This document shows, piece by piece, positions 1 to 64,000 of a stretch of DNA of 64,000 nt (within the stretch, counting starts at the first letter, position 1; every line of letters begins with the position of its first letter). This DNA comes from Oscillospiraceae bacterium. GTDB lineage: Bacteria; Bacillota; Clostridia; Oscillospirales; Ruminococcaceae. Made by a program: the position numbers and the translations under genes. The DNA lies in assembly GCA_016281125.1 (NCBI GenBank), contig JAEEIA010000041.1:62001-126000 (forward strand), written 5' to 3'. Below the pieces are notes generated by a model. It saw only the letters and a list, made by a program, of their open reading frames with translations. It was not told the DNA's origin and did not search any database.

Positions 1-131
1 GGAACGATTACTGCTTGCCTGAAAGATGTACAGACTTTCAGACAGACATACCTGCGCCGAGCCGCGCGGAAGGGATATGCATTCCTGCACAGACCGGAAG
101 CAAGGCGAAGCAGTTGATGGAGGCGTTCTAT

Positions 132-1676
132 ATGAATCATTCGCAAAACCCCTATGAACAACCCAGCCGTCCGGATTCGGTGCCCGAAAGGGGACGAAGA
201 CCGGCGGACCCCGGTTACGGCTATCCGAGTGATCGGAATGCTGCGGATAATACAAGACGGAATGCATATGCAGGACGAAGGATGCTCAAGGGCGCCGCTG
301 GACATGCGGAACCTTCTGCGGAGCGCGTACAGCAGGATGCGGAACGGCTTGAATGGAAACGGCATCGCACGGACCGGGACGACATTGCGGCAATTCTTGA
401 CGAAGCCGAAGCAAAACGTCACTCTTACCGTCATGAGGAACCGCGTGCCGGATATTCTTCCGAACCTGAACACGTATCTGCACATGCGCGAGCATGGCAG
501 GATGAGGAGCCGTATGAGAATGTGGCTCCGAAGGCGGCAGCAAGACGGAGAAGCAGGCCGAAGCCGGATGCATATACGATGCAGACGGAGGAAGCAGGCT
601 TTGACGACGAGTTTCCGCAGCCGACGCAGGGAACGAGGAAACAAAACAAATTAACCGGTATTCTCAGCAAAATTTTCCCGTGGAAGGGCGACTCCGCATT
701 TGAAGCAATGCGCAAGATGGTTTTCTCGCTTGCCGTCGTAGTTGTCGGAGTCTGTGCAGTCCTCATCAGCAGCTACTATATTGACCGTTACAAGGGCAAG
801 AAGGAGTACGAGGAGTGGAACAGGCTTTACGAGGAAGCGAAGAAAAACAGGTCTTTCAATTCAGACGGGGATGCAGAAGACTATGGCGAAGGCATCGAGG
901 CCGAGTATCTTGAACCCAATGAGCTCTGGTTCTGGCGTGAGGTCAATCCGGATTTCATCGGCTGGATCAATATTCCCGGCACCGTTGTCAGCTATCCTGT
1001 CGTGCAGAAAAAATCTGAGGATATCAACGTCAACACCAACAACTATTACCTGTATAGAACATTCAAGGGAGAGGAAAACCCTGCGGGTTGCATCTTCATG
1101 GATTACAGGTGCCGCTTCGACGAGGTCGTCGATCACAGACGCGTCGTTGCAAACTCCGGAAATGTTTTCATTTACGGACACAACATGAACAATAGAACGA
1201 TGTTCGGAAGCCTCCGCGACTATGTCAGCAATCCGTATTTCTACAGCGAGCATCCGATCGTTGAGTTCAGCTCCGCCTACAATCATTACAAGTTTAAAAT
1301 CTTTGCTGTCTTTGTCGTTGACGGAGAAGACATGACATCGAAATACGCGTTTGATTGCTGGAATACGCTGGACTTTGAAAACGAAACCATGTTCTATGAT
1401 TATGTGAACGAAGCAAAAAAACGCACACTGATCAGCAATGATGTTGATGTGAAGTATGGAGATCAGCTCCTGTCGCTGTACACGTGCAATGGACTGGTCG
1501 AAAACGGAAAACTGATACTCATGTGCCGAGAGGTTCGTGCCGGCGAAGACCCTTATGAGGGTACAAAGAATGCCACATTAAATGAGAATGTGTTGTACCC
1601 AACGGCCTACTATAAAGGAGGCCGCCCTGAAAATTACGATCCCAAGAAATTCGTCCCCTACGGGCCGAAATCGTGA
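132..1676 (+). CDS. class B sortase with long N-terminal region
   Basis: Membrane-anchored transpeptidase that should join sorted surface proteins to peptidoglycan or to each other outside the cell. Seen: a polar, low-complexity N-terminal stretch of about 190 residues, one membrane segment near residues 200-220, then a sortase fold with the catalytic triad visible as His350 (YGHNM), Cys452 (TCNG) and Arg466 (CREVR). The spacing between His and Cys and the insert between them fit class B rather than class A or D. Start chosen at the ATG at 132 because GGAGG lies about 8 nt upstream; an ATG at 15 is in frame but has no ribosome site. The protein is 514 aa, longer than usual SrtB (about 250 aa) because of the cytoplasmic extension. 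No sortase substrate with a clear cell-wall sorting motif was seen in the window. Confidence 0.88.
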   Translation: MNHSQNPYEQPSRPDSVPERGRRPADPGYGYPSDRNAADNTRRNAYAGRRMLKGAAGHAEPSAERVQQDAERLEWKRHRTDRDDIAAILDEAEAKRHSYRHEEPRAGYSSEPEHVSAHARAWQDEEPYENVAPKAAARRRSRPKPDAYTMQTEEAGFDDEFPQPTQGTRKQNKLTGILSKIFPWKGDSAFEAMRKMVFSLAVVVVGVCAVLISSYYIDRYKGKKEYEEWNRLYEEAKKNRSFNSDGDAEDYGEGIEAEYLEPNELWFWREVNPDFIGWINIPGTVVSYPVVQKKSEDINVNTNNYYLYRTFKGEENPAGCIFMDYRCRFDEVVDHRRVVANSGNVFIYGHNMNNRTMFGSLRDYVSNPYFYSEHPIVEFSSAYNHYKFKIFAVFVVDGEDMTSKYAFDCWNTLDFENETMFYDYVNEAKKRTLISNDVDVKYGDQLLSLYTCNGLVENGKLILMCREVRAGEDPYEGTKNATLNENVLYPTAYYKGGRPENYDPKKFVPYGPKS

Positions 1677-2067
1677 TGCAGGCTTTGATTGAAACCGATC
1701 AAGCCGGAGGAAAATGGGACGTCAAGGAGGTAAACGGACTTGTTTCCGCTTTGAGCGGACTGCTTTCTTTCGGTTTCGCTGCTTCATATTGTTCTGAGCT
1801 ATGAGCGAACAGCCATACTCACACGCGGCTCTCCCCGCGGTGCACATCTCCGCAATATGATACTATGCAGCTAAGCAGAGAGATGTACGCAGATTCACTG
1901 CGACGCAGAACAATGCACTGTTTGAAACAAGCAGTGCGCCTGGCTGAAAGGAATTGGGCCGATCAGCCGGCGAAAGGGACACAAACGATTAGACAAAATC
2001 CCCGCAGCAATCTCGGGGAAATAAAGCCGGGTCAAACCCGGTGAGATTGAAATATTGGAGAGAAACT
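1677..2067 (+). other. long structured leader/intergenic region before the SpoIID-type gene
   Basis: About 390 nt without a coding region. Several short stems can be drawn: GGCTGA with TCAGCC (1942-1968), CCCCG with CGGGG (2000-2018) and CCGGG with CCCGG (2027-2041), the last ending about 26 nt before the ATG. No terminator-type T-run and no clear sigma-A promoter were found, so it may be an untranslated spacer within a sortase-SpoIID transcript. Cell-wall hydrolase genes are often preceded by c-di-AMP riboswitches, but I could not match that consensus here. Confidence 0.35.
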
Positions 2068-3417
2068 ATGCAAGCTCGAACGCGAAGAAACCGCGTGGCG
2101 ATCCTTGTTTCTATGGCGCTGTGCTTCACCAGTACATGTGAAATGCAGGGCGACAAGGAGGTCATGCAGCGCTCCCGAGCTGCCCATACTGTTTTTGCAG
2201 CAACCACCGGCGACTATGAGAACGAAGCGGACGTACAAGCCGTTTCGGGAGCAGCCGCCTCCGGAAGCAGCCTTGAAGGTGCAGAGCAGTATCAAGTTGC
2301 CGATTGGTGGAAGGCGGATCTTTATGAATATGATAAGAGCCTGACGCTGATCAGCTATGAGGCAGCGTACACGGAGCCGGACGAACCGCTTACGACGACC
2401 ACTGCAACACCCGCTGATACCGTAAAAAGTACCGGCGTTCATAGTGAGGAACCAACCATTACCACAACCGTCGAAACAGTCCCTGAGCCCCCGGTCACGG
2501 CCAAGCAGACCGTTACCGCAGAGCCCGACAGCGTAATCTTTTATTCGTCCGGATTTGGACACGGCGTCGGAATGAGCCAGAATGGTGCGAATTTCTACGC
2601 AATGTACGACGGTTATACCTATGATCAGATTCTGAATCTGTATTACCCCGGCACGATGCTTGTGCAAACAGGCACGTCTGCAAATGAACTGATGACTGTC
2701 GGCGGCAAAACCGACACAGTTGTTTCGATTCTTTCCCAGATCTGCAACAATGAGATGGGACCGAGCTTCTCCGTTGAGGCAATCAAGGCACAGGCGATTG
2801 CCGCCTATACCTATTACCTCTATAACGGCTGCGGATCCGGAATGGTCTGCAAGGCGAATCCTTCGCAGAAGATCGTGGATGCCGTGAAGTCTGTGCTCGG
2901 CATTGTCGTGTATTACAACAATGCACCCGCACTGACACCGTTCTATGCATCCAGCGGCGGTGCAACTGCTTCCTGTAAGGATGTATTCTTTGCGGATCTT
3001 CCTTATCTGACAAGCGTTCCCGTCAGACATGATGAGTCTTCCGACCCGAATTACAACAGCAGCAAAATCTTTTCTGCGAGCGCACTCAGATCCAAGCTCC
3101 AGAATACATACCATGTAACACTGACAGGCAACCCATATGATTGGATTCAACTTGAGTACGGTGACGGCGGCTATGTAGCCTATGCGGTCATCGGCGGGCA
3201 AGTTCGCGTGAAGGGCAATGACCTGCGCGGTGTTCTCGGTCTGAAATCTCCGAAGTTTGAATTTGTGTATCAGGATGCACAGGCAGCAGCGGCTGAAACC
3301 GAAACTGCTGCGGTCGCGGCTGATACCGGCGCACAGACGGGCAATGATGCTGAAGCAATGCCGGGCCCGGATATGACAGAAGCCTCTGATGAGGCACCGG
3401 AATTGCTGTCAACCTAA
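2068..3417 (+). CDS. secreted SpoIID/LytB-type protein with rearranged motif order
   Basis: Probable exported peptidoglycan-acting protein (SpoIID family lytic transglycosylase or amidase enhancer), 449 aa. Residues 1-45 look like a signal peptide; 100-150 is a Thr/Pro-rich linker. The family motif GFGHGVGMSQ is at 162-171, followed by the YYPGT motif, and only afterwards comes the part with the presumed catalytic Glu229 (NNEMGPSFSVEAIKAQA), the SSGGAT block near 295-300 and the closing LRGVLGL block. In standard SpoIID the GHGVGMSQ block is at the C-terminus, so the order is permuted. Start at the ATG at 2068 (GGAGAG upstream) rather than the in-frame GTG at 2041. It follows the sortase gene and fits an envelope function. 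Confidence 0.8.
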   Translation: MQARTRRNRVAILVSMALCFTSTCEMQGDKEVMQRSRAAHTVFAATTGDYENEADVQAVSGAAASGSSLEGAEQYQVADWWKADLYEYDKSLTLISYEAAYTEPDEPLTTTTATPADTVKSTGVHSEEPTITTTVETVPEPPVTAKQTVTAEPDSVIFYSSGFGHGVGMSQNGANFYAMYDGYTYDQILNLYYPGTMLVQTGTSANELMTVGGKTDTVVSILSQICNNEMGPSFSVEAIKAQAIAAYTYYLYNGCGSGMVCKANPSQKIVDAVKSVLGIVVYYNNAPALTPFYASSGGATASCKDVFFADLPYLTSVPVRHDESSDPNYNSSKIFSASALRSKLQNTYHVTLTGNPYDWIQLEYGDGGYVAYAVIGGQVRVKGNDLRGVLGLKSPKFEFVYQDAQAAAAETETAAVAADTGAQTGNDAEAMPGPDMTEASDEAPELLST

Positions 3418-3440
3418 GCTGCAATTCCTCAAATGAGTTG

Positions 3441-3477
3441 AAAAGATCCCGTACAGGATGACTGTACGGGATCTTTT
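3441..3477 (+). terminator. intrinsic terminator after the SpoIID-type gene
   Basis: An 11-bp stem (GATCCCGTACA with TGTACGGGATC) around a 7-nt loop is followed by a T-run. It separates the SpoIID-type gene from the esterase gene. Confidence 0.85.
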
Positions 3478-3565
3478 GCTGTCTGATTGTACACCATTCA
3501 TTGACATGCCGCCGGAAATCAGATATAATAAAATTACCATAATAATGAGTTTGGGAGGCTCAGTT

Positions 3566-5275
3566 ATGTTCAGGAAAATCATTGCGTTCATGGCGGCATT
3601 GCTGATCACTGCGGAAGCGGCGGCACCGATGCAGGTGCAGGCAGTTTCACGGAAAGAGGTTGACCGTTTGCTGCAAGCGCTGATCACAGCCGATTCCATG
3701 CTTGCGGCGGACGATTATAACAAGGACGGCGTAATCAGCGTCGTCGATCTGACGCTGATGAAGCGGGAGCTGCTGTCCCCGCCGCTGACCGGCCCGGTGA
3801 CGGAGCAGACCGTGGACGCGGTTGCGGAGCATACCAAGGTGATCGGCAGAACATTGACGAAAGACGGCGTGACATGGCTTGTTCACAGCGGCTCTGCCGT
3901 GGAATGCACTGTGACAGCTGCGGAGGCTTCTGTCACGGTTGCAGGGGACAGTTCGGTCAGTTCGGCTGAGAAATACCGTCCGCGCTATGGCGTCTATGTG
4001 GACGGCGAGCTGATCCGGGATGTTGTGATGAGCGAAAAGGAGCAGACGGTCAAGCTGTTCTCCGGTACGCAGCAGCGGGCAGCGACCGTGAAGATCATGC
4101 ATCTTTCGGAAGCAAACAACGGCGCTGTCGGCGTCAGGCAGTTTACTGTGAAATCTTCTGCTGCCGAACCGGTCAGGCCGACACCGGACAAGGCGCTCTC
4201 CGTGGAGTTTATCGGGGATTCGATCACCTGTGCCTACGGTGTGGAGGCGGATTCGCAGTATGTCGGCTTTGAAACCGGCACAGAGAATTTTTCCAAGTCC
4301 TATGCCTATCTGACGGCGCAGCTGCTCGATGCGGATTACAGCGCGGTCAGTTACAGCGGTTACGGCATTGTGTCCGGCTATACGAGCGGCAGTGAGAAGA
4401 ATTCGAGCAGCCTGCTGCCGCCCATCTATGAGCAGATCGCGCATTACAGTCCGTATGCGGAGCCCTGGGATTTCTCGGCGCACAAGTATGACGCCGTTGT
4501 TGTGAACCTCGGCACGAATGACGATTCCTACGCGAAAAACGATCTGGAAACGCGCGCGGCGGAGTATCAGGCGGGGTATGAGGCGTTCCTCAAAACCGTG
4601 CGGAAATGCAATCCGGATGCGGCGATTATCTGCACGCTCGGCATCATGGGCTGCACAGAGCTGTATCCGTACCTCGAAGCGGCGGTGAAGGCGGTCGGGG
4701 ATCCGAAGATCACCTGCTATCAGGCGCCGACGCAGAAGCAATCAGACGGCTATGGCGCGGACTGGCATCCGTCGCCTGTGACGCATCAGCTGAATGCGTA
4801 TATTCTGGCAGATCAGATCTGCAAAGCGCTTGGGATTGAGTCCGCGAGAATCGGCATTGACTTTGCCGCGGACGGTGAATACGGCGCGGAGATTGACACG
4901 GAAACTGGTGCGAACGGCTGGCCGTATTTCAGCGAGTGGGACAAGTCGCTGAATGTGAATATGTCAGCGGCAGGGGATTCGCCGGAGGCTGCGGTCGCGT
5001 ATGTGCGGAATCTCAGTCTGATCAAGGGCAGCTATGAGCTGTCGTTCCGTGCAGCGCCGCAGAAGGGAATTGCGCTGCAATACGCGGTGCGGAGCATGAA
5101 GGATCACAGCAAGGTCTACTGCACCGGCGAGATGAACGCCGACGGCAAAGAGGAAACGGTCGTCAGGGCGTTTGACATGGCGGCTGCGGATGATGCCTGC
5201 GAGATTGTCTTTTTCCTCGGTGAGATGAGTACAGGCATCACATTTTATGACGTCACGATGTATAAACGCGCGTAA
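3566..5275 (+). CDS. secreted CE2-like SGNH esterase with a half dockerin
   Basis: Likely extracellular carbohydrate esterase (acetyl-xylan/acetyl-mannan type). The 569-aa protein has a signal peptide (1-26), one dockerin-type calcium-binding repeat at about 48-70 (DYNKDGVISVVDLTLMKREL), a beta-rich jelly-roll region (about 85-200), then an SGNH hydrolase domain with Ser219 in GDSI, the GTND block at 316-319 and Asp399/His401 in ADWHP. A jelly roll before an SGNH domain is the CE2 layout. Residues 430-569 form a further beta-rich module, possibly carbohydrate binding. A full type I dockerin has two repeats; I find only one, placed N-terminally. Start chosen at the ATG at 3566 with GGGAGG upstream. 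Gene stands alone between two terminators. Confidence 0.82.
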   Translation: MFRKIIAFMAALLITAEAAAPMQVQAVSRKEVDRLLQALITADSMLAADDYNKDGVISVVDLTLMKRELLSPPLTGPVTEQTVDAVAEHTKVIGRTLTKDGVTWLVHSGSAVECTVTAAEASVTVAGDSSVSSAEKYRPRYGVYVDGELIRDVVMSEKEQTVKLFSGTQQRAATVKIMHLSEANNGAVGVRQFTVKSSAAEPVRPTPDKALSVEFIGDSITCAYGVEADSQYVGFETGTENFSKSYAYLTAQLLDADYSAVSYSGYGIVSGYTSGSEKNSSSLLPPIYEQIAHYSPYAEPWDFSAHKYDAVVVNLGTNDDSYAKNDLETRAAEYQAGYEAFLKTVRKCNPDAAIICTLGIMGCTELYPYLEAAVKAVGDPKITCYQAPTQKQSDGYGADWHPSPVTHQLNAYILADQICKALGIESARIGIDFAADGEYGAEIDTETGANGWPYFSEWDKSLNVNMSAAGDSPEAAVAYVRNLSLIKGSYELSFRAAPQKGIALQYAVRSMKDHSKVYCTGEMNADGKEETVVRAFDMAAADDACEIVFFLGEMSTGITFYDVTMYKRA

Positions 5276-5294
5276 ATATGATAGGCAAAGAAAG

Positions 5295-5324
5295 ATGCTG
5301 CATAACACGCTGGTTATGCAGCAT
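5295..5324 (+). terminator. 30-bp palindrome, copy 1
   Basis: Perfect 12-bp arms ATGCTGCATAAC and GTTATGCAGCAT around a 6-nt loop, 19 nt after the esterase stop codon. It can act as the esterase terminator although no T-run follows. An identical copy in the same orientation lies at 5542-5571. Confidence 0.7.
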
Positions 5325-5360
5325 CATGGACTGTCGATAAACTTACGGAAAACCTATGAT

Positions 5361-5524
5361 AAAAGTTTTTGGTCGAGCTTTTTTCAAAAAGCTCGCGGGT
5401 CGAGGGCAGAGCCCTCGTCGCACTCCGCAGAGTGCGAAACGCCCTTGCGCGCAAAGAGCTAGAAGGGCTTGGGGGCCTGCGATAGAGGCCCCCATTCCGT
5501 AATAGCATCCGCGAAGCGGATACC
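5361..5524. repeat. interspersed hairpin-rich repeat, copy 1
   Basis: About 164 bp made of consecutive short palindromes: GAGCTTTTT/CAAAAAGCTC, GAGGGCAGAGCCCTC, GCACTCCGCAGAGTGC, GGGGGCC/GGCCCCC and ATCCGCGAAGCGGAT. A second copy with the same order of stems is at 44840-44998. Where the two differ in the GCACTCC.../GCCGTCC... stem, both arms change together, so base pairing is kept. No coding capacity; it lies between two convergent genes. Confidence 0.85.
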
Positions 5525-5541
5525 TTTTTCGACTAACTGAA

Positions 5542-5571
5542 ATGCTGCATAACACGCTGGTTATGCAGCAT
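5542..5571. terminator. 30-bp palindrome, copy 2
   Basis: Exact repeat of the 30 bp at 5295-5324, in the same orientation including its asymmetric loop. It is followed by TTTTGTGT on the plus strand and lies 22 nt past the stop codon of hom on the minus strand, so it may terminate hom. The two copies bracket the interspersed repeat. Confidence 0.7.
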
Positions 5572-5592
5572 TTTGTGTCTTTCTGATTTGGC

Positions 5593-6852
5593 TTATGCGT
5601 CCATGACCGGCATCCAGTGCGCGATGTTCAGGCCGTCCTCTGCCAGCTTGGCCAGCAGCTGATCGCGCTGTGCTTTGGTCATCGGGCAGGTGATGAGCGC
5701 GGCATGATCGACAGCGGAAACACAGTCCTCAGAGAAATCAGCGAGGTTTTCCGCTTTCAGGTAACCGGTCAGCTTTTCGCAGCACGCAGCCGCATTCTGT
5801 GCTTCGGCAAAGCGGATGAACATGCCGCAGACCAGCTCGTCGATGCCTGCGATGAAGTTCTGCGTGCCTGCATCAACCCAGTCCTGAGAGAAGACCGTCT
5901 TATGATGCTTGATTTCCTCAATGATGTCAGCCATCACGGCGCTTGCTGTCGGCAGCTTGCCGGCGCCGCGTCCGCAGAAGTATGCGCGGTCGATTGCGTC
6001 GCCGCAGACCTCGATGCAGTTGAATACGCCGTCCACGCGGGAGATCATATTCTCATGCGGGACAAACATCGGCATAACGGCAGGCAGAATGCGGCCGTCA
6101 CCGAGCTTTTTGACAAATGCAATCAGCTTGACGGCACCGTCCAGTGCGTCTGCATCAGCGGCGTCCTCCAGCGTAATTTCACGGATACCCTTGGTATAGA
6201 CGCTTTCGGGATACACATGCTTGCCGAATGCAAGCGAGGAGAGAATGCAGATCTTGCGGCAGGCGTCGTGGCCGTCCACATCCGCGCTCGGCTCCCGTTC
6301 GGCATAGCCGTGCTTCTGTGCCTTGGCAAGCGCATCCTCAAAGGTCATGCCGTCGGTCAGCATCTTGTTGAGGATATAGTTTGTCGTGCCGTTCAGAATG
6401 CCGTAGATTTCGGAAATCTCATTCGCGGCGAGGCAGCGGTGCAGCGGACGGATAATCGGAATCGCACCGCCGACGCTTGCCTCAAAGAAGCAGTTGCAGG
6501 AATGTGCCTTCGCTTCGGCGAGCAGCTCTGCGCCTTTTTTGGCAATCAGCTCCTTATTGGAGGTTGCCACGCTGATGCCGTGGCTGAGGCACTGCATCAG
6601 ATAGGTGAATGCGGGCTCAACGCCGCCCATGCACTCTGCAACGACCTTGACCTCGTCATCGGCAAGGATCGTGTCGATTGTCTTGGTGAACTTTTCGGCA
6701 TACGGGGAATCCGGAAACTCGCGGAGATCGAGAATATAGCCGAGCTCCATCGGGGAACCGGCTTTCTCTTCAATCTTGCTGCGGTTCTTGTAAAACAGCT
6801 CCACCACACCGGAACCGACCGTGCCGTAACCCAATACTGCAAATTTCTTCAT
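5593..6852 (-). CDS. hom: homoserine dehydrogenase
   Basis: NAD(P)-dependent reduction of aspartate semialdehyde to homoserine, the branch point to threonine and methionine. The 419-aa product starts with a Rossmann nucleotide loop (GYGTVGSGV), has the dimer/catalytic block LNGTTNYILNKM and the conserved DGHDACRKICILSSLAFG region containing the catalytic Lys, and ends with an ACT-like regulatory domain of about 80 residues, as in the Bacillus/Clostridium enzyme. The ACT domain implies threonine feedback (known of the family). Gene lies 63 nt downstream of pheB on the same strand and shares its promoter. Confidence 0.95.
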   Translation of the reverse strand: MKKFAVLGYGTVGSGVVELFYKNRSKIEEKAGSPMELGYILDLREFPDSPYAEKFTKTIDTILADDEVKVVAECMGGVEPAFTYLMQCLSHGISVATSNKELIAKKGAELLAEAKAHSCNCFFEASVGGAIPIIRPLHRCLAANEISEIYGILNGTTNYILNKMLTDGMTFEDALAKAQKHGYAEREPSADVDGHDACRKICILSSLAFGKHVYPESVYTKGIREITLEDAADADALDGAVKLIAFVKKLGDGRILPAVMPMFVPHENMISRVDGVFNCIEVCGDAIDRAYFCGRGAGKLPTASAVMADIIEEIKHHKTVFSQDWVDAGTQNFIAGIDELVCGMFIRFAEAQNAAACCEKLTGYLKAENLADFSEDCVSAVDHAALITCPMTKAQRDQLLAKLAEDGLNIAHWMPVMDA

Positions 6853-6915
6853 ACAATTTTCGCTCCGCTCACCGGAGCTTCTGACCTCATTTCTATTCGA
6901 TTCTTTTCTGTCCGC

Positions 6916-7359
6916 TTACGAGCCGGAGAGCAACCGTACCTCTACAACGCCCTTACGCTCCGCCAGGGTACTGACCAGCGCGGACATTCTTGCGGAATCC
7001 TCCAGCCGGAAGGTGACAGTGACCGTTGCGGCGCCGTCCACCGGGATGCTCTGATTCAGTGTCAGGACATTGGCGTTTGCGTCCGTGAGCTCATGGAGCA
7101 CACCGGACAGCACACCGGCCTCGTCATGCAGCAGAAGATATACCGTAAAAATGTGCTCCCGCATCTGCTCCTCGTATACGAATACCGAATCACGGTACTT
7201 GTAAAACGCACTGCGGGAGATTCCGACAGCGCGGCATGCAGCCGAAGAGCTTTTTTCTTCGCGGTTGGCGAGCATACGCTTGACGGTCAGTGTTTTGAGG
7301 ATGACCTCCGGCAGAACCGAAGCATCCACAACGACCCAGTTTTTGGAATGATCTGACAT
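6916..7359 (-). CDS. pheB: ACT-domain protein, PheB family
   Basis: Small 147-aa protein with an N-terminal helical region that looks like a helix-turn-helix (around SSAACRAVGISRSAFYKYRD) and a C-terminal ACT domain (about 70-147). It matches the UPF0735/PheB family, often found beside hom in Firmicutes. The family was named for phenylalanine biosynthesis but its biochemical role is not settled; here the neighbour hom suggests control of, or feedback on, the aspartate-family pathway. First gene of a two-gene unit with a near-perfect promoter 64 nt upstream. Confidence 0.85.
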   Translation of the reverse strand: MSDHSKNWVVVDASVLPEVILKTLTVKRMLANREEKSSSAACRAVGISRSAFYKYRDSVFVYEEQMREHIFTVYLLLHDEAGVLSGVLHELTDANANVLTLNQSIPVDGAATVTVTFRLEDSARMSALVSTLAERKGVVEVRLLSGS

Positions 7360-7422
7360 GAAGCAGCAGTGCCTCCCTGTAACCTTCCGTCTGTGACGGA
7401 CAGTTGTTTTTTCTACATGTTC

Positions 7423-7451
7423 ATTATACCATATTATGCTGCCGATGTCAA
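7423..7451 (-). promoter_or_regulatory. sigma-A promoter for pheB-hom
   Basis: On the minus strand TTGACA (7446-7451), a 17-nt spacer and TATAAT (7423-7428): both hexamers match consensus exactly. It lies 64 nt upstream of the pheB start. Confidence 0.9.
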
Positions 7452-7768
7452 GCCCTGTTTTTCTTTGACTCTATGGGACGCTCTGCATAAAAATGACACA
7501 GATACGCTGCTTTTGATACTTTCAACAGCACCTCTGCCTGGAACGCGCAGGCGCGGTTTCAAATCTTGTGTATCCTGGATGTTCTGTCTGACATCACGGC
7601 GGGATTATCGTATAAACTATCTAATAAGATGTCGGATTTTTACGGGGATATGACGCGTCCCGGCTGTTGAAACAGCAATATCTGAGAGAACGAAAGACGG
7701 TTTCCGCAATCGGTGTGTTGACGTGCAAAAATGTAGTTTGATAAAACATAAAAATATATATTTCGTTC
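7452..7768. other. gene-free spacer between divergent operons
   Basis: About 317 nt between the pheB and nrdG promoters. I see no convincing reading frame, RNA gene or repeat in it. Confidence 0.6.
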
Positions 7769-7797
7769 TTGACAAAAATGTAAAAATCTGTTAGAAT
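7769..7797 (+). promoter_or_regulatory. sigma-A promoter for nrdG-nrdD-trxB
   Basis: TTGACA (7769-7774), 17-nt spacer and TAGAAT (7792-7797). A TATAAT overlaps at 7797-7802 but gives a 22-nt spacer. The NrdR boxes begin just downstream. Confidence 0.8.
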
Positions 7798-7805
7798 ATA
7801 ATCAG

Positions 7806-7853
7806 ACACGAGGTATTGTGCTTTTGGAAACTCCGAAACACTATATCTTGTGT
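7806..7853 (+). promoter_or_regulatory. tandem NrdR boxes
   Basis: ACACTATATCTTGTGT at 7838-7853 matches the NrdR box consensus closely. A weaker box, ACACGAGGTATTGTGC, lies at 7806-7821. The 16-bp gap puts the boxes about three helical turns apart, which is the usual NrdR arrangement. Position over and just after the transcription start indicates repression of the anaerobic ribonucleotide reductase operon when dATP is high. Confidence 0.85.
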
Positions 7854-7940
7854 TTTGTTCCAATTTCACTTCTTTTGCAGAGAAATATGGGTCACATAAT
7901 ACGGCAAAATATTAACAATATCGAAAAATGAGGTATGTAC

Positions 7941-8633
7941 GTGAAAATCGCCGGATTGCAAAAATTGACACTGCTGGATTACCCCGGCAAAACAGCCTGT
8001 ACGGTTTTCACTTGGGGCTGTAACCTCCGATGCCCGTTCTGCCACAATGCAGGGCTGGTGACGGAGCCGATGACGGAAACGATCACTGCGGACGAGCTTT
8101 ATGCGTTTCTGAAAAAGCGGGTCGGCCTGCTCGACGGTGTGTGCATTACCGGCGGCGAGCCGCTGCTCCAGCCTGATCTTTCGGAATTGATCAAGCCGAT
8201 CCGTGACATGGGATTTGCCGTGAAGCTCGACACCAACGGCACCAATCCCGAAAAGCTCCGTGCCTTTTGCGAGGACGGACTCATAGATATGGTTGCGATG
8301 GACATTAAGAACAGCCCCGAAAAATATGCTGTCACCGCCGGCACTGAGCGGATCAGCATTGACGCGGTGAACCGGAGTGTCCGTTATCTGATGCAGCAGG
8401 ATCTGATTCCCTATGAGTTCCGCACCACAGTCGTGAAGCAGTACCACACTGTTGAAGACTTTGAGAAGATCGGCAAATGGATCCGCGGGGCGAAAGCGTA
8501 TTATCTGCAAAATTTCCGGAATTCCGGTCAGCTGATCGACAACAGCACAACCGGATGCACGCCCTCCGAGATGCGGCAGTTTCTTGAAACTGTCCGTAAG
8601 GACGTACCGAATGCCGAATTGCGCGGCATTTGA
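7941..8633 (+). CDS. nrdG: anaerobic RNR activating enzyme
   Basis: Radical SAM enzyme that installs the glycyl radical on NrdD. The [4Fe-4S] motif is CNLRCPFC near the N-terminus, followed by the GGEPLLQPD block typical of activases. Start chosen at the GTG at 7941 because GAGG is 7 nt upstream; an in-frame ATG at 7935 is nearly adjacent to that site, too close to use. The resulting 230-aa protein begins VKIAGLQKLTLLDYPGK, like relatives. First gene of nrdG-nrdD-trxB, 40 nt before nrdD, under NrdR control. Confidence 0.93.
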   Translation: MKIAGLQKLTLLDYPGKTACTVFTWGCNLRCPFCHNAGLVTEPMTETITADELYAFLKKRVGLLDGVCITGGEPLLQPDLSELIKPIRDMGFAVKLDTNGTNPEKLRAFCEDGLIDMVAMDIKNSPEKYAVTAGTERISIDAVNRSVRYLMQQDLIPYEFRTTVVKQYHTVEDFEKIGKWIRGAKAYYLQNFRNSGQLIDNSTTGCTPSEMRQFLETVRKDVPNAELRGI

Positions 8634-8673
8634 CAAGCTCGGAGCACTATATTATAACTGGGAGGTTTTTCTC

Positions 8674-11061
8674 ATGTATCAGGTTACCAAGCGCGACGGA
8701 AAAGTGGTCGAATTTGAGATTTCCAAGATTGCAGAAGCGATCCGCAAGGCTTTTGAAGCCCAGAAAAAGCAGTATCATCCTTCCGTGATCGACTTTCTTG
8801 CACTGCGCGTGACTGCGGATTTTGAAGACAAAATCAAGGATGACATGATTGCTGTTGAGGATATTCAGGACAGTGTCGAGCATGTGCTCGGCGAAGCCGG
8901 TTACAGTGATGTCGCGAAGGCTTATATCCTTTATCGCAAGCAGCGTGAGAAGCTCCGCAATATGAAGTCCACGATCCTGGATTATAAGGATACCGTTGAC
9001 AGCTATGTCAAGGTCATGGACTGGCGTGTCAAGGAAAATTCGACCGTGACCTATTCCGTCGGCGGTCTGATTCTGAACAATTCCGGCGCGATTACCGCAA
9101 ATTACTGGCTCTCTGAGATCTATGATGAGGAGATCGCAAACGCACACCGCGCCGGTGATATGCACATCCACGATCTGTCCATGCTGACCGGCTACTGCGC
9201 GGGCTGGTCTTTGAAGCAGCTGATTCAGGAAGGCCTCGGCGGTGTCGAGGGCAAGATCACCTCGGCTCCGGCCAAGCACCTTGCAACGCTCTGCAACCAG
9301 ATGGTCAACTTCCTCGGCATCATGCAGAACGAATGGGCGGGCGCACAGGCGTTTTCTTCGTTTGATACCTATCTTGCACCGTTTGTCAAGGCGGACAATC
9401 TGCCCTATGATCAGGTCAAGAAGTGCATTGAGTCCTTCGTGTTCGGCGTGAATACGCCGTCCCGCTGGGGCACCCAGGCGCCGTTCTCCAATATCACGCT
9501 GGACTGGACGGTTCCGAATGACCTCGCAGAGCTGAACTGCATCGTCGGCGGCAAGGAAATGCCGTTCAAGTATAAGGACTGCAAAAAGGAAATGGACATG
9601 GTCAACAAGGCGTTCATTGAAACGATGATTGAGGGCGACGCACAGGGACGCGGCTTCCAGTATCCGATCCCGACCTATTCCATTACCAGAGATTTTGACT
9701 GGAGCGAAACCGAGAACAACCGTCTGCTGTTTGAGATGACCGCGAAATACGGTACGCCGTACTTCTCCAACTATATCAACAGCGACATGGAGCCGAGCGA
9801 CATCCGCAGCATGTGCTGCCGTCTGCGTCTGGATCTCCGTGAGCTCCGCAAGAAGAGCGGCGGCTTCTTCGGCAGCGGCGAGAGCACCGGCTCCGTCGGC
9901 GTTGTCACGCTGAACATGCCGCGCCTTGCATATGTGTCCGAGAACGAGGAGGACTTCTATCACCGCCTTGACAAGCTGATGGACATTGCAGCGCGCAGCC
10001 TGAAAATCAAGCGTACGATCATCACCAAGCTGCTCAATGAGGGACTTTATCCCTACACCAAGCGCTATCTCGGCACGCTGGAAAACCACTTCTCGACAAT
10101 CGGCCTGATCGGCATGAACGAGGCCGGTCTGAATGCAAAGTGGATCCGCAAGGACATGACGCACACCGAAACGCAGGAATTCACCAAGCAGGTGCTGGAT
10201 CATATGCGTGAGCGCCTGATGGGCTATCAGGAAGAATACGGCGATCTCTACAATCTGGAGGCGACTCCGGCGGAATCCACGACCTACCGCTTTGCAAAGC
10301 ATGACGTCGCACAGTATCCGGACATCATCACCGCAGCAGACAAGGGCAAGACCCCGTATTACACCAACAGCTCGCATCTGCCGGTCGGCTTCTCTGAGGA
10401 CATCTTCTCCGCACTCGATATTCAGGATGACCTCCAGACCCGCTACACCTCCGGTACCGTGTTCCATGCATTCCTCGGCGAAAAGCTGCCGGACTGGAAA
10501 GCCGCGGCGACGCTCGTGCGCAAGATTGCAGAGAACTACAAGCTGCCGTACTACACCATGTCCCCGACCTATTCCGTCTGCCGCAATCACGGCTATCTGG
10601 TCGGCGAGCAGTATATCTGTCCGGAGTGCGGCGCTGAAACAGAGGTTTACAGCCGCATCACCGGTTATTACCGTCCGGTCAAGAACTTCAACGACGGCAA
10701 GGCGCAGGAGTTCAAGGACCGCAAGGAGTATGTGGTCGAGAACAGCATTCTGAAACGGAAGGGCGCTGTCAATGTGCCGGAATCGGTTGCGGCAGTCAAG
10801 ACCGGCGAAACCGAGCAGGAGATTCTGCTGTTTGCGACACGTACCTGCCCGAACTGCAAAATGGCCGAGCGCTTCCTCGATCAGGCCGGTATTGCCTATA
10901 AGAAGGTAATTGCAGACGAGGAGCCTACAATGGTCGAGCAGTTCGATATTCACCAGGCGCCGACGCTTGTCGTTGTTTCCGGTGACAGCTATCAGAGCAT
11001 CGTCAATGTTTCCAATATCCGCAAGTTTGCGGATGAAACCGTCAAGCGGAGCGCAGAGTAA
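8674..11061 (+). CDS. nrdD: class III ribonucleotide reductase fused to a redoxin domain
   Basis: Oxygen-sensitive reduction of ribonucleoside triphosphates for DNA synthesis. The 795-aa product has an N-terminal ATP-cone (1-95), the ten-stranded barrel core, a zinc site (Cys636, Cys649, Cys652 with His639 nearby) and the glycyl-radical loop with Gly664 (RITGYYRPV). Beyond the usual end, residues 713-795 form a thioredoxin/glutaredoxin-like domain with Cys725-Pro-Asn-Cys728 and a later APTLVV cis-Pro motif. The fusion suggests a thiol-dependent reductant rather than formate. Start at the ATG at 8674 with GGGAGG upstream. Its stop codon overlaps the trxB start by one base. Confidence 0.95.
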   Translation: MYQVTKRDGKVVEFEISKIAEAIRKAFEAQKKQYHPSVIDFLALRVTADFEDKIKDDMIAVEDIQDSVEHVLGEAGYSDVAKAYILYRKQREKLRNMKSTILDYKDTVDSYVKVMDWRVKENSTVTYSVGGLILNNSGAITANYWLSEIYDEEIANAHRAGDMHIHDLSMLTGYCAGWSLKQLIQEGLGGVEGKITSAPAKHLATLCNQMVNFLGIMQNEWAGAQAFSSFDTYLAPFVKADNLPYDQVKKCIESFVFGVNTPSRWGTQAPFSNITLDWTVPNDLAELNCIVGGKEMPFKYKDCKKEMDMVNKAFIETMIEGDAQGRGFQYPIPTYSITRDFDWSETENNRLLFEMTAKYGTPYFSNYINSDMEPSDIRSMCCRLRLDLRELRKKSGGFFGSGESTGSVGVVTLNMPRLAYVSENEEDFYHRLDKLMDIAARSLKIKRTIITKLLNEGLYPYTKRYLGTLENHFSTIGLIGMNEAGLNAKWIRKDMTHTETQEFTKQVLDHMRERLMGYQEEYGDLYNLEATPAESTTYRFAKHDVAQYPDIITAADKGKTPYYTNSSHLPVGFSEDIFSALDIQDDLQTRYTSGTVFHAFLGEKLPDWKAAATLVRKIAENYKLPYYTMSPTYSVCRNHGYLVGEQYICPECGAETEVYSRITGYYRPVKNFNDGKAQEFKDRKEYVVENSILKRKGAVNVPESVAAVKTGETEQEILLFATRTCPNCKMAERFLDQAGIAYKKVIADEEPTMVEQFDIHQAPTLVVVSGDSYQSIVNVSNIRKFADETVKRSAE

Positions 11062-11975
11062 TGTGCAAGCTCTATGGCATCGCGGTTGTCGGATCGGGTC
11101 CTGCCGGTCTGACAGCCGCGCTCTATGCACGGCGTGCGGGAAAAACGGTCATTGTGATCGAAAAGGAGAACTTCGGCGGACAGATCACATTCTCCCCGAA
11201 GATCGAGAACTATCCGACGGCTATGGAAATCAGCGGCGCGGAATTTGCCGAAAAGCTGATGACGCAGGCGGAGGCGCACGGAACCGTGCTGGAGATGGAC
11301 AACATTACGCAGATTACAAAGAATGCGCAGGGCTTTGTGCTGACCGGCGAATACGGCAGCTATCAGGCGAAAAGCGTGATTCTGGCGACCGGTTCCAAAC
11401 ACCGGACGCTCGGTCTGCCGCATGAGGCGGAGCTGACCGGACACGGCGTCTGCTACTGCGCAGTCTGTGACGGCGCATTCTTCCGCGACCAGGATGTCGC
11501 GGTGATCGGCGGCGGCAATACGGCCTTGCAGGATGCAGTGTTCCTTTCGGAAATCTGCACTTCGGTGACGGTTGTGCAGAATTTGCCGGAGCTGACCGGT
11601 GATCCCGTGCTGCGGGAACGCGTTGAGAAGCTCGAAAATGTGACCGTGATCTGTGATGCTGTGGTAGATGCGCTGCTCGGGGAGGAGAAGCTGAGCGGCA
11701 TCCGCATTCTGCGCGGTGCAGAGAAAACGCCGGAGGTGCTCTCCGTGACCGGCATGTTTGTTGCCATCGGACAGCAGCCGGAAAACGGCGCATTCGCAGA
11801 ATTTGCTGCGCTGAATCCGTCGGGCTATATCATCGCTGACGAAAGCTGCACAACCGGAACGGACGGCATCTTTGTTGCCGGTGACTGCCGCACGAAGGCA
11901 ATCCGGCAGGTTGTGACTGCGACCGCAGACGGTGCATCCGCTGCGCTGGCCGCGTGCCGGTATCTGGATCGCTGA
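11061..11975 (+). CDS. trxB: thioredoxin reductase-like flavoprotein
   Basis: NAD(P)H-dependent disulfide reductase of 304 aa: FAD-binding GSGPAG near residue 12, redox-active CAVC before DGAFF, second dinucleotide loop GGGNTA and the closing GDCR FAD motif. Start ATG overlaps the nrdD stop by one base, so translation is probably coupled. Placed here it is the natural electron donor for the redoxin domain fused to NrdD (inference from context). Confidence 0.92.
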   Translation: MCKLYGIAVVGSGPAGLTAALYARRAGKTVIVIEKENFGGQITFSPKIENYPTAMEISGAEFAEKLMTQAEAHGTVLEMDNITQITKNAQGFVLTGEYGSYQAKSVILATGSKHRTLGLPHEAELTGHGVCYCAVCDGAFFRDQDVAVIGGGNTALQDAVFLSEICTSVTVVQNLPELTGDPVLRERVEKLENVTVICDAVVDALLGEEKLSGIRILRGAEKTPEVLSVTGMFVAIGQQPENGAFAEFAALNPSGYIIADESCTTGTDGIFVAGDCRTKAIRQVVTATADGASAALAACRYLDR

Positions 11976-12006
11976 ATTGATCGGGGATAGCCTTTTATCG
12001 AAAACC

Positions 12007-12040
12007 TCGGACGCTGACGGAATCATCAGCGTCCGATTTG
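12007..12040 (+). terminator. terminator of the nrd operon
   Basis: 11-bp stem (TCGGACGCTGA with TCAGCGTCCGA) followed by TTTG, 31 nt past the trxB stop. Confidence 0.75.
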
Positions 12041-12050
12041 TCAGATGTAC

Positions 12051-12079
12051 TTGACAAACTCCTGAGAATATGATATAAT
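12051..12079 (+). promoter_or_regulatory. promoter of the leu operon
   Basis: TTGACA (12051-12056), 17-nt spacer, TATAAT (12074-12079); the T-box leader follows directly. Confidence 0.9.
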
Positions 12080-12085
12080 TTAGCT

Positions 12086-12360
12086 ATAAATGCGATGAAG
12101 GGATAAAAAGCCTGCGGTTCGCTCACAGAGAGCTGCCGTTTTGCTGAAAGGCAGCAGTGTGCCGCAGGTCATAGCTCCTCCCTGAGCAGTCGGCTGAACG
12201 CAGCTTGCAATTAGGCCTGACCGGGTTCTCCCGTCACAGAGAAATGCGTTCGTGTGACGCAGATGAGTGGGCACAATTTGTGTCAAGAAGAGTGGTACCG
12301 CGGAGTATTTGACAGTTGCTTCGTCTCTTTCCGATGATTTTGGAGAGGGGCGATTTTTTA
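12086..12360 (+). ncRNA. T-box leader, probably tRNA-Leu responsive
   Basis: Contains the T-box core AGTGGTACCGCGG (12291-12303), which pairs with the tRNA acceptor end, an upstream Stem I region with an AGAGAG-type internal loop, and a downstream intrinsic terminator (stem 12322-12332 with 12342-12352, then a T-run to 12359). A CTC leucine codon at 12175-12177 sits just before the CCTGAG block at the place where specifiers usually lie; the assignment is by position, not by folding. Uncharged tRNA-Leu should favour the antiterminator and switch on leuACDB. Confidence 0.9.
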
Positions 12361-12402
12361 TTCCTGCCCTGATCCGGCTGACATTTTACGGAGGTGTTGA
12401 AC

Positions 12403-14070
12403 ATGAGAAATGCAGAAAAGTATACCAGACAGTTCTTTGCTGCGCCGGACGCTGCATCTGACTGGATGCAGAAAACCTATATCGACCGTGCGCCGCAGTG
12501 GTGCAGCGTTGATCTGCGCGACGGCAATCAGGCGCTTGTGATTCCGATGACGCCGGAGGATAAGCTCGAGTATTTCTCCGCATTGGTGAAGGCGGGCTTT
12601 CAGGAAATCGAGATCGGCTTCCCGGCGGCCTCCGAAACGGAATTTGCATTCTGCCGCAGACTGATTGAGGAGGATCTGATTCCGGAGAACGTCACGGTTC
12701 AGGTGCTGACGCAGTCCCGTGAGCACATCATCAGGAGAACCTTTGAGGCGCTGGAGGGATGTAAGCAGGCAATCGTTCACCTTTACAATTCGACCTCGGC
12801 TGTCCAGCGGGAGCAGGTATTCCGCATGTCGAAGGAAGAAATCATTGACATTGCCGTATCCGGCGCGAAACTCTGTAAGGAGTACCGTGACCGGGCAGCC
12901 GGGAAAATCCGGTTTGAATATTCTCCGGAGAGCTTTACCGGAACCGAGCCGGAATTTGCACTCGAAATCTGCAATGCCGTGCTCGACGTCTGGCAGCCGA
13001 CCGCGGACGATCCGGTGATTATCAATCTGCCGGTGACGGTGGAGCTGTCCATGCCGCATGTGTATGCGAATCAGGTTGCATATCTCAATGAAAATTTGAA
13101 ATACCGCGAGCATGTGATTCTGTCGCTGCATCCGCATAATGACCGCGGCTGTGCGGTTGCGGATACCGAAATGGGTCTGCTCGCCGGTGCGGAGCGCGTC
13201 GAGGGAACCCTGTTCGGCTGCGGCGAGCGCACCGGTAATGTGGATATCATCACGCTGGCACTGAATATGTATGCGCAGGGTGTGGATCCGCAGCTCGATT
13301 TCAGCGATATTCCGACACTTTCTGAGATGTATACGCGCCTGACGCACATGGAGATCAATGAACGCCAGCCGTATGCAGGCAAGCTGGTCTTTGCGGCGTT
13401 CAGCGGTTCGCATCAGGATGCCATCGCAAAGGGCATGCACTGGCGCAGCGAAACCGGCGATCCGCACTGGATGGTGCCGTATCTGCCGATTGATCCGAAC
13501 GATATCGGACGCACCTACGAAACAGACGTCATCCGGATCAACAGCCAGTCCGGCAAGGGCGGCATCGGGTATATTCTGGAAACCAGATTCGGATACGATC
13601 TGCCCAGAAGAATGCGCGAGCGCGTCGGCTATCTGGTCAAAGGCATCTCCGACCAAAGTCACAAGGAGCTCTCACCGGACGAGGTCTACCTGATTTTCAA
13701 GCAGCATTATATCGACATTACGGCGCCGCTCAATCTCACCGATGTACACTATGTCCAGCACAACGGCATTGAAGCGACCATTGATATTGAGTACAACGGT
13801 GCAACGGCGTCCGCAACGAACAGCGGCAACGGCCGTCTGGATGCCGTCAGCAATGCCGTCCGGTCGTATACCGGGCTGGATTATACGCTCAACACTTATT
13901 CCGAGCATGCACTGGAGGTCGGCTCCACCTCCAAGGCGGTTTCCTATGTGGAGGTCGTGAACGGCAGTCAGGAGAGCTTCTGGGGCGTCGGCATCGACAA
14001 CGATATTATGACATCGTCGGTCAAGGCATTTGTCAGCGCGATCAATAACATGCTGAACAAGCAGGGCTGA
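12403..14070 (+). CDS. leuA: 2-isopropylmalate synthase
   Basis: Condenses acetyl-CoA with 2-oxoisovalerate, the first committed step to leucine. The 555-aa protein has the DLRDGNQAL substrate block, the metal-binding HPHND motif (SLHPHNDRG) and a C-terminal LeuA dimer/allosteric domain from about residue 425. Length and sequence style fit the long LeuA type 2 subgroup. Start at the ATG at 12403, GGAGG 8 nt upstream. First gene after the T-box. Confidence 0.95.
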
Positions 14071-14107
14071 GGATGCGCAGCGCTGCGCCCGGAAGAAAGG
14101 ATACTGT

Positions 14108-15373
14108 ATGAGCATGACAATGACGCAGAAGATTCTTGCGGCACATGCAGGGCTCACGGCCGTGCGTGCGGGGGACCTGATTCTTGCAGAGCTCGATCTG
14201 GTGCTCGGCAATGATATTACGGCGCCGGTCGCAATCAGGGCATTTGAGCAGCTCGGAAAGACAGATGTGTTCGACCGCGGGAAAATCGCAATGGTCATGG
14301 ATCATTTTGTGCCGAACAAGGACATCAAGGCGGCGGAGCAGTGCCGGATGTGCCGCGATTTTTGCAGCGAACATGCCGTCACGCATTTCTACGACGTCGG
14401 AAAAATGGGCATTGAACATGCGCTGCTGCCTGAGCAGGGTCTGGTCACGGCCGGTTCCGCCGTGATCGGTGCGGATTCGCATACCTGCACCTACGGCGCA
14501 CTCGGCGCGTTTTCGACAGGCGTCGGCTCCACGGACATGGCCTGCGCGATGGCGACGGGCAAGGCATGGTTCAAGGTGCCTGCCGCGATGCGCGTCGAGC
14601 TGAAAGGCAGACTGCGGAAGTATGTGACCGGCAAGGACGTTATCCTGCACCTGATCGGAAAAATCGGCGTGGACGGCGCATTGTACCGTTCTGTTGAGTT
14701 CACCGGCGAGGGCGTGCAGACGCTCTCCGTGAGCGACCGGCTCTGCATCTCCAATATGGTGATTGAGGCGGGCGCGAAAAACGGCATCTTCCCGGTTGAT
14801 GCGGTCACGCTGGAGTATCTGCGGGCGCATCATGCGGCAGAGCCGGTTGTGTATGAAGCGGATGATGACGCAGAGTACGAAGAAACGGTGACGGTTGATC
14901 TGTCGCAGATGGAACCGACCGTTGCATTTCCGCATCTGCCGGAAAACACCCGTACCTTTGAAAGCATCGGGGAGATTCCGGTGCAGCAGGTCGTGATCGG
15001 CTCCTGTACAAACGGCAGACTGGAGGATTTGCAGCTTGCTGCGGAGATCATGCGCGGAAAAACCTGTGCGCCGGGTGTGCGCGTGATCGTCATTCCGGCG
15101 ACGCAGCAGATTTATCTGGAGGCAATGGAGCAGGGGCTCCTGAAAATCTTTGTCGAAAGCGGCGCGGTGGTTTCCACACCGACCTGCGGGCCCTGTCTTG
15201 GCGGCTACATGGGCATTCTTGCGAAAGGGGAGCGCGCCGTAGCGACAACCAACCGCAATTTTGTCGGCAGAATGGGGCATCCGGAATCAGAGGTCTATCT
15301 GGCAAGTCCGGCCGTTGCAGCAGCCAGTGCGCTGACCGGCAGGATTACAAGTCCGTGGGAGGTGACTGCGTGA
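14108..15373 (+). CDS. leuC: 3-isopropylmalate dehydratase, large subunit
   Basis: Aconitase-family isomerase subunit, 421 aa, that with LeuD converts 2- to 3-isopropylmalate. The [4Fe-4S] ligands are visible in GSCTNGR and in the [10 protein letters not shown] block; [10 protein letters not shown] and [13 protein letters not shown] are the usual active-site stretches. The size fits the short archaeal/clostridial LeuC form. AGAAAGGA precedes the ATG. Its stop overlaps the leuD start. Confidence 0.95.
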
Positions 15374-15864
15374 TGAAAATGCAGGGGAAAGTCCTGAAAT
15401 ACGGCGACCATGTGGACACGGACGTCATTATTCCGGCGCGTTATCTGAATACCAGTGACCGGCAGGAGCTTGCCGCGCACTGTATGGAGGATCTGGACAG
15501 CAGCTTTGTGCGCCGCGTTCATGCCGGGGATATTCTGGTTGCGGGGCAGAACTTCGGGTGCGGATCGTCAAGGGAGCATGCGCCGATTGCGATTCAGGCG
15601 AGCGGTATCTCCCTTGTGATTGCGAAGAGCTTTGCGCGGATCTTTTACCGCAATGCAATCAACATCGGGCTTGCCATCGTCGAATGTCCGGAGGCTGCGG
15701 AGGGAATCCGGGACGGTGACACCGTCGAAGCGGATCTCGACAGCGGAATCATCCGGAATCTGACGACCGGCGCGGAATACCGCACGGCACCGTTTCCGCC
15801 GTTTATTCAGGCAATCATTGCGCACGGCGGTCTGATGCAGTCGGTTGCGGACGGCGTGATCTGA
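15373..15864 (+). CDS. leuD: 3-isopropylmalate dehydratase, small subunit
   Basis: 163-aa swivel-domain partner of LeuC with the hallmark [10 protein letters not shown] loop and the [10 protein letters not shown] opening. Start at the ATG at 15373, which shares its A with the leuC stop (TGATG), giving translational coupling; GGAGG is about 10 nt upstream inside leuC. Confidence 0.95.
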
Positions 15865-15895
15865 GCGCTGCGGAGATGAGAGCAGGAGGTGCCAT

Positions 15896-17002
15896 ATGGA
15901 ATATCGCATTGCATTGTTAAAGGGCGACGGCATCGGGCCGGAGATTACGGAGAGCGCCGTGCAGGTGCTGGAAACGGTCGGCGCACGGTTCGGGCATCGC
16001 TTTGTGTTTGAGCCGTATCTGATCGGCGGTGCGGCGATTGACGCTGTCGGGGAGCCTCTGCCGGACAAAACGGTGGAAGGCTGTCTGGCAAGCGACAGCG
16101 TGCTCCTCGGTGCAGTCGGCGGGCCGAAGTGGGATGCGCTCCCGGCGGATATGCGGCCGGAAAAAGCACTGCTCGGCATCCGTGCGGCGCTCGGACTGTA
16201 TATGAATCTGCGCCCGGCGAAGCTGTTTCCTGCGTTAAAGGGCGCGTCGCCGCTGCGTGAGGATCTGACGGCGCAGGGGTTTGATATTCTGATTGTCCGC
16301 GAGCTGACCGGCGGCATATACTTCGGTGAACACGGCACCCGTACCGGCCGGTACGGCGAAGAAGCATTCGACACCGAATGTTACAGCGTATACGAGATCG
16401 AGCGCATCGGAAAAGCGGCATTTGAAGCTGCAAGAAAGCGCAGCGGGCGGCTGGTCAGCGTCGATAAGGCGAATGTGCTGGAAAGCTCCCGGCTCTGGCG
16501 GCGCACCATGCACCGGCTGGCGGAATCCTATCCGGATGTTGCGTACAGCGATCTGTACGTGGACAATGCCGCGATGCAGCTTGTGCGCGATCCGCAGCAG
16601 TTTGATGTGATTGTGACGTCCAATCTGTTCGGGGACATTCTCTCGGATGAGGCCTCGCAGCTGACCGGCTCCATCGGGATGCTGGCATCTGCGTCGCTCG
16701 GAGAAACCAAGCGCGGGCTGTTTGAGCCGATTCACGGCTCTGCGCCGGATATCGCGGGAAAGGATCTTGCAAATCCGGCGGCGATGATTCTCTCCGGCGC
16801 CATGATGCTGCGGTATGCATTCGGGCTTGCGGATGAAGCCGACGCTGTGGAAAACGCCGTGGACGCCGTGCTTGCGCGCGGATGCCATACCGCGGATATT
16901 GTCGGGGATTCCGGCGTCAGACCGCTCAGCGGTTCTGCAATGACCGCAGAATTGCTGCGTGAGCTTGGCGGGCAGCGCGCGGGCAGTGCCCGCCGGTATT
17001 GA
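15896..17002 (+). CDS. leuB: 3-isopropylmalate dehydrogenase
   Basis: NAD-dependent oxidative decarboxylation of 3-isopropylmalate. The 368-aa protein has GDGIGPE at the N-terminus, the NLRPAKLFP region, the metal-binding [12 protein letters not shown] block and [22 protein letters not shown] precedes the ATG. The last six codons and stop lie inside a sequence repeated at 35812-35936, so the extreme C-terminus (GSARRY) may be supplied by the left end of cassette A. Confidence 0.95.
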
Positions 17003-17113
17003 TCTAAAGTTCTCCGGCTGGTCAACTGCGAAATAAAAGATACCGCTCTCAGTCGGCTCGAACAGAATCATATAAAAACAGGCAGTCCGTTTTCCGGGCT
17101 GCCTGTTTTCGTT
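16981..17113. repeat. left flank of cassette A (homologous to 35812-35936)
   Basis: About 130 bp aligning end to end with 35812-35936 at roughly 80 percent identity by eye, including the opening GGCAGTGCCCGCC-like motif, ATTGATC, TCTCCGG, TCAACTGCG and the terminator. It overlaps the end of leuB. Confidence 0.8.
17077..17110. terminator. bidirectional terminator between leuB and cassette A
   Basis: Stem AACAGGCAG with CTGCCTGTT, T-rich on both strands; serves leuB on the plus strand and the small peptide gene on the minus strand. A near copy follows the second peptide gene at about 35900-35931. Confidence 0.8.
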
Positions 17114-17224
17114 TCAGATTTCCTCGCCGATGGCGGGAAGTGTCGGATCCTTCACGGAGCTTGCGGTGATGACGTCCTCCGCTTCAAATGCGAAGATTTC
17201 GATTTCCGGTGTAGTGTATTTCAT
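17114..17224 (-). CDS. 36-residue peptide behind surface protein A
   Basis: Unrecognised small peptide, 36 aa, acidic, no signal peptide, no cysteine. The core reads EIEIFAFEAEDVITASS and the tail VKDPTLPAIGEEI. The reading frame is supported by a strong AAAGGAGG 8 nt before the ATG, by placement 14 nt after the surface-protein stop and before a terminator, and above all by a near-identical 37-aa peptide in the same position of cassette B (35937-36050). The N-terminal PEIEIF pattern resembles short leader-like peptides seen in gut Firmicutes (from memory, not checked). Function unknown; candidates are a signalling peptide, a RiPP-type precursor or a leader. No modifying enzyme is adjacent. 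Confidence 0.75.
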   Translation of the reverse strand: MKYTTPEIEIFAFEAEDVITASSVKDPTLPAIGEEI

Positions 17225-17238
17225 GGTATTTTCCTCCT

Positions 17239-19185
17239 TTAGTATTCCAGGGCAGTCGTTGCATAAACGAACAGCGCCCTGACGACGGTTTTCAGCGCTT
17301 CGTCGTCAGAATTTTTCATGACGTAGTATCCGTAGGTCAGCGGGGAAATGACAATATATTCGCGGTTGATTGTGTAATCGTCGGCAGAAACAAGCTCTGC
17401 CGGTTTGAGTCCGGTGATCTTGTGGTATCCGCCTTCCGCGTCATATTTCAGGTTCGGCAGCGAGCCTGTTCCGCCGATGTAGTCATCCGTATCGTTGATG
17501 CCGTACACGCGGAGCTCAGTCTTCGAGTTCAGCACCAGCGACAGCTTCAGGCCGTGCAGCGGCACACCGAACCCGGCAAAGCTGGCGAGCGTGACGTCCC
17601 CGATGCCCTCGACCGTGTAATCCTTGCCGCAGAAATAATTGCTTGCGGCATTGCAGTAATTAGAAAGTGCTGCTGCCAGTTTCTGCGCCTTTTCGTTGTC
17701 CGGATAATACTGCGGCGCCTGTTCAATATAGTCCTGTACGGAGAAGCTGATCGTATCGTTTTCCGCGCGGCGGAAATCACTGTTGTAAAGCCGCAGCTGC
17801 TTGCCGTCCTTATCATACAGGCGCAGGGTGATCGTGTGGCGCGCCTCCGTGGCATTGACTGGGTACACCAGCTTGACGCAGCCCTTGTAATCGCCGCTCA
17901 AAAGCTGGTTGAGGCTCGTGACGGTCACCTCACCGGGGACGCCTGACAGCACGGCTTTTTTCACCTGATCTTTCATATTGACATAGAACGTGACGCCGAT
18001 CTGATCTGCCAGTGCGAGGCTGACACCCTTGACATAGCTGCCGGGGCATTTGTATTCCTTGTAGGTCAGGTAACCCGGTTTTTCGTCTTTGCCGTCAATG
18101 CATGCATATTCCTTGTTTATATGGTTTTTGTCGTAGACAGTTCCGTTGCCGCCTTTCAGTTTGGGGCATTTTCCGAACATAGCACCAGAAGAATTGACAC
18201 TATCGGTGTTCCAAAGATCGGACACGTAGATTGTTTCCAGATTATTACTGTTATCAATTACCATATTATAAGTGCCACAGAATAAATATTTCATATTTGT
18301 AACATTGGATGTGTCAAAGCTGCTCAGATCCAATGAAGTCAGATTTTTGCAGTAGCAGAACATACTTTCCATATCCGTAACATTGGATGTGTCAAAGTTG
18401 CTCAGATCCAGCGAAGTCAAACTGTTACAGCCTTCGAACATATAGCTCATATCCGTAACATTGGATGTGTCAAAGCTGCTCAGATCCAGCGAAGTCAAAC
18501 TGTTACAGCCTTTGAACATATAGCTCATATCCGTAACATTGGATGTGTCAAAGCTGCTCAAATCCACCGAATAGAAATCGGAACCATCGAACATAGCGTA
18601 CATATTCGTCACATTGGATGTGTCAAAGCCGCTCAGATCCAGCGAAGTCAGACGATAGCAACTACGGAACATCCGGCTCATATTTTTTACATTGGATGTG
18701 TCAAAGCTGCTCAGATCCAAAGAAGTCAGATCACAGCACTCAAACATGGAGCGCATATTTGTGACATGAGATGTATCCGCTTTGGAAAGATCAATGCTGC
18801 TCAAATTATACCAATCCTGAATTTCAAAATACCAATCGCCTGGTGCCTCATATGTTTCATACCGTTCTTGTTGAAATAATTCTGAACAGTCTTCCGGTAA
18901 AATGCATCCCTCATTTGCCACAACGCTTTCGACTTTATATACAGGGATATAACCATCCATGTAAGGCTTGTACACTGGTTCGCGGTACGCGAGAATATCC
19001 TCTCTTGTCACCGCGCCGTCCAGATACAGCGTGCCGGTTTCCTCATCCAGCGTCACGCTGCCCGCCGCATGTGCCGTCAGCGGTGTGTTCAGCAGTTCCG
19101 CGCCGCCCGGCACAGCAGGCAACGCCCCGCCCAGCATCACCAGCGCCATGGCAGCAGCCGCTGCCGCCTTCAATCGTTTTTTCAT
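17239..19185 (-). CDS. secreted BspA-like DUF285 repeat protein A
   Basis: Exported surface protein, 648 aa. Signal peptide with an Ala-rich core (1-42, cleavage near AHAAG). Residues 129-307 hold seven repeats of 25-26 residues of the form LTSLDLSSFDTSNVTDMSYMF, the DUF285/BspA-like leucine-rich repeat, closed by the usual IYVSDLWNT...GGNGT...KEYA cap. The C-terminal ~260 residues (from YVKGVSLALADQIGVTFY) form a domain shared with protein B and unknown to me. No sorting signal or membrane anchor at the C-terminus. Two ATGs follow GGAGG; the second (19185) has the better 7-nt spacing, 19188 is the alternative. Such repeats often mediate adhesion (family knowledge). Confidence 0.85.
   Translation of the reverse strand: MKKRLKAAAAAAMALVMLGGALPAVPGGAELLNTPLTAHAAGSVTLDEETGTLYLDGAVTREDILAYREPVYKPYMDGYIPVYKVESVVANEGCILPEDCSELFQQERYETYEAPGDWYFEIQDWYNLSSIDLSKADTSHVTNMRSMFECCDLTSLDLSSFDTSNVKNMSRMFRSCYRLTSLDLSGFDTSNVTNMYAMFDGSDFYSVDLSSFDTSNVTDMSYMFKGCNSLTSLDLSSFDTSNVTDMSYMFEGCNSLTSLDLSNFDTSNVTDMESMFCYCKNLTSLDLSSFDTSNVTNMKYLFCGTYNMVIDNSNNLETIYVSDLWNTDSVNSSGAMFGKCPKLKGGNGTVYDKNHINKEYACIDGKDEKPGYLTYKEYKCPGSYVKGVSLALADQIGVTFYVNMKDQVKKAVLSGVPGEVTVTSLNQLLSGDYKGCVKLVYPVNATEARHTITLRLYDKDGKQLRLYNSDFRRAENDTISFSVQDYIEQAPQYYPDNEKAQKLAAALSNYCNAASNYFCGKDYTVEGIGDVTLASFAGFGVPLHGLKLSLVLNSKTELRVYGINDTDDYIGGTGSLPNLKYDAEGGYHKITGLKPAELVSADDYTINREYIVISPLTYGYYVMKNSDDEALKTVVRALFVYATTALEY
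18265..18801. repeat. 78-bp tandem repeats inside surface gene A
   Basis: About seven units with a 75-78 bp period, each carrying the minus-strand codons for DTSNVT; the near-identity of several adjacent units at DNA level suggests recent unit duplication or gene conversion. Confidence 0.85.
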
Positions 19186-19257
19186 CATAAAACCTCCTTT
19201 TCGCTTCTGCAAATCCACTTTGTAACACCGCACCCGCAGATGCGCTGTGCTGATTCT

Positions 19258-19286
19258 ATTATAACATAATCAAATCATATGCACAA
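19258..19286 (-). promoter_or_regulatory. promoter of surface gene A
   Basis: Minus strand TTGTGC (19281-19286), 17-nt spacer, TATAAT (19258-19263). The same elements and spacer occur in cassette B at 38718-38746, which supports the call. Confidence 0.75.
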
Positions 19287-19526
19287 TGGTCAAAGGTGAA
19301 CCAAGAGCATAGAAAAATGACAACAAAATTCACATATAATATAGCCACATTTGACAATACTGTGCAGATTTGCAGCATTTTGCAGCACTTTTCGCCGGTG
19401 CAGCACCATTTGTTTTTTCCTGCCTCTCAACTTGCATTTTGCGGGATTATATGTTATAAGCAGGCAGTGCCCGCATCCATTTCTGCTCCAATGTATGCAA
19501 ATTTAGAATGAAAAGCACTTCTCCCA

Positions 19527-19555
19527 TTGAAATTTACCTGATAATATGATATAAT
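19527..19555 (+). promoter_or_regulatory. outward promoter of cassette A, drives the FAD dehydrogenase
   Basis: TTGAAA (19527-19532), 17-nt spacer, TATAAT (19550-19555). The surrounding CTTCTCCCATTG...ATAATATAAG-like sequence is conserved in cassette B at 38979-39007. Confidence 0.8.
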
Positions 19556-19622
19556 AAGATAGATTTGTTTTCGATCCCTGTTAAATGAAAACGAATGAAG
19601 TCAGAAAAAAGGGGCAGAAGCT

Positions 19623-21020
19623 ATGAACCAGAGCAACAGAAATACGGACTACGATGTGCTGATTGTCGGCGCAGGACCCGGCGGCATTTTTACAGCCTAT
19701 GAGCTGTGTCAGGCAAACCGCGGCCTGCGGATTGCGGTGTTTGAATGCGGCAATCCGCTCGGCGCGCGCAAATGCCCGATTGACGGCAAAAAGGTGAAAA
19801 GCTGCATCGGATGCAGAACCTGCGCCATCATGAACGGCTTCGGCGGCGCGGGCGCATTCTCGGACGGCAAATATAACATCACGAACCAGTTCGGCGGCAC
19901 GCTGTACGAATACGTCGGCAAGCAGGAGGCGCTCTCGCTGATGCGCTATGTCGATGAAATCAATCTTGCGCACGGCGGGGCGGGGACAAAGCTGTATTCC
20001 ACCGCGAACACCGCGATCAAGAAAAAGTGCTTTGAGAACGATCTGCATCTGCTTGATGCGCAGGTGCGGCACCTCGGCACGGACAAGAATTATATTGTGC
20101 TGCAAAACCTCTTCGATGCGTTGAAGGACAAGGTCGATTTCTACTTCCGCACAGAGATTGAAACCGTTGAACGGACGGAGCACGGCTATGCCGTAACGGC
20201 AGGGGAGCAGCGCTTCACCGGAACGCGCTGCGTGATCTCGGTTGGACGCAGCGGCAGCAAGTGGATGGAAACCGTATGTGCCGCGCTGGACATCCCGACG
20301 CGCTCAAACCGCGTGGACATCGGCGTGCGCGTGGAGCTCCCGGCGGCGGTTTTCTCGCATCTGACGGACGAGCTCTATGAGAGCAAGATCGTCTACCGCA
20401 CCAAGCAGTTTGAGGATCTGGTGCGGACATTCTGCATGAATCCGCACGGTGTTGTCGTCAATGAGAACACGAACGGCATTGTGACGGTCAACGGCCACAG
20501 CTATGAGGATCCGGCACTTCACACGGACAATACGAATTTTGCGCTGCTGGTCAGCAAGCATTTCTCCGAGCCGTTCCGTGACAGCAACGGCTACGGCGAG
20601 AGCATTGCGCGCCTGTCAAATATGCTCGGCGGCGGCGTCATGGTGCAGCGCTTCGGTGACCTGATCCGCGGCCGCAGAAGCAATGCGCAGCGCATCGCGG
20701 AGAGCTTTGTCGTACCGACGCTTGCCGCACAGCCCGGCGATCTCAGCCTTGTGATCCCGAAGCGTATTCTGGACGGTATCATTGAGATGATCTATGCGCT
20801 CGATAAGATTGCCCCCGGCACCGCCAATGACGATACGCTGCTGTACGGCGTTGAGGTCAAATTCTATAACATGGAGGTCGAGATCGACAGCGATCTGCAA
20901 ACAAAATATCACGGTCTGTACGTCATCGGAGATTGCTCCGGCGTGACGCATTCGCTTTCTCATGCGTCTGCATCCGGCGTATATGTCGCACGGCATATTC
21001 TGGAACAGACTGCGGGATAA
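19623..21020 (+). CDS. FAD-dependent dehydrogenase, COG2509 type
   Basis: 465-aa flavoprotein with an N-terminal FAD loop (VGAGPGG), a cysteine cluster around CPIDGKKVKSCIGCRTC, the GFGGAGAFSDGK stretch characteristic of COG2509, and a C-terminal GDCSGVTHSLSHASASG FAD-closing motif. Substrate unknown in the family; the cysteine cluster could hold an Fe-S centre or act in redox (inference). Preceded by AAGGGGCAG and by the outward promoter of cassette A; 26 nt before a small membrane-protein gene. Confidence 0.8.
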   Translation: MNQSNRNTDYDVLIVGAGPGGIFTAYELCQANRGLRIAVFECGNPLGARKCPIDGKKVKSCIGCRTCAIMNGFGGAGAFSDGKYNITNQFGGTLYEYVGKQEALSLMRYVDEINLAHGGAGTKLYSTANTAIKKKCFENDLHLLDAQVRHLGTDKNYIVLQNLFDALKDKVDFYFRTEIETVERTEHGYAVTAGEQRFTGTRCVISVGRSGSKWMETVCAALDIPTRSNRVDIGVRVELPAAVFSHLTDELYESKIVYRTKQFEDLVRTFCMNPHGVVVNENTNGIVTVNGHSYEDPALHTDNTNFALLVSKHFSEPFRDSNGYGESIARLSNMLGGGVMVQRFGDLIRGRRSNAQRIAESFVVPTLAAQPGDLSLVIPKRILDGIIEMIYALDKIAPGTANDDTLLYGVEVKFYNMEVEIDSDLQTKYHGLYVIGDCSGVTHSLSHASASGVYVARHILEQTAG

Positions 21021-21046
21021 GCGAAAGAGATAAAAGGAGGTATTAC

Positions 21047-21529
21047 ATGAAAAAGATTGGATTACAGATGAGCGTGTTAATGGGAATCACACTGAGCTTT
21101 TTTCTGGCACTGACCGGCAATCTGCGCTCGGGGCATTTTACGGTTCCCGCATTTCTCATCAGCTTTCTTCTGAGCACGGTCATCAGCCTGCTGATCGGCA
21201 TGTTTGTCCCGATGCCGAAGCTGGAGGGGGCGGTCTGCGAAAAGCTGCAAGCTGAACCGCGCTCGATGAAAGGCAATGCAGTCACGGCACTGGTTTCGGA
21301 TCTGATCTACACACCGGTGATCACGCTGGTCATGACGCTGCTCGGGTACCGGCAGGCCGTGCAGCACGGCGCCTCGGTTTCATTCGGCGGCATGTTTCTG
21401 GTGTCGCTGCTGGTTTCGCTGGTGCTCGGCTATGTGCTGATTTTCCTGCTGAAGCCGATGTTTCTGAAGCTCGTGCTGAAAGCAAACGGCGTTGATCCGT
21501 CCAGCATGCAGGGCGGGCCGAAAGATTAA
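21047..21529 (+). CDS. small four-helix membrane protein
   Basis: 160-aa integral membrane protein with four hydrophobic segments (about 5-25, 30-50, 80-105, 112-138) and a short charged loop containing MPKLEGAVCEKL. It vaguely recalls DUF2798-type proteins; I do not recognise it firmly. Start at the ATG at 21047, AAAGGAGG 7 nt upstream. Likely co-transcribed with the FAD dehydrogenase and followed by a terminator. Confidence 0.7.
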   Translation: MKKIGLQMSVLMGITLSFFLALTGNLRSGHFTVPAFLISFLLSTVISLLIGMFVPMPKLEGAVCEKLQAEPRSMKGNAVTALVSDLIYTPVITLVMTLLGYRQAVQHGASVSFGGMFLVSLLVSLVLGYVLIFLLKPMFLKLVLKANGVDPSSMQGGPKD

Positions 21530-21532
21530 CGG

Positions 21533-21564
21533 AAAGCCCGGAGGCGTATGCTTCCGGGCTTTTG
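21533..21564 (+). terminator. terminator
   Basis: AAAGCCCGGA with TCCGGGCTTT around a 10-nt loop, then T residues, directly after the membrane-protein stop codon. Confidence 0.85.
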
Positions 21565-21686
21565 TACGAATGCTCTGGCGGAATGTAAGCGGTTCGCGGT
21601 AAATCGGAATGGCTGCACGATCTCATTTTTGTGCAGGCTGCCTAAAACAGTCTGCGATATACAGACAATTTCGCTGAAATGCCGTC

Positions 21687-21715
21687 TTGCATTTTCGTAC
21701 AAATTGGAATATAAT
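21687..21715 (+). promoter_or_regulatory. promoter of the xpt-importer operon
   Basis: TTGCAT (21687-21692), 17-nt spacer, TATAAT (21710-21715). Confidence 0.75.
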
Positions 21716-21738
21716 AATTATAGTATTAGCACCGGAAT

Positions 21739-21777
21739 CAGACCATTGAGCGCTCGTTTTCAATCGTCTGCTTTTTT
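21739..21777 (+). promoter_or_regulatory. terminator-like hairpin in the xpt leader
   Basis: CAGACCATTGA (21739-21749) pairs with TCAATCGTCTG (21760-21770), one C-C mismatch, followed by six T. It begins about 17 nt after the likely transcription start and ends 27 nt before the xpt start codon, so it looks like an attenuator. The leader is too short for a guanine riboswitch. Confidence 0.65.
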
Positions 21778-21803
21778 ATTGTTGGGAAAAGGAGTGTGAA
21801 GCT

Positions 21804-22379
21804 GTGAAGATCCTGGAAGACAAGATCCTTGCGGAGGGCAGAATTCTGCCCGGCCCCGTGCTGAAAGTATCGTCATTTCTGAATCATCAGATGGACGCCG
21901 ACCTGATTATGGAGCTCGGAAAGGAGCTTGCAGACCGTTTCCGCGCAGACGGCGTGACGAAGATCCTGACGATCGAATCCTCGGGCATTGCGATTGCGGT
22001 TGCAGTCGGCGCGGCACTGCATGTTCCGGTGCTGTTCGCAAAAAAACACCGTACCAGCAATGTTTCCGGCGTTCTGTATCAGACGCTTGTTCACTCCTAT
22101 ACGCACGGCACGGATTATACGGTCGTCGTTGAACGGGAGTATCTGAAAGCGGATGACCGTGTGCTGATTATCGACGATTTCCTTGCGAACGGCAAAGCGG
22201 TCGAGGGACTGCTGGATCTGTCGGCGCAGGCGGGCGCGGCAGTTGTCGGTGCGGGCATCGTGATTGAAAAGGGATTTCAGGACGGCGGCGCACAGCTGCG
22301 CGCGTCCGGGCTCAGAGTCGAATCGCTTGCGATTGTGGACAGTATGGATGAAAACGGAATTGTGTTCCGGGAAAGCTGA
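21804..22379 (+). CDS. xpt: xanthine phosphoribosyltransferase
   Basis: Purine salvage: xanthine (and guanine) plus PRPP to the nucleotide. 191 aa; PRPP-binding motif VLIIDDFLANGKA at about 118-130 and the MDADLIMELGKE N-terminal region match Xpt. Starts with GTG, GGAG 9 nt upstream. First gene of an operon with a BMP-type ABC importer, which suggests uptake of purine nucleosides or bases feeding this enzyme. Confidence 0.93.
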   Translation: MKILEDKILAEGRILPGPVLKVSSFLNHQMDADLIMELGKELADRFRADGVTKILTIESSGIAIAVAVGAALHVPVLFAKKHRTSNVSGVLYQTLVHSYTHGTDYTVVVEREYLKADDRVLIIDDFLANGKAVEGLLDLSAQAGAAVVGAGIVIEKGFQDGGAQLRASGLRVESLAIVDSMDENGIVFRES

Positions 22380-22434
22380 ATAATATCCGGGTTCCGGATA
22401 TCAAATAATTTGCTGAATGCAAAGGAGAAGGATT

Positions 22435-23667
22435 ATGAAACAGAATCTGATTCGTTTGACGTCTGCGGTGCTTGCAGGCTCGCTGTGCATGGGACTGGCC
22501 GCCTGCGGCGAACCCGGTACCGGTTCCGGCGGGGACGCAAAGGAAGGCAAGAAATCCGTCAAGGTCGGCCTGATCTGCCTGCACGATGAGAACTCCACCT
22601 ACGACCTCAACTTCCTCAACGGACTGAATGAGGCGAAAAAGGCACTCGGACTTTCCGACGATCAGGTCATCATCAAAAAGAATATTCCGGAGTCTAACGA
22701 GTGCAAGGAGGCTGCGGTTGATCTGGCAGACAGAGGCTGCGACATCATCTTCGCGGATTCCTTCGGCCATGAGCCGTATCTGCTCGAAGCGGCCGAGGCC
22801 TATCCGGATGTGCAGTTCTGCCACGCGACCGGCACCCTGGCGCATACCGAAAAGCGGGACAATTTCCACGATGCGTTCGCTTCGATCTATGAGGGCAGAT
22901 ATCTTGCGGGCATTGCAGCAGGCCTGAAGCTCAATGAGATGATCGACGACGGCAAGATCAAGCCGGAGGAAGCGGTCATGGGCTATGTCGGCGCTTATAC
23001 CTACGCAGAGGTGATTTCGGGTTATACCTCGTTCTATCTCGGTGCAAAATCCGTCTGCCCGAGCACGACGATGAAGGTGCAGTTCACCGGCTCCTGGTAC
23101 GATGAAACCGCGGAAAAGGAAGCCGCGACCAAACTGATCAGCGAGAACTGTGTGCTGATTTCGCAGCACGCGGACTCCATGGGTGCACCGACTGCCTGCG
23201 AGAACGGTCGTGTCCCGAACATCTCCTACAACGGCTCCACAAAGGATGCCTGCCCGAATACCTTTATTGTTTCCTCGCGCATTGACTGGATGCCGTATTA
23301 TGTATATGCAATTCAGTGCGTGCAGAACGGCGAGCAGATCAAGACCGACTGGGTCGGCGATCTGAGCACCGGTTCCGTCCGGCTGACTGAGGTCAATGAG
23401 CAGGCAGCCGCAGCGGGCACACAGGCAGCCATTGATGAGGCGGCGGCCAAGCTCAAGAGCGGCGAGCTGCATGTCTTTGATACGTCGGCCTTTACGGTGG
23501 AGGGCAAGATGCTGACCTCCTATGAGGCGGACGTGGACACCGATGCGGAATACAAGCCGGACACCGAGGTCATCAAGGACGGCTACTTCCATGAATCGGA
23601 ATACCGTTCGGCGCCGTACTTCGATATCAAGATCGACGGCATCGAGCAGCTGAACACCATGTTCTGA
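22435..23667 (+). CDS. BMP-family substrate-binding lipoprotein
   Basis: 410-aa exported lipoprotein; lipobox LAAC at the end of the signal sequence, Gly/Ser-rich spacer, then the BMP (PnrA/TmpC) fold with GRYLAGIAAGLKL and VMGYVGAYTYAEVISGY blocks. Members bind purine nucleosides. Start at the ATG at 22435 (AAAGGAGAAGG). Followed by a stem-loop and by the ATPase and two permease genes of the same importer. Confidence 0.9.
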   Translation: MKQNLIRLTSAVLAGSLCMGLAACGEPGTGSGGDAKEGKKSVKVGLICLHDENSTYDLNFLNGLNEAKKALGLSDDQVIIKKNIPESNECKEAAVDLADRGCDIIFADSFGHEPYLLEAAEAYPDVQFCHATGTLAHTEKRDNFHDAFASIYEGRYLAGIAAGLKLNEMIDDGKIKPEEAVMGYVGAYTYAEVISGYTSFYLGAKSVCPSTTMKVQFTGSWYDETAEKEAATKLISENCVLISQHADSMGAPTACENGRVPNISYNGSTKDACPNTFIVSSRIDWMPYYVYAIQCVQNGEQIKTDWVGDLSTGSVRLTEVNEQAAAAGTQAAIDEAAAKLKSGELHVFDTSAFTVEGKMLTSYEADVDTDAEYKPDTEVIKDGYFHESEYRSAPYFDIKIDGIEQLNTMF

Positions 23668-23684
23668 TCGCGTTACGATTTCTC

Positions 23685-23711
23685 AGGCGGGGCACCCAAA
23701 CTGTCCCGCCT
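23685..23711 (+). other. stem-loop after the binding-protein gene
   Basis: AGGCGGG with CCCGCCT around a 13-nt loop, no T-run. Such hairpins between binding-protein and ATPase genes commonly stabilise the upstream message or attenuate transcription. Confidence 0.55.
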
Positions 23712-23768
23712 GCCGTGTTTTCGCAGAAGCTCCGAAACCGGCGCTGACGCGCCGTGAAAGGAATACAC

Positions 23769-25346
23769 ATGAGCAAAGCAGTCAAACAGTCAGAGAAGGT
23801 GCCGGCCATCCGGCTTCAGAATATCACCAAGCGGTTCGGGACGGTCGTTGCGAACGACAATGTTTCGCTGTCCGTCGAGCACGGGCAGATTCTCTCGATT
23901 CTCGGAGAGAACGGCAGCGGAAAGACCACGCTGATGAATATGATCGCGGGCATTTACTTCCCGGATCACGGCCGGATTTTTGTGGACGGACAGGAGGTCG
24001 TGATCCGTTCCCCGAAGGATGCGTTCCGATACGGCATCGGCATGATCCATCAGCATTTCAAGCTGGTGGATGTGTTCTCTGCAACCGAAAACATTGTTCT
24101 GGGTCTGGACAGCGAGCCGAAATTCAGCCTGAAGCAGTCCGCCAGAAAGATCATGGAAATTGCCATTCAGTACGGCTTTGACATTGATCCGGACAAGAAG
24201 ATCTATGAGATGTCTGTTTCCGAAAAGCAGACCGTTGAGATCCTGAAGGTGCTGTACCGCGGCGCGGACATTCTGATTCTGGATGAGCCGACCGCCGTGC
24301 TGACGCCGCAGGAAACCGAAAAGCTCTTTGCAGTGCTCCGGAGAATGCGCGACAGCGGCAAAGCGATTATCATTATCACGCACAAACTGCATGAGGTGCT
24401 TTCGCTTTCCGATCAGGTCGCGGTGCTCTGCAAGGGCAGATATGCCGGAACGGTCAATACCGCGGAAACCAATGAGAGCAGGCTGACCGAGATGATGGTC
24501 GGAAAGAAGGTCACGCTGAACATTGCACGCTCTGAGCCGAAGGATCCGGTGGACAGACTGATTGTGGAGGGCATTTCCTGCAAAAACCGCGAGGGCACGG
24601 AGCTGCTGCATGACATCAGCTTTACTGCGCGTGCGGGCGAGATTCTCGGCATTGCGGGCATTGCGGGCAGCGGACAGCGCGAGCTGCTGGAAGCAATCGC
24701 GGGCTTGCAGCATGTGAACGGCAAAATTCTCTACCGCAACCCCAAGACCGGGCAGACAGACGATCTCCGTGACAAGACGCCTGTGCAGATCCGAGAGCTC
24801 GGCGTGCGGCTGTCGTTTGTGCCGGAGGATCGCCTCGGCATGGGACTGGTCGGCAATATGGACATTGTGGATAACATCATGCTCCGCAGCTACAAAAAGG
24901 GCAGGGGCTTTTTCCTGGAGCGCAAGAGCCCGCGCTCTCTGGCGGAAAAGATCATCAACGATCTGGAGGTTGTGACGCCGGGCGCGAATACGCCGGTGCG
25001 GCGGCTTTCGGGCGGCAATGTGCAGAAGGTGCTGGTCGGCCGTGAGATTGCCGCATCCCCGACGGTGCTCATGGCTGCATATCCGGTGCGCGGTCTGGAC
25101 ATCAACGCCTCATTCACGATCTATAACCTGCTGAATCAGCAGAAGGAAAACGGCGTGGCGGTCATCTTTGTCGGTGAGGATCTGGACGTGCTGCTGGAGC
25201 TCTCCGACCGCATCATGGTCATCAGCTCTGGACGCATTGCAGGAACGGTCGATGCGCGTACTGCGACAAAAGAGGAAATCGGCCTGCTGATGACAAAGAA
25301 TGCCGTACAGGAGGGAGGTGCAGCAGATGGCGCAGCAAACGCATAA
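23769..25346 (+). CDS. BMP-type ABC importer, double ATPase subunit
   Basis: 525-aa protein with two nucleotide-binding domains. NBD1 is complete: GENGSGKTT, Walker B LILDEPTAVL, signature replaced by MSVSEKQ. NBD2 has a degenerate Walker A (GIAGSGQRE), signature LSGGNVQK and AAYPVRGLD instead of a DEP-type Walker B; similar degeneration is usual in this nucleoside/sugar subfamily (YufO/NupA, RbsA-like). Start at the ATG at 23769 with AAAGGA upstream; the permease gene overlaps its end by 20 nt. Confidence 0.92.
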   Translation: MSKAVKQSEKVPAIRLQNITKRFGTVVANDNVSLSVEHGQILSILGENGSGKTTLMNMIAGIYFPDHGRIFVDGQEVVIRSPKDAFRYGIGMIHQHFKLVDVFSATENIVLGLDSEPKFSLKQSARKIMEIAIQYGFDIDPDKKIYEMSVSEKQTVEILKVLYRGADILILDEPTAVLTPQETEKLFAVLRRMRDSGKAIIIITHKLHEVLSLSDQVAVLCKGRYAGTVNTAETNESRLTEMMVGKKVTLNIARSEPKDPVDRLIVEGISCKNREGTELLHDISFTARAGEILGIAGIAGSGQRELLEAIAGLQHVNGKILYRNPKTGQTDDLRDKTPVQIRELGVRLSFVPEDRLGMGLVGNMDIVDNIMLRSYKKGRGFFLERKSPRSLAEKIINDLEVVTPGANTPVRRLSGGNVQKVLVGREIAASPTVLMAAYPVRGLDINASFTIYNLLNQQKENGVAVIFVGEDLDVLLELSDRIMVISSGRIAGTVDARTATKEEIGLLMTKNAVQEGGAADGAANA

Positions 25347-26433
25347 GACAAAGGAACCGCTGTTCCACATTGCCAAGCGTGACGCGATTGTCTGGTGGAA
25401 GGCCTGGGGCATCCGCATTGCCGCGATTCTGCTTGCACTGGTCGTCAGCGGTCTGGTATCCTTCCTGCTCACCGGTGAAAACCCGCTTCGCATTTATGTA
25501 ACAATGCTGGACGGCGCCTTCGGAACCAAACGGCGCATCTGGGGTATGCTGCAAAACCTTGCGATGCTGCTCTGTGTATCCGTTGCGGTGACGCCCGCAT
25601 TCAAAATGCGCTTCTGGAATATCGGCGCGGAGGGGCAGGTGCTGGTCGGCGGTCTTGCATCCGCAGCGTGCATGATCCTGCTGGGCGACAAGCTGCCGAA
25701 TGCGCTGCTGCTGCTTGTGATTCTTGCCGCGAGTGTGCTGGCGGGTGCGCTCTGGGCGTTGATTCCGGCAGTGTTCCGCGCAAAATGGATGACAAATGAA
25801 ACGCTTTTTACGCTGATGATGAATTATATCGCAATTCAGCTGGTGTCGTTCTTTGTGTATAAATGGTCGGTGCCGAAGGGCTCCGGTCAGGTCGGCGTCA
25901 TCAACCGCGCAACCCATGCGGGCTGGATGCCGGTCATCGGAAAATACGATTATCTGCTGAATATTCTGATTGTTGCGGCGATTACACTGTTCATGTATAT
26001 CTATCTGAAATACAGCAAGCACGGCTATGAAATCGCGGTTGTCGGAGAGAGTGAGAATACCGCGCGCTATATCGGCATTCCGGTGAAAAAGGTTATCATC
26101 CGCACGATGCTGATTTCCGGTGCGATCTGCGGACTGGCGGGCATGCTGCTGGTTTCCGGCACGGATCACACGATCTCGCGCGATACTGCCGCGGGCAGAG
26201 GCTTTACGGCGATTATGGTTTCGTGGATGGCGAAATTCAATCCGGTGTTCATGGTGCTGACCGCATTTCTGATTGCGTTTCTGGAAAAGGGCGCGACGGA
26301 GGTTTCGACGGCATTCGGCCTGAACGAATCCTTCTCCGATATCATCACCGGCATCATCATTTTCTTTATCATCGGCTGTGAATTCTTCATTCAGTATACC
26401 GTGAAATTCCGGGAAAAGGAGGCGGCGAAATGA
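25327..26433 (+). CDS. BMP-type ABC importer, permease 1
   Basis: 368-aa polytopic membrane protein of the BPD_transp_2 class (YufP/NupB-like), with about eight to ten helices and the ENTARYIGIPVKKVI cytoplasmic loop that contacts the ATPase. Starts inside the ATPase gene behind GGAGGGAGG; its stop overlaps the next start (ATGA). Confidence 0.9.
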   Translation: MAQQTHKTKEPLFHIAKRDAIVWWKAWGIRIAAILLALVVSGLVSFLLTGENPLRIYVTMLDGAFGTKRRIWGMLQNLAMLLCVSVAVTPAFKMRFWNIGAEGQVLVGGLASAACMILLGDKLPNALLLLVILAASVLAGALWALIPAVFRAKWMTNETLFTLMMNYIAIQLVSFFVYKWSVPKGSGQVGVINRATHAGWMPVIGKYDYLLNILIVAAITLFMYIYLKYSKHGYEIAVVGESENTARYIGIPVKKVIIRTMLISGAICGLAGMLLVSGTDHTISRDTAAGRGFTAIMVSWMAKFNPVFMVLTAFLIAFLEKGATEVSTAFGLNESFSDIITGIIIFFIIGCEFFIQYTVKFREKEAAK

Positions 26434-27410
26434 TTTGGGCAGGATTTTTGCAGCGCGCGATCATGCAGGGCGTTCCGCTGCTGTACGGCTCGACCGGTGA
26501 GATTATCACCGAGAAATCCGGCAACCTGAACCTCGGCATTCCGGGCATTATGTATGTCGGCGGCATCAGCGGCGTCATCGGCGCATTTCTGTATGAGCAA
26601 CACGCCGCTTCGGTGCATCCGCTTCCTGCGGTGCTGATTCCGCTGCTTTGTTCGATTGCCGGTTCGCTGCTCATGGGGCTGATTTACAGCTTCCTGACGG
26701 TTTCGCTCCGCGCAAACCAGAACGTGACGGGTCTTGCACTGACGACCTTCGGCGTCGGCTTCGGCAATTTCTTCGGCGGTTCGCTGGCCAAGCTGGCTGG
26801 CAGCGATGTCGCATCCATTTCCCTGAGCACGACCTCCGGTTATTTCCGCACGCAGCTGCCGTTCGCAGACAAATGCGGCTGGTTCGGGCAGGTCTTTCTG
26901 TCGCACAGCTTTCTGGCATATGCAGCGGTGATCATCGCTGCGCTGACTGCGTTCATTCTTTCGCATACGCGCATCGGCCTGCATCTGCGTGCGGTCGGCG
27001 AGAATCCCGCAACCGCCGATGCCGCAGGCATCAGTGTCGGCAGATACAAGTATTTTGCGACCTGTACCGGCAGTGTGATTGCCGGACTCGGCGGCCTGTA
27101 CTACGTCATGGACTACGCGAACGGCGTCTGGTCGAACGACGGCTTCGGCGACCGCGGCTGGCTTGCGATTGCACTGGTGATTTTCGCAGTCTGGCGTCCG
27201 AATATCAGCATTTTCGGCTCGATTCTGTTCGGCGGACTGTATATCGTCCACAATTACATTCCCGGGCTGGATGTCAGCGGACAGGAGCTGTTCAAGATGC
27301 TTCCGTATGCCGTGACGATTCTGCTGCTGGTGGTTATCAGTATGCGCCGCAAGCGTGAGGCGCAGCCGCCTGCGCATCTCGGTATGCCGTATTTCCGTGA
27401 GGAGCGATGA
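26430..27410 (+). CDS. BMP-type ABC importer, permease 2
   Basis: 326-aa partner permease (YufQ/NupC-like): EKSGNLNLGIPGIMYVGG near the N-terminus and the coupling loop GENPATADAAGISVGRYKY are typical. Four-base ATGA overlap with permease 1. Confidence 0.9.
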   Translation: MIWAGFLQRAIMQGVPLLYGSTGEIITEKSGNLNLGIPGIMYVGGISGVIGAFLYEQHAASVHPLPAVLIPLLCSIAGSLLMGLIYSFLTVSLRANQNVTGLALTTFGVGFGNFFGGSLAKLAGSDVASISLSTTSGYFRTQLPFADKCGWFGQVFLSHSFLAYAAVIIAALTAFILSHTRIGLHLRAVGENPATADAAGISVGRYKYFATCTGSVIAGLGGLYYVMDYANGVWSNDGFGDRGWLAIALVIFAVWRPNISIFGSILFGGLYIVHNYIPGLDVSGQELFKMLPYAVTILLLVVISMRRKREAQPPAHLGMPYFREER

Positions 27411-27413
27411 TAT

Positions 27414-27749
27414 ATGAGAAAACCGATCTGGGGACTGACCGCAGCCCTCTGCGGCTATGCGGGCGCAAAGGGTGTGATCCGGCTGCTGCGGGAACGCTTC
27501 TCTGTGCAGATGACGGAACGGACGGCGCTGACCGCCTCCGTTGTGATGGCAGCCGTTCTTGCGCTGATTGCACTGGTGCTGGCCGGAAACCGCAATCTGG
27601 AGCGGGCGCGCCTGCTCGGCTATGCAAAGCAGGCCTGCGCACCGGAATCTGACCGGAAGCGGCTCAGCCGTCAGCTGGTTTCGGAGGTCATGATCCTCAT
27701 TCTGCTGAATGCGGGTGCGGTTTTGCTGCTGGTCTGGCTGCGGCGCTGA
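27414..27749 (+). CDS. small membrane protein downstream of the importer
   Basis: 111 aa with two hydrophobic segments (about 40-62 and 88-108) separated by a basic, charged loop. Not recognised. Three nt after the permease stop and preceded by GAGGAG, so it belongs to the xpt-importer transcript; an accessory role in the importer is possible but unsupported. Confidence 0.65.
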   Translation: MRKPIWGLTAALCGYAGAKGVIRLLRERFSVQMTERTALTASVVMAAVLALIALVLAGNRNLERARLLGYAKQACAPESDRKRLSRQLVSEVMILILLNAGAVLLLVWLRR

Positions 27750-27762
27750 CATATGAAAAAAA

Positions 27763-27804
27763 CGCCGCCGTATTCCGGAGTCTGAAACCGGAAATACGGC
27801 GGCG
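27763..27804. terminator. strong hairpin after the importer operon
   Basis: 16-bp arm CGCCGCCGTATTCCGG with its near-perfect partner. The run of A before it gives a T-run only on the minus strand; on the plus strand it is a hairpin without T-tract. Confidence 0.6.
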
Positions 27805-27891
27805 GTTCCGGTTTCCTGACAGTTTTCCGCAAGCCGGGAAATGCGGATGATCCGGAATTCTGCTATGATAGAAGCACAGGAGGGGAACAGC

Positions 27892-28782
27892 ATGGAATGG
27901 ATTGCAGCGATGCAAACGGCGATTTCGTATATGGAGGCGCATCTTCTGGAGAATCTGAACTATGAGGATGTTGCGAAACAGGTTTATCTTTCAAGCTATG
28001 AATTTCACCGGGCGTTCAGCTTTCTGACGGGCATGACGGCAAATGCCTATATCCGGAACCGCAGGCTTTCGCTTGCTGCGCGTGAAATCGCGGAAACGGA
28101 TGCGAAAATCACGGAAATTGCGCTGAAATACGGCTATGATACACCGGAGAGCTTCACTAAGGCGTTCACACGGTTTCACGGCGTTGCGCCGAAATATGCC
28201 AGAGAAGGCGCTGCAAAGCTCGTGCTGTTCAACCCGCTTGTGCTGAAATTAACTGTGGAAGGCGGTAAGAGTATGGATTACAGAATCGTACAGACTGAGG
28301 CGCAGAAATTCCTTGCGGTTGTCAGGGATTTCCGCAACGAGATTATCAACGATGCGGAGAATCACGAGATTCCCGATTTCTGGGGCATGTGCCGTGAGAA
28401 CGGCGTGATTGCGAAGCTGCTTGCAATGTGTCCGGCGGGCAGGCGTGACCTTTACGGGTTATGTGCGCCGACGAAGCCGGGTGCGGAAACCTTTGCATAC
28501 GGCATCGGCATTCCGGCGGACGCGGATTCTGCGGCACCGGATCCGGATGTGCTGAAACAGGCGGGGCTCTGCATCTGGGACGTGCAGCCCGGCACCTATG
28601 CGGTGTTTGAATGCATCGGGGAGGATGCTGACTGCATCAGCGAAACCTGGGCACGGTTTTATAAGGAATTCCTGCCGCAGATGGGCTATGAGGCCGCAGA
28701 TGAAACCGATTATGAATACTATCCTGAGCAGGGGAGAAGCGGTGTGTTCTGCGAGCTTTGGATTCCGGTCAGGAAGAAATAA
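27892..28782 (+). CDS. AraC-type regulator with GyrI-like ligand domain
   Basis: 296-aa predicted transcription regulator. Residues 1-105 hold two helix-turn-helix units of the AraC family (YEDVAKQVYLSSYEFHRAFS and ITEIALKYGYDTPESFTKAF); about 125-296 is a GyrI-like effector-binding domain, as in multidrug or antibiotic sensors. Start at the ATG at 27892 with AGGAGGGG upstream. Stands alone between two hairpins; its targets are not evident. Confidence 0.85.
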   Translation: MEWIAAMQTAISYMEAHLLENLNYEDVAKQVYLSSYEFHRAFSFLTGMTANAYIRNRRLSLAAREIAETDAKITEIALKYGYDTPESFTKAFTRFHGVAPKYAREGAAKLVLFNPLVLKLTVEGGKSMDYRIVQTEAQKFLAVVRDFRNEIINDAENHEIPDFWGMCRENGVIAKLLAMCPAGRRDLYGLCAPTKPGAETFAYGIGIPADADSAAPDPDVLKQAGLCIWDVQPGTYAVFECIGEDADCISETWARFYKEFLPQMGYEAADETDYEYYPEQGRSGVFCELWIPVRKK

Positions 28783-28790
28783 CCGAAAAA

Positions 28791-28822
28791 ATCCCGAAAG
28801 CGGCATAAGACGCTTTCGGGAT
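28791..28822. terminator. bidirectional terminator
   Basis: ATCCCGAAAGCG with CGCTTTCGGGAT, A-run before and T residues after, between convergent genes. Confidence 0.8.
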
Positions 28823-28845
28823 TTGCTGATTTGGCTGCTGTGTGT

Positions 28846-30255
28846 TCAGACCTCCGCGGTCTGTTCCGGCTGCTGCACGGACGGGCTCAGCTTGCGGATT
28901 TGCAGGGCGAGATATCCTGTTTCCAGCTGGCAGAAGCCCTTGGATACGATGCGGTACAGCGGTGTGCGTTCCAGCGCGCATTTTATGCCGATGCTGTTTG
29001 CCGTTCTGAGCGCGCTCCGCAGTGCCCAGTGCTCGTAAAAAAATGCGTTCATGCGGACGGAAAGCGGTGCCTTCGGCTGATTCTGTACGGTTTCGGTTTC
29101 TCGGCGGTGCCCCTGACCTGCAAAGTGGAATTCCGGCATAGAATGCGGATTTGTCACAATGGGTGCGGCGGCATCGGTTTCCGGCGGAATTTCATCCGGG
29201 CCGACGGAGAACGCAGACCGCACGACCTCGATTTCAGCGCCCGAGGAATCCACAGCGCGGATGCAGAGCTCGTAATCTCCCTCGGTCAGCGTTGAAAAGA
29301 TCAGCTTTTTCGTAAAGAAGCCGGTCAGCTTGTAGTCTTTTGCCATCGGATAGACCGTCACGCTCTGGACGGCGTTCGGGTGATCCTTTTTGTGGATGGT
29401 TCCGGTGATTGTGCGCAGGACGTTGTCGGAGCTGACGGTTCCGGCCAGGGTGAAATTGGAGCCTGCCTTCAGGGTTCCGCCGGGCAGAACGGAATTCGTG
29501 ATGACCGCCTGCCGGTCGAAGAATTGATATGTATAGCAGATATTGCGGTCAACAGTCGTGCGGATGCCGGGGCATCTGCCGCAGCCGGAATACTGCCAGA
29601 TTGTCGCCTCATCGGAGAGATCATGCCCGACCGGACTGGACAGACCGTTTGACGTGTTGAAGTAATTGGCCTCCCAGATCGGGTATTTTGCGTCAATCAG
29701 CGCCTGACGGTCAATGCATTCGCTGAAAAACGCGGTGCTGGAATAGACGCCGGCCGTGTGTCCTGCATCCTCGATCCGCTCAAGACCGGCGAGCAGCCCG
29801 GGCATAAACACCTCCGGCGGCAGATGCTCCTGCCGGGTTGCGGATTCCAGATCATAGAAAACCGGCAGTTCCAGGGACTTGTCCTTGAGCACCTCAAGCA
29901 TATATTCCGTATCGGCGAGGATTTCCTCCTGCGAGGCAGCATCCGTGAAAAGATAGCAGCCGACGGCGATGCCGGCTTTTTTGGCCTCTCTGTAATTGTC
30001 CTCAAAGGTCGGATCGACCTCCCAGTCGTCAATGGAGTGGAGCACCTTGCAGCAGCGCAGAATCGCAAATTTCACATCGCTTCTGGCGACTTCCTCCCAG
30101 TTGATCTCCTCTTGATACTTGGATACGTCTATTCCGGGAAGCGATACCGCCGCAGATGCGTGCAGACTGTTTTGCTTCCCGGACGGTACCAGGCATACGG
30201 CGATCATGACGGCTGCTGTCAGTACAGCCGGGAGCCGATGCGGATGCATATGCAA
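28846..30255 (-). CDS. secreted GH25 lysozyme-like muramidase
   Basis: 469-aa exported protein: signal peptide (1-35), then GH25 catalytic domain (about 38-235) with GIDVSKYQ at its start, the acidic FYDLES strand and WEANYF...IWQYSG near its end. A beta-rich, Ig-like region follows (about 240-370) and a C-terminal tail of about 90 residues of unknown fold. Likely cleaves peptidoglycan. Start: a TTG at 30255 lies 9 nt behind AAAGGAA; the in-frame ATG at 30249 is farther from it but possible. A promoter lies 41 nt upstream. Confidence 0.88.
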   Translation of the reverse strand: MHMHPHRLPAVLTAAVMIAVCLVPSGKQNSLHASAAVSLPGIDVSKYQEEINWEEVARSDVKFAILRCCKVLHSIDDWEVDPTFEDNYREAKKAGIAVGCYLFTDAASQEEILADTEYMLEVLKDKSLELPVFYDLESATRQEHLPPEVFMPGLLAGLERIEDAGHTAGVYSSTAFFSECIDRQALIDAKYPIWEANYFNTSNGLSSPVGHDLSDEATIWQYSGCGRCPGIRTTVDRNICYTYQFFDRQAVITNSVLPGGTLKAGSNFTLAGTVSSDNVLRTITGTIHKKDHPNAVQSVTVYPMAKDYKLTGFFTKKLIFSTLTEGDYELCIRAVDSSGAEIEVVRSAFSVGPDEIPPETDAAAPIVTNPHSMPEFHFAGQGHRRETETVQNQPKAPLSVRMNAFFYEHWALRSALRTANSIGIKCALERTPLYRIVSKGFCQLETGYLALQIRKLSPSVQQPEQTAEV

Positions 30256-30295
30256 CGAAATCACTTCCTTTCCCGAAAAATATACATACACCGTT

Positions 30296-30324
30296 ATTAT
30301 ACCATAAAATGATATGAAATGCAA
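30296..30324 (-). promoter_or_regulatory. promoter of the GH25 gene
   Basis: Minus strand TTGCAT (30319-30324), 17-nt spacer, TATAAT (30296-30301). Confidence 0.75.
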
Positions 30325-30441
30325 CTGTGTAAGTGCCAAAATTTTCCGACGCCCGACACGGCAGGCGGTGCCCGTATGATGCATCCGCCGGAGAGAGCCG
30401 GTATCACATGCAGGTGCTGCGGGACTTTTTTCGGAATGCTC

Positions 30442-30470
30442 TTGCTATTTTCAGATAAAAGCAGTATAAT
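30442..30470 (+). promoter_or_regulatory. promoter of prfA
   Basis: TTGCTA (30442-30447), 17-nt spacer, TATAAT (30465-30470), 36 nt upstream of the prfA start. Confidence 0.75.
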
Positions 30471-30506
30471 AATATAGTATGTACCGAACGGGAAAGGAAG
30501 ATTCTC

Positions 30507-31595
30507 ATGCAAACCGAAGAACAGCTCCGGCGGGCGGAGCAGAAATATGACGAGCTGACAGAGCGGCTCCAGGACGGCAGCATTGCGGCGGATCCGGACA
30601 GACTGGCGGCGCTGATGAAGGAATATAAGCAGCTGACGCCGGTTGTGGAGGCGTACCGCAGCTATACCGCGTGCAGGAATACGCTTGCAGAGCTCGATCT
30701 GCTGCTGTCGGATCCGGACTGTGAGGAGGAGCTGCGCGCGCTTGCAAACGAGGAAAAGCAGACCGAAATCGTCCGGCTTGCCGGGCTGGAAGCGGAGATC
30801 AGCAGGCTGCTCATGCCGGAGAATGCCGCCGATGCGCGTGATGTGATCGTAGAGATCCGAAGCGGTGCAGGCGGTGAGGAGGCGGCGCTCTTTGCGCATT
30901 CACTGCACCGGATGTATTCGATGTACGCTGACCGGCAGGGCTGGACGCAGAATATCATGAGCCTGAACGCCACCGAGCTCGGCGGCACGAAGGAAGTCAT
31001 TTTTTCGCTGTCAGGCGATCATGTATACCAGAAGATGAAATTTGAGAGCGGCGTTCACCGTGTTCAGCGCGTCCCGGAAACCGAATCGCAGGGGCGTGTG
31101 CATACCTCAACGGTCACGGTCGCTGTCTTGCAGGATGTCGAGGATGTCGAGCTGGAGCTGAACCCGAATGATCTGCGCATTGACGTATTCCGTTCCAGCG
31201 GCGCGGGCGGCCAGCATATCAACAAAACCTCATCGGCCATCCGCGTGACGCATATTCCGACCGGCATGGTCGTGGAATGCCAGAACGAGCGCAGCCAGTT
31301 CCAGAATAAGGATAAGGCACTGTCTGTTCTGCGTGCGCGGCTGTTTGCGCGGGCGCAGGCGGAGCAGGACGCACAGATTGCTGCGGAGCGGCGGACGCAG
31401 GTCGGCTCGGGTGACCGCTCTGAGAAGATCCGCACGTATAATTTTCCGCAGTCGCGGCTGACCGATCACCGGATCGGCTTTTCGCTGTACCGGCTGGAGG
31501 ATGTGATGAACGGCGATCTGGATGCCGTATTTGACGCGCTGATTCAGGCAGAGCAGGCGGAACGTCTGGCGGCGCAGGGAGGACAGAACGAATGA
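30507..31595 (+). CDS. prfA: peptide chain release factor 1
   Basis: 362-aa class I release factor for UAG/UAA. The GGQ peptidyl-hydrolysis loop is in GAGGQHINKTSSAIR and the codon-reading tripeptide position reads PET in RVPETESQGR (usually PxT). GGAAAGGAAG precedes the ATG. Its stop overlaps the start of the Sua5-type gene (ATGA). The methyltransferase gene prmC, often next to prfA, is absent here. Confidence 0.96.
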   Translation: MQTEEQLRRAEQKYDELTERLQDGSIAADPDRLAALMKEYKQLTPVVEAYRSYTACRNTLAELDLLLSDPDCEEELRALANEEKQTEIVRLAGLEAEISRLLMPENAADARDVIVEIRSGAGGEEAALFAHSLHRMYSMYADRQGWTQNIMSLNATELGGTKEVIFSLSGDHVYQKMKFESGVHRVQRVPETESQGRVHTSTVTVAVLQDVEDVELELNPNDLRIDVFRSSGAGGQHINKTSSAIRVTHIPTGMVVECQNERSQFQNKDKALSVLRARLFARAQAEQDAQIAAERRTQVGSGDRSEKIRTYNFPQSRLTDHRIGFSLYRLEDVMNGDLDAVFDALIQAEQAERLAAQGGQNE

Positions 31596-32617
31596 ACACA
31601 AAGCTGCTTCATGCAGAAAACATACCGGAAGCCGCAGCGCTGATCCGCGCCGGAGAACCCGTCGGAATGCCGACGGAAACGGTTTACGGCCTTGCCTGTG
31701 ATGCGGGAAATCCGGAGGCGGTGCGCAAGGTCTTTGCAGCCAAGGGCAGACCTGCGGATAATCCGCTGATCGTGCATATTGCGGACATTGCAGACTGGGC
31801 GCCGCTTGTAACGGAGATTCCGCCGCTTGCGCAGAAGCTCGCAGAACGCTTCTGGCCGGGGCCGCTGACGATTATTCTGCCGCGTTCGGAGCGCGTTCCT
31901 GCGATTACGGCGGGCGGTCTGGATTCCGTCGGAATCCGGTTTCCGGCGCATCCGCTCGCGCAGGCGCTGATCAAAGAATCCGGCGTTCCGATTGCTGCGC
32001 CGTCCGGCAACCGTTCCGGCAGCCCGAGCCCGACAACGGCCGCACATATGCTGGCGGATATGGACGGGCGCATTCCTGCGATTGTGGAGGGCGGCAGCTG
32101 TATCTGCGGCGTGGAATCGACGGTGATTGCGCTGGATAATGCGGAAACGGTGCGTGTGCTGCGTCCCGGATTTGTCACCCCCGAGCAGCTCAAAACAGTT
32201 GCCCGGCGCGTGATCGTCGATGACGCGGTACTGGCAAAGGTCAGGGAGGGCACCGTGGTGCGGTCGCCCGGCATGAAGTACCGGCATTATGCGCCGAAGG
32301 CGCGCGTGACGCTTGTGCAGGGGAGTCAGGCAGATTTTCTGCGGTATATGGAGACGCATACCGGTACGGGTGTGCTGGCGCTGGTCTTTGATGCGGATGT
32401 TCCGGCCTGCGAGGCGGACGGGATTCCGTGCAAAGCATACGGCGACTCCGATGAAGCGCGCGCTGCGGCATTTTTTGCGTCGCTCCGTGAGGCGGATGCG
32501 GCGGGTGTGCAGCATCTGTATGTCCGTGCGCCGCGGACTGATGGCGTCGGGCTTGCGGTATACAACCGGCTGATCCGTGCGGCGGGCTATGATATTGTAC
32601 ACGCTGAAACTGAATAA
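31592..32617 (+). CDS. tsaC: threonylcarbamoyl-AMP synthase (Sua5/YwlC type)
   Basis: First enzyme of the t6A tRNA modification: threonine, bicarbonate and ATP to threonylcarbamoyl-AMP. 341 aa; YrdC-like domain (1-200) with PTETVYGLACDA, KGRPADNPLIVH and the APSGNRSGSPSPTTA block, then a Sua5 C-terminal domain (about 220-341) opened by SPGMKYRHYAPKA. Translationally coupled to prfA. Confidence 0.93.
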   Translation: MNTKLLHAENIPEAAALIRAGEPVGMPTETVYGLACDAGNPEAVRKVFAAKGRPADNPLIVHIADIADWAPLVTEIPPLAQKLAERFWPGPLTIILPRSERVPAITAGGLDSVGIRFPAHPLAQALIKESGVPIAAPSGNRSGSPSPTTAAHMLADMDGRIPAIVEGGSCICGVESTVIALDNAETVRVLRPGFVTPEQLKTVARRVIVDDAVLAKVREGTVVRSPGMKYRHYAPKARVTLVQGSQADFLRYMETHTGTGVLALVFDADVPACEADGIPCKAYGDSDEARAAAFFASLREADAAGVQHLYVRAPRTDGVGLAVYNRLIRAAGYDIVHAETE

Positions 32618-32619
32618 AA

Positions 32620-32652
32620 AGCAGCCCGCAGCGGAACACTGCGGGCTGCTTG
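32620..32652. terminator. terminator after tsaC
   Basis: AGCAGCCCGCAG with CTGCGGGCTGCT, A-run before and T-rich after; probably serves both the tsaC and the facing dockerin-cohesin gene. Confidence 0.8.
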
Positions 32653-32682
32653 TTTGCACGGGATTTTGTAAGGCTGTGCTGA

Positions 32683-33612
32683 TTACTCGACGACGATTGC
32701 ACCGTCAAGCAGCGTGAACTGATATGAGCAGGCGTTTGCATCTGTGCAGATCAGGTTTCCATTGCCCATTTCATCGCCGGATGTGACAAACAGTGTATTC
32801 TCCTTGTCAATCGTCAGCGTGAAGACGTCACCGGCTTTCGCATCCTCCGGAATCTGATAAATGTATTCACCGATCACAGTGCCGTTTGCCATGCTGAGGT
32901 TTTCGCCGCGCGCGGAGCACCAGACCAGTGCGCCGTACTCCGGATCCGGATTCCAGACCGGGGCGCTCGGGATCGGATCACCGAGGATCTCGTCGATGTT
33001 GGACTGAATGCCCTTCAGCTGTGCATCGCCGCTCTGGTTCATGAAGAACTGGAAGCCTGCGATGTCCGGGCAGCCGGATACGTATACCGGGACGGTGACG
33101 AAATCACCGGCCTTGCCGGAGGCAACGCCGACCTCAATGAACATACCGGTCTTGCCGTAGGTCGTGAAAACGGTTTCTTCGGTCGGGACATTGACCGAAA
33201 GCACGGAGCCGTCCGGGAGCTCATAGTCAACGGTCTTGTAGACAGGTGACTGTGTGCCTGTTTTTTCAGACACAGCGCGGTACTCCGACCACATCGGCTT
33301 GTCACCGACCAAAGTGTGGCAGTAGTATTTGAGAATGTTGGTCGCATCGAGAATGTCGATGACGCCGTCGAGGTTCGTGTCAGCCGGCGGGTTGGAGCTG
33401 GCCGGAAGTGCTTCGCAGTCTGCAACGCTCTTGACATATGCGAGCAGAACGGACTGTGCGTCATCAACGCTGACTTCACCGTTGCCGTCAATGTCGCCCA
33501 TGCTCCGGTATGTGAATTCACCGGCTGCGGATGCACTGAATGCAGGTGCGATGCTCAGTGCGAGCACAGATGCACATGCTGCGCACAAAGCCTTCAGTTT
33601 GGTTGTTTTCAT
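32683..33612 (-). CDS. secreted dockerin-cohesin protein 1
   Basis: 309-aa exported protein with a cellulosome-adaptor layout: signal peptide (1-30), a complete two-repeat dockerin (GDIDGNGEVSVDDA at 39-52 and ADTNLDGVIDILDA at 77-90), linker, then a cohesin-like beta-sandwich (about 155-305) with GKAGDFVTVPVYVSG and IPEDAKAGDVFTL. It could plug into one scaffoldin and receive another dockerin (inference from modules). Start at the ATG at 33612 with AAGGAGG 9 nt upstream. Paralogue of the gene at 33823-34806. Confidence 0.82.
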   Translation of the reverse strand: MKTTKLKALCAACASVLALSIAPAFSASAAGEFTYRSMGDIDGNGEVSVDDAQSVLLAYVKSVADCEALPASSNPPADTNLDGVIDILDATNILKYYCHTLVGDKPMWSEYRAVSEKTGTQSPVYKTVDYELPDGSVLSVNVPTEETVFTTYGKTGMFIEVGVASGKAGDFVTVPVYVSGCPDIAGFQFFMNQSGDAQLKGIQSNIDEILGDPIPSAPVWNPDPEYGALVWCSARGENLSMANGTVIGEYIYQIPEDAKAGDVFTLTIDKENTLFVTSGDEMGNGNLICTDANACSYQFTLLDGAIVVE

Positions 33613-33773
33613 GTGATTTATCCTCCTTGTAAGAATGATGTGCCGGATCATGCGGGATGAGGGCTCTGTTTGTCCCTCGTATGGTATACGATTGAGCGGC
33701 CGGATATGTTTCACAGCAAAAGAGATTTGTTGGAATGCACAAAATTGCAGCTGAATTTATGTGCAGAATAAAG

Positions 33774-33807
33774 AATGCCTGCGGAACATCTGCGTTCCGC
33801 AGGCATT
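33774..33807 (-). terminator. terminator of dockerin-cohesin gene 2
   Basis: AATGCCTGCGGAA with TTCCGCAGGCATT; on the minus strand followed by CTTTATTCTG. It makes the two paralogous genes separate transcription units. Confidence 0.75.
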
Positions 33808-33822
33808 GATATGCAATGCTGT

Positions 33823-34806
33823 TTACTCGACTCTGATACAGCCGTTCAGAATCGTAAACTGGTAGGAATTGGCATTGGGGTCTTCACGGATCACTTCGCG
33901 GGGAATCTCTCTTCCGCTGCTGACGAATTTGGATTCCGATCGTAAGATATTGAGCGGGTAAACTGTGCCGGGGACTGCATCCTCCGGGATCTCATAGACC
34001 AGCTCAGTGATAACAGAGCCGTTCTTGAACACGACGTCACGCGCACCTCCTGCAACCCAGACAGCCCCGCCGTAGCCATCGCCCCAGGATGGCATCAGTG
34101 AGGTGTTCATGAAGCTGCCGCCGTACTGTTCAGCATTCGGAAGTGGGCGCACCTCTTTTACGACCAGATCCGGGTTGGTGACGAACAACTGGAAGCCTGC
34201 AAGCAGCGGAACACCGGAAATGTAAACCGGAACGGACACACACTCGCCGGGCTTGGCGGATACAGCGCCGACTTCCAGGAACATGCCGGTTTTGCCGTAT
34301 GAAAGGAATTTGGTTCCTGTCTGAATTGTGGCAGTATATTGTTCGCCTTCTTCTGTGACATAGTCAACAGTTTCATAAATCGGTACTTCTTTGCCTGTGA
34401 CTTCACACATGTCGCGGAATTCAGACCACAGCGGAACATCTCCGACCAGCGTGCGGCAGTAGTAGCGCAGGATGTTGCTTGCGTCAATGATGTCGATGAC
34501 GCCGTCAAAATTGGTGTCTGCGGACGGAAGATCCTCGCTCGGAATGGTCGTGTCGTCAGCCACGCTCTGCACATAGCGGAGCAGAACAGACTGCGCATCA
34601 TCGACGCTGACGCTCTCGTCGCCGTTCGTGTCGCCCATAATTTGCAGCTTGGGGTTCGGCTTATAGCGATGGCCGAAGTCAGCGTTGCTCACGTACTCTC
34701 CGTCATAATACGGAATCTCTGCTGCCGCGGGAAATGCCGGGACAGTGCCGAGCGTCAGTACGGCTGCGCAGAATGCGCACATGGTTTTCATCTTTGCGGT
34801 TTTCAT
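33823..34806 (-). CDS. secreted dockerin-cohesin protein 2
   Basis: 327-aa paralogue of the previous protein: signal peptide (1-29), a short insert of about 25 residues, dockerin repeats GDTNGDESVSVDDA (58-71) and ADTNFDGVIDIIDA (96-109), then a cohesin-like domain (about 175-320) with AKPGECVSVPVYISG and IPEDAVPGTVYPL. AAGGAGG precedes the ATG. The two proteins are clearly related along their length yet diverged in the cohesin part, which would allow different dockerin partners. Confidence 0.82.
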   Translation of the reverse strand: MKTAKMKTMCAFCAAVLTLGTVPAFPAAAEIPYYDGEYVSNADFGHRYKPNPKLQIMGDTNGDESVSVDDAQSVLLRYVQSVADDTTIPSEDLPSADTNFDGVIDIIDASNILRYYCRTLVGDVPLWSEFRDMCEVTGKEVPIYETVDYVTEEGEQYTATIQTGTKFLSYGKTGMFLEVGAVSAKPGECVSVPVYISGVPLLAGFQLFVTNPDLVVKEVRPLPNAEQYGGSFMNTSLMPSWGDGYGGAVWVAGGARDVVFKNGSVITELVYEIPEDAVPGTVYPLNILRSESKFVSSGREIPREVIREDPNANSYQFTILNGCIRVE

Positions 34807-34896
34807 GGTGATTTCCTCCTTGTCATAAACAGAATTGCCGGTATTATGTAGTTGCGAAGATGCGGCCGGTACGGGGGCTTAACCGACCTTGCATAT

Positions 34897-34902
34897 ATTA
34901 TA
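34897..34902 (-). promoter_or_regulatory. possible -10 box for dockerin-cohesin gene 2
   Basis: TATAAT on the minus strand, about 90 nt before the start codon; no convincing -35 hexamer at the right distance. Confidence 0.4.
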
Positions 34903-35811
34903 ACATATTTCAGGCGATTTGTGTATGATTTTCACAAAGTTTGTTGCGATATATAATTTTTATATGCGCTGATTGTACAGTTCGCCAAATATGCTACCAA
35001 AAAACAATATTTCCCAAGAAAAAAAGCGGGATCTGACCGCCCTCTGATCAGATCTCGCCTTTTTTGTGGAGTATGACGCGGTACCGTTCTTTCGCAACGG
35101 CGCCTGCGTGTTCGTGCTGTGAGAATCCCGGAAAGGATCCGCACATAGTTTGCGGCATCACGGCGGTGACCCTGCCGATCCGGAGTATCTTTTGCCGAAC
35201 CGGGCTGTGCACAGCGTCTGCGTGAAGCGAATCGGGAAATCCGTTTCTGCGGACGGTTTTGTCCCCGTTTCCGGTGAGATGCCGGATCCGGTCAAACCGT
35301 ATGCCGTCTGTTCAAAAGCCTCGCCGCGGACTGCACCGGACGGTGATGTCCCACGGCAGCGAATATTCGTCTGCGGGGGTTCCTCAGAGTGTGCGCTCAT
35401 CGGAACGGTTTCGTTCACCGCATCGGGTGAACGCTCAGAGCAGGCTCTGTAACGGGAAATACAGAAGATGCGCAGACTGCAAGGTGCTCTGAAACTGTCT
35501 GTGAATCATAAAAGGATCCTGTGTCAAAGCATTCCTCCTTACTGATGTCGGTCAAATGGCGGGGGAGAATGGATATGAGTGCGCAGCGGGAAATCCGCGC
35601 CTCTGTATATGAAACAATCGGCGCGGGAAAAAGTCCCACGAAAAATTCAGTTTTGTATCCTTGCACAATCCGCACAGTATATTCTTGTGCAGATTGCTAA
35701 AAGCTGTATTGCCCGCGGAGATAGGCACTTTTTTGCATACCGTACATCTTTTGGCTGCGTATTGCAGAATGTTGATGAAACCTGAAATTATCCTAAAAGT
35801 TTACGTGCAGG
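34903..35811. other. gene-free region between dockerin-cohesin genes and cassette B
   Basis: About 900 nt. Short frames exist on both strands but none has a recognisable product or a good ribosome site. It holds a two-way terminator (35024-35066), a TGCACAA/TTGTGCA hairpin (35662-35691) and A/T-rich sequence at 35690-35811 that loosely resembles the right flanks of the two cassettes. It may include an eroded gene. Confidence 0.5.
35024..35066. terminator. orphan bidirectional terminator
   Basis: AGCGGGATCTGA pairs with TCAGATCTCGCC with one mismatch, seven A before, six T after. No coding gene ends here on either strand; a TATAAT at 34952-34957 could start a ~100-nt RNA that it would end. 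Confidence 0.75.
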
Positions 35812-35936
35812 CGGTGCCCGCCTCCATTGATCGAAAGCTCTCCGGTCGTTCAACTGCGGCATAAAAGATAATGCTCTCAATCAACATGAACAGAATAAAG
35901 AACAGGCAGCCCGTTTTTGAGCTGCCTGTTTTCGTA
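35812..35936. repeat. left flank of cassette B (homologous to 16981-17113)
   Basis: Same order of blocks as in cassette A: GGCGGTGCCCGCC, ATTGATC, CTCTCCGG, TCAACTGCG, ATAAAAGAT, then a terminator with AACAGGCAG and CTGCCTGTT arms. Confidence 0.8.
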
Positions 35937-36050
35937 TTATTCCTCCTCGCCGATGGCGGGGAGTGTCGGATCTTTCACAGAGCTTGCGGTGATCACGTCC
36001 TCCGCTTCAAATGCGAAGATTTCGATTTCCGGTGCTGTATACTGTTTCAT
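35937..36050 (-). CDS. 37-residue peptide behind surface protein B
   Basis: Near duplicate of the peptide at 17114-17224: MKQYTAPEIEIF then AFEAEDVITASS and a VKDPTLPAIGEEE tail. Only the N-terminal few residues and the last one differ, while the surface proteins upstream have diverged much more. AAAGGAGG lies 9 nt before the ATG, 15 nt after the stop of surface gene B, and the terminator at about 35900 follows. Function unknown; conservation of amino acids with several synonymous changes (for example GTC to GTG at the Val18/19 codon) argues that it is translated. Confidence 0.75.
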   Translation of the reverse strand: MKQYTAPEIEIFAFEAEDVITASSVKDPTLPAIGEEE

Positions 36051-36065
36051 GCCTGTAACCTCCTT

Positions 36066-38645
36066 TCAGTCATCCTTGCAGTCGAATACATAATATTCTG
36101 CTGCTTTGCTGTATTCATAGAACGCCCAGATCAGATCCCACATGGCGCTGCCCTCCTCGCACTGCCAGACTGCGTATGCACAGTAATCTCTCGGGCAGAC
36201 GTAGTACGTTTCGCCGTTGATCTCAATCTCCTCGCTTCCAACCGTTCCGGCGGCAGAAAAGTTCCGCATGATAAAGCAACTGCGTCCCGCTTTGTCCGTG
36301 TACTTTTCCAGATCGACGTCACCGGAATACTGCTTATGCACCACGCGGTCCGCGTCCGTGTAGATCAGCAGATCCGTGCCGGAATTGAGCACCATGCCCA
36401 GCTTATATGCGCCATGCGTTTCGTTGACAATATCAAACCAGCGCGGCATAAAGCCCTCCGGCAGGATTGTATGCGTTTTTCCGAGGAAGTAATTTTCCGC
36501 GGCCTTCATGTAACGCTCTAGCCACTCGACAAGGGTGTTCCGCTCCTCAGTCAGCGTTTCCGTGTCATTTTCGCGGGGTTCGCCCGTGTAGTTTTCAAAG
36601 TAATCCTTCACGGAATACCGGATCACACTGCCCGGCACTTTCTGCAAGCTGCTGTTGTAAATGTCGAGCAGATTGCCGTCTTTGTCATAGAGCTTCAGGC
36701 TGACCTTGTCGGTGCGCTGTGTTGCGTTGACGCCGTAGCTCAACTTGGTGTAGCCTTTATACGGGCCTTTCTTTACCTTCTGGAAGTCGGTGATTTCCTC
36801 CTCGTAGTAAGGGCCGGAGAGCACGGCCTTTTTCACGCTGTCGGTCAGCACGGTGTAGAAATTGATGTGAATTGTGCCGTCCAGAGAGAGGCTGACGCCC
36901 TTGACATAGTTCTTTAACGGTGCCTTGTAGGTGAGATAACCGGGTTCATCAGGCGGGTTGTCAATGCGGGCGTATTCTATATCACTCATGTCGCCGGAAA
37001 TCTTCGTTCCGGCACCGCCTTGCAGAGCGCCTATATCTCCCCAAATAGCGTGTGATTCAGTGACTGCATCTGCATTCCAAAGGTCAGATGCATAAATTGT
37101 TTTCAGGTAATAGCATTGATTAAACATACCGGACATATCTGTTACTTTTGATGTGTCAAAACTACTCAGATCCAATTCAGTAAAACAAGTCCAGGCGAAC
37201 ATACTGTTCATGTTCGTTACATTCGATGTATCAAAGTTGCTTATATCTATTGAAGAAAACTTATAGCATTCATAGAACATGCGACTCATATTGGTTACAT
37301 TGGATGTGTCAAAGCTGCTCAGATCCAATGTTTTTAGTGATGAGCAATCCTCAAACATGCTCTCCATATCCGTTATATTTGATGTGTCAATGCCGTTCAG
37401 ATTCAAAGATGTTAATTCTTTCAATTTGCTGAACATATGATTTGCATTCGTAACATGCGAGAAATCTGCTTTTGACAAATCAATACTGGTTACATTCGAC
37501 CAGCCGGTCGGTTCATATCGACTGTAGTAATACTTATACTGTACTGAATTGAACAGATCAGAACAATCCTCTGGCAGTACGCAGTCATCTGCCGCAACAA
37601 CACTCGTGATTGTTCTATTGTTGCGGTATATCCAGAGCTGGTTTTTGACTATATTGCCAGACAGCGTTAATACGCCCGTTTCTTCATTCAGCTTGACCGT
37701 TCTCAGCGGTACCGTACCATTCTTACATAAGTATCCCGGTTTTCCGTCCTTGCCGTCAATGCGGGCGTATTCCTTGTCTGTATGGTTTTCGTCGTATGCC
37801 GTGCCTGCGCCTCCGGCCAGTGCCAGGTTATACTGAAACATTTCATCTGATTTCGTAACAGCATCAGTATTCCACAGGTCAGAAACATAAATAACGTCCA
37901 GAAGCGGTGTAAGGTCAATGTGATAATCATATTCACCCATTTCGTAATAATATGTTGACGAATCAATCACGCTGCAATATTCAGCAAGATCTTTGAACGC
38001 ACGGAACATATAGCGCATATCTGTCACATTCGACGTATCAAAGCTGCTTAGATTCAGCGTGCGCAAGTTTAGGCAGTATGCAAACATCCGGTTCATATCA
38101 GTCACCTTGGATGTATCAACGCCGATCAGATTCAAATCACTTACGCCACAGTTTTCAAACATTCCGGACATATCAGTGACATTGGATGTATCAAGACCGT
38201 TCAGATTGATTGTAAAAAGAAACGGAGCATCACTGAACATGTGTGACATGTTTGTTACCTTGGAGGCGTCAGCCTTTGATAAGTCAATAGAATAAACCCG
38301 TTCCCATCGACGATAATACACCCATTCAAAGGTATCTTCATAGTAAACCATGTTCCAATCGCCTCCGTCGAAAAGCTCACTGCAATCCTCCGGCAGCACA
38401 CAGCCCTCCGCCGCAATAATATTTTCGACATAATCGTTCAAGCGGTATTCCCAGATCTGCTCCTTTGTCACATTACCGTTCAGTGTCAGCGTGCGCGTAT
38501 CCTGATCAAATACCGCGCTGCCCGCCGCGTGTGCCGTAAGCGGTGCATTCAGCAGCTTTGTGCCGCACGGTATGGCAGGCAAAGCACCGCCCAGCATCAC
38601 CAGTGCCATGGCAGCAACCGCTGCCGCCTTCAATCGTTTCCTCAT
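36066..38645 (-). CDS. secreted BspA-like DUF285 repeat protein B
   Basis: 859-aa exported paralogue of protein A with the same signal peptide style (1-42). It has two complete copies of the DUF285 module: opener VFDQDTRTLTLNGNVTKEQ (44-62) with four repeats (about 118-220) and cap (250-306), then opener TVKLNEETGVLTLSGN (317-331) with five repeats (about 385-515) and its own cap. The C-terminal ~255 residues match the domain of protein A (YVKGVSLSLDGTIHINFY). Second of two ATGs taken as start for spacing reasons; 38648 is the alternative. Internal module duplication is the main difference from A. Confidence 0.85.
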   Translation of the reverse strand: MRKRLKAAAVAAMALVMLGGALPAIPCGTKLLNAPLTAHAAGSAVFDQDTRTLTLNGNVTKEQIWEYRLNDYVENIIAAEGCVLPEDCSELFDGGDWNMVYYEDTFEWVYYRRWERVYSIDLSKADASKVTNMSHMFSDAPFLFTINLNGLDTSNVTDMSGMFENCGVSDLNLIGVDTSKVTDMNRMFAYCLNLRTLNLSSFDTSNVTDMRYMFRAFKDLAEYCSVIDSSTYYYEMGEYDYHIDLTPLLDVIYVSDLWNTDAVTKSDEMFQYNLALAGGAGTAYDENHTDKEYARIDGKDGKPGYLCKNGTVPLRTVKLNEETGVLTLSGNIVKNQLWIYRNNRTITSVVAADDCVLPEDCSDLFNSVQYKYYYSRYEPTGWSNVTSIDLSKADFSHVTNANHMFSKLKELTSLNLNGIDTSNITDMESMFEDCSSLKTLDLSSFDTSNVTNMSRMFYECYKFSSIDISNFDTSNVTNMNSMFAWTCFTELDLSSFDTSKVTDMSGMFNQCYYLKTIYASDLWNADAVTESHAIWGDIGALQGGAGTKISGDMSDIEYARIDNPPDEPGYLTYKAPLKNYVKGVSLSLDGTIHINFYTVLTDSVKKAVLSGPYYEEEITDFQKVKKGPYKGYTKLSYGVNATQRTDKVSLKLYDKDGNLLDIYNSSLQKVPGSVIRYSVKDYFENYTGEPRENDTETLTEERNTLVEWLERYMKAAENYFLGKTHTILPEGFMPRWFDIVNETHGAYKLGMVLNSGTDLLIYTDADRVVHKQYSGDVDLEKYTDKAGRSCFIMRNFSAAGTVGSEEIEINGETYYVCPRDYCAYAVWQCEEGSAMWDLIWAFYEYSKAAEYYVFDCKDD

Positions 38646-38717
38646 CATGAAACCTCCTTTACGTATCTGCAAACGAATTATGTCACAACGCACCCGCAGA
38701 TGCGCTGCGCTGATTTT

Positions 38718-38746
38718 ATTATAACATAATCAAATCATATGCACAA
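38718..38746 (-). promoter_or_regulatory. promoter of surface gene B
   Basis: TTGTGC, 17-nt spacer and TATAAT on the minus strand, identical in elements and spacer to the promoter at 19258-19286. Confidence 0.75.
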
Positions 38747-38978
38747 TGATCAAAGGTGAACGTAAAGCGTAGAAAAACGGCAACATAATCAATATTATTT
38801 ATGGCGAAAACTGATAATATTGCGCTGATTTGCGGTATTCTGCGCCAATATAGTGCCTTTTGCATTTTACTGCTCCGCTCACCTTGCTTTTTACCGGATA
38901 GTATGCTATAAGGCGGCAGTGCCGCCCTCCTTTTTTTCCCTATGCAGCAAAGATAATATCTTTTCTTCTCTTCTCCCA

Positions 38979-39007
38979 TTGCACTTTATGACAGAATATG
39001 CTATAAT
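38979..39007 (+). promoter_or_regulatory. outward promoter of cassette B, drives the ECF sigma gene
   Basis: TTGCAC (38979-38984), 17-nt spacer, TATAAT (39002-39007). Counterpart of 19527-19555. Confidence 0.8.
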
Positions 39008-39012
39008 ATAAG

Positions 39013-39268
39013 TTGAATATCTATATGCCGGACGCTCCGGGGCGTGCCGGCATACGGAACGGGCGGGCATTTTTCCGGTTCTGCTGTTCACGGCAGCAGA
39101 AAACCGGCCGGAGAAATTGTCATGCTGCACAAATCTCAGGGCGCGGTTTGTGCAGTTCGCCGATTTTTACCGGAGCACGGGACTTTTTTGCACCTGAATT
39201 GTTTCTTAAACAAAGGAATCTCAGGCAGAGCAGTTTCGTCCGGCTCCGTACCGGAGGGAAGTGATGCT
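39013..39268 (+). other. structured leader of the ECF sigma gene
   Basis: About 255 nt untranslated. Visible stems: ATGCCGG with CCGGCAT (39025-39053), CCGGTTCTGCTG with CAGCAGAAAACCGG (39075-39106) and CTGCACAAA with TTTGTGCAG (39125-39155), then GGGACTTTTTTGCA near 39179. No aptamer class recognised. In-frame codons continue upstream of the sigma start but without a good ribosome site. Confidence 0.5.
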
Positions 39269-39760
39269 ATGCAGGCTGCTGCGCAGGACGACGCCTTTTC
39301 GGCGCTTTACCGTCAGCATGTGAATACTGTTTATCATATTGCGCTGTCTTATCTGAAAAATCCGGCCGAAGCGGAGGATGTGACCTCCGAGGTGTTCGTG
39401 CAGCTGCTGGAATCCGGAATGCAGTTTCCGGATGCTTCCCAGGCACGGGCATGGCTGATTACCGTGACGCGGAACCGCTGCAAGAATCATCTGCGGCACT
39501 GGCTCCGCAGGGGAAGAGCCTCTGAGGAGGTCATGGAGCAGATCCCGGTTGAGAGCATGGAGCCGGAATTAAGACAGGTTATGGAGGCGGTTTACCGCCT
39601 GCCGGAGCGCTACCGTCTGCCGCTGATGCTGTTCGCGGTCGAGGGGTACTCCGTCAGGGAAACCGCAGAGATTCTGAAACTGAATGAAAGTACAGTCCGG
39701 ACAAGAATCGCCCGTGCAAGGGAGATCGTCCGAAAGGAAACGGGGGTGGATGAAGCATGA
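39269..39760 (+). CDS. ECF sigma factor
   Basis: 163-aa RNA polymerase sigma factor of the extracytoplasmic-function class. Region 2 (about 8-75) has LYRQHVNTVYHIALSYLKNPAEAEDVTSEVF; region 4 (about 100-155) has LPERYRLPLMLFAVEGYSVRETAEIL and the helix-turn-helix LNESTVRTRIARAREIV. Start at the ATG at 39269 with GGAGGG 10 nt upstream. Four-base overlap with the downstream membrane protein, the usual sigma/anti-sigma pairing. Confidence 0.92.
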   Translation: MQAAAQDDAFSALYRQHVNTVYHIALSYLKNPAEAEDVTSEVFVQLLESGMQFPDASQARAWLITVTRNRCKNHLRHWLRRGRASEEVMEQIPVESMEPELRQVMEAVYRLPERYRLPLMLFAVEGYSVRETAEILKLNESTVRTRIARAREIVRKETGVDEA

Positions 39761-40872
39761 AACCGGAACAGCGGAATCAGGAGGAACAGGCTCCGATGAT
39801 CTATCGTGAGCTCGGGCGGCAGCTTCATCTGCCCGAACAGCGGATCCGTGCGCTGGAACAGCAGATCCGCCGGAAGGCTGCGGAGCAGAAAACGGATTCG
39901 CCGGTGTATATGTCCGGCAGAAAAAAGAAGTTCCGCACAGAAAACTGGCTCGGTTACCGCTTTGCGCCCATTGCGGCATGTGCGGTGCTGGCCGTGACCG
40001 GTGCGCTTTTCTACCGCGCCGGTATGATGCGGAATTCAGAATTTGAAACGGCCGAGTCGGATTATGAAGTGGTGATTCAGTCCGATCTGCCCGAGCAGAC
40101 GAATCTGACAACGGCTGCGGATGCCGTGCAGACCGTCACCTCGGTGCTGACGTCACAGGCGGAGCACGCGCAGACCGGTACGGAGAATCCGCAGACAGAC
40201 GCTGCGCGGCAGACCGATCCGCCCGCGCAGACTGCACCGCCTGCCGTCACGGATCGCCCTGCTTCCGCGACCGCTGCCGCGCAGACCACAACGGAAATCC
40301 GGCAGACAACGCCGGAGCCGCAGACCGTATCAACGACTGTTACAACCGAAATGCCCGAGGAGCCGCCCGTCATGACCGAGGTCGTGACTGCGCCGCCTCC
40401 GACCGTCATTCTGCCGGAGGTGCCGGAAGCGGCTATCATCGCGCTCGACGATTCGATTGCACATCCCGGCGAAACCGTCAGAGCGAAGGTGTATTTCACC
40501 CGCACTGCGGCAACCGACGGCTTTGAGGTGCATCTTCGGGTGCAGTCCATGGCGGATGTTCCGCTGCCGGAGGTGCTCTCCTGTTCGTATCCGATTCAGG
40601 AGAATTCCGATGTGCGTATCAGCCTTCTCTGCTTCTACGATGAGAAAACCGATACGTATAATGCGGTGTTCGGTGAATCCTTTGAATCGACGATCCCGGC
40701 CGGAACCGCTCTGATGGAGCTGGAGCTGCGCATTCCGGAGAATGTTCCCGCCGGAACCGTTTATGAATTCTATGACCCGTCACTCCGCGCTGAGGCTCCG
40801 AAGATTATTTCGCGTGAATATCCGGACGGTATTGAGAATGCGGTCTATATTGGTTGCATTTTTGTACAATAA
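39757..40872 (+). CDS. membrane anti-sigma-like protein with cohesin-like outer domain
   Basis: 371-aa single-pass membrane protein: cytoplasmic N-terminus of about 65 residues, helix at 68-88, Thr/Pro/Gln-rich extracellular linker (105-225), then a beta-rich domain (about 230-371) with ALDDSIAHPGETVRAKVYF and IPENVPAGTVYEF, matching the cohesin-like pattern of the dockerin-cohesin proteins in this window. Coupled to the sigma gene by ATGA. By analogy with clostridial RsgI sensors it could hold the sigma factor until the outer domain meets a ligand; the anti-sigma part itself shows no standard zinc motif, so the role is inferred from context. Confidence 0.7.
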   Translation: MKPEQRNQEEQAPMIYRELGRQLHLPEQRIRALEQQIRRKAAEQKTDSPVYMSGRKKKFRTENWLGYRFAPIAACAVLAVTGALFYRAGMMRNSEFETAESDYEVVIQSDLPEQTNLTTAADAVQTVTSVLTSQAEHAQTGTENPQTDAARQTDPPAQTAPPAVTDRPASATAAAQTTTEIRQTTPEPQTVSTTVTTEMPEEPPVMTEVVTAPPPTVILPEVPEAAIIALDDSIAHPGETVRAKVYFTRTAATDGFEVHLRVQSMADVPLPEVLSCSYPIQENSDVRISLLCFYDEKTDTYNAVFGESFESTIPAGTALMELELRIPENVPAGTVYEFYDPSLRAEAPKIISREYPDGIENAVYIGCIFVQ

Positions 40873-40927
40873 TGCGCTGATTTGCATCGGTTCGGCACGC
40901 AAATCAACAGGAAATGTAAAAAAGCCC

Positions 40928-40956
40928 TTGACTTTCGGCTAAAAGTATAGTATACT
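40928..40956 (+). promoter_or_regulatory. promoter of rny
   Basis: TTGACT (40928-40933), 17-nt spacer, TATACT (40951-40956). Confidence 0.8.
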
Positions 40957-41243
40957 ATTGTTGTGTATTATGCATTGCACCGGAAGTCGGGGCCTTTTTT
41001 GTGCGCCGGTGTCCGATGGTGTTTTGCGGCAGATGCCGCTGTATGATCTTTTTTTATGTCCCGCAGGCCGTGTTATGACGCTGCGGTGACTGTCTGATAC
41101 CGGAACCGTCCGGCGGATAGAGAAAGACGCGGAACGGACGATTTCCCATTCACAAAACTGAATCATCAAACGGCGTGTTTCCTGCCGCAGAATCAAATGA
41201 TAAATACCATACCATTTGAATATGTTAGGAGGAAATCACAGGT
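40957..41243 (+). other. long untranslated leader of rny
   Basis: About 280 nt. It contains a GCACCGG/CGCCGGTG stem with an internal CCTTTTTT run (about 40977-41014) and GCGGCA/TGCCGC followed 9 nt later by seven T (about 41027-41056), which could be an attenuator. No known riboswitch recognised. Confidence 0.4.
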
Positions 41244-42932
41244 ATGACACTGAGTACCCTCATGCTGGTCGCCGATCTGAATCCCGGTGTTGCGGTTTTG
41301 CTGATTGTTCTTGCACTTGCTGTCGGTGCCGCTGCCGGCATGATGTTCGGCTCCAAGCGTGCCAAGCAGGATGTGGATGCACAGATTCAGAGTGCTGAGG
41401 CGCGCGGCGTGACCAAGGGCATTGAGCAGCGGAAGCGTGATGCGGAAGCAGCGATCGGCAGTGCGGAGAAGGAAGCGGAACGGATCCGCAGCTCGGCTGC
41501 CAAGGAAGCAGAGGACCGCAAGAAAACCGCGCTCGTGGAGGCGAAGGACGAAATCTTCAAGCTCCGTACCGAGGCGGAAAATGATATTAAGGTCCGCAGA
41601 AATGAGATGAGCCGTCAGGAACGGCGCATCCAGCAGAAGGAAGAAAACCTCGACAAGAAAACAGAGCATTTTGAGCGCCGTGAGGAGCAGCTCCAGAACA
41701 AGCTGCATCAGGCAGACGAACGCCTCGCTGAGGCTGAACAGATCAAGAAGGCAGGCACCGAGGAGATTGAGCGCCTGAAGCGCAGCGAAATCGACCTGCT
41801 GGAACGTATCTCGGAATTTTCCAAGGAGCAGGCGAAGGATTATCTGTTAAAGCAGCTCGATCAGGATCTTGTGCATGAAAAGGCCGTGAAGATTGCGGCC
41901 TACGATCAGCAGATCCGGACAAACTGCGAGGACATCGCCAGAAGCCATATTTCTATGGCAATCGCAAAATGTGCGGCAGAACAGGTTTCGGAGGTCGCGG
42001 TTTCCGTTGTCCCGCTGCCGAATGACGAAATGAAGGGCAGAATCATCGGACGCGAGGGCAGAAATATCCGTTCGATTGAATCGCTGACCGGCGTTGATCT
42101 CATCATTGACGATACGCCCGAGGCTATTACGCTGTCCTGCTTTGATCCGGTGCGCCGCGAGGTTGCCCGCATCGCACTCGAAAAGCTGATCGTGGACGGA
42201 CGCATCCATCCCGCCAGCATCGAGGAAAAGGTCGACAAGGCACGCAGAGAGGTCGAAAAGCGCATTAAGCAGGAGGGCGAGCGCGCCATTCTGGAAACGA
42301 ATGTCCACGGCCTGAATCCGGAGCTGATCCGGCTGCTCGGCCGCCTGACCTTCCGTACTTCCTACCGTCAGAACGTGCTGAACCACAGCATCGAGGTTGC
42401 AACGCTGGCCGGTATTCTGGCCTCTGAGCTCGGCCTGGATGCCAACATGGCAAGACGCGCAGGTCTGCTGCATGACATCGGCAAGGCGCTGACTGCCGAG
42501 ATCGAGGGCTCGCATGTCGCCATCGGCGTGGACGTCTGCCGCAAGTACAAGGAACCCGCAGAGGTCATTCATGCGGTGGAAGCGCACCATAACGATGTGG
42601 AGCCGCGTACCGCAATCGCATGTATTGTGCAGGCGGCTGACGCGATTTCTGCTGCAAGACCCGGCGCCCGCAGCGAAAACCTTGAAAGCTATATCAAGCG
42701 TTTGCAGAAGCTCGAGGAAATCTGCATGTCCTATGAGGGCGTGGAGAAGTGCTATGCAATGCAGGCCGGCCGCGAGGTTCGTATCATGGTCAAGCCGGAG
42801 GTCATCGACGATGAGCGCATGGTGCTTGTCGCAAGAGAGATCGCCCAGCAGATTGAAAACGATATGGAATATCCGGGACAGATCAAGGTCAACCTGATCC
42901 GCGAGAGCAGAGCAGTTGACGTTGCGAAGTAA
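41244..42932 (+). CDS. rny: ribonuclease Y
   Basis: Membrane-tethered endoribonuclease that starts mRNA decay. 562 aa, slightly longer than usual: N-terminal membrane helix (about 15-37), long charged coiled coil (40-200), KH domain with [21 protein letters not shown] (about 265-285), and HD domain with [12 protein letters not shown] and [13 protein letters not shown] lies 11 nt before the ATG. Confidence 0.96.
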
Positions 42933-42939
42933 GAAATCT

Positions 42940-42973
42940 CAATGCGCATGATTCGTTCGGGTCATGCGCATTG
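42940..42973 (+). terminator. hairpin after rny
   Basis: CAATGCGCATGA with TCATGCGCATTG, 8 nt after the rny stop; no real T-run, so termination may be partial. Confidence 0.55.
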
Positions 42974-42998
42974 CTGTAAAGAAGAGTAGAGTGGTATT

Positions 42999-44696
42999 AT
43001 GGCTAAAACAATATTTGGTACAAGTGATAAATCCAATTTCATTCTGAATATGGATCTTGACAAATTCCGCTCCGCCTGCGGGGAAATCGCAATGATCATT
43101 TTCTGGTCAACGGCGCTGTCCCAGCTGATGAGCCACATGCTCGGCTCGGCGGAATTGGGGCTCTCTGAAATTGCGAATTCCGGCGGTCTGGCCGGTGTGC
43201 TGGTGTTTCTGCTGCTGCTGGTGCGCAGAACCTCGGTTATTTTCTCACTGGCTGCGGTTTTTGCACTGTTTGCAACTGCCATCGGCCTGATGCGCAAGCA
43301 GTTTTCCAAGGCGACCGCAGCACCGTATCTGCTGCTGAGCGGTTCGCTGATCTGGGCGATGATTTCGCGGTTCCATTCGTATGATCTCCGCACCTCGCTG
43401 CTCGGATATTCCGGCCACGAGGAGGGCTGGTTTGTACTGCTGATGTATGCCGGTATCTTCTATCTCGGCACCATGGTGCGAGGAAAGTCCGACCGTGAAC
43501 GCTTTGTCAGGCGGCTCATGGGCTTCGGCATCGCGCAGGGCGTTGTCGGCCTGATTCAGGCGCTGCCGTTTGTGGATTATATTGATCCGTCCAAGGGGCT
43601 GAACCCTTACCGCAATATTGATCCGCTGCTGTACTGGAATGTGCGCCTTCCGGCCGGTATGACCGACAGCCCGATCAATTACGCGATGATGCTCGGTATG
43701 GTCGGCGCGGCTGCCGTGCCTGCGGCGATGCTCTCAGAGGAGAAAAAGACCCGTGTGCTTGCGAAAATCTGCCTGTTCCTCTCTGTGGTGATGTCGTTGA
43801 AAACGCAGACGGTTGCGGGACTGATTGCAGGATTCGGGCTTCTGCTGCTGACGCTGATTATGGCTGCTGCCAAGCACAAAACCGCGTTCAGCAAGGCCGC
43901 GCCCTGTGTTCTGACGGTTGCTGCGGTGATTCTTGCGGCGGGCTGGATTTATGCCTCCCCGCGCATCAATCAGACCTATTTCCACCCGGACCGCACTGAG
44001 CTTTCCGATAAGCGCTGGCCGAAGGGCATCATGGTGAGAGGCTGGGAAGACGACGTTTCCGATGTGGTTCTGGAGAATGCGTTTGTGTTCGACAAGAACA
44101 CGGACGGCAAGACCTATCCGGCGCTGTATGACGGCGGAATTGTATGGGATAACGGCTATTACAGACTGTTCAATACCGGAGCGTATGCGCCGTTCAAGGA
44201 GCATGACTTTGAGATTTATGACGCGATCTCTGTTCTGCGGTATTGCTGGGAGCAGGGCGTGCGTGCTGTGAAAATTGATCCGCTGCTCGGCGTCGGCCCG
44301 GACAATTTCGTTTATACGCAGCTGAAAACCAGCTACGACATTTCCGGTAATCCGAACTCGGTGGATGCACCGTACAACGAGTATCTGTATATTGCGGGAA
44401 CGCGCGGCATTCCCTCGCTGCTGATGCATCTGGCGCTGGTTGTGTGCTGCTTTGTGCTCGCATGGAAGCGCAGAAAGAACGGCAGCAGCTGGATCCGGCT
44501 CTCCGCGTGCTGTGCGGCGGTGCTGTATCTGCTGACGGCGATTGTCGGTACGTCTGTGCTGACGGTAGTGCCTGTATTCTTTGCGCTGCTTGGTCTGACA
44601 GCAGCGGATCCGCTTGCGGAAACCGAAAAAGCGGCTGCCCCTGCCAATCCTGAAAAGGCTCAGAAAAAGGATAAAAAGGACAAAAAAGCAAAATGA
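42999..44696 (+). CDS. O-antigen ligase/polymerase-like membrane protein
   Basis: 565-aa polytopic membrane protein with about ten hydrophobic helices, a large extracytoplasmic loop (about 320-430) and the Wzy_C-type motif LLGVGPDNFVYTQL followed by APYNEYLYIAGTRGIPSL. Members polymerise or ligate surface polysaccharide repeat units; the substrate cannot be told here, since no glycan gene cluster is nearby. The C-terminal tail is Lys-rich. Ribosome site is weak (AGAAGAGTAGAG). Confidence 0.78.
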   Translation: MAKTIFGTSDKSNFILNMDLDKFRSACGEIAMIIFWSTALSQLMSHMLGSAELGLSEIANSGGLAGVLVFLLLLVRRTSVIFSLAAVFALFATAIGLMRKQFSKATAAPYLLLSGSLIWAMISRFHSYDLRTSLLGYSGHEEGWFVLLMYAGIFYLGTMVRGKSDRERFVRRLMGFGIAQGVVGLIQALPFVDYIDPSKGLNPYRNIDPLLYWNVRLPAGMTDSPINYAMMLGMVGAAAVPAAMLSEEKKTRVLAKICLFLSVVMSLKTQTVAGLIAGFGLLLLTLIMAAAKHKTAFSKAAPCVLTVAAVILAAGWIYASPRINQTYFHPDRTELSDKRWPKGIMVRGWEDDVSDVVLENAFVFDKNTDGKTYPALYDGGIVWDNGYYRLFNTGAYAPFKEHDFEIYDAISVLRYCWEQGVRAVKIDPLLGVGPDNFVYTQLKTSYDISGNPNSVDAPYNEYLYIAGTRGIPSLLMHLALVVCCFVLAWKRRKNGSSWIRLSACCAAVLYLLTAIVGTSVLTVVPVFFALLGLTAADPLAETEKAAAPANPEKAQKKDKKDKKAK

Positions 44697-44702
44697 TTCA
44701 AA

Positions 44703-44736
44703 AAGCGGCGGATCTCCGGATTCGCCGCTTATTTAT
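44703..44736 (+). terminator. terminator
   Basis: AAGCGGCG with CGCCGCTT around a 12-nt loop, then ATTTAT, just after the membrane-protein stop. Confidence 0.75.
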
Positions 44737-44839
44737 CGTGCTGTATTTCTCTGCCATGGAAAATACTGGCTTCTGAACAAGGCCGGCGGTGGGAGTGGAT
44801 ATTTTGCAGTATTTATGAGCGCTTATGGCGAGCCGAATC

Positions 44840-44998
44840 AAAAGTTTTGGTCGAGCTTTTTCAAAAGCTCGCGGATCGAGGGCAGCGCCCTCGTCGCCGT
44901 CCGCAGACGGCGAAATCCCCCGCGTTCAAGAGCTCGGCGGGCTTGGGAACCTGCGATAGAGGTCCCCATTCCTGAATTGCATCCGCGAAGCGGATACC
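44840..44998. repeat. interspersed hairpin-rich repeat, copy 2
   Basis: Second copy of the element at 5361-5524, same orientation relative to the plus strand and same order of five palindromes, ending ATCCGCGAAGCGGATACC. Stems differ by paired changes. Not flanked by the 30-bp palindrome here. Confidence 0.85.
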
Positions 44999-45045
44999 GC
45001 TTTATATATATCCGTGATTAGCTACTCCCTTTTCCTGCGAATCTC

Positions 45046-45074
45046 TTGCATTTTTTTGCATAATATGATATAAT
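45046..45074 (+). promoter_or_regulatory. promoter of the ruv operon
   Basis: TTGCAT (45046-45051), 17-nt spacer, TATAAT (45069-45074), 30 nt before the ruvC start. Confidence 0.8.
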
Positions 45075-45103
45075 AGAATGGACTAAATATGGAGGTGACC
45101 GGT

Positions 45104-45583
45104 TTGCGGATTCTCGGCATTGATCCGGGCTACGCGACTGTCGGGTTCGGCGTGGTGGACTATCAGGGCATGGACTTCAAAACCGTCGAATACGGCGCGA
45201 TCCTGACACCTGCCCATACGGATTTCGGCGGGCGCCTTGCGCAGATCTATGAGGACATGTGCTACATCCTCAAAACGCATACCCCGCAGGTTCTCTCGAT
45301 TGAAAAGCTCTATTTCAACACGAACAAGACGACCGGCATTCTGGTCGCGGAGGCGCGCGGCGTTATTCTGCTGGCTGCGGCGCAGTACGGCGTGCCGGTG
45401 TATGAATATACGCCGCTCCAGGTGAAATCTGCGGTTGTCGGTTACGGCAAGGCAGAAAAGCCGCAGGTGATGGATATGACGCGCAGAATTCTGCATCTCA
45501 GTCAGATTCCGAAGCCGGACGATGCGGCGGATGCGCTGGCACTTGCGATCTGCCACGGGCACTGTGCCAAGCCGGATTATTGA
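45104..45583 (+). CDS. ruvC: Holliday junction resolvase RuvC
   Basis: Endonuclease that cuts Holliday junctions after RuvAB migration. 159 aa; catalytic acidic residues are visible in GIDPGYATVGFG, SIEKLYF and the KPDDAADALALAICH end. Start at the TTG at 45104 (GGAGG 9 nt upstream), which gives the family N-terminus RILGIDPG; the ATG at 45089 overlaps the ribosome site. Confidence 0.95.
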   Translation: MRILGIDPGYATVGFGVVDYQGMDFKTVEYGAILTPAHTDFGGRLAQIYEDMCYILKTHTPQVLSIEKLYFNTNKTTGILVAEARGVILLAAAQYGVPVYEYTPLQVKSAVVGYGKAEKPQVMDMTRRILHLSQIPKPDDAADALALAICHGHCAKPDY

Positions 45584-45602
45584 GTAAACGGAGGAATCAT
45601 CA

Positions 45603-46205
45603 GTGATAGATCATATTCGCGGCACGGTTTGCCACAAGGAGCCGGATCTCGTCGTGATCGAATGCGGCGGTGTCGGCTATGCGTGCAGAACCAGCGTGCA
45701 GACGGCGGCGTCAGTCGGCGCGGTGGATACCGAAGCGCTGCTCTATACGCGGCTGACCGTCCGGGAGGACGAGGTGGCACTGTACGGCTTCGGGACACGG
45801 AGCGAGCGCAGCTGCTTTGATCAGCTGACCGCAGTATCCGGTATCGGCCCGAAGGCAGCGCTGGCGATTCTTTCCGATTTTACGCCCGACCGCTTTGCAC
45901 TGGCCGTTGCATCGGGGGATTATAAGCAGTTTACAGCAACAAAGGGCATCGGGACAAAGACCGCACAGCGGATTGTCCTGGAGCTGAAGGATAAGGTTGC
46001 GAAGGCCGTCAGGACGGAGGGACTCCCTGCGGCGCCGGTCTTTTCGGGCGGCGGCAGTCTGGATGAGGCAATGTCCGCACTCCAGGTGCTCGGTTATTCG
46101 CAGGGCGAGGTTGCAGGCGTGCTGGCGGTGCTGGATCCGTCGCTGCCTTCCTCGGAGCTGATCCGTCTTGCCCTGATGCAGCTCGGAAAAAACATGCTCG
46201 GATGA
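45603..46205 (+). CDS. ruvA: Holliday junction DNA helicase subunit RuvA
   Basis: 200-aa DNA-binding subunit of RuvAB: OB-fold start MIDHIRGTV, helix-hairpin-helix pair VSGIGPKAALAIL and TKGIGTKTAQRIVLELK, and a C-terminal RuvB-binding helix bundle. GTG start with GGAGG 8 nt upstream, 19 nt after ruvC. Its usual partner ruvB lies 3.6 kb downstream behind four other genes. Confidence 0.95.
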   Translation: MIDHIRGTVCHKEPDLVVIECGGVGYACRTSVQTAASVGAVDTEALLYTRLTVREDEVALYGFGTRSERSCFDQLTAVSGIGPKAALAILSDFTPDRFALAVASGDYKQFTATKGIGTKTAQRIVLELKDKVAKAVRTEGLPAAPVFSGGGSLDEAMSALQVLGYSQGEVAGVLAVLDPSLPSSELIRLALMQLGKNMLG

Positions 46206-46263
46206 TGAACGGGCAGCAGACATACGGATCCGCAGAACGGATCCATGAAGCAGGAGGTTCAGA

Positions 46264-47343
46264 ATGAAACAGAAACTGATTTTTGCAGCAGCGCTGCTGA
46301 TGCTCTGTACGCCGGTGCTGACAGCCTGTGCAGGAAAGCCGCAGGGTGATTCTTCGGTCAGCGCGGAGGCTTCGCAGCAGGATACACCCCAGCAGAACAA
46401 TCCGGACGGCAGCGGCGACAGTTTTGCGACCGTGGAGGATGAAGACGATCTCAAGGCAGCGACCAAGGTGCTGACGGAATTCTGCAAGGGATGCAAAAAG
46501 AATCAGGCGGATGTGCTGGAGCAGAAATCCAACATTGCGCTGGTTCCGCAGTTTGCTGCTGTGACAGGCGATGCCCCGACGGAAGAAACAATAAAGGAAA
46601 TGCATGACAACATGATTGCTGCGTACTGCCGCATGGAGGATTATAAAATCACCGAGGGTGCTCTGAATATCGCCGCGCTTGAAACCTATGCGAACTACCG
46701 CAGTGAGATGCAGGAAATCAGTGAAAAACTGCGGGAAATCGGTGAAACCGCAACCGCAGAGGCCGCAGAGCAGCTGTTCTATCCGATCAGCAAGATTTAT
46801 TCGTTCAGCGTGGCGGTTGAATCCAACGGGGAAAGCACACCGCAGAAAATGTATGTAATCCAGAAACAGGACGGCAGCTGGACAGTTGATCTCGGCCTGC
46901 TTCAGTCCATGGTCGATTATATGAGCGTTTCCAAGGTCAGCATTGCAAACCAGACTGCGAAGGATCTGAAAAATGCGCTGGATTTAGCGCTGACGGACAT
47001 GGATGTTGAGGATATGGGCATCAGCAAGCTCAGCGGCGAATATCATTTTGACGGCGCTTCTCTGACTCCGGCTGACGGCCGCGAGGACAAGACGGAAGCG
47101 GAAATCGCCCTTGCGCAGAAGACGATGTCTTATTACGAAAATCTCCCGCATACGCCGCATGTGTATTTCCGTCTGGACAAGGGCGCTTTAACTTCGGTGG
47201 CCGTGCAGATTGATTTCCGTGAGATCCCGTATTACGGCACATGGCCGACCGCGGTCGATGAGCATTATATGTATTATTTTGCTTCCATTGACGATGCGAT
47301 GAAATTTGCAGCGGGTGAATACGAATCCGCAGCACCGTTCTGA
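46264..47343 (+). CDS. lipoprotein of unknown function
   Basis: 359-aa exported lipoprotein: signal peptide with lipobox LTAC at 19-22, then a low-complexity Ser/Gln-rich spacer to about 55. The rest is mixed alpha/beta and shows no family I recognise; a central stretch resembles DUF-type immunoglobulin/NTF2-like lipoproteins only vaguely. CAGGAGG precedes the ATG. Sits between ruvA and ruvB in the same orientation. Confidence 0.7.
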   Translation: MKQKLIFAAALLMLCTPVLTACAGKPQGDSSVSAEASQQDTPQQNNPDGSGDSFATVEDEDDLKAATKVLTEFCKGCKKNQADVLEQKSNIALVPQFAAVTGDAPTEETIKEMHDNMIAAYCRMEDYKITEGALNIAALETYANYRSEMQEISEKLREIGETATAEAAEQLFYPISKIYSFSVAVESNGESTPQKMYVIQKQDGSWTVDLGLLQSMVDYMSVSKVSIANQTAKDLKNALDLALTDMDVEDMGISKLSGEYHFDGASLTPADGREDKTEAEIALAQKTMSYYENLPHTPHVYFRLDKGALTSVAVQIDFREIPYYGTWPTAVDEHYMYYFASIDDAMKFAAGEYESAAPF

Positions 47344-47390
47344 GAAACCGTTTCCTGACGGAATACAGACAGAAAAAGGAGGATTGTTCC

Positions 47391-48116
47391 ATGAATCTTG
47401 ATGATTTGCTGAAGGAAGCCATCACAAAGCCGGAGAAGCGTTCTCTGTTTCTCCAGATGCTGATTAAGAGCGACGTCTATGTCATCTGCAAGCAGCCTGT
47501 GAAGCAGGATGATGTCAACGGCGGCATTTCCATGGAGCTGGTGACGACGCAGAACCCTGACGGCGACATCTTTATCCCGTTTTTCACAAGCTACCGTTCG
47601 CTCCAGCAGTTTGCCAAGCGTTACGTCAACTGCTACCGGCTGAACTGTCTGCGTCTGTTTGATCTGATTCAGTCCGCGAACGCAGTGCTCAACCCGAATT
47701 CCTACGGAAAGGAATTTTCCTCGCAGGAGATCAAGAGTATTCTCATGGTCGCAAGAAATCTGAATATTCCTGCCATCTCCATGAAGGAGGAGGAAACGAT
47801 TGCGTACAGAAAATGCGACAGGAACGTCGATCATCTGCTCCGTCCGATTACAAGATATCTCGCAAGACAGGCAAATGTCGATGCCTGTTATCTGGTCGAA
47901 ATGATCCGCGGCTGCGAAAAGCCGCAGACGCTGTTCGTCTTTGATATGAGCGGCAACACGCGCAAGCTGTTCTTCCCGCTTTCCAAGTATCTGCAAAGTT
48001 ATACGAAATCCGGTGATTCGCTCGTGTTCATCAGTCTGGAGGAACAGGCTGCCAAGAAAGCCGTCCAGGGGATTGACCCGTTTTATGTCCGCAAAAAGCG
48101 CTTCTTTGAGCGCTGA
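47391..48116 (+). CDS. SseB-like protein
   Basis: 241-aa cytosolic protein: N-terminal SseB-type domain (about 5-125) with DVYVICK and IPFFTSYRSLQQFAK, and a C-terminal part (about 135-235) resembling the SseB C-terminal domain. SseB was named for enhanced serine sensitivity; its molecular role is unclear. AAAGGAGG upstream. Part of the block inserted in the ruv operon. Confidence 0.7.
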   Translation: MNLDDLLKEAITKPEKRSLFLQMLIKSDVYVICKQPVKQDDVNGGISMELVTTQNPDGDIFIPFFTSYRSLQQFAKRYVNCYRLNCLRLFDLIQSANAVLNPNSYGKEFSSQEIKSILMVARNLNIPAISMKEEETIAYRKCDRNVDHLLRPITRYLARQANVDACYLVEMIRGCEKPQTLFVFDMSGNTRKLFFPLSKYLQSYTKSGDSLVFISLEEQAAKKAVQGIDPFYVRKKRFFER

Positions 48117-48158
48117 ATGACAAAATGCATGACGCTGAAACCGAAAGGAGTCTGAATT

Positions 48159-48836
48159 ATGCCGCCCCAGGGTCGCCCGACAAGCTCGCATTCTTCCCGG
48201 TCATTTTCCGGATCCTCGCATTCTTCGCACGGCGGGATGCATCATTCTTCGCCGTCCTCGCATCACGGCGGGATGCATCATTCCCCGCCGCCGCATCACG
48301 GCGGATTCCACCATTCTCCGCCGCCCCCGCACCACGGGTACCACAGGCCGCACCGCGCGTATCATTCCGGCGGATACAGCGGCCCGAACGATTACCGGTA
48401 CGGCGGAAATTCCTGCATCGGCGGCTGTATCACGCTGTTTTCCTTTATTGCCCTGCTGATCTTTATCGGGTTTGCCGTCCGCTGGGTGATGAACCGCAAT
48501 GACAACAAGCCTGACAATCAGCCTGCATCCGGTTACAGCCAGAATACAGAGCACCACGATCCGATCTATGTGACGCCGCTCGGACGTGAGGTTTCATGGT
48601 CGGATCGGTATGACGCCTACTACGACAAGGAAACGGACTGCTACTTCTTCCTGAACACGAAAATGAATCCGGAGATCTGGCAGTACTGGTATGAGGGAAC
48701 CTCCTCCAATTACGGCAAGTACGGCTGGATGGAGTGGGATGCCCGCGAATCCAAATGGTATGTGCAGACCGGCAAGAACAAGTGGGAGATTCTCCCGGAG
48801 GATCAGCTTCAGACCTATTTCTGGCATTTTGACTGA
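48159..48836 (+). CDS. His/Ser/Pro-rich single-pass membrane protein 1
   Basis: 225 aa, family unknown to me. Residues 1-75 are dominated by His, Ser, Pro and Gly (repeats like SHHGGMHH and PPPHHGGFHH), one membrane helix at about 86-110, then a Trp/Tyr-rich domain (about 130-225) with DPIYVTPLGREVSW, DKETDCYFFLN and YGWMEWD. The His-rich stretch could bind metal, but composition alone is weak evidence. The C-terminal domain is shared with the next gene. GAAAGGAG precedes the ATG. Confidence 0.72.
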   Translation: MPPQGRPTSSHSSRSFSGSSHSSHGGMHHSSPSSHHGGMHHSPPPHHGGFHHSPPPPHHGYHRPHRAYHSGGYSGPNDYRYGGNSCIGGCITLFSFIALLIFIGFAVRWVMNRNDNKPDNQPASGYSQNTEHHDPIYVTPLGREVSWSDRYDAYYDKETDCYFFLNTKMNPEIWQYWYEGTSSNYGKYGWMEWDARESKWYVQTGKNKWEILPEDQLQTYFWHFD

Positions 48837-48863
48837 TATAAGTACAGAAAGGACGTAAATACA

Positions 48864-49817
48864 ATGCCCCCAAGCCGCAAACCGACAAGCTCACATTCTT
48901 CGCGCCCGTCCAGACCTTCGGGCGGCTCGCATCATTCCTCGCATTCGAGCCACAGTTCGTATCACCGCCCGCCGTCACATTCGGGTCACAGCTCGTATCA
49001 CCGTCCGACGCATCATTCCGGATACCGCAGATCGTCCGGCGGCGGATTCTTCTCCGGCATGGTGCTCGGCAGCCTGCTTTCCCAGCGTGAGCAGACACAG
49101 GATCGCAGCACGACCGTCATCAATCAGCAGATTGTGACGGCGCCGCAGCCGAAGATGTACGAGTGTCCCTACTGCCTCGGCAAAGTGACGGGAACGCCCT
49201 CTGCGGACGGACTGAGCGCACTGACCTGTCCGAACTGCGGAGGTGTGCTGTCGGAGGCCAATGCAATCTCGCAGCCTGAGATGATGCAGCAGACTTTTTC
49301 GCAGCCGGCGCAGACATATTCCTCCTCGCCGGATACGAGCATCCGTGCGTATCCGAATCAGCCTTCGCTTGGGGAAAAACTCAAATCCTGCCTGTTTACG
49401 GTATTCGGGCTGTCGATTGTCTGCCTGATCTGCGGCGGAATCTTCTGGGGGCTGTCCCGCAGTCAGAATCACAGCAACCCGCAGCCGGGATATTATGAGG
49501 ATTATCACGAGGATTACGCGCCCGGCGGGCAAGAGGACAGCATCTATGTGGATGTGCTCGGCCGCACCGTTTACTGGGATAACGAATACGACATGTACTA
49601 CGATCCGGAAACGGACTGCTACTTCTTCATGAATTACGACATGGATCCGCCTGTCTGGCAATACTGGTTCGAGGGCGTTTCCTCCAGGTACGGCGAGAAT
49701 TACGGCTGGATGGAGTGGGATTACGATGAGCGCTGCTGGTATGTCCAGAAGAGCAGCAGCTCATGGGTGAAGCTCCCGGAGGATGAATATACGGAATGGC
49801 TTTGGCATATGGACTGA
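48864..49817 (+). CDS. His/Ser-rich membrane protein 2 with zinc ribbon
   Basis: 317-aa paralogue of the previous protein: His/Ser-rich N-terminus (1-60), a zinc-ribbon-type four-cysteine site (Cys101, Cys104, Cys122, Cys125) absent from protein 1, membrane helix at about 174-197 and a C-terminal Trp/Tyr-rich domain (about 220-317) with [25 protein letters not shown] and YGWMEWD. AGAAAGGA precedes the ATG. Lies 25 nt before ruvB. Function unknown. Confidence 0.72.
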
Positions 49818-49842
49818 AGCCGCGATCGGAGATAAACAGAAC

Positions 49843-50910
49843 ATGATTCAAACTGGAAACCCTGTGTTTGAGGAGGACGGGCGCATCGCCAGCCCGGAGG
49901 TCATTCCGGCTGACGGCGATCTGGAGATGTCCCTCCGTCCGAAAACCTTGCAGGATTATATCGGGCAGGATCAGGTCAAGCAGAATCTTGCGGTGTATAT
50001 CGAAGCGGCAAGACGCCGCGGCGAGCCGCTTGATCATGTGCTGCTGTACGGCCCGCCCGGCCTTGGCAAGACGACGCTTTCCGGCATCATTGCGCATGAG
50101 CTGGGCGTGAACCTGCGCGTCACCTCCGGCCCTGCGATTGAGAAGCCCGGTGATCTTGCCGCGCTGCTGACGAATCTCGGACGCGGCGATGTGCTCTTTG
50201 TGGATGAAATTCACCGGCTGTCCCGTGCCGTGGAGGAGATTCTCTATCCGGCGCTGGAGGACAGAGCGCTTGATATTATGATCGGCAAGGGGCCGTCTGC
50301 ACGGTCGATCCGTGTGGATTTGCAGCCGTTTACGCTCGTCGGCGCGACAACGAGAGCCGGTCAGCTTTCCGCACCGCTCAGAGATCGCTTCGGCATTGTG
50401 CAGCGTCTGGAGCTTTACACGCCGGAGCAGCTCTGCGACATTATCCGCAGAAGTGCGATGCTGCTTGACATTCCCTGCGAAACGGACGGCGCAATGGAGC
50501 TTGCAAAGCGCTCCCGCGGAACCCCGCGTATCGCAAACCGTCTTCTCAGGCGCGTCCGCGATTTTGCCGATGTGCTCGGCAGCGGCGTGATTGATGTGAA
50601 AACAACGCGTGAGGCGCTGGAGCGTCTTGAGATTGACGAGCTCGGCCTTGACAAGCTCGATCACCGGATGCTCGATATGATGATCCGCGGCTATCACGGC
50701 GGCCCGGTCGGACTGGAAACGCTGGCTTCTGCAATCGGTGAGGAGGCTGTCACACTGGAGGACGTCTGCGAGCCGTATCTGATGCAGCTCGGTATGCTGG
50801 CACGGACGCCGCGCGGCAGATGTGCGACGCAGCTTGCGTATCAGCATCTCGGTTATCAGACCGATGACAGTGTGATCGGACAGCAGTATTCGCTGTCGGA
50901 TATGATGTGA
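49843..50910 (+). CDS. ruvB: Holliday junction branch-migration ATPase RuvB
   Basis: 355-aa AAA+ motor: Walker [10 protein letters not shown], Walker [10 protein letters not shown], sensor [18 protein letters not shown] and the C-terminal winged-helix domain with TPRGRCAT. Start at the ATG at 49843 (GGAG upstream); earlier in-frame codons lie inside the previous gene. Separated from ruvA by four genes. Confidence 0.96.
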
Positions 50911-50940
50911 TCTCTGATTTTGAAGAAACAGGAGGGGACT

Positions 50941-51489
50941 ATGAGCTTCTTCTCTCGGCGCAATCTCAGATACAATCAGAAGATACCGCTTCCGGAGGGT
51001 CTGATCAACGGTCAGGCACTGGGGGCGGTATCCGGTATGAAATTCGGACTGTCCAACATGAGCCGCAGCGGCTGCGAGGTCATTGCCGTTTACAACGCGC
51101 TGCTGCTGCATCATAAACCGGCACACTTTCTGGAAATTGCCCGGTATATGGAGCGGTTCCGCGTTCTGGCGGGCTTCTGGGGTGCAAATTTTTTTGCGCT
51201 CGGACACTGCATGAAGCATTTCGGCCTGCTTACCGACCGCGTGCGGCATCCCGAACAGGTACGGGATGCACTGATGGCCGGAAAAACAGTTGTGTATGTG
51301 TACTGGTGCGGCAAACGGCTGCGCTCGTCGGTGCATACGGTCTGTCTGCGGCGGCACGGCAAGGGGCTGCATGTGTACAATGCGTACAACCGCTGCGGGC
51401 ATGTGTATACTGCAAAATTTGAAGATTACCTGCAAAAAAGCAGAATGATATTCGGGTACATCATCCGCGAAACGGAGCCCGAAGCATAA
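50941..51489 (+). CDS. papain-like-looking protein of unknown function
   Basis: 182-aa cytosolic protein. A Cys45 in SRSGCEVIAVYNALLL, His132 in VHTVCLRR and Asn147/Asn150 in HVYNAYN are spaced like the Cys-His-Asn order of papain-like or C39-type peptidases, so a cysteine-peptidase fold is possible. I do not recognise the family. No signal peptide. GGAGGGG lies 6 nt before the ATG; 30 nt after ruvB. Confidence 0.65.
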   Translation: MSFFSRRNLRYNQKIPLPEGLINGQALGAVSGMKFGLSNMSRSGCEVIAVYNALLLHHKPAHFLEIARYMERFRVLAGFWGANFFALGHCMKHFGLLTDRVRHPEQVRDALMAGKTVVYVYWCGKRLRSSVHTVCLRRHGKGLHVYNAYNRCGHVYTAKFEDYLQKSRMIFGYIIRETEPEA

Positions 51490-51524
51490 CAGAGAATTCC
51501 CTTTTCGTAAAGAGGTGAAAAGCA

Positions 51525-52907
51525 ATGAGCAGATTTCTGCGTCCGGAGGGACTGCGCGGTGTGGCGATCACCGAAATCAGCTGTGAGCTGATGCTGCGGC
51601 TCGGCAGAGCGGCGGCACAGGCGGTCGGCAGAAGCAGCAATCATCCGCCGGTCTTTTATATTTCCCATGATCCGCGCCGTGCTGCGGATGCGCTGGAGGC
51701 CGCTCTTTGTGCAGGCATCTGTTCGGGCGGCGGTATTGCGCATGTGCTCGGGACGGTTCCGTCCTCCGGCATGGCGATGATGCTGACCGCGGAGGATGCG
51801 GAGGCCGGCATTGCGCTGGCGGGCGGTGATCTGCCGTTTGAGTCGATCTGCGTGCGGCTTTTTTCCCGGAGCGGCGCGCTGATGTCGCCGGAACTGCTGG
51901 ATTCCATCTCCGCACTGATGCCCTCTGCATCGGCCATGCCGCTGTGTTCGCATCAGAACTGCGGACTCATTTCGCGTCAGACTGATACCGGAAAACGGTA
52001 TCTCAGACAGCTTGCGGCAAGGCTCAGCATGCCTTCCGATCTGCCGCAGAACAAAAAGCTGCGGATTGCGGTGGACTGCGCAAACGGCGCGGCCAGCGAA
52101 TATGCGGAAACACTCTTCCGGCATCTCGGTGTCGAAGTGCTGCTGCTGCATTATACGCCGGACGGCATTAACATCAACCGTGACTGCGGCGTGCAGTCGA
52201 TGAAATCGCTGATCAGCTTTGTCAAGGATTACAACTGCCATGCAGGCTTTGCGCTTGACGGCGACGGCGGCCGCTGCCTGGCTGTCGATGAAACCGGCGA
52301 GCTGCTGAACGGCGACCGGATGCTGGCCATTCTCTGTGAGGACAAGCTGGAGCAGCAGAACACCGTCGGGAGCAGTACGCCCCGCGTGATGGAGCGTGGC
52401 ATCGCGGCAACGGTGATGTCGAATCTCGGTTTTCTGCGTTACGCGAAGGAGCACGGCATCCCCGTGCATATCACGCAGCCCGCGCAGCAGTTTGTGCTGG
52501 AAAAGATGCGCAATTTCGGGCTTGCATTCGGCGGCGACGGCTCCGGGTATCTGTATTTTGACGACACGCCCGCACCGGACGGCCTGCTGACGGCTGCACG
52601 CATCGTGCAGGTCATGCAGCGCTCGGGAAAGCCGCTCAGTCAGCTGTCCTCGGTCATGGAGCATGATCCGCAGGTGGCTGTTTCCGTCCGGATTCCGCAT
52701 TACTGGCGTGAAATCTGGAAGAATGATCCGCAGATTTCGCGGTTCATTGCCGCATGTGAGGACGAGCTCGGCACAGAGGGTCGTATACTCGTGCGGGAGC
52801 GCCGGGACGACGCTTCGATTCGCATTATGCTGGAGGGACGCGATTTCCGCCGGATCAACAGCTATGCGTTTGCGATTGAAGAAGCAATCAAGTCGCGGAC
52901 GAAATAA
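51525..52907 (+). CDS. degenerate phosphohexomutase (GlmM-like pseudoenzyme)
   Basis: 460 aa, aligning along its length with GlmM-type alpha-D-phosphohexomutases, but each catalytic motif is altered. The phosphoserine loop (ISASHNP in GlmM) reads IALAGGDLP at 96-104, with Gly101 where the serine belongs. The metal loop DGDxDR reads DGDGGR (245-250), losing the third Asp. The sugar loop GEQSGH reads GGDGSGY. The phosphate loop RPSGTEP reads RERRDDA. Fold landmarks such as RPEGLRGVA, DCANGAA and GININRDCG remain. Probably non-catalytic; a regulatory or binding role is inferred. AAAGAGGTGA precedes the ATG. Confidence 0.82.
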   Translation: MSRFLRPEGLRGVAITEISCELMLRLGRAAAQAVGRSSNHPPVFYISHDPRRAADALEAALCAGICSGGGIAHVLGTVPSSGMAMMLTAEDAEAGIALAGGDLPFESICVRLFSRSGALMSPELLDSISALMPSASAMPLCSHQNCGLISRQTDTGKRYLRQLAARLSMPSDLPQNKKLRIAVDCANGAASEYAETLFRHLGVEVLLLHYTPDGININRDCGVQSMKSLISFVKDYNCHAGFALDGDGGRCLAVDETGELLNGDRMLAILCEDKLEQQNTVGSSTPRVMERGIAATVMSNLGFLRYAKEHGIPVHITQPAQQFVLEKMRNFGLAFGGDGSGYLYFDDTPAPDGLLTAARIVQVMQRSGKPLSQLSSVMEHDPQVAVSVRIPHYWREIWKNDPQISRFIAACEDELGTEGRILVRERRDDASIRIMLEGRDFRRINSYAFAIEEAIKSRTK

Positions 52908-52966
52908 CAGCCTGCGGGCGCGGCCGGAACAGGCTGAAACTACTTATTTGGAGTGCATATGCAGCT

Positions 52967-53875
52967 ATGAGAATTGCTGAACACTGGGCGGATTACCGCC
53001 TGATTGATACAAAATCCGGCGAACGGCTGGAGCGGTGGGGCAATGTGACGCTGATTCGTCCGGATCCGCAGGTTATCTGGCAGACACCGCCGATGACGGA
53101 TCTGTGGGATCATGCGGACGGGCATTATCACCGTTCCAAATCGGGCGGCGGACAGTGGGAATACCGCAGACAGCCGCCGGAGAGCTGGCAGATCCGATAC
53201 CGGGATCTGCGGTTTATCGTCCGTCCGACCGGCTTCAAGCATACGGGACTGTTCCCGGAGCAGGCGGTCAACTGGGACTGGATGACCGAAAAAATCCGCA
53301 GTGCGGGCAGACCGGTCCGCGTGCTGAACCTCTTTGCCTATACCGGCGGCGCGACGCTGGCCTGTGCGGCTGCGGGCGCGGAGGTCTGTCATGTGGATGC
53401 AGCAAAGGGCATGGTGCAGTGGGCGCGCGAAAACGCCGCAGCATCCGGCCTGACCGAAAAGCCGATCCGCTGGATTGTGGATGACTGCGAAAAGTTTATC
53501 CGCAGAGAGGCGCGCCGCGGCAAGACCTATGATGCGATTATCATGGATCCGCCGAGCTACGGACGCGGCCCCGGCGGCGAGATCTGGAAGCTCGAAAACA
53601 GCATTTACCCGCTGGTCGAAGCCTGTCTGGATATTCTGTCGGAGCAGCCGCTGTTCTTTCTGCTGAACAGCTATACGACAGGACTCTCCCCGTCGGTTAT
53701 GGGGTATCTGCTGCACAGCCTGATTGTGCCGAAGTTCGGCGGAACGGTTTCCGCGGACGAAATCGGGTTGCCGGTGGAGCTTGCAAAGGCAGCGCTGCCC
53801 TGCGGTGCAACGGCGATCTGGCAGGCAGTGCACGCCTCCGTTGATCTGAAGCCCGCCGGAGGCTCGGAATTCTGA
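52967..53875 (+). CDS. SAM-dependent methyltransferase, RlmI/RlmL-like
   Basis: 302-aa class I methyltransferase: SAM motif VLNLFAYTGGATLACAAAGA (about 115-134), acidic loop HVDAAKGMV and catalytic-type motif DPPSYGRG, as in the Methyltrans_SAM (PF10672) group that modifies 23S rRNA. The N-terminal PUA domain of RlmI is absent, replaced by about 100 residues rich in Trp. Substrate not determined. Confidence 0.82.
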   Translation: MRIAEHWADYRLIDTKSGERLERWGNVTLIRPDPQVIWQTPPMTDLWDHADGHYHRSKSGGGQWEYRRQPPESWQIRYRDLRFIVRPTGFKHTGLFPEQAVNWDWMTEKIRSAGRPVRVLNLFAYTGGATLACAAAGAEVCHVDAAKGMVQWARENAAASGLTEKPIRWIVDDCEKFIRREARRGKTYDAIIMDPPSYGRGPGGEIWKLENSIYPLVEACLDILSEQPLFFLLNSYTTGLSPSVMGYLLHSLIVPKFGGTVSADEIGLPVELAKAALPCGATAIWQAVHASVDLKPAGGSEF

Positions 53876-53915
53876 CATGTTTGACTGTGCCTCAATCAGG
53901 CGATTAGGTGAAAAC

Positions 53916-54395
53916 ATGGAAATACGCAGATTTACAGAACCGGATGCCGAAGCGGTTTCTGCGGTTGTCTGCGAAACCGTCAGAATCAGCAACGCAAAGG
54001 ATTATCCGCAGGAATATGTGGAAGTGCTCGTTTCACAGCACAGCCCGGAGAACATCACGGAACGGGCAAAGCAGGGGCATATGTTTGTTGCCTGCGACGG
54101 GGAAAGAATCGTCGGTACCGGAACGGTCGCACCGTTCTGGGGCAGCGAAACGGAGCGTATTCTTCTGACGATCTTTGTGCTGCCGGAATATCAGGGCAAA
54201 GGCATCGGGCGCAGTATCATTGAAACGCTGGAGCAGGATGAATACGGAAAGCGGGCGCACCGCATTGAGATTCCCGCCTCACTGACCGGCGTGCATTTTT
54301 ACCGGCATCTCGGTTATGATTACAAGGACGGCGTCACGGGGCCGGAAAACGGCGTGATGTACCGGCTGGAAAAGAGGAAACCTGTTACTGTGTGA
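53916..54395 (+). CDS. GNAT-family acetyltransferase
   Basis: 159 aa; acetyl-CoA-binding motif VLPEYQGKGIGRSIIETLE (about 87-105) and the closing FYRHLGYDYKDG are typical of GNAT enzymes. Start at the ATG at 53916 with AGGTGA upstream. Substrate unknown. Confidence 0.85.
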   Translation: MEIRRFTEPDAEAVSAVVCETVRISNAKDYPQEYVEVLVSQHSPENITERAKQGHMFVACDGERIVGTGTVAPFWGSETERILLTIFVLPEYQGKGIGRSIIETLEQDEYGKRAHRIEIPASLTGVHFYRHLGYDYKDGVTGPENGVMYRLEKRKPVTV

Positions 54396-54409
54396 ACGGA
54401 GGCGTTCTT

Positions 54410-55183
54410 ATGAAGCAGATCGCAGTGGTGACCGGCGCGAGCAGCGGGCTCGGAACAGAGTTTGTCCGTCTGCTGCGCAGGGAAAAGCATGTGCAGGAAA
54501 TCTGGCTTGTTGCGCGGAGCAGAGATAAACTTAAAGCAATGGCAAAGCAGAGCGGCGGACGGTGCAGAGCCGTGCCGCTGGATCTCTCCGTGCATGAGAA
54601 TATCATGAAGCTCGGGGAGATGCTGAAAGCGGAGCAGGTTTGCATCCGCTATCTGGTCAACAGCGCAGGCTACGGCAAATTCGGTTCGTACAGCGATCTG
54701 ACCGCGGAGCAGTCCCGCAATATGATCGACCTCAATATCAGCGGCGTTGTGGAAACCGGCCTTGTGTGCCTTCCGTTTATGGAGCGCGGCAGCCGGATTC
54801 TGAATATCGCGTCGCTTGCTTCGACGACCCCGATGCCGTATCTGAATATCTATGCTGCGACAAAGGCGTTCGTGCGGAATTATTCACGGGCGCTGAATGT
54901 GGAACTGAAGCCGCGCGGCATTTCCGTGACGGCGGTCTGTCCCGGCTGGATGGACACGGGCTTTATTGCGAATGCGCAGACCGGCGCGAAAAAATCGCCG
55001 ACCGTCTTTGCGGCGATCACAAAGCCGGATGTCGTCGCAGCAAAGGCGCTCCGGGACGCGAAAAACGGAAAGGCGATTTCCGTCTACGGCTTTTTCCCGA
55101 AGCTGACCTATGCCGCCGCAAAGCTGCTGCCGCAGAAATTCATGATGCAGTCATGGATGCGGATGCAGCATCTGAAACAGTAA
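54410..55183 (+). CDS. short-chain dehydrogenase/reductase
   Basis: 257-aa SDR: cofactor loop VTGASSGLG at 7-15, NSAGYGK, catalytic Ser in NIASLAS and YAATK (Tyr-x-x-x-Lys) near 150-154. Order and length fit classical SDRs; the hydrophobic C-terminal segment hints at membrane association, as in acyl/steroid-type family members. GGAGG upstream of the ATG. Confidence 0.87.
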   Translation: MKQIAVVTGASSGLGTEFVRLLRREKHVQEIWLVARSRDKLKAMAKQSGGRCRAVPLDLSVHENIMKLGEMLKAEQVCIRYLVNSAGYGKFGSYSDLTAEQSRNMIDLNISGVVETGLVCLPFMERGSRILNIASLASTTPMPYLNIYAATKAFVRNYSRALNVELKPRGISVTAVCPGWMDTGFIANAQTGAKKSPTVFAAITKPDVVAAKALRDAKNGKAISVYGFFPKLTYAAAKLLPQKFMMQSWMRMQHLKQ

Positions 55184-55192
55184 GGTGATATG

Positions 55193-55846
55193 ATGCAGTA
55201 CAGGATCGTTGATACGGAAACCTATTACCGGCGCGGCGTATTCCGGCATTTTTCGCAGGACTGCAAATGCTCCGTGTCGCTGACAAGCCGCGTGGACGTC
55301 ACTGGATTGAAGCAGTATTCCAAAGATACCGGGACGCGGTTTTATCTGAATTTCCTCTATGTGCTGAGCCGTGCGCTCAATGCAAGGGAGGATTACCGCC
55401 TTGCATGGGACTGGCAGAACGAACGCCTGCTGCTCTGGGACAAAATCAACCCGACGCAGTATGTGTTCCATGCGGATACCGAAACATTTTCGCTGGCTTA
55501 TACGGAATACGATCCGGATTACGGCGTATTCTATGCGCGGGCGCTGGCCGATCTGGAAGCAGCGCAGCAGTCGCGGGAGTACGGGCTGGACGAGGCGCAT
55601 CATCCGAACTGGTTTGATGCTTCCTGTGTGCCGTGGCTCAGCTACGACGCACTGCATGTCGAGCTGCCGGACGGGTATCTCTATTTCAACCCGATTGTCA
55701 ACTGGGGCGCGTACCGCGAGGAAAACGGCAGACTGATGATGCCGGTCACGGTGCGGCTCAATCATGCCGCCGCGGACGGGTATCAGATTGCCCGTGTTTA
55801 CAAGCTGCTGGAAGAAGAAATGGAAAGGCTTTGCAAAAAGCGCTGA
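55193..55846 (+). CDS. chloramphenicol acetyltransferase-like protein
   Basis: 217-aa CAT-fold protein: early segment DTETYYRRGVFRHF, later the catalytic-type block LNHAAADGYQIARV corresponding to HHxxxDG, with the first His replaced by Asn and the catalytic His retained. Type A CATs modify chloramphenicol, but many gut homologues have other acceptors, so resistance should not be assumed. Start at the second of two ATGs (55193) for ribosome-site spacing; 55190 possible. Confidence 0.82.
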   Translation: MQYRIVDTETYYRRGVFRHFSQDCKCSVSLTSRVDVTGLKQYSKDTGTRFYLNFLYVLSRALNAREDYRLAWDWQNERLLLWDKINPTQYVFHADTETFSLAYTEYDPDYGVFYARALADLEAAQQSREYGLDEAHHPNWFDASCVPWLSYDALHVELPDGYLYFNPIVNWGAYREENGRLMMPVTVRLNHAAADGYQIARVYKLLEEEMERLCKKR

Positions 55847-55868
55847 ACCGTCAGAAAGCGGGGACAGT

Positions 55869-56915
55869 ATGAAAAAATACGCTTGCTTGATGCTTGCGGC
55901 GTTTTTGCTGCAAACTGTTCTGATGCCGGGTATGGCGGCGGCAGACGATGTGCCGGAAGCGTTTCTTACGGTCACGCCTGCTGAGATCACAATGAAAGAG
56001 GGCGAAGTATGTAGACTGAATCTGGAAGTCGATCCTGCTTATGCGGCAGATACTTCTTTTCAGATGCAGACTGCGTACAATCATGTGCTGATTTCACCGG
56101 ACGGTACCGTAACGGCATACAAAAGCGGGGAAGATACTGTCATGATTCACGCATTCTGTCCGGATGCGCATTCTGAAACCGGCACGCGGTATGCGAGTCG
56201 GACGGTAAAGATTCTTGTGCAGCAGAATGAACTGCTGACGGAGGACGTCCGCACGGAGCTTGACCGGCTGCGGGATGATATCCCGTTCTGTGACTTTCAG
56301 CGCAGAAGCACGGAGCTGCTCGGTGCGCTGCCTGACAATGCGCCGAGAATTACGCTAAGCCGTGCAGCGGAAATCATCGACAGCTGTGAGAAGCCGGAGG
56401 ACATGCTCCGGCAGATTGAAGCGGAACACCGGTATCCCGACCTCATCCGGCACGATTCGGGCGAAGGCGTGACCTGGACGGAATTCTGGATGGATGACAA
56501 GGGCAGCGAGAAGATTCAGTTTGCGGCAGAGCATTGGAACCTCTCTGACAGCTATGGCGTGTTTTATTGCAGGGTTTCCGGTGACGGAACGGTCACCGCA
56601 CACGAAATGCTGTATCCCGCTGATAATGATTTTGAAACGGTATCCGGCCTTTCGGATCAGACCGATCTGCCGTATGTACGGTATCATCAGCTTGTATCCG
56701 GCAGCAGCGGACAGGTACCCGGTGATATTGACGGAAACGGCGTGTTCAATGCGGCGGATGCCGTGACGCTTCAGAACCATCTTCTGAACCGGAAAGCATT
56801 GCCCGATACGGCGGCATGGGATTTTGCCGATATGCATCACGACAATCGCCTGAATGCGGTTGATCTGACGCTGCTGAAACGGGCATTGAACGATAAACGG
56901 AAAGGCAAGCAATGA
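55869..56915 (+). CDS. secreted dockerin-bearing protein
   Basis: 348-aa exported protein: signal peptide (1-25), Ig-like N-terminal domain (about 30-120, with LTVTPAEITMKEGEVC), a central domain of unknown type (120-270) and a C-terminal two-repeat dockerin (GDIDGNGVFNAADAVTL near 280-296, DMHHDNRLNAVDLTLLKRAL near 318-337). The second repeat has His-His-Asp-Asn-Arg in place of the usual DxNxDG calcium loop. No catalytic domain recognised. Overlaps the next gene by ATGA. Confidence 0.78.
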   Translation: MKKYACLMLAAFLLQTVLMPGMAAADDVPEAFLTVTPAEITMKEGEVCRLNLEVDPAYAADTSFQMQTAYNHVLISPDGTVTAYKSGEDTVMIHAFCPDAHSETGTRYASRTVKILVQQNELLTEDVRTELDRLRDDIPFCDFQRRSTELLGALPDNAPRITLSRAAEIIDSCEKPEDMLRQIEAEHRYPDLIRHDSGEGVTWTEFWMDDKGSEKIQFAAEHWNLSDSYGVFYCRVSGDGTVTAHEMLYPADNDFETVSGLSDQTDLPYVRYHQLVSGSSGQVPGDIDGNGVFNAADAVTLQNHLLNRKALPDTAAWDFADMHHDNRLNAVDLTLLKRALNDKRKGKQ

Positions 56916-57679
56916 ATATTCTTGAAACAATACAGCAAAAGCTTGATGAGATTGAACAGAAAGAGCATGTGCGGATTCTGCATGCGGTGGAATCCGGCAG
57001 CCGCGCATGGGGCTTTGCCTCGCCGGACAGCGATTACGATGTGCGGTTCATTTACGTCCGCACGGAGGAGGACTATCTCCGGCTCGGGCAGCAGCGCGAC
57101 GTCATTGAGTGGCAGCTGGACGATACACTCGACATCAACGGCTGGGATCTGCAAAAGGCGCTCCGCCTGATGCACGGCTCCAACCCGACGCTGTTTGAGG
57201 GGTGCGATTCCCCGGTCGTGTACCGAACGACCGATCTCTGGCAGCATATCAGTCAGCAGGGGCGCGCATACTTTTCGGAGCGTGCCGGGTTTCAGCATTA
57301 TCTGAGCATGGCAAAGCATACTTATCAGGCATATCTGACAGGCGAAACCGTCCGCCTGAAAAAGTATTTTTATTGTCTGCGGCCGGTTCTGGCCTGCCGC
57401 TGGATCCAAAGCAGGCACTGTGTTCCGCCGGTCGCGTTCGACACACTCGCGGAGAGTATGCTGCCGGACGAACTGCGTGATACCGTTTCCGCGCTGGTTG
57501 CACAGAAAATGCAGACGTCGGAGCTCGGCGCGAAGCCGCGGATCCCGCTGCTGCATGACTATCTGGAACGCAGCCTGACAGAGCTCACGCAGGAAGCCGC
57601 GGCGCTTCCGCCTGCACCGGCCAATGACTGGACGCTGCTTGACCGGCTGTTTCTGGAGGCTGTGCGCTCCGGCGTGTGA
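56912..57679 (+). CDS. YcgL-type nucleotidyltransferase
   Basis: 255 aa of the DNA polymerase beta-like nucleotidyltransferase superfamily: AVESGSRAWGFASPDSDYDVRFIYV holds the Gly-Ser and Asp-x-Asp catalytic motif (residues about 27-50). It matches the YcgL/RlaP group, linked by others to RNA repair. Translationally coupled to the dockerin gene, an odd pairing of cytosolic and exported products. Confidence 0.82.
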   Translation: MNILETIQQKLDEIEQKEHVRILHAVESGSRAWGFASPDSDYDVRFIYVRTEEDYLRLGQQRDVIEWQLDDTLDINGWDLQKALRLMHGSNPTLFEGCDSPVVYRTTDLWQHISQQGRAYFSERAGFQHYLSMAKHTYQAYLTGETVRLKKYFYCLRPVLACRWIQSRHCVPPVAFDTLAESMLPDELRDTVSALVAQKMQTSELGAKPRIPLLHDYLERSLTELTQEAAALPPAPANDWTLLDRLFLEAVRSGV

Positions 57680-57737
57680 GAGCAGCGGCACAGTCAGTAC
57701 AATTTGAGGCGGGTTCTGCCCGCACGGAGAGATATGA

Positions 57738-58598
57738 ATGGAATCCCTAATCAAAATTGACAATGTACGGTTCTCCTATCAGAATGCAGAGGAGCCGGAA
57801 CAGCAGACTGAGGTGCTCAAGGGCATCTCACTGGAATTTGAACACGGCGAGCTGGTCGCGGTGCTGGGGCATAACGGCTCCGGCAAATCGACCATGGCGA
57901 AGCTCCTGAATGCGATTCTGCTGCCCACGGAGGGCACGGTCACGGTTGCGGGCATGGATACCAAAGACGAGGAAAAGCTGCTGGAGATCCGGCAGCATGT
58001 CGGCATGGTGTTCCAGAACCCGGATAACCAGATCGTTGCGACCATCGTTGAAGAGGACGTCGCGTTCGGGCTGGAAAATCTCGGTGTCCCGACGGACGAG
58101 ATGCGCGCGCGTGTCGATCAGGCGCTCCATGCGGTCGGCATGTATGAGTACCGCGAGCACGCACCGCATCAGCTTTCCGGCGGACAGAAGCAGCGCGTGG
58201 CGATTGCAGGCATCATTGCGATGCGCCCGGACTGCATTGTGCTGGACGAGCCGACTGCGATGCTCGATCCGCAGGGCAGAAAAGAGGTCATGCGGACGAT
58301 CAAGCTACTGAACCGCGATTACGGCATCACGGTCATTCTGATTACACATGAGATGGACGAAGCGGCACAGTGTGACCGCGTTATCGTGATTGACCACGGC
58401 ACTGTCCGTATGGATGCGCCGCCCGAGAAGGTTTTTTCCCATGTGCAGGAGATGCGGGAGCTGGGACTGGATGTTCCGCAGCCGACGGAGCTCTGTGACC
58501 TGCTGCGGCAGGCAGGCTATGACCTCGACCCGGAGATTATGACGCCGGAGGCCGCTGCGGATGCGATTGCGAAGCTGCTGCAACCGGGACATGCGTAA
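57738..58598 (+). CDS. ecfA1: energy-coupling factor ATPase 1
   Basis: 286-aa ATPase of an ECF vitamin importer: Walker A GHNGSGKST, Q-loop VFQNPDNQ, signature LSGGQKQR, Walker B CIVLDEPTAML. The Q-loop NPDNQ form marks EcfA1. Followed by ecfA2 and ecfT, the shared module of group II ECF transporters; S-components must be elsewhere. A small GCGGG/CCCGC hairpin lies just before its ribosome site. Confidence 0.93.
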   Translation: MESLIKIDNVRFSYQNAEEPEQQTEVLKGISLEFEHGELVAVLGHNGSGKSTMAKLLNAILLPTEGTVTVAGMDTKDEEKLLEIRQHVGMVFQNPDNQIVATIVEEDVAFGLENLGVPTDEMRARVDQALHAVGMYEYREHAPHQLSGGQKQRVAIAGIIAMRPDCIVLDEPTAMLDPQGRKEVMRTIKLLNRDYGITVILITHEMDEAAQCDRVIVIDHGTVRMDAPPEKVFSHVQEMRELGLDVPQPTELCDLLRQAGYDLDPEIMTPEAAADAIAKLLQPGHA

Positions 58599-58650
58599 TT
58601 GGCCGCTGTTGAATGCGCGGGTGTGTACCCGCAGGAAAGGAATCATGTAA

Positions 58651-59517
58651 ATGCCGATCCTTGAAGCAAAAGATCTGACTTATACATACAGCATCGGCTC
58701 GCCGTTTGAGAAAACCGCGGTCGATCATATCAATTTACAGATCGAGCAGGGCGAATTTGTCGGAATCATCGGGCATACCGGCTCGGGCAAATCCACGCTC
58801 ATGCAGATGATGAACGGCCTCTTAAAGCCGACGGCAGGTTCTGTGCTGCTGGACGGCAGGGATATCTGGGAAAAGGGCACTGACCGCAGAGCCGTGCGGT
58901 TTCAGGTCGGGCTGGTGTTCCAGTATCCCGAATATCAGCTGTTTGAAGAAACGGTCTATAAGGATATTGCGTTCGGCCCGAAGAATATGGGACTGGACGA
59001 AAAGGAGATCGACCGCAGAGTGCGTGAAACCGCCGAGGCAGTCGGTCTGAAAGAGGAGCTGCTGGAAAAGGCGCCCTATGCGCTTTCGGGCGGACAGAAG
59101 CGCCGCGTTGCGATTGCCGGTGTGATGGCGATGGAGCCGCGTGTGCTGATACTGGACGAGCCGACCGCCGGACTGGATCCGAAGGGCAGGACAAAGATCC
59201 TGACGCAGCTTTCCGCGTATCAGAAGCGCACGGGCTGTACGGTCATGCTGGTTTCGCACAGCATGGAGGATGTTGCAAAATATGTTTCCAGACTGCTTGT
59301 GCTCTCGCATGCAAAGGTCGTCTGCTTTGATACCCCTGCAAACGTCTTTGCAAGGGGCGATGAGCTTGAAAAAATCGGCCTGGCGCTGCCGCAGATTACG
59401 CGGGTGTTCCGTCTGCTGCGTGCGCGCGGCATCAGCTTCCCGGATGAGGTCTATACCGTGAAATACGGTGCGGAGCTGCTCCGTGCAAGACTGGAGGGGA
59501 GGGAGCCGCAATGCTGA
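58651..59517 (+). CDS. ecfA2: energy-coupling factor ATPase 2
   Basis: 288-aa partner ATPase: GHTGSGKST, Q-loop VFQYPEYQLFE (EcfA2 type), LSGGQKRR, LILDEPTAGLD. AGGAAAGGA precedes the ATG. Overlaps ecfT by 7 nt. Confidence 0.93.
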   Translation: MPILEAKDLTYTYSIGSPFEKTAVDHINLQIEQGEFVGIIGHTGSGKSTLMQMMNGLLKPTAGSVLLDGRDIWEKGTDRRAVRFQVGLVFQYPEYQLFEETVYKDIAFGPKNMGLDEKEIDRRVRETAEAVGLKEELLEKAPYALSGGQKRRVAIAGVMAMEPRVLILDEPTAGLDPKGRTKILTQLSAYQKRTGCTVMLVSHSMEDVAKYVSRLLVLSHAKVVCFDTPANVFARGDELEKIGLALPQITRVFRLLRARGISFPDEVYTVKYGAELLRARLEGREPQC

Positions 59518-60317
59518 AAGACATCACGCTCGGGCAGTATTTTCCGATGGACAGCATCGTCCACAAAATGGATGCGCGATATAAGATCATCATTACGATG
59601 ATTTTTCTGGTGATGCTCTTCTGGGGGCAGCATCCGACAGCCCTGATCGCGGGATTTCTCTTTGTGACTGCCGCAACGGCGCTGTCGAAGATTCCGCCGA
59701 AAATGGTCATCAAGAGCCTGAAACCGATCATCCCGATTCTGATTATCACCGGACTGCTGAATCTGTTTATGCTGGACGGCGGCGACACGCTGTTTCAGTG
59801 GAAATTCCTGAAAATCACGGAGCAGGGCGTGCAGACCTCTGTGTTTATGCTGCTGCGCATCTGCCTGCTGATTGCGGGGACGTCGCTGCTGACCTATACG
59901 ACATCGCCGATTGTGCTGACCGATGCGATTGAGTCGCTGCTTTCTCCGCTGAAAAAGCTGAATCTGCCGGTGCATGAGCTGGCGATGATGATGACGATTG
60001 CGCTGCGGTTTATTCCGACGCTGATCGAGGAAACGGATAAGATCATGGCGGCGCAGAAGGCGCGCGGCGCCGATTTGGAGAGCGGCAGCATCTTCCAGCG
60101 CGCACATGCGCTTGTCCCGATTCTGATTCCGCTGTTTGTTTCGGCATTCCGGCGTGCGGAGGAGCTTGCGCTTGCGATGGAGTGCCGCTGCTATCACGGC
60201 GGCGAGGGCAGAACCAGACTCCGCGTTCTGAAAAGCGGCCTGCGGGATTACGTTGCACTGGCGCTGACGCTGCTGCTGTTTGCTGCGGTCGTCACGCTGA
60301 ATGCGCTGCTGTACTGA
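59511..60317 (+). CDS. ecfT: energy-coupling factor transmembrane protein
   Basis: 268-aa EcfT scaffold, five to six helices, with the two coupling motifs QKARGAD and ECRCYHGG that contact the ATPases. GGAGGG lies just upstream within ecfA2. Confidence 0.92.
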   Translation: MLKDITLGQYFPMDSIVHKMDARYKIIITMIFLVMLFWGQHPTALIAGFLFVTAATALSKIPPKMVIKSLKPIIPILIITGLLNLFMLDGGDTLFQWKFLKITEQGVQTSVFMLLRICLLIAGTSLLTYTTSPIVLTDAIESLLSPLKKLNLPVHELAMMMTIALRFIPTLIEETDKIMAAQKARGADLESGSIFQRAHALVPILIPLFVSAFRRAEELALAMECRCYHGGEGRTRLRVLKSGLRDYVALALTLLLFAAVVTLNALLY

Positions 60318-60318
60318 G

Positions 60319-62958
60319 ATGCATATGAAAACGAAACGATTCGGGGTTCTGCTGCTGAGCTTTCTGATTCCGTGCGGATTGGCGATGCTTCTGCTGGCGC
60401 TGTACGGGGTGATGCCGTTCGGCAGCCGGACCATTCTTGTCGGGGATGCGAACGGGCAGTATGTACCGTTTGCGCTGCTGCTGCGCAGGATTCTGCGGAG
60501 CGGAGGCAGCCTTCTGTATACATGGCGCGTCGGGTTCGGCTGCCCGCTGATCCCGGAAATCGCGTATTACTGTGCGAATCTGTATGATCTGGCGGCGGTG
60601 CTGCTGCCGGAATCTGCCGTACTGCCGTTTCTGCATCTGTCTGTCTGTTTACGGCTTGGCACGGCAGGACTGTTCTTCGCAATCTTTCTGATGCAGGCGG
60701 AGCGAAAGCCGTCTTATGCGCAGGCGGTGTATGCGTGGATGTACGCGCTCTGCGGCTGGAGCATGGCGAACTGCTTTCAGCTCATCTGGCTGGACTGCTT
60801 TGCGATGACGCCGCTTGTGCTGGCCGGACTGATCCGGCTGGTGCGCGACCGCGACGCGAGGCTGTATCCGCTGGCGCTGTTCGCCTGTCTGATCTGCAAT
60901 TATTATTTCAGCTTCAGCATCTGCTGCCTGGCGGTGCTGTTCTGGATTGGCCTGCTGATTGTGACGAAGTGCCCGCTGAAATCGCTTCCGCGGGAGGCAG
61001 CAAGATTCTTCGGCGGCTCTCTGTTTGCGGGCGGACTTGCCGCGGTGCTTCTGATTCCGACGGCCATTGCGCTGCGGAGTACGACGGCAGCCGGAATGAC
61101 GTTCACGGGCTGGGACAAGGTCTGTGAGCCGCTGACGCTGCTGTTTTCGGTGCTGGTGCCGTTCGGGCGGATCCGTGTCAATGTGCATCCCGTGAATTTT
61201 ACGGCGGGATTTCTGCCGCTGCTCTGTTGCTTCGGGTTTCTGACGGAGCGGAAGATCGCGCTGCGGGAACGGATCTGCACATGTCTGCTGCTGCTGTTTC
61301 TGCTGGTGAGCCTCTGGTGGGCGCCGCTGAATTTTGCATGGCACGGCTTCCATGAACCGCGCTTTACCGTTGACCGCTTTGCGTATTTTGTTCCGCTGGT
61401 GCTGTGTTATATGGGATGGCGGTTCTGTTCCGTGCAGACGGGAGAAATCCGCAAGGCAGGCGGACTGCTCCGCACGGCCGGGATGCTTCTGACGGCTGCG
61501 CTGCCGCTGTATTGCTGTGTGCTCTGCGGGCAGACGGAGCTGCCGGTCATCGGGATTCTGATGCTCGTGCTGTACGGCATCTGCTTTGTGCTGTTCGTAC
61601 TGCTGCCGAAGCGGCGGGTTCTGTGCTCTGTGCTGTGTGCCGTGTTCGCTGCTGCGGAGCTGACGCTGAACCTGAACTGGACGGTGCAGACGATCCGGCA
61701 GGATCCGGAGGCGGTTCCGCGGACGGAAATTTCCCGTGCGCTGACGGAGATCCGTGCAGACGCTGCTGCGGGTGAGAATCTTGACCGCATCGGTTTCCGG
61801 ACGGAGCCGGTCAGCCTTGTGAACAAGGGGATGCTCTTTGATGGTGCGCTGTATAATTCTGCGGCGTTTTCGTCTATGAATACCGCGCAGATTCTAACCT
61901 TTTGTCAGAAATGCGGCATGACTGCTTCGCCGGTCGGGGCGGATTACAGCTTTCAGCAGATTTCCCCGTTTGCCATGCAATTGCTGGACATCTGCTATAC
62001 GGTTTCGGATGCGGACACGCCGTTCGGCACGCCGCTTTCGGAGGATGAAGGCAGCGGGATCCGCGCATACCGAACTGATACGGTGCGCACGGCGGGCTTC
62101 TGTGTCCCGCTGAAAGAGCAGTATACGGTGGATGCGGATACCGACGTATTTGCCGCGCAGAATGCGATGTTTGCGGAACTGACCGGCATGGATGCCCCGC
62201 TTTTTGAGCAGGTATTGCCGGTGCCGGATCGGTCGCTGGATCTGACGGTCACGCAGACCGCGGAGGATACCTTTGCATATGCGCCGTCCAATCCGGACGC
62301 AGATCCGATGAAAACGCATCCGAATATATACTGTGCCTTTGAGATTCCCGAGGACGGCATTTACTACGGGTTTTATGTGGCCGATCAGACGGAATGGGAG
62401 GGCTATGAGGTCTGGAACGGAGAAACGCAGATTGCCGGCGGATTTCTGAAGGATCCGATGCAGCTTTATTACTGCCCGACGTTTGTGCTCGGACAGCTGA
62501 AAAAGGACGATCTGCTGCATTTTCAGTTTTATCCGAAGCGTGCGGCATCCGGGTCGCTGCGGGTATATCTTGTCAGACTGAATGAAGCGGTCTGCGCAGA
62601 GGGGCTTTCCCGCCTGACCGCGCATCCGCTGGAACAGCAGCAGGTTACGGACACCTCGCTGTCCGGTACGGTGACGGCTGCGCACGACAGCCTGCTGTAT
62701 CTCTCCGTGCCCTATGACAAGGGCTGGCGTGTGACGGCGGACGGTGTGCCCGTTAAAACGGAGCCGGTTTACGGCGCGATGACGGGTGTGCGGCTCTCCG
62801 CCGGAACGCATCGGATATGCATGAACTATTTTCCGCGCGGACTGACTGCGGGCTGCATTGTCAGCGCGGTCAGCCTGCTGATTCTGCTGATCTGGCTGCC
62901 GGTTTCCGGATACCGGATCAGAAAGCGGCGAAGGAACGCCGGACAGCCGCAGACTTGA
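60319..62958 (+). CDS. YfhO-family polytopic membrane protein
   Basis: 879-aa membrane protein: about 12-14 helices in the first 440 residues, with GDANGQYVPF in the first extracytoplasmic loop (typical of YfhO), a large extracytoplasmic beta-rich part (about 470-840) ending in YLSVPYDKGWRVTADG, and one final helix. YfhO proteins are GT-C-fold-like and implicated in glycosylating teichoic acid or lipids (family knowledge). No ribosome site; it starts one base after the ecfT stop, so coupling is likely. It is inserted in the common ecfT-truA order. Confidence 0.85.
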   Translation: MHMKTKRFGVLLLSFLIPCGLAMLLLALYGVMPFGSRTILVGDANGQYVPFALLLRRILRSGGSLLYTWRVGFGCPLIPEIAYYCANLYDLAAVLLPESAVLPFLHLSVCLRLGTAGLFFAIFLMQAERKPSYAQAVYAWMYALCGWSMANCFQLIWLDCFAMTPLVLAGLIRLVRDRDARLYPLALFACLICNYYFSFSICCLAVLFWIGLLIVTKCPLKSLPREAARFFGGSLFAGGLAAVLLIPTAIALRSTTAAGMTFTGWDKVCEPLTLLFSVLVPFGRIRVNVHPVNFTAGFLPLLCCFGFLTERKIALRERICTCLLLLFLLVSLWWAPLNFAWHGFHEPRFTVDRFAYFVPLVLCYMGWRFCSVQTGEIRKAGGLLRTAGMLLTAALPLYCCVLCGQTELPVIGILMLVLYGICFVLFVLLPKRRVLCSVLCAVFAAAELTLNLNWTVQTIRQDPEAVPRTEISRALTEIRADAAAGENLDRIGFRTEPVSLVNKGMLFDGALYNSAAFSSMNTAQILTFCQKCGMTASPVGADYSFQQISPFAMQLLDICYTVSDADTPFGTPLSEDEGSGIRAYRTDTVRTAGFCVPLKEQYTVDADTDVFAAQNAMFAELTGMDAPLFEQVLPVPDRSLDLTVTQTAEDTFAYAPSNPDADPMKTHPNIYCAFEIPEDGIYYGFYVADQTEWEGYEVWNGETQIAGGFLKDPMQLYYCPTFVLGQLKKDDLLHFQFYPKRAASGSLRVYLVRLNEAVCAEGLSRLTAHPLEQQQVTDTSLSGTVTAAHDSLLYLSVPYDKGWRVTADGVPVKTEPVYGAMTGVRLSAGTHRICMNYFPRGLTAGCIVSAVSLLILLIWLPVSGYRIRKRRRNAGQPQT

Positions 62959-62974
62959 ACGGAGGTATCTCAGA

Positions 62975-63778
62975 TTGCGGACACTGAAAATGACAATCGC
63001 ATACCGCGGCACGCACTATCACGGGTTTCAGCGGCAGCCGAATGCGCCGACCGTACAGGGAGAGCTCGAACGGCAGCTGTCCCGCGTGCTGAACGGGCCG
63101 GTGACGGTCTACGGCTGTTCGCGGACGGATACGGGCGTACATGCAAATGAATTTGTGCTGCATCTGCACACGGAGCGGGAGATTCGCTGCAAGAATCTGG
63201 TGCGCGCAATGAACGGGTACCTGCCGGATGATATTTCGGTGCTGGCCTGCGAGGATACTGCCGCGGATTTTCACGCGCGGTTTGACTGCAAGGGCAAGGA
63301 GTACCTCTACCGGATCCATAACCATGAGAGCAAGAATCCGTTTGCAAGGGATCTGGCATTTCATTACCGCCGCCCGCTGGATACGGAGCTGATCCGCTAT
63401 GCAGCCGCGCAGATTGTCGGACGGCACGATTTTCACAGCTTCTGTGCGCAGGCAAAGCCGGAATCCGACTGTGTCCGCACGATTTACGCCACGGATGTGC
63501 AGCGCCGCGGCAATACGGTTGAGATCCGTGTGCGCGGGGACGGATTCCTCTACAACATGGTGCGGATTTTCGTCGGGACGCTGCTGGATATTAACGAGGG
63601 CGTGTTCCCGCCCGATGCCCTGCCGCAGATCATTGCGGCGGAGGATCGCCTTGCAGCGGGGCGCACGGCCATGGCGCACGGGCTGTATCTCAATCATGTT
63701 TTTTATGATGCGGCGGAATTAGAAACAGAAATCTGCCCGCCGGATCCGGAAGGAAGGGACGACTATGAGAACGCATAA
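62975..63778 (+). CDS. truA: tRNA pseudouridine synthase A
   Basis: 267-aa enzyme that forms pseudouridine at tRNA positions 38-40. Catalytic Asp in SRTDTGVHA, plus AYRGTHYHGFQRQP and GDGFLYNMVRIFVGTLL. TTG start at 62975 with GGAGG 9 nt upstream; an ATG at 62990 is less well placed. Follows the ECF module, a common order in Firmicutes. Confidence 0.95.
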   Translation: MRTLKMTIAYRGTHYHGFQRQPNAPTVQGELERQLSRVLNGPVTVYGCSRTDTGVHANEFVLHLHTEREIRCKNLVRAMNGYLPDDISVLACEDTAADFHARFDCKGKEYLYRIHNHESKNPFARDLAFHYRRPLDTELIRYAAAQIVGRHDFHSFCAQAKPESDCVRTIYATDVQRRGNTVEIRVRGDGFLYNMVRIFVGTLLDINEGVFPPDALPQIIAAEDRLAAGRTAMAHGLYLNHVFYDAAELETEICPPDPEGRDDYENA

Positions 63779-64000
63779 GCGCAGTGCCGAGCGTGTGCGG
63801 AACCAGAAAGGCACGAAGGATATTTATGCGATGCGCAAACGGAAAAAGCGCAAAAAGGTGCTGTATCAGAGCATCTGGCTGCTGCTGCTTTCCATGACGG
63901 TTCTGATTTTGTACCAGCGCCGGGATTCGTGGATTCCGAAGTTGGAAACCATGGGCATCCGGCATCACACGAACCGGCTGGGCGCCGGTTCGGAGAATGA
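63765..64000 (+). CDS. N-terminal part of a basic membrane protein (cut by window end)
   Basis: First 78 residues only. Very basic N-terminus (RTHKRSAERVRNQKG and MRKRKKRKKV) followed by a hydrophobic helix (about 36-54, VLYQSIWLLLLSMTVLILY), so a single-pass or exported protein. GGAAGGGA precedes the ATG, which lies 14 nt inside truA. Too short to identify. Confidence 0.6.
   Translation, partial: MRTHKRSAERVRNQKGTKDIYAMRKRKKRKKVLYQSIWLLLLSMTVLILYQRRDSWIPKLETMGIRHHTNRLGAGSEN

Follow-up and report, generated by a model that had tools for sequence, protein, structure and literature searches.

Small peptide genes paired with surface-protein genes in a Ruminococcaceae genome as candidate LPP-type RiPP precursors

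Behind each of two genes for DUF285-repeat surface proteins in the window (the whole stretch of DNA analysed here, 64,000 nucleotides from an Oscillospiraceae bacterium) stands a very small gene, and we think it likely that its product is a RiPP precursor of the kind known from linear polyphosphorylated peptides (LPP), produced along with the surface protein and matured in trans. With up to 17 such precursors in one genome, nearly all of them paired with a particular protein module, this reading would tie the LPP family to the cell-surface proteins of rumen and gut bacteria, and the pairing would offer a first clue to the purpose of LPP peptides, whose role thereby becomes testable. It also accounts for a set of very small genes that no family model covers, and it defines an undescribed protein module as a candidate peptide partner.

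The window genes and their peptide family

The features on which the argument depends are these:

17114-17224, minus strand: gene 1, putative LPP-like precursor peptide MKYTTPEIEIFAFEAEDVITASSVKDPTLPAIGEEI of 36 aa, with leader MKYTTPEIEIFAFEAEDVIT, a conserved Ser two residues further on and an acidic tail
17233-17240, minus strand: ribosome-binding site AAAGGAGG of gene 1, overlapping the surface-gene stop codon
17074-17110, minus strand: terminator hairpin of gene 1, -23.6 kcal/mol
17239-19233, minus strand: secreted DUF285/PARCEL-repeat surface protein 1, ORF of 664 aa (PF03382/DUF285 and TIGR02167)
17242-18021, minus strand: duplicated C-terminal module of surface protein 1
35937-36050, minus strand: gene 2, putative precursor peptide MKQYTAPEIEIFAFEAEDVITASSVKDPTLPAIGEEE of 37 aa
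36059-36066, minus strand: ribosome-binding site AAAGGAGG of gene 2
35901-35930, minus strand: terminator hairpin of gene 2, -21.5 kcal/mol
36066-38693, minus strand: secreted DUF285/PARCEL-repeat surface protein 2, ORF of 875 aa (PF03382/DUF285 and TIGR02167)
36069-36893, minus strand: C-terminal module of surface protein 2

The initial annotation had described two small genes behind surface genes, each with a ribosome-binding site and a terminator, and this is borne out, with the minus strand now added. From the end of the surface gene to the start of the peptide there are 14 nt for gene 1 and 15 nt for gene 2, and because such gaps vary in both length and frame, a read-through fusion of the peptide to the surface protein was rejected. 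Both hairpins have a z of about -7, with none of 200 shuffles equally good; a consensus terminator scan detected the second and missed the first. Across five near-identical copies of the peptide in the genome (10 pairs), pS is 0.242 and pN 0.026, a ratio of 0.11, from which we conclude that the peptide itself is under selection, as had been claimed; the window pair alone shows 7.5 synonymous and 3.5 non-synonymous differences. This purifying selection, taken with the pairing to one kind of gene, excludes a chance origin. The check proposed at the outset, for missing homologues or a dN/dS near 1, was in substance run, and the peptide came through it, since homologues exist and the ratio is low.

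By eye, neither window peptide contains a cysteine or an export signal, in agreement with what had been said before, and neither has a family in Pfam, NCBIfam or PHROGs. Their sole PDB match (E 0.049) was set aside as chance. Carriage on mobile elements was rejected, given that none of 39 pattern matches in viral contigs was confirmed and that a plasmid search with one peptide gave no match.

The genome as a whole holds a sizeable family: a query with one peptide returned 16 matches at E <= 10, and a profile of 15 peptides returned 18 at E <= 1 and 17 at E <= 0.01, with about 20 N-terminal residues conserved and the tails differing (peptide counts here use E <= 0.01 in the genome itself and E <= 0.001 in other genomes). 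The leader pattern Y-x-x-P-E-[LMI]-E-I-x-x-F-x-x-E-D-V-I-T-x-S fits 139 of the 146 different peptides collected from fetched loci; among these 139 the Y is present in 137, P in 110, E14 in 131, D15 in 138, T in 132 and S in 134, positions 11 and 15-17 being partly fixed by the anchoring pattern itself. For A2, 62 of 82 non-redundant peptides were used. What follows the Ser is short and acidic, with a median of 12 aa over 140 cores, a mean net charge of -2.8 and Cys in 11; some family members are slightly shorter than the window peptides, at 30-34 aa. RiPP precursors are built in this way, with a conserved leader joined to a variable tail, and the leader here is retained when the protein in front is of another kind, and also in members of other families. 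A divergent member (MKKNYTKPEIEMVEYKANDVIMTASG...) lies behind an ABC exporter gene in place of a surface gene (L131, 1999-4239 and 4408 on), and a MAG labelled Synergistaceae has a peptide behind a seemingly module-type protein (L173, 1158-1310), reflecting either transfer or mis-binning.

Surface-protein partners and their C-terminal module

Surface protein 1 has a signal peptide by a crude hydrophobicity test, and its true start is probably at an internal ATG. Judged by eye, the two window proteins (17239-19233 and 36066-38693) are nearly identical in the signal-peptide region and differ in their repeats, which suggests recombination between paralogues. More generally, the gene ahead of a peptide usually encodes a large secreted protein, with DUF285, BspA LRR_5, CotH or InlB-type repeats among the ten scanned; one exception among the upstream genes is an ABC exporter. 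When the ORFs upstream of 148 distinct peptides were tallied with a crude gene finder, 96 had a signal-like start within 120 nt, 13 had no signal, 20 fell at the edge of a contig or stretch and 19 gave none, the last three groups partly representing truncated stretches or misplaced starts.

The commonest feature that these partners share is not DUF285 but an undescribed C-terminal module of about 265 residues, common to 93 of 117 upstream proteins (those longer than 230 aa, searched in four rounds from seeds of four proteins of the same genome) and finishing no more than five residues from the C-terminus in 72 of the 93. Its two halves are homologous to each other (hhalign probability 98%), it belongs to no Pfam family, with just two single-member stray matches among 42 members, and a profile search of the PDB found no match at E <= 5.

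Module and peptide are closely paired. In the window's own genome a peptide stands behind 16 of 18 module genes and 16 of the 17 peptide copies follow a module gene; the two module genes without one are on contig C34, where no peptide frame was seen in about 360 nt downstream. Over 61 genomes, with module matches less than 600 bases apart merged and peptides accepted up to 1 kb away on the module's own strand, 82 of 99 module genes have a peptide behind them and 82 of 106 peptides have a module gene in front, which leaves 17 module genes and 24 peptides without their counterpart. None of the 33 peptide-free genomes has the module, and it is also absent from six of the eight peptide genomes outside the genus, in which mostly other secreted-looking proteins lie upstream where the loci were mapped. 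The initial annotation, which had the peptide paired with each DUF285 protein, was therefore right about the window pairs and too narrow as a rule, the usual partner being a C-terminal-module protein of any architecture. Similarity among cores follows similarity among modules with a Mantel r of 0.51 (reached in none of 2000 permutations), against 0.29 for leaders (88 pairs), a correlation confounded by shared descent.

A third gene sometimes accompanies the pair. In 24 loci (for example, L286, L283, L215, L177, L104 and L164) a small lipoprotein gene lies directly behind the peptide gene. These lipoproteins, which were chosen by composition filters, have an acidic Ser/Thr-rich linker, and many carry a C-terminal motif such as IELPFVPVG. 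The likeness of cores to the ends of their cognate lipoproteins, compared after three of the 24 pairs had been dropped as duplicates, is suggestive and should be taken as such because some pairs are closely related.

Maturation in trans and the purpose of the peptide

It had been pointed out that no modification enzyme lies nearby, which is true of the window, on contig C60, and misleading all the same, because such enzymes are encoded elsewhere and would act in trans. There are two cassettes, on contigs C76 and C71, and whole-genome matches to PqqD (E <= 0.01) and to HprK-like kinases (E <= 1e-5) are confined to these two contigs. The cassette on C76 (L270, 6170-12683) encodes an HprK-like kinase, a PqqD/RRE protein, an S26/SipW-like peptidase and an ABC exporter; it stands behind genes for a GH16/GH11 dockerin protein and a CPBP (Rce1-like) protease, and by eye the gene order before the kinase is similar in L287 and L288. 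On C71 (L271, 7234-11065, minus strand), a candidate precursor of 116 aa, which contains ..FKEDDIIVASG.. and matches the profile weakly (E 0.038), is followed by PqqD, S26, HprK-like and ABC genes; this cassette is near genes that by eye resemble LicD and other polysaccharide genes, an echo of the capsule linkage in Bacilli. Two NTP_transf_5 (PF14907) genes are present in the genome outside the C76 cassette, and in relatives they are found inside cassettes. The 17 precursors are not beside cassettes.

The PqqD protein matches PF05402 at E 2.7e-14, and an RRE profile recovers RREs that have been solved with leaders, namely TbiB1 (7e-11), TfuB1 (2e-8), PbaB1 (4e-6) and LppB (5e-5), so that the first three, all lasso RREs, have better profile scores than LppB. 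In our own reading of the alignment, the leader-contact positions N33 and Y60 of LppB are largely kept, and D70 is kept in 10 of 13. Two HprK-like kinases were recognised by homology, with weak matches only in Pfam and NCBIfam; the P-loop GTGK and a DKP motif are invariant in 13, the seeds having been partly selected by P-loop. A SipW-like peptidase is found beside both RREs, and in distant genomes of the phylum it has no N-terminal membrane helix evident by eye. A relative's peptidase (L272) matches TIGR02228 at E 1.4e-4, below the curated cut-off, and in 26 listed peptidases, picked by their Ser and His motifs, the Asp of the GD motif is mostly present, this not having been a selection criterion. 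An MsbA-like ABC exporter is present in these cassettes and in those of relatives.

In several distant genomes of the phylum the peptide directly precedes genes for an HprK-type kinase, PqqD/RRE, SipW-like peptidase, MsbA-like exporter and NTP transferase. Among the named loci, 23 of 77 carry at least one cassette gene close to the peptide (fetched stretches of 3-12 kb, some of them the same contigs as genomes counted in other sets), with all five in R. flavefaciens FD-1, and linkage is seen in G404, G437, G054, G044 and G058 as well. In Faecalibacterium prausnitzii APC923/51-1 (L205, L208), every cassette class is present along with the peptides; no surface-protein gene could be seen ahead of those in L205, and the one in L208 lies at the end of its contig. 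The presence of this machinery, at other sites in the window's genome and next to the peptide in related ones, gives good support to the precursor option that was among those first offered.

Peptide and kinase also co-occur at the level of whole genomes, all p values here being uncorrected for relatedness. Among 61 genomes, 22 have both peptide and kinase, six the peptide alone, three the kinase alone and 30 neither, which puts the kinase in 22 of 28 peptide genomes and three of 33 others (Fisher 2.4e-8); inside the genus the proportions are 14 of 20 and one of 10 (p 0.0026), and outside it eight of eight and two of 23 (p 5.7e-6). No kinase was detected in six peptide genomes, G006, G017, G018 and G026 (77-86% complete), G019 (88%) and G027 (94%), and in G026 a PqqD gene lies beside a peptide. 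Three of the 25 kinase genomes among relatives had no peptide match. In 398 genomes of the phylum, including this one, all five peptide genomes fall within the 12 kinase genomes, seven of which gave no peptide match.

How might such a system work? The peptide would be translated at the end of the transcript that encodes the surface protein, and its YxxPExEI segment would add a strand to the stand-alone RRE protein of PqqD fold. The HprK-like kinase would then phosphorylate the conserved Ser of VITxS, the SipW-like serine peptidase would cut near this Ser, the bond behind the conserved Thr being the likeliest site (VIT|xS), and the MsbA-like exporter would release an acidic peptide of about 14 residues. 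From binding to export, this sequence of events is modelled on that of Popov et al. (2026), and the Thr and Ser of VITxS would map naturally onto the cut and phosphorylation sites of LPP; a cut after the Ser, by the -3/-1 rule, was set aside, cleavage after Thr being the better fit to LppS. Once outside the cell, the peptide may act jointly with the surface protein it is paired with, and the most plausible way is that it binds the duplicated C-terminal module, a proposal that we draw from the gene pairing and the core-module correlation. The near one-to-one pairing, and cores that track the module more closely than leaders do, favour a product acting with its partner, and shared descent could explain part of this. 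In the most ambitious version, which we offer tentatively as a possibility and not as our expectation, the operon of each adhesin-like protein encodes a matching RiPP phosphopeptide that a shared cassette matures and exports, the adhesin module binds it, and the similar-ended lipoprotein either competes for the anchor site or supplies it. If the adhesin does bind such a partner peptide, the RiPP would be neither antibiotic nor signal; it would belong to a surface protein, either structurally or as a switch.

Other fates for the product deserve consideration, and the one we take most seriously, though we doubt it, is that an LPP-type precursor gives rise to a free extracellular signal that reports surface-protein production with no direct contact. 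Multiple precursors with distinct cores in one genome would suit a signal, as would an exporter and a leader peptidase, and F. prausnitzii has the system with no surface gene in sight at L205; however, no receptor or regulator was noticed by eye beside the peptide genes at mapped loci, and core similarity follows the module. Less probable still is a covalent or anchoring tag, in which the modified core would be attached to the surface protein or be related to the companion lipoprotein, the C-terminus of which resembles some cores. The 24 lipoprotein genes lie within 220 nt after the peptide genes, LPx[VIL]P stands at the end of 11 of 21 distinct lipoproteins, and cores compared with the ends of their own lipoproteins score 16.4 against 14.2 when shuffled, a value that 34 of 2000 shuffles reach. 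Statistically this is weak, and the 21 pairs include some that are closely related to each other; 124 of 148 peptide loci, both window loci included, gave no such lipoprotein, no transferase for the attachment was identified, and cores bear no resemblance to surface-protein C-termini (9.37 against 9.38 shuffled, 108 pairs).

That the peptide might instead remain in the cytoplasm, neither modified nor exported, as a helper or regulator of the synthesis or secretion of the surface protein, strikes us as improbable: the lack of its own signal peptide and the short gap to the surface gene are what such a helper would have, but the RRE-type leader speaks against it, as does the fact that the peptide co-occurs and is linked with kinase, leader peptidase and exporter. 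A lasso peptide precursor is very improbable despite a YxxP leader, a lasso-like RRE and similar leaders in predicted rumen lasso precursors (PMC7533575), and we rejected this identity on the missing leader peptidase B2 (PF13471), which gave no match in the genome at E <= 0.001 and exceeds the family cut-off in two of 61 genomes; nor was a cyclase noticed by eye beside the mapped cassettes. Most remote of all is the idea that there is no gene product, and that what is conserved is only 3' sequence or is kept alike by gene conversion among surface-gene duplicates. By eye, the two DUF285 loci do resemble each other in the signal-peptide region and in some of the 3' flank, yet the low pN/pS and a leader kept behind different proteins, and in the genomes of other families, speak against it.

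Comparison with known systems

A precursor made with its surface protein and matured in trans has several known neighbours. The two upstream proteins of the window are of the BspA-like, DUF285 and PARCEL kind of surface protein. Phosphorylated lasso peptides of the paeninodin type share the [Y/W]xxP leader, discrete RRE, HprK-like kinase and NTP transferase (PMC13381572), and differ in that no leader peptidase B2 was found here, where a SipW-like peptidase is present instead.

By far the closest relative is LPP itself, described by Popov et al. (Nat Commun, 20 May 2026, PMC13381572), in whose main text the biological role is stated to be unknown. In the Paenibacillus system described there, the RRE binds a YxxP leader, the kinase places several phosphates on a Ser three residues past the cut, and the SipW-like peptidase makes an RRE-dependent cut after Thr. 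Shared with our gene set are a discrete RRE, HprK-like kinase, SipW-like leader peptidase, MsbA-like exporter and NTP transferase, and the precursors have in common a YxxP leader, a Thr before the (here predicted) cut, a Ser shortly after it that is phosphorylated in LPP, and variable C-termini (PMC13381572). At 36 and 37 aa, the window peptides fall within the 35-200 aa given for LPP precursors with their conserved N-terminus and variable C-terminus. The gene set thus appears to match LPP as a whole, and by analogy the pathway would work like it.

The differences are in the details of the peptide and, above all, in where it is encoded. Of the LPP consensus YxxPxVLxHQxIxFETxxS, the YxxP, the hydrophobic residue at Y+5, the Thr and the Ser are kept, whereas HQxIxFET is replaced by FxxEDVIT, so that the junction reads EDVITxS in place of FETxxS (PMC13381572); the Ser would lie two residues past the cut, if the cut follows Thr, and not three, and the core after Ser has a median of 12 aa, compared with 45 aa in the one LPP precursor tested (PMC13381572). 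For LPP, precursors were looked for within each cluster, where one to three ORFs turned up, and the clusters are often near capsule loci of Bacilli (PMC13381572), whereas here up to 17 precursors are dispersed, most of them behind a surface-protein gene, and those of the window (C60) are apart from both cassettes (C76 and C71). The main text of PMC13381572 contains no occurrence of Ruminococc-, Clostridi-, Faecalibacterium, surface protein, lipoprotein, adhesin or orphan, and among the papers listed by searches of the open PMC library, the same gene set is described only in the LPP paper and dispersed, surface-protein-linked precursors are unreported. Set against that main text, then, what is new here is the dispersal of precursors paired with surface proteins, together with the module and the companion lipoprotein.
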